Of a stretch of 10,158 nucleotides of DNA, positions 1 to 10,158 are shown one piece after another (positions within the stretch are counted from its first letter, which is position 1; every line of letters begins with the position of its first letter). A program made the translations under genes and the position numbers. The stretch lies in assembly GCA_021157745.1 (NCBI GenBank), contig JAGGWA010000148.1, positions 1 through 10,158 on the forward strand, given 5' to 3'. Below the pieces are notes generated by a model. It searched no databases. It saw only the letters and a list, made by a program, of their open reading frames with translations, and was not told where the DNA came from. Source of the stretch: Thermoplasmata archaeon. GTDB taxonomy: Archaea; Thermoplasmatota; E2; UBA202; JdFR-43.

Positions 1-21
1 TCCCCATCCCATGCCGAACAT
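1..21 (-). CDS. Start of a second small Gly-rich protein gene, cut by the window edge
   Basis: The reverse strand reads ATG at 21-19 and continues open to base 1 as M-F-G-M-G-W-G. The composition (Gly, Met, Trp, Phe) resembles the N-terminus of the gene just upstream (MPWGFGFG...), so it is probably a paralogous or co-transcribed small glycine-rich protein. It is preceded by GGTGGTGA at 30-23, a strong archaeal Shine-Dalgarno match, which includes the TGA stop of the upstream gene. A second ATG at 12-10 is also possible and would give about 10 bases of spacing. Only seven codons are visible, so function and length cannot be judged. The call rests on the ribosome binding site and on composition. 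Confidence 0.45.
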
Positions 22-30
22 TTCACCACC
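21..30 (-). promoter_or_regulatory. Shine-Dalgarno site overlapping a stop codon
   Basis: The reverse strand reads GGTGGTGAA directly before the ATG at 21. GGTG and GGTGA both match the 3' end of archaeal 16S rRNA. The last three bases of GGTGGTGA are the TGA stop of the gene at 23-238, so termination of one gene and initiation of the next share the same bases, which suggests translational coupling. Confidence 0.5.
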
Positions 31-238
31 AAGGATAGTATGGACGGCCATACCACGAATAGTATGCTGGATGATATGGATAGCCGTAATATGCGTTATA
101 AGGTGTATAGTATGGCGTATAGTACGGCATGAACCATCTCCAGCCTCTTGGCAATCCTGTCCACGGGCAGTAGCCCAAAGTGGCGCCAAATCCTCTTCCT
201 CTTCCCCAACCTCTTCCGAAACCAAATCCCCAAGGCAT
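23..238 (-). CDS. Small Gly/Arg/Trp- and Tyr/Pro-rich protein (DUF5320-like)
   Basis: This encodes a 71-residue protein with two compositional halves. Residues 1-21 are glycine/arginine/aromatic (MPWGFGFGRGWGRGRGFG). Then comes a short C-P-W-T-G-L-P-R-G-W motif, and residues 37-71 are almost entirely Tyr, Pro and small residues, with an imperfect P-Y-Y-T repeat. Similar tiny proteins with a glycine-rich head and a CP-x-TG-x-PR motif occur in archaea and anaerobic bacteria and are often annotated DUF5320 or hypothetical. Their function is unknown, and the family link here is by appearance only. I chose the ATG at 238 over an in-frame GTG at 247 because GGTGAT at 248-243 sits four bases before that ATG and would overlap the GTG. 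A TATA-like box lies at 278-271. No signal peptide or membrane segment is seen. It is followed without a gap by another small gene of similar type. Confidence 0.6.
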   Translation of the reverse strand: MPWGFGFGRGWGRGRGFGATLGYCPWTGLPRGWRWFMPYYTPYYTPYNAYYGYPYHPAYYSWYGRPYYPWW

Positions 239-242
239 GTTT

Positions 243-248
243 ATCACC
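243..248 (-). promoter_or_regulatory. Shine-Dalgarno site deciding the start at 238
   Basis: The reverse strand reads GGTGAT followed by AAAC and then ATG. This matches the archaeal anti-Shine-Dalgarno sequence at ordinary spacing and supports the ATG at 238 as the start rather than the GTG at 247, which lies inside the site. Confidence 0.55.
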
Positions 249-265
249 TATTTGCATATATATTC

Positions 266-286
266 AGAAATATATAAATGTTTCTA
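266..286 (-). promoter_or_regulatory. Putative archaeal promoter (BRE/TATA) for the small-protein genes
   Basis: On the reverse strand a purine-rich GAAAC (possible BRE) is followed by ATTTATATATTT, with a TATA core at about 278-271. Transcription would start about 25 bases downstream, near base 249, just ahead of the Shine-Dalgarno site of the gene starting at 238. The region is AT-rich on both strands, and TATATAAA can also be read on the plus strand, so the direction is inferred from the gene downstream. Confidence 0.45.
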
Positions 287-296
287 TGATATATAA

Positions 297-443
297 CGGG
301 GCTATCAAGAATTTGAAAATTTAAAACAAGTAGATACAAGATATAGATGGGCATCACAAAGCATGAAACATTTGGAGAAAGAAATGCAACAGAAGAGACT
401 ACTTGACATAATTTCACCCCAATACTACAAACAAAAAATTTAA
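297..443 (+). pseudogene. Possible 3' remnant of a decayed gene
   Basis: The plus strand between the small-protein genes and the large protease gene is open from 297 (just after an in-frame TAA at 294) to a TAA at 441-443. It reads as a plausible charged, helical C-terminus, including D-T-R-Y-R-W-A-S-Q-S-M-K-H-L-E-K-E-M and ending in Y-Y-K-Q-K-I. Codon choice (AGA for Arg, GAA for Glu, purine-rich first positions) looks coding. The first in-frame ATG is at 363, would leave only 26 residues, and has no Shine-Dalgarno site or well-placed promoter. I do not recognise the family. It may be the tail of a gene interrupted by rearrangement, or simply a chance open frame in AT-rich DNA. Confidence 0.3.
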
Positions 444-455
444 TTATAATTTTAT
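433..455 (+). promoter_or_regulatory. Putative TATA promoter of the large protease gene, leaderless start
   Basis: The stretch AAAAAATTTAATTATAATTT has a TATA-like core at about 441-450, roughly 24 bases before the ATG at 468. An archaeal transcript would therefore begin at or within a few bases of the start codon. No GGTG-type site is present between the box and the ATG (ATAAAGTAAGTATG), which agrees with leaderless initiation. Confidence 0.45.
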
Positions 456-467
456 TATAAAGTAAGT

Positions 468-3400
468 ATGAAACCCCAAATTAAAAAAATATTTGGTGAA
501 ATTGGGGCTTTATTCATAATCCTCATTTTTGTGGGAGACAAAATTGGCATCGGAATGTATAGTGAAAATGTAAAAAATTTAGAGGAAGAAAGTATATTTC
601 TCTCTTATTCATTTAATAAAATTGAAATTAAAAAAATAACATTGTACAATGAAACGTTTTATAGGATCCAACTTGATAATTTGCCTCTCTTAAATGAGCC
701 ACAGAAACCTCGCTTACCTTTTAAGCCGGTAAAAATTCTCCTTCCTCCGGGTCATCGTGTTACCTCAATAAAAATTCTTCTTGGAGAGAGAAAGGAAATA
801 GGAACAGTTAGTTATGTTGAACCTGCGTTAAAACCTATTCCCTATCTTGATGGAATAAAAAAAGATAATGGTTCACCCATTGTAAGTAAGGCACTGTTGC
901 TTAATTTTACAGTTTATGGTTCGCTAGAAACTTTTCCTGGTAATTTCTATTCTGTTATGGGTGTCCAAAAATTTAGAGGATATTCAATACTTCTTCTCAA
1001 CCTTTATCCTATTCAATATATTCCAAAAACTGGAGAGCTTTATTATTATCCAGAAATGAAAATTGAAGTGCACACCAGAGAAGGAGAAATATTGAAAAAT
1101 TTCAGAGGATTCTCCGAAGACATGGAAAGGATACTGAAGATAGTTGATAACCCAGAAATGGTTAACGCATATTTTACCTCTTCAATTCCATCGGTAGACA
1201 AGACAACTTATAAATATGTTATTATAACAACATCTTCTCTTAAACCCGCTTTCCAAAAACTGGCGAATTGGAAAGAAACTAGAGGAAAATACACTCCCTA
1301 TCAAAATCTTACCACAAAAATTGTTCTTGTTGAAGATATTATAAATAATGCTACTTTCTGGTATGATGGAGAATGGGGGGATGGCGTAAGCGAAAGCATT
1401 TTTAACGATACAGCGTGTAAAATAAGGAATTTTATAAAAATGGCTTATAATGAATGGGGAACAGAATATGTATTGCTTGGAGGCGATGCTGATGGTCCTG
1501 AAGATTCTCCAAAAGCAATAATCCCTCATCGAGGGATGTATGTATATGCTGGTAGCTATACTGATTATGATATTCCATCTGATATGTATTTTGGCTGCTT
1601 AGATGGAAATTGGAATGATGATGGCGATGATAAATGGGGAGAACCCGGAGAAGCAGATTTATTTGCAGAGGTATATATTGGAAGGGCGCCTGTTGACTCA
1701 TTAATACAAGCTTGGAATTTTGTTAATAAAACCATAGCATATGAAAATGCAACAGCCCATGATGAAGATTATTTAAAGAAAGCTTTAATGATTGGGCCCG
1801 CATCAGATGAAAAAACGGAGGAAGGAAATTCTAAAGACAAAGTAACAGAAATAATACCTCAGTATACTACTACGAAAGTCTACCATAGAGATGGTACATA
1901 TAGTAAAAGCACAATAATTCAAGAAATGGAAAATGGGACACATATAGTAAATTATAATGGGCATTCCAGCTCATATTGTTTTGCAAGCAGTATTTGTATA
2001 AATGATGTAGATTCTCTTACTAACAATAAATATTTTTTAGTGTATAGCTGTGGTTGTTACTCGGCAGATTTTGATAATAGAAGCACTTCACCAGGAAATT
2101 ATGATGATAATGATGCGGTAGGTGAACATTTTGTGACAGCATCGGGAGGCGCTTTTGCCTACATTGGGAATTCAAGATATGGATGGTATGTTCCGGGTTC
2201 GACAGAGGGACCCGGAGCCAAATACGATAGATCTTTTTTCCTTGCATTAATGAACAACGCCACTAATGTTGGCAAAGCTTTGCAGCTTTCCAAAGAAAAT
2301 TTACTGGTTTTAGATGGATATATGGATAGATGGACATATTACGATTTAAATTTATTGGGGGATCCCGAAACCCAGATAAAAATAAATCTTTCGGCGCCAA
2401 CCGCCCATTTTTCAACAGTTAAAAGTTATCGCCTAATGCCTCCAATATATAGTGGAACAATAGCCATTAATGGCATAGCCTGTAGAGGAGCTGAGACTGG
2501 TGCAACATTTTCTCATTATGTAATTGAATATGGGGCTGGTTTACATCCGTCTGCATGGTCAGTTGCGGGGATAACACTTGTTAATGGAGGAAATTCTGAA
2601 GTTATAAATGGGGTTCTAGCCTATTGGGATACAACACAAGTATCGGATGGTTATTACACACTCCGCCTTACTGTATATGATGATAATGGAAAAATCGGCA
2701 GGGACTGGTTTGTTGTTATAATTTCTAATGCTTTTACTGTTCACAACATTAACAAAGATACATATTATAACTCTATTCAAGCTGCCATAGATGACGCAAA
2801 TAACGGAGATACAATTTTTGTTGGAGCAAGAACATATTATGAAGTCCTTATGATAACTCATTCCATCAATTTAGTTGGTGAAAGTAGTGAAAATACAATT
2901 CTTGATGCCACGCCATGTGGTGGAATAGGAGCAATTACGATATCTTGCACAAGCATGGTAAATGTTTCTGGATTCAGAATAGAAAAAAATCATGGAATAG
3001 GCATCTGTGCCATTGATTCAAATCATATATGCATTTTTAACAATACAATTTGGAATCAAGATGATAGTGCTATTGAAATTGCATCTTCCAGTTATTGCAA
3101 AATTTACAATAACAGATTATATGATTCTGAAAAAGGAATATGGATAGTTTATAGACTAAATGGAATAGGACCGAGTAATTACAATATAATATCAAACAAT
3201 TTTATAATGGGTTGTCAAATCGCAGGAATATGGATTTGGTCATCTCATTATAATACGGTCACTGATTGCACCATTATAGGTTCTTCAGGGTATTCCAATA
3301 GCTATGGCATTTCTCTTATTTTTGATAGCAGCAATAACAGCATATATCATAATAACTTTATTAATAATGTACGCAATGCACATGACGAAGGAAATAACAA

Positions 3401-6400
3401 TAAGTGGGATAATGGCTATCCCTCTGGAGGAAATTACTGGAGTGATTTTGATGAGCCAAGCGAGGGAGCATATGATAATAATAGCGATGGAATAGTGGAT
3501 GAACAATATAATATTCCTGGAGGAAGTAGCAAAGATAGATATCCTCTTGCAAATCCTGTTAACTTTACAATTCCAACAATTGTATATGTGGATGATGATT
3601 TCGATGCATCTACACCAGGCTGGGAATATGACCATTTTAAAGAGATATCTCATGGAGTAGGGATGGTGAAGGATGGTGGAACTGTATATGTTTTTAACGG
3701 CACATATAATGGTTTTTCAATATGGAGAGGAAAAATAAATTTGATAGGAGAAGATAAAAATTCTACCATAATAGACGGATGTGGAGAAGAGGAAACAATA
3801 AGTATAGAGGGGGATAAGATATGTATAAGTAATTTTACAATTAGCAATGCCACTTGGGGTATAGAGATTAGTAGAGAGAAAAAAGATATTGTAATAAAAG
3901 ATAACATTATAATGCATAATTATGGAGGGATATATTTCTGGGAATCATCTTTTAACATTACAATCATGAATAACATAATAATCAACAACACTTATGGAAT
4001 ACATGCATATTCTTCTTCCAATAATCATATAGTAGGGAATAAAATTTTGAATAACAGCGATTATGGCATCGAGCTCAACGATTGCAATAACAATTCAATT
4101 TACAATTGCAATATAAGCAATAATAATGGTTATGGCATCTATCTTCACTCTTCCAATAACAATTCAATTTACAATTGCAATATAATGGAGAACAATAAGC
4201 ACGGCCTCCTCCTCTATACATCTTCAAACAATTCAGTTTATGATTGCAATACAATAAATAACAACTGGAGCGGCATCTATCTTTATTCCTCTAATAGCAA
4301 TTCAATTTGTAATTGCAACGCATCATCCAACAATCATCACGGTATCCTCCTCTATACATCTTCTGATAATTCAGTTTATAATTGCAAACTATCCTCGAAT
4401 AATTATGAGGGTATATACTTTTATTTCTCAAATAATAACAAAATTTTCAATTGCATTATATCTGAGAATAAAATGTATGGAATTTATAGCAATTCAAATT
4501 CTAACCACATATATCACAATAATTTCATTAATAATAAATATGTAAATGCATATGATGAAGGCAGCAATACATGGGATAATGGCTATCCCTCTGGAGGAAA
4601 TTACTGGGATGACTATACGGGAAATGACGGCAATGGCGATGGGATAGGAGATACACCCTACTCTATACCTGGTGGAAATACTGATAGATATCCTTTAATG
4701 GAACCTTGGAATATACCTCCTTTTGCATACTTTACATATTCAATTGATAACAGGACAGTGTATTTTGATGCATCATCATCGAACGATATAGATGGAAACA
4801 TCGTTTCATATGAGTGGAGTTTTGGTGATGGGACAACTGGAACAGGAATGACGATAAGCCACACCTATACTAAAAGTGGGACATATATTGTAAAATTAAC
4901 CGTGACAGATAATAAAGGAAAAAAGAATGATACCTCTAAAAATATTATAATATTAAATACTCCCCCAGTTGCAGACTTCATTTACTCTCCATCAAATCCA
5001 ACCCCTGCCGATGTTATTCAATTCATTGATAAAAGTTATGATAATGATGGCTACATTGTAAACTGGACATGGGATTTTGGAGATGGAAATATAAGCTATG
5101 AGCAAAATCCCTCTCATAAATATGAACATGAAGGAACATATAATGTTACTCTCATTGTAAAAGATAATAATGGGGCAATAAATTCAACATACAAGCACAT
5201 AAATGTTGAGAATGCTCCTCCAATTGCAGATTTTTCGTACTCACCATGCGATTTATATGAAATTCAATTTATTGATAAAAGTTATGATAATGATGGCTCC
5301 CTCGTTAACTGGACATGGGATTTTGGAGATGGAAATATAAGCTATGAGCAAAATCCAAAGCACAAATATGCAGAGCAAGGAATATATGCTGTAACATTAA
5401 CAGTGAAAGATGATGATGGTGCTATTGCAAGCACAACAAAAACAATAGGTGTATGGATATACAGAAAACCAATAAATCTATGGGTCTCTTCCGGAAAAAC
5501 ACCATCATATTATCAGGTATTACTCAACATAAGCTACAATGCCTCCATGAATCCTGATTTCAGTGATTTACGATTCATAAGATATGCCGATAACACAACA
5601 GAATTAGATTACTGGATTGAGCGTAAGGTAGATAGAAATTGGTGCAGAGTATGGGTAGAAATTGCGGATGAAATTACTGCTACTAACAAAACACTTGCAT
5701 GGATGTATTATGGAAATGAATATGCTGCATCAGCTTCAAATGGCTCTGCAACATTCTTATTCTTCGATGACTTCGATGATGGAATATGGAGAGATAAATG
5801 GAGCATAGATAAGAATACAGATGGCATTGGTTTAGTTTATCAGCTAAATGGCAAGCTATTTTTGAGAACAAAAGAGATAGGCAGGACTATAAGCATAATA
5901 TCAAAAAATTCATTTGATGTTGCATTTTATGAAAGAAATGGAACAGTGCTGGAATATGATGTATGGACAAGATATAATCCACCGTATCCAAAAGGAAAAG
6001 ATGGAAAATTGAGTAGTTACATCATAAATAAAAATAAATGGATCATGGCATCATATTCATCATGGAACGGAAATGTAAAACTCGAAAGCAACAATGACTA
6101 TACAATGCTGGGAAGGACAAGCAGAAGGACAAGCAATATACATGCATTTGTTTCACTAAAGTGCAACATGAGTAATGCATGGATGCGTTGGAAGGAAATA
6201 GATGACCCAGCATGGATAGAAGATGATTTCAACGGCTCGATAGCAGTGGATATGAGCAATATTACAAGCATGAAAGTGAAGCTTGAATTGCATTGTGGCG
6301 GTAAGCAGGAAGGAAAATGGAGCCAGATTGCATTTGATAATGTGAGGGTGAGAAAATATTATTATGAGGAGCCAAGCTATTACATTGGAGATGCGCAGCA

Positions 6401-6596
6401 TAAATCCATTTCGATACAGGCAGGAGACGATGCTAATGCAAATAAGCGTGTGAATGTCCTTGATTTGATTGCCCTGGCCATGCATTTCGGAAAACACGAG
6501 GGAGAGGATGGCTATGAAGCGAGTGCTGACTTAAACAGAGATGGTATAATAGATGTACTCGATTTGATTATACTGGCTATGAGGGAGGCGGCATAG
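468..6596 (+). CDS. Secreted C25 (gingipain-like) peptidase with beta-helix, PKD, DUF2341 and dockerin modules
   Basis: This is a 2042-residue exported multidomain protein, inferred to be an extracellular cysteine protease. A positively charged start and hydrophobic segment at about 11-27 form a Sec-type signal. Residues about 40-245 resemble the C25 propeptide (ILLPPGHRV). About 248-640 is the Peptidase_C25 domain: VNYNGH gives the likely catalytic His499, YSCGCYSADF gives the likely nucleophile Cys530 (Cys528 is adjacent), then IGNSRYGW at 566-573 and a closing LNLLGDPE. Next come an Ig-like sandwich (642-753), a right-handed beta-helix ending in a NosD-type YPSGGNYW motif (755-1030), a second such helix (1036-1410), three PKD domains with W-x-FGDG (1415-1497, 1498-1582, 1583-1661), DUF2341 (1663-1760), a LamG/ConA-like region starting FFDDFDDG (1765-1975), and a dockerin (1986-2042). 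No C-terminal membrane anchor is seen, so retention may depend on the dockerin. Many N-x-S/T sequons suggest glycosylation. Substrate specificity cannot be read from the sequence. Confidence 0.88.
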   Translation: MKPQIKKIFGEIGALFIILIFVGDKIGIGMYSENVKNLEEESIFLSYSFNKIEIKKITLYNETFYRIQLDNLPLLNEPQKPRLPFKPVKILLPPGHRVTSIKILLGERKEIGTVSYVEPALKPIPYLDGIKKDNGSPIVSKALLLNFTVYGSLETFPGNFYSVMGVQKFRGYSILLLNLYPIQYIPKTGELYYYPEMKIEVHTREGEILKNFRGFSEDMERILKIVDNPEMVNAYFTSSIPSVDKTTYKYVIITTSSLKPAFQKLANWKETRGKYTPYQNLTTKIVLVEDIINNATFWYDGEWGDGVSESIFNDTACKIRNFIKMAYNEWGTEYVLLGGDADGPEDSPKAIIPHRGMYVYAGSYTDYDIPSDMYFGCLDGNWNDDGDDKWGEPGEADLFAEVYIGRAPVDSLIQAWNFVNKTIAYENATAHDEDYLKKALMIGPASDEKTEEGNSKDKVTEIIPQYTTTKVYHRDGTYSKSTIIQEMENGTHIVNYNGHSSSYCFASSICINDVDSLTNNKYFLVYSCGCYSADFDNRSTSPGNYDDNDAVGEHFVTASGGAFAYIGNSRYGWYVPGSTEGPGAKYDRSFFLALMNNATNVGKALQLSKENLLVLDGYMDRWTYYDLNLLGDPETQIKINLSAPTAHFSTVKSYRLMPPIYSGTIAINGIACRGAETGATFSHYVIEYGAGLHPSAWSVAGITLVNGGNSEVINGVLAYWDTTQVSDGYYTLRLTVYDDNGKIGRDWFVVIISNAFTVHNINKDTYYNSIQAAIDDANNGDTIFVGARTYYEVLMITHSINLVGESSENTILDATPCGGIGAITISCTSMVNVSGFRIEKNHGIGICAIDSNHICIFNNTIWNQDDSAIEIASSSYCKIYNNRLYDSEKGIWIVYRLNGIGPSNYNIISNNFIMGCQIAGIWIWSSHYNTVTDCTIIGSSGYSNSYGISLIFDSSNNSIYHNNFINNVRNAHDEGNNNKWDNGYPSGGNYWSDFDEPSEGAYDNNSDGIVDEQYNIPGGSSKDRYPLANPVNFTIPTIVYVDDDFDASTPGWEYDHFKEISHGVGMVKDGGTVYVFNGTYNGFSIWRGKINLIGEDKNSTIIDGCGEEETISIEGDKICISNFTISNATWGIEISREKKDIVIKDNIIMHNYGGIYFWESSFNITIMNNIIINNTYGIHAYSSSNNHIVGNKILNNSDYGIELNDCNNNSIYNCNISNNNGYGIYLHSSNNNSIYNCNIMENNKHGLLLYTSSNNSVYDCNTINNNWSGIYLYSSNSNSICNCNASSNNHHGILLYTSSDNSVYNCKLSSNNYEGIYFYFSNNNKIFNCIISENKMYGIYSNSNSNHIYHNNFINNKYVNAYDEGSNTWDNGYPSGGNYWDDYTGNDGNGDGIGDTPYSIPGGNTDRYPLMEPWNIPPFAYFTYSIDNRTVYFDASSSNDIDGNIVSYEWSFGDGTTGTGMTISHTYTKSGTYIVKLTVTDNKGKKNDTSKNIIILNTPPVADFIYSPSNPTPADVIQFIDKSYDNDGYIVNWTWDFGDGNISYEQNPSHKYEHEGTYNVTLIVKDNNGAINSTYKHINVENAPPIADFSYSPCDLYEIQFIDKSYDNDGSLVNWTWDFGDGNISYEQNPKHKYAEQGIYAVTLTVKDDDGAIASTTKTIGVWIYRKPINLWVSSGKTPSYYQVLLNISYNASMNPDFSDLRFIRYADNTTELDYWIERKVDRNWCRVWVEIADEITATNKTLAWMYYGNEYAASASNGSATFLFFDDFDDGIWRDKWSIDKNTDGIGLVYQLNGKLFLRTKEIGRTISIISKNSFDVAFYERNGTVLEYDVWTRYNPPYPKGKDGKLSSYIINKNKWIMASYSSWNGNVKLESNNDYTMLGRTSRRTSNIHAFVSLKCNMSNAWMRWKEIDDPAWIEDDFNGSIAVDMSNITSMKVKLELHCGGKQEGKWSQIAFDNVRVRKYYYEEPSYYIGDAQHKSISIQAGDDANANKRVNVLDLIALAMHFGKHEGEDGYEASADLNRDGIIDVLDLIILAMREAA
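2730..3560 (+). other. First beta-helix module with NosD-type closing motif
   Basis: This part of the large protein encodes residues about 755-1030. It opens with the usual N-terminal cap of such modules (S-I-Q-A-A-I-D-D-A-N-N-G-D-T-I-F-V, then I-N-L-V-G-E and T-I-L-D-A), followed by rungs rich in N-x-I and G-I-x-I. It closes with Y-H-N-N-F-I-N-N, W-D-N-G-Y-P-S-G-G-N-Y-W and a D-x-D-G-I-V-D segment ending K-D-R-Y-P-L. NosD-type beta-helices fold as parallel right-handed solenoids and often bind carbohydrate or serve as surface scaffolds. No polysaccharide-lyase catalytic residues are evident, so a binding or spacer role is the safer reading. Confidence 0.75.
3573..4700 (+). other. Second beta-helix module with NosD-type closing motif
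   Basis: Residues about 1036-1410 repeat the same plan as the first module: a V-Y-V-D-D-D-F-D opening, G-G-T-V-Y-V-F-N-G-T-Y, I-N-L-I-G-E, then many rungs, then Y-H-N-N-F-I-N-N, W-D-N-G-Y-P-S-G-G-N-Y-W and D-G-I-G-D-T-P-Y-S-I-P-G-G ending D-R-Y-P-L. The closing motifs of the two modules share an identical 36-base stretch (3405-3440 and 4572-4607), so the module was probably duplicated, or homogenised by recombination, within the gene. Confidence 0.75.
4035..4480 (+). repeat. In-frame 69-base tandem repeats (beta-helix rungs with Cys ladder)
   Basis: The second beta-helix contains degenerate tandem units of 69 bases (23 residues) resembling SSNNNSIYNCNI...GIYLYS. Cys codons fall at 4107, 4176, 4245, 4314, 4383 and 4452, exactly 69 bases apart, encoding Cys1214, 1237, 1260, 1283, 1306 and 1329. 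The same position is Asn in the rungs before (1168, 1191) and after (1352). Each unit equals one turn of the solenoid, so the residues would stack as a ladder. Neighbouring copies share runs such as CAATTCAATTTACAATTGC, which points to recent expansion by unequal recombination. Confidence 0.85.
5016..5356 (+). repeat. Duplicated PKD-encoding segment
   Basis: Bases 5016-5110 and 5262-5356 are 95-base direct repeats at a spacing of 246 bases, with five mismatches by my count. They encode the core of PKD domains 2 and 3 (QFIDKSYDNDG, NWTWDFGDGNISYEQNP). The flanking parts of the two domains are much less alike, so either the core was recently gene-converted or selection holds it. PKD domain 1 (4710-4958) is clearly diverged from both. 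Confidence 0.85.
6423..6593 (+). other. C-terminal type I dockerin module
   Basis: The last 57 residues of the large protein hold two EF-hand-like calcium loops joined by about 20 residues. The first loop is D1988-A-N1990-A-N1992-K-R-V-N1996-V-L-D1999, with the usual Gly at position 6 replaced by Lys. The second is D2021-L-N2023-R-D2025-G-I-I-D2029-V-L-D2032, which is fully canonical. Each is followed by a hydrophobic helix, L-I-A-L-A-M and L-I-I-L-A-M. Dockerins bind cohesin domains, so the enzyme is probably attached to a cohesin-bearing partner. No cohesin is encoded in this window. Confidence 0.8.
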
Positions 6597-6637
6597 CTCC
6601 TTTTATTTCTTTCATATTGGATTTTGCTTATGTTTTT
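6597..6637 (+). terminator. Putative oligo-T transcription terminator after the protease gene
   Basis: Immediately after the TAG stop the plus strand reads CTCCTTTTATTTCTTTC, and a further TTTTTT follows at 6631-6636. Archaeal RNA polymerase terminates at oligo-T tracts without needing a hairpin. No strong stem-loop is apparent to me. The position just past a stop codon and ahead of an independent promoter supports the call. Confidence 0.4.
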
Positions 6638-6740
6638 TATGGTTGAAGGTTGCGCTATATAGGAATATTGCTGTTACTCAACAAAACTTCGATACACATA
6701 CAGAACCATGTTCCAACATAGTCAATCTCTCATCTTTCTC

Positions 6741-6756
6741 ACAAACTTTAAAAAAG
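6741..6756 (+). promoter_or_regulatory. Putative BRE/TATA promoter of the glutamyl-tRNA synthetase gene
   Basis: ACAAAC followed by TTTAAAAAA gives a BRE-like and TATA-like element centred near 6750, about 25 bases before the ATG at 6775. The predicted start of transcription falls on the start codon and no GGTG-type ribosome binding site is present, so this mRNA also looks leaderless. A second TATA-like sequence, CTATATAGG, lies at about 6654-6662 and could be an alternative promoter with a leader of roughly 90 bases. Confidence 0.45.
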
Positions 6757-6774
6757 AGTAGGAAATAAAAAAGG

Positions 6775-8451
6775 ATGGACATCGAGGAAATAGCGAAAAG
6801 ATATGCTCTCATCAACGCAATAAAATTCGACGGGAAAGCGAGTTTAAAGGCTGTAATAGGAAAAGTCATGGCCGAAGTTAAGGGAGATGCAAAGGAAATT
6901 GTTAAAATAGTTAAGGAGATTGTTGAAGAAATAAATAAACTTTCAATAGAAGAACAGAAGAAAATTGCAGAAAAACTTGGAATAGAAATAAAGGAAGAAA
7001 AGAAGAAAAAAGAGGTAAAGCTCCCTCCTCTACCAGATGCAAGGAAAGGAGAAGTTGTAACAAGATTTCCTCCCGAGCCAAATGGTTATCTCCATATTGG
7101 ACATGCCAAAGCTGCCATAATAGATTATGAATATGCACGCATGTATGATGGAATCTTCATACTACGTTTCGACGACACAAATCCTGTTAATGAAAGAAAG
7201 GAATTTTACGATGCCCAAAAGGAAGATTTGAAATGGCTTGGGATAGAATGGGATAGGGAGTATCGCACTTCCGATAATCTTCCCAAGCATTATGAGCTTG
7301 CAAAGGAATTGCTTGAAAGAGGATGCGCCTATATATGTACATGTAGCGAGGAAGAAATAAGGAAAAATAGAAGACTCGGAAAAGAATGTGCATGTAGAAA
7401 TAGAGAGGAGCAACCATGGGACGAGTTTTTCAAAATGAAGGAAGGAGAAGCCGTATTGAGACTTAAAGGAGATATGAAATCCCAGAATACTGCGATGCGT
7501 GATCCAATTCTTTTCAGGATAATTGACCATCCTCATCCAATACATGGCACTCGCTTTCGAGTATGGCCAACATATGATTTCTATGGGGCTATCGAAGACT
7601 CTTTGTCGGGTGTGACACATCCTTTCAGAACAAAAGAATATGAATTGAGGGACGAGGTTTATTTCTACATTCTCGACTGCCTTGATTTAAGAAAACCCCA
7701 TTTGATGGAATTCTCCCGCCTTTCAATAAAAGGAATGCCGGTCTCGAAAAGAAAGCTTAAGCCATTGGTGGAAAAGAAACTTGTATGGGGCTGGGATGAT
7801 CCGCGCCTGCCTACGTTACGAGGCCTGGCGAGGCGCGGAATATTGGCAAAAGCAATAAAAGAGTTTGTGCTATCGCAGGGCATTTCCAAAAGCGAGAGCA
7901 TCGTTGTTTTTGAAAATCTGGAAGCAGTCAACAGGAAGCTGCTGGATGGAATGGCTAAAAGGCTTTTTTTTGTTCCAGAGCCAGTAAAAGTTATTGTTGA
8001 AAATGCTCCTGAAAGAGAGGCAGTCTTAAAATATCATCCTTCCATTGATATGGGGGAAAGAAGAGTGAAAACAGGCAACATATTCTATATTCCTGCCAGT
8101 GATGCATCGAAGTTTGAAAAAGGGAGCAAATTCAGGCTCAAGGATTTGTATAACGTGGTTGTTTTGGAAAAGAATGATGATATGATAAAGGGAGAGTATG
8201 CGGGAGACGAGCTTTTACCAATACCGAAAATACAGTGGGTTACTGATGAGCATTATGAAATGGAAGTTATCATCCCGCACCTTCCTTTCAAAAACGGCGA
8301 GTTTGATGAAAACAGTCTTGTAATAAAGGGAGGCTATGTTGAAAAAAACATAGATGAAATAAAGCATGGCGAGATCGTGCAATTTGAAAGATTTGGATTT
8401 GTGAGGATAGAAAAAGAGAAAAAGTTAATGGGGATAAAAGCCCATGATTAA
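6775..8451 (+). CDS. gltX: Glutamyl-tRNA synthetase, archaeal/eukaryotic type
   Basis: This 558-residue class Ib cytoplasmic enzyme charges tRNA-Glu with glutamate. In organisms without glutaminyl-tRNA synthetase it usually also feeds Gln-tRNA formation by amidation. Residues 1-85 form a charged helical extension typical of archaeal members. The Rossmann catalytic domain begins at RFPPEPNGYLHIGH (HIGH at 107-110). Cys188, 190, 205 and 207 make a C-x-C...C-x-C probable zinc site. The region W-P-T-Y-D-F...G-V-T-H-P-F-R-T-K-E-Y carries Arg285 where glutaminyl enzymes have Cys, favouring glutamate specificity. VSKRK at 323-327 is the KMSKS-type loop. The remainder is the beta-barrel anticodon-binding part. 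Length and domain order are normal for the family and no frameshift is seen. The ATG at 6775 is placed by the promoter and the intact N-terminal domain. Its stop overlaps the stop of the converging kinase gene. Several motifs look more like eukaryotic GluRS/GlnRS than the common archaeal version. Confidence 0.93.
   Translation: MDIEEIAKRYALINAIKFDGKASLKAVIGKVMAEVKGDAKEIVKIVKEIVEEINKLSIEEQKKIAEKLGIEIKEEKKKKEVKLPPLPDARKGEVVTRFPPEPNGYLHIGHAKAAIIDYEYARMYDGIFILRFDDTNPVNERKEFYDAQKEDLKWLGIEWDREYRTSDNLPKHYELAKELLERGCAYICTCSEEEIRKNRRLGKECACRNREEQPWDEFFKMKEGEAVLRLKGDMKSQNTAMRDPILFRIIDHPHPIHGTRFRVWPTYDFYGAIEDSLSGVTHPFRTKEYELRDEVYFYILDCLDLRKPHLMEFSRLSIKGMPVSKRKLKPLVEKKLVWGWDDPRLPTLRGLARRGILAKAIKEFVLSQGISKSESIVVFENLEAVNRKLLDGMAKRLFFVPEPVKVIVENAPEREAVLKYHPSIDMGERRVKTGNIFYIPASDASKFEKGSKFRLKDLYNVVVLEKNDDMIKGEYAGDELLPIPKIQWVTDEHYEMEVIIPHLPFKNGEFDENSLVIKGGYVEKNIDEIKHGEIVQFERFGFVRIEKEKKLMGIKAHD
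8408..8426 (-). terminator. Possible oligo-T terminator of the kinase transcript
   Basis: On the reverse strand, 20-40 bases past the kinase stop codon, the sequence reads AACTTTTTCTCTTTTTC, an oligo-T-rich stretch of the sort used by archaeal RNA polymerase. It lies inside the 3' end of the synthetase gene, so the two transcripts would overlap tail to tail. The same tract encodes the Lys/Glu-rich end of the synthetase, so the match may be incidental. Confidence 0.25.
8448..8451. other. Shared palindromic TTAA containing both convergent stop codons
   Basis: The plus-strand synthetase ends with TAA at 8449-8451 and the minus-strand kinase ends with TAA read from 8450-8448. Both lie in the palindrome TTAA, so there is no intergenic space. 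Each transcript must therefore end inside the other gene, giving complementary 3' ends. Confidence 0.9.
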
Positions 8452-10158
8452 TACTTTGGAAGATATATCGAAAATATCGTCTCCTTTTTATTGCTTTTCA
8501 CCTCTATTCTACCGCCATATCTCTCAACAATTTTTTTAACCAGATGCAAACCCAAGCCTGAGCCATTGCTTTCCTTTCCCTTTACCCCCATTTCAAAGAG
8601 CCTTTCTTTTATTTCTTTTGGTATTTCTTTGCCATCGTTTTTTATATCAACAACGTAATAACCATTTTCTTCTCTTGTCTCTATGTAAATATTTTTGCAT
8701 TTTCCATGCTTTATGGCATTTTCGATTATGTTGGAAAATATATTTGAAAGCATTTCATCTGCTATAACTTTGGCTTTCTTTTCCTTATAATGAACCTTTA
8801 TTTTCTTTTCCTCAAGAATATCTGCATAATATTCTATCGATTCCTTTATTGCTTTATCAAGATCAATCTTCTTAGGCGTTATCTCATATGCCTTGCTTAT
8901 CATTCTAAGCTTCATCAGCAGATTTTTTATTGATAGCAGATTGTCAAATGCTTTTTCAATGAGTTCCTTTAACTCATCATCTTTTTCCTCATCTTTAATC
9001 AATTCCACTATTCCAAGAGCTATTTGGAGGCGATTGCTTATATCATGCCTGAGTAAAGAATTATATATTTCCAATTCCTTTCTTGCCTCCCTTAGCGGAG
9101 TTATATCCTTTATTATTCCCTGATATATTATCTCGTCTCCTTTCTTGAACATCACGCTCGAAAGCAAGCAATCTATTTCCTTACCATCTTTCCTTTTCAA
9201 TTTTACTTCAAAATTTTTTACATATCCTCTTTTTTTTATTTCCTTTTTGAATCTTTCTCTGTCTTCCTTGTTAACATACAAATTTGTTACATTCATGTTC
9301 ATCAATTCTTTTCTGCTATAGCCAAAAAGCTCTTCCCCAGCTTTGTTTATATCTAACAATTTCCCTTTCTCATTTGAAATATATACTGCATCTATGGAAT
9401 AGTCAAATATATCCTTATACTTCTTTTCAGATTCTTCAAGAGATTTTGTAAGCCTCTTCAATTTAATAACCATGTTATTGAAGTTTTTGGCGAGCTCTCC
9501 TATTTCATCTTTTGGAGAGATATCGACAGTATAATCAAGATTTCCCTTAGCAATTTCTCCAGTAGCCTTTTTCAACTTTTCAACAGGTTCTGTAATGCTT
9601 AATGAGAAAAATATGGCTGCAGCCACAACTATTATTGAGATCGATATTGCTACAAACCATAACAAATTTTGCATTTTTTTGATTGGCTCGCTAACCACTT
9701 TTTCAGGCAAAAGAAAAACAAGTGAGCCATTTATCTCATGTAATGGATAATATGCAGCATAGTATGGGGCAGTCATCTCAATTTTTTTAATTCCCTGACT
9801 ACCATTTCTTATATATTTATAAAGGGAAGATAAACCGCTTATGTTAACTATGTTTTCTTCTGGAAAACTTTCCTTCCATGTTCTGTTCCCAGCTGTATAG
9901 TCAGGATGAACAATTATGTTGCCATTTTTATCAACCAAGATTGCATAGCCCTCTCCCTGAAATTTTATATCCAGGATATCATCCTTTATTGTTGGCAAAG
10001 GTAAATCAAGGGAGACAACACCTATGAAGCTTCCATTACTGTATACAGGCTGAGAATTACTCAATGTAACCTCTCCAGTATTCACATCGATATACTCTGT
10101 CCATATGTTTTTTCTGCTCCTCTCTGCTTCAACATACCATTTCCTCACTCTATGATCA
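8448..10158 (-). CDS. Membrane sensor histidine kinase, dCache-HAMP-PAS-HisKA-HATPase, N-terminus beyond the window
   Basis: This encodes a two-component sensor kinase that would bind an extracellular ligand and phosphorylate an unseen response regulator. The frame is open to the right edge (D-H-R-V-R-K-W-Y-V-E-A), so the gene is cut by the window. The GTG at 10148 is the Val of a Cache-type R-x-W-Y motif, not a start. Counting from that Val as 1: the distal part of an extracellular dCache domain at 1-155 (W-T-E-Y-I-D, P-V-Y, G-V-V-S-L-D-L); a transmembrane segment at 162-185; HAMP at 186-236 (ending E-I-G-E-L-A-K-N-F-N-N-M); PAS at about 244-355; an H-box L-L-R-H-D-I-S-N-R-L-Q with phospho-acceptor His368; and a HATPase from about 460 with N-box N-I-I-E-N-A-I-K-H, N-D-G-K-E-I-P as a variant G1 box, and G-S-G-L-G-L as the G2 box. 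No receiver domain follows. The ligand is unknown. It converges on the synthetase gene and overlaps it by four bases. Confidence 0.9.
   Translation of the reverse strand, partial: DHRVRKWYVEAERSRKNIWTEYIDVNTGEVTLSNSQPVYSNGSFIGVVSLDLPLPTIKDDILDIKFQGEGYAILVDKNGNIIVHPDYTAGNRTWKESFPEENIVNISGLSSLYKYIRNGSQGIKKIEMTAPYYAAYYPLHEINGSLVFLLPEKVVSEPIKKMQNLLWFVAISISIIVVAAAIFFSLSITEPVEKLKKATGEIAKGNLDYTVDISPKDEIGELAKNFNNMVIKLKRLTKSLEESEKKYKDIFDYSIDAVYISNEKGKLLDINKAGEELFGYSRKELMNMNVTNLYVNKEDRERFKKEIKKRGYVKNFEVKLKRKDGKEIDCLLSSVMFKKGDEIIYQGIIKDITPLREARKELEIYNSLLRHDISNRLQIALGIVELIKDEEKDDELKELIEKAFDNLLSIKNLLMKLRMISKAYEITPKKIDLDKAIKESIEYYADILEEKKIKVHYKEKKAKVIADEMLSNIFSNIIENAIKHGKCKNIYIETREENGYYVVDIKNDGKEIPKEIKERLFEMGVKGKESNGSGLGLHLVKKIVERYGGRIEVKSNKKETIFSIYLPKY
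8480..8500 (+). terminator. Possible oligo-T terminator of the synthetase transcript
   Basis: About 30 bases past the synthetase stop the plus strand reads CTCCTTTTTATTGCTTTTC, which could act as an archaeal oligo-T terminator inside the 3' end of the kinase gene. It is also the complement of Lys-rich kinase codons, so the support is weak. Confidence 0.25.

Follow-up and report, generated by a model that had tools for sequence, protein, structure and literature searches.

A dockerin-bearing C25 protease of a Thermoplasmatota archaeon, probably held on its own cell surface through membrane-bound cohesins

Gingipains, such as RgpB and Kgp of Porphyromonas, are proteases that end in a type IX secretion tail. 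The 2042-amino acid protein described here, encoded in a 10,158-nucleotide stretch of DNA (the window) from a Thermoplasmata archaeon, resembles them in its C25 domain, in the placement of a His and a Cys residue, in a marginal match to their N-terminal propeptide and in its likely secretion signal. It differs in being archaeal, in carrying a dockerin as its tail and in lacking a match (E up to 1) to PF03785, the Ig-like domain of gingipains. A docked C25 peptidase has already been published for a bacterium: Candidatus Stygibacter (Cloacimonadota) is described with dockerin-bearing C25 and S8 peptidases and a scaffoldin (PMC8542988). As in our case, its C25 peptidase combines a signal peptide with a C-terminal dockerin, and cohesins are encoded in the same genome; its scaffoldin, however, is a large multi-cohesin protein with carbohydrate-binding domains (PMC8542988), whereas proteins of our host's order mostly have one or two cohesins and a membrane helix. 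Limousia ET540 is reported to assemble six docked peptidases into a bacterial cellulosome-like complex, a similar joining of peptidases to dockerins, but there docked glycosidases stand alongside and the anchor is of the bacterial wall-sorting type (PMC12997984). Among archaea, ANME lineages are credited with cohesin–dockerin proteins, some with both domains, and with non-cellulosomal cargo; that cargo differs from ours in consisting of ABC-transporter binding proteins and S-layer proteins, and the passages concerned mention no docked protease (PMC9012536; PMC5244752). Thermoprofundales (MBG-D) are Thermoplasmatota with expressed extracellular C25 peptidases, and the words dockerin and cohesin do not occur in the main text of the paper describing them (PMC6461988). 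No paper on an archaeal docked protease, whether of family C25 or another, was found in searches of an open-licence library. The roles of archaeal cohesins and dockerins are poorly known; in the present case the cargo, the putative socket and the pairing of genes can be named and tested.

The gene runs without interruption from an ATG at position 468 to position 6596 of the forward strand, on which all its features lie, and it is seen in only one assembly. The first-pass annotation had described one open frame joining a signal peptide, a C25 peptidase with His/Cys motifs, two beta-helices, three PKD domains, DUF2341, a lectin-like region and a dockerin, and this layout holds with one exception. 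A hydrophobic stretch at residues 4–23 (477..536), located by a simple hydropathy scan, fits a signal peptide. It is followed by a marginal match to Propeptide_C25 (residues 39–204, 582..1079; 22.5 bits, cut-off 22) and by the proteolytic domain, Peptidase_C25 (residues 250–636, 1215..2375), which lies far above its curated cut-off (232.5 against 23 bits). In the alignment, His499 (codon 1962..1964) and Cys530 (codon 2055..2057) fall on H211 and C244 of gingipain R (1cvr), which we take to be the catalytic pair of that enzyme, and both residues are invariant in the 15 aligned proteins, ours included. Pfam matches to Beta_helix and NosD are spread over several stretches of the protein; they were delimited by reading into a first right-handed beta-helix block (residues about 755–1025, 2730..3542) and a second, NosD-like one (about 1037–1410, 3576..4697). 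Three PKD domains (about 1415–1662, 4710..5453) and DUF2341 (1697–1779, 5556..5804; 59.3 bits) come next, both matched by Pfam, and the dockerin occupies residues 1988–2037 (6429..6578). The exception is the lectin-like region: since no Pfam family matches the interval between DUF2341 and the dockerin (5805..6428), a lectin fold is unconfirmed there; from residue 1836 on, the interval is conserved in a sister species.

The archaeal origin proposed for the window is confirmed by its gene content. One flanking gene encodes an archaeal-type GltX (equivalog, 547.5 bits), whose closest named proteins are from Thermoplasmata, and the other flanking gene, on the opposite strand, encodes a histidine kinase. 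A contaminating bacterial contig was considered and rejected, given this GltX and a cohesin gene of the same genome (contig C23) that adjoins genes read as archaeal rpoB and rpoA. A chimeric contig formed through the PKD repeats is unlikely, because the other host-genome matches to 4680–6596 are all short and diverged (at most 171 bases, 68–81% identical, in the 40 of 67 candidates scored).

The dockerin barely exceeds its Pfam cut-off (Dockerin_1, 23.3 against 22.9 bits), and a more specific profile search sustained it. An HMM built from 63 order dockerins, none of them from the host genome, gave the whole protein 59.3 bits. Its last 63 residues reached 68.6 bits on their own, against 10.0 bits for the best of 2000 shuffles of the same residues; a chance match is thus rejected. 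When a profile of 28 order dockerins, including ours, was searched, solved cellulosome dockerins headed the ranking (2y3n_B, E 3.6e-15), far above calmodulin, S100 and other EF-hand proteins (E above 2e-4). By these profile comparisons, the C-terminus is a real dockerin. Its two calcium-loop repeats, D-A-N-A-N-K-R-V-N-V-L-D and D-L-N-R-D-G-I-I-D-V-L-D, both have VL at loop positions 10–11, the positions that set specificity in type I dockerins. The host genome contains five PF00404 matches at E up to 1, on contigs C71, C28, C44 (the contig studied here), C171 and C21. Our protein shares with those on C171 (58% identity between dockerins, 76% at the DNA level) and C28 (47%) a subtype with V or I followed by L at the two positions in both repeats; the dockerins on C71 (IM/IM) and C21 (IF/YD) are of different type. 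The C171 product is a beta-helix dockerin protein with a visible N-terminus and no catalytic domain matched, and the genes on C28, C21 and C71 are truncated at contig ends. Sister genomes G001 and G003 have the subtype of our dockerin too, on proteins that combine a cohesin with a dockerin.

A parallel search of the host genome, an assembly of 1.107 Mb in 183 contigs and 85.5% complete, found two cohesin genes, both of them weak matches to PF00963 at E up to 10: one on C174 with 24.5 bits (cut-off 24.1) and the one on C23 with 21.1 bits, under the cut-off. At the protein level the former falls to 20.7 bits and the latter is absent at E up to 0.01. Both putative cohesin domains come directly after a hydrophobic N-terminus, and that on C23 shares 40% and 36% identity with order cohesins whose Pfam matches are clear (35.5 and 36.9 bits). 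Searched against the PDB at E up to 0.1, a profile of 35 order cohesins retrieved 38 distinct sequences, of which 30 are named scaffoldin, cohesin or anchoring protein; 2xdh, from Archaeoglobus, is among the matches (E 1.5e-8). Weak singly by Pfam, the host cohesin calls are thus supported by the alignment and profile of the order family. Of the two outcomes that would have overturned the first-pass annotation, a genome devoid of cohesins and a tail that is no dockerin, neither was observed. In this assembly the C23 gene is frame-shifted ahead of its membrane helix, the helix and a Cys/His-rich tail lying in an overlapping frame, and the C174 gene is cut by a contig end, so the host genome shows no intact anchored cohesin. 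Intact relatives of the C23 protein are P0127 (98% identical over the cohesin region), G003:C51 (89% to P0127) and G001:C31 (62%).

In a survey of 59 genomes, comprising the host and relatives (E up to 1e-3), 36 have cohesins and 34 have dockerins; the two coincide in 31, five have only cohesins, three only dockerins and 20 neither (Fisher p 4e-8, kinship ignored). Of 14 control genomes, one gave a match in the search for cohesins and two did so for dockerins. Within the order, 20 of 22 genomes have both domains and one (G008) has cohesin alone; the remaining one (G002), of the host's genus and 97% complete, has neither, yet contains 24 C25 matches. For dockerins, the order sample of open reading frames covers 68 of 72 matches, three of the others having been left untyped and one lying outside the stretches examined; for cohesins it covers 45 of 93, with 47 untyped and again one outside those stretches. 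The dockerin lies within 12 residues of the C-terminus in all 68 dockerin proteins of this sample, eight of which also have a cohesin. Over 15 genomes, 25 of the 60 dockerin-only genes are directly followed by a cohesin gene on the same strand, at most 22 bases past the last sense codon; none of these pairs is in the host genome or in the same-subtype sister genomes G001 and G003, and two of them, both in G010, have identical dockerins. Cohesin-only proteins number 33 in the sample, 18 with a visible stop. A late hydrophobic helix is present in 16 of these 18, close to the C-terminus in 14, one of the other two being weak and one mid-protein; the two proteins without such a helix are the frame-shifted C23 product and one in G012. 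Because the host genome encodes cohesins, and cohesins are membrane-anchored in related species, the enzyme is probably located on the cell surface.

The C25 domain probably has a different history from its tail. The host genome yields 25 PF01364 matches, merged by hand into 19 loci, and C25 matches, 10 to 31 per genome, occur throughout the 22 genomes of the order. Of the 15 host loci with a visible 3′ end, only the gene studied here has a dockerin, and the other 22 host C25 pieces show no dockerin or cohesin at E up to 10 (default filters). Elsewhere in the order (21 genomes), C25 domains are at most 50% identical to ours, so that there is no close ortholog among them, and the protein-database cluster of our protein has a single member; for these reasons the docked C25 gene may be strain-specific. 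Its nearest C25 relative among the matches listed is P0008, from a ‘Thermoplasmata archaeon’, 82% identical over the C25 domain and with the same propeptide–C25–helix–PKD layout, but with a different C-terminus and, as listed, without a dockerin. Residues 1836–2042, for their part, are 70% identical to a 221-residue fragment in sister species G001, which starts at a contig start and has its N-terminal side cut off. Our protein is sister to P0008 in a tree of 127 C25 domains, on which the dockerin label requires at least 14 changes, nine of them forced by well-supported branches (shuffled mean 42.2); the tree was built quickly and has long branches among host paralogs, and proteins cut by contig ends could look dockerin-free. 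Joint inheritance of C25 and dockerin with a Bathyarchaeota-rich clade was rejected, since the sister P0008 lacks the dockerin and the label changes so often; a separate gain is likelier on the same grounds, and we infer from the tree that the dockerin of our protein was gained locally.

Predicted docked proteases recur in other archaea. Among the C25 relatives in the matches listed (120 of 2110), the order dockerin HMM detects a dockerin in 60 of 119, two of them weakly (E 6e-3 and 2e-2), where Pfam labels alone show 20. Open reading frames with both C25 and dockerin number five among 78 named loci, many of them cut by contig ends: three from Bathyarchaeota, one from Pacearchaeota and one from Zixiibacteriota. 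Cohesins and dockerins were both matched (E up to 1e-3) in each of nine further genomes, and in eight the matches exceed the cut-offs; these genomes were chosen for C25 or dockerin matches and hence are not a random sample.

As to what is docked within the order, ours is the only one of the 68 dockerin proteins in which a C25 HMM finds its domain. Pfam scans covering 37 of these proteins, with E limits between 1 and 1e-4, show a peptidase in two, our protein and L149 of G018 (papain family C1); 18 of the 37 lack their N-terminal side, so peptidase domains may be missed. The other identified cargo consists of FG-GAP propellers with DUF11 and of fn3/PKD, Kelch, beta-helix, cadherin-like and Ig proteins; the remaining proteins combine cohesin and dockerin, one of them with a rhodanese domain, or have the dockerin as sole match. 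No glycosidase catalytic family was seen in the 37 proteins. Several propellers of the order match the lambda-carrageenase beta-propeller domain PF25292. On domain content, the dockerin proteins of the order look mainly adhesive, and the cohesin–dockerin device would serve mainly for surface display, because the scanned cargo is mostly adhesin-like and a peptidase occurs in two of 37.

The most satisfactory explanation, and probably the correct one, is that a secreted C25 protease is held on its own cell surface by its dockerin and membrane-bound cohesins. It builds on what can be read from the gene and its relatives: the domains, the His/Cys pair, a dockerin subtype common to other host proteins, the host cohesins and the membrane helices of related cohesin proteins. 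The archaeon would secrete the protease, which would fold with calcium, and the dockerin would bind a cohesin in a calcium-dependent manner. The partner may have the form of a signal peptide followed by a cohesin, an Ig/PKD stalk and a membrane helix. In the protease, a stalk and parts contacting substrate or glycans would be provided by the beta-helices, the PKD domains and the DUF2341 region, and the C25 domain would cut extracellular proteins near the membrane, so that the resulting peptides could be taken up as nutrients. A general cohesin–dockerin system displaying mainly adhesin-like proteins would thus have had a protease plugged into it through the gain of a local dockerin type. Docking to membrane-bound cohesins would keep the protease on its own cell, which bears on how sediment archaea might retain the products of their secreted proteases.

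The first-pass annotation had gone further and proposed a protein-degrading, cellulosome-like surface complex with a docked protease. The docking part of this proposal is plausible, because a real dockerin sits on a C25 protease and cohesin matches occur in the same genome. A multi-enzyme complex, with several docked proteases on a shared scaffold, seems unlikely. In its favour are the 19 C25 loci of a 1.1 Mb genome and, in sister species G001, a protein of at least 1843 residues with four cohesins. In the host, however, a dockerin is present at one of the 15 C25 loci whose ends are visible, a single docked enzyme is seen among the five dockerin proteins, three of them incomplete, and no multi-cohesin scaffoldin is seen among the two cohesin genes, one of them cut by a contig end; these counts are to be read against a genome that is 85.5% complete and in which three of the five dockerin genes are cut at the N-terminal side. 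The two peptidases among the 37 dockerin proteins scanned in the order, 18 of them N-terminally cut, argue in the same direction. Further support for a multi-enzyme complex comes from outside the order. The single-contig Bathyarchaeota chromosome CP070765.1 has ten dockerin matches, seven over the cut-off, and five of the ten proteins are peptidases (one C25, three C11 and one M14), the others being five proteins of other kinds; all three of its C11 peptidases have a dockerin. The M14 and C25 dockerins lie under the Pfam cut-off at 21.0 bits each, and that of the M14 protein is absent from the protein-level Pfam scan (E up to 0.01), its two repeats being seen by reading. The best cohesin of this chromosome is on a 343-residue protein with hydrophobic stretches at 11–31 and 274–293. 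Against this stands the finding that C11 gave no match in six other Bathyarchaeota genomes. The chromosome offers a second, independent place to test docked proteolysis. For our host, the domain evidence suggests that surface display with a plugged-in protease is probably the case, and anchoring through membrane-bound cohesins is a better description than a multi-enzyme complex.

Alternatively, the docked protease could serve to process or remodel surface proteins, or help in attachment to other cells, and have no part in feeding. This would suit the company it keeps, most of the identified docked proteins of the order being adhesin-like (FG-GAP propellers, DUF11, Ig, Kelch and beta-helix), and it would suit the long adhesive-type modules of the protease itself. 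In addition, and against the feeding role in the preferred explanation as well, MBG-D archaea rich in extracellular peptidases are reported to have taken up no label from protein, and peptidase genes are considered there a poor guide to protein catabolism (PMC9123169). We nonetheless regard such a role as improbable, since nothing links the protease to a surface substrate and its neighbours, GltX and a histidine kinase, are not surface genes. Less probable still is a C-terminal module that does no docking, be it a stabilizing calcium-binding tail or an assembly artefact at the join: the weak Pfam score, the single copy in the protein database and the different organisms closest to the C25 and dockerin halves would fit it, but they are outweighed by the score against an order dockerin family free of host members, the cohesins in the same genome, the recurrence of C25–dockerin joins in half of the relatives listed and the lack of a near-identical repeat at the join.

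Returning to the surface-held protease, it is tempting to speculate, albeit as a rather doubtful extension, that the cohesin proteins of the order are transmembrane receptors, with a socket outside for docked proteases or adhesins and, in some of them, a RING-type zinc domain inside. If so, docking or cutting outside the cell could be reported to the cytoplasm, and the plug and socket would form the outer half of a membrane-spanning system for sensing or turnover. The relatives of the C23 cohesin protein have a RING-type pattern of zinc ligands after the membrane helix, and RING-like Cys/His tails end four of the 18 cohesin-only proteins with a visible stop. P0127 scores 31.1 bits against Prok-RING_1 (cut-off 29.1), and three others score below the cut-off, at 28.9, 27.8 and 19.0 bits.

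C25 (gingipain-like) peptidase matches are found in all 22 genomes of the order, at 10 to 31 per genome, and the 1.1 Mb genome studied here carries 19 C25 loci, a very large expansion. The multi-domain cohesin proteins of the order include one of at least 1843 amino acids with four cohesins in the sister genome G001 (L096:1459-6987). Its gene is preceded by a dockerin gene and by a gene encoding both cohesin and dockerin, and together these genes form a scaffoldin-like cluster in an archaeon. A protein of another genome, G018 (L147:5936-7546), displays the domain order rhodanese-Ig-cohesin-dockerin.

Several cohesin proteins carry, besides the cohesin, a membrane helix and a tail of RING-like Cys/His type. 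They are encoded on our contig C23 (L009:12433-14990) and on four other DNA stretches, at L110:3018-5576 (minus strand), L114:5521-8064, L118:6680-9013 and L153:161-2290 (minus strand). The tail would be expected to lie in the cytoplasm. In Pfam searches, the Prok-RING_1 threshold was passed by P0127, an intact ortholog of the C23 protein, while other RING-tailed cohesin proteins scored under it. A dockerin adhesin gene lies directly 5′ of the RING-tailed cohesin gene in genomes G005 and G020. The C23 gene itself is frameshifted near a run of A (L009:14655-14748); since the reading frame is intact in its relatives, either an assembly error or a real mutation may be responsible. In genome G012 (L136), a 774-aa ORF with a RING-like tail, for which Pfam lists no cohesin match, occurs near a dockerin propeller gene.

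With profiles built from the order, 18 of the 120 proteins listed combine the C25 peptidase with a cohesin-like domain and a dockerin; only P0028 among such proteins reached the Pfam cohesin cut-off. A protease of this kind could form chains with itself or act as an adaptor. This single-polypeptide arrangement was seen in L187:7872-11054, P0028 and P0065.

Outside the order, peptidases account for five of the ten dockerin proteins of the Bathyarchaeota chromosome CP070765.1 (L290-L299), where all three C11 peptidases bear a dockerin. In the Zixiibacteriota genome G067 (L251), dockerin matches number 51 and cohesin matches 10, making up a large bacterial system in which one dockerin sits on a C25 peptidase.
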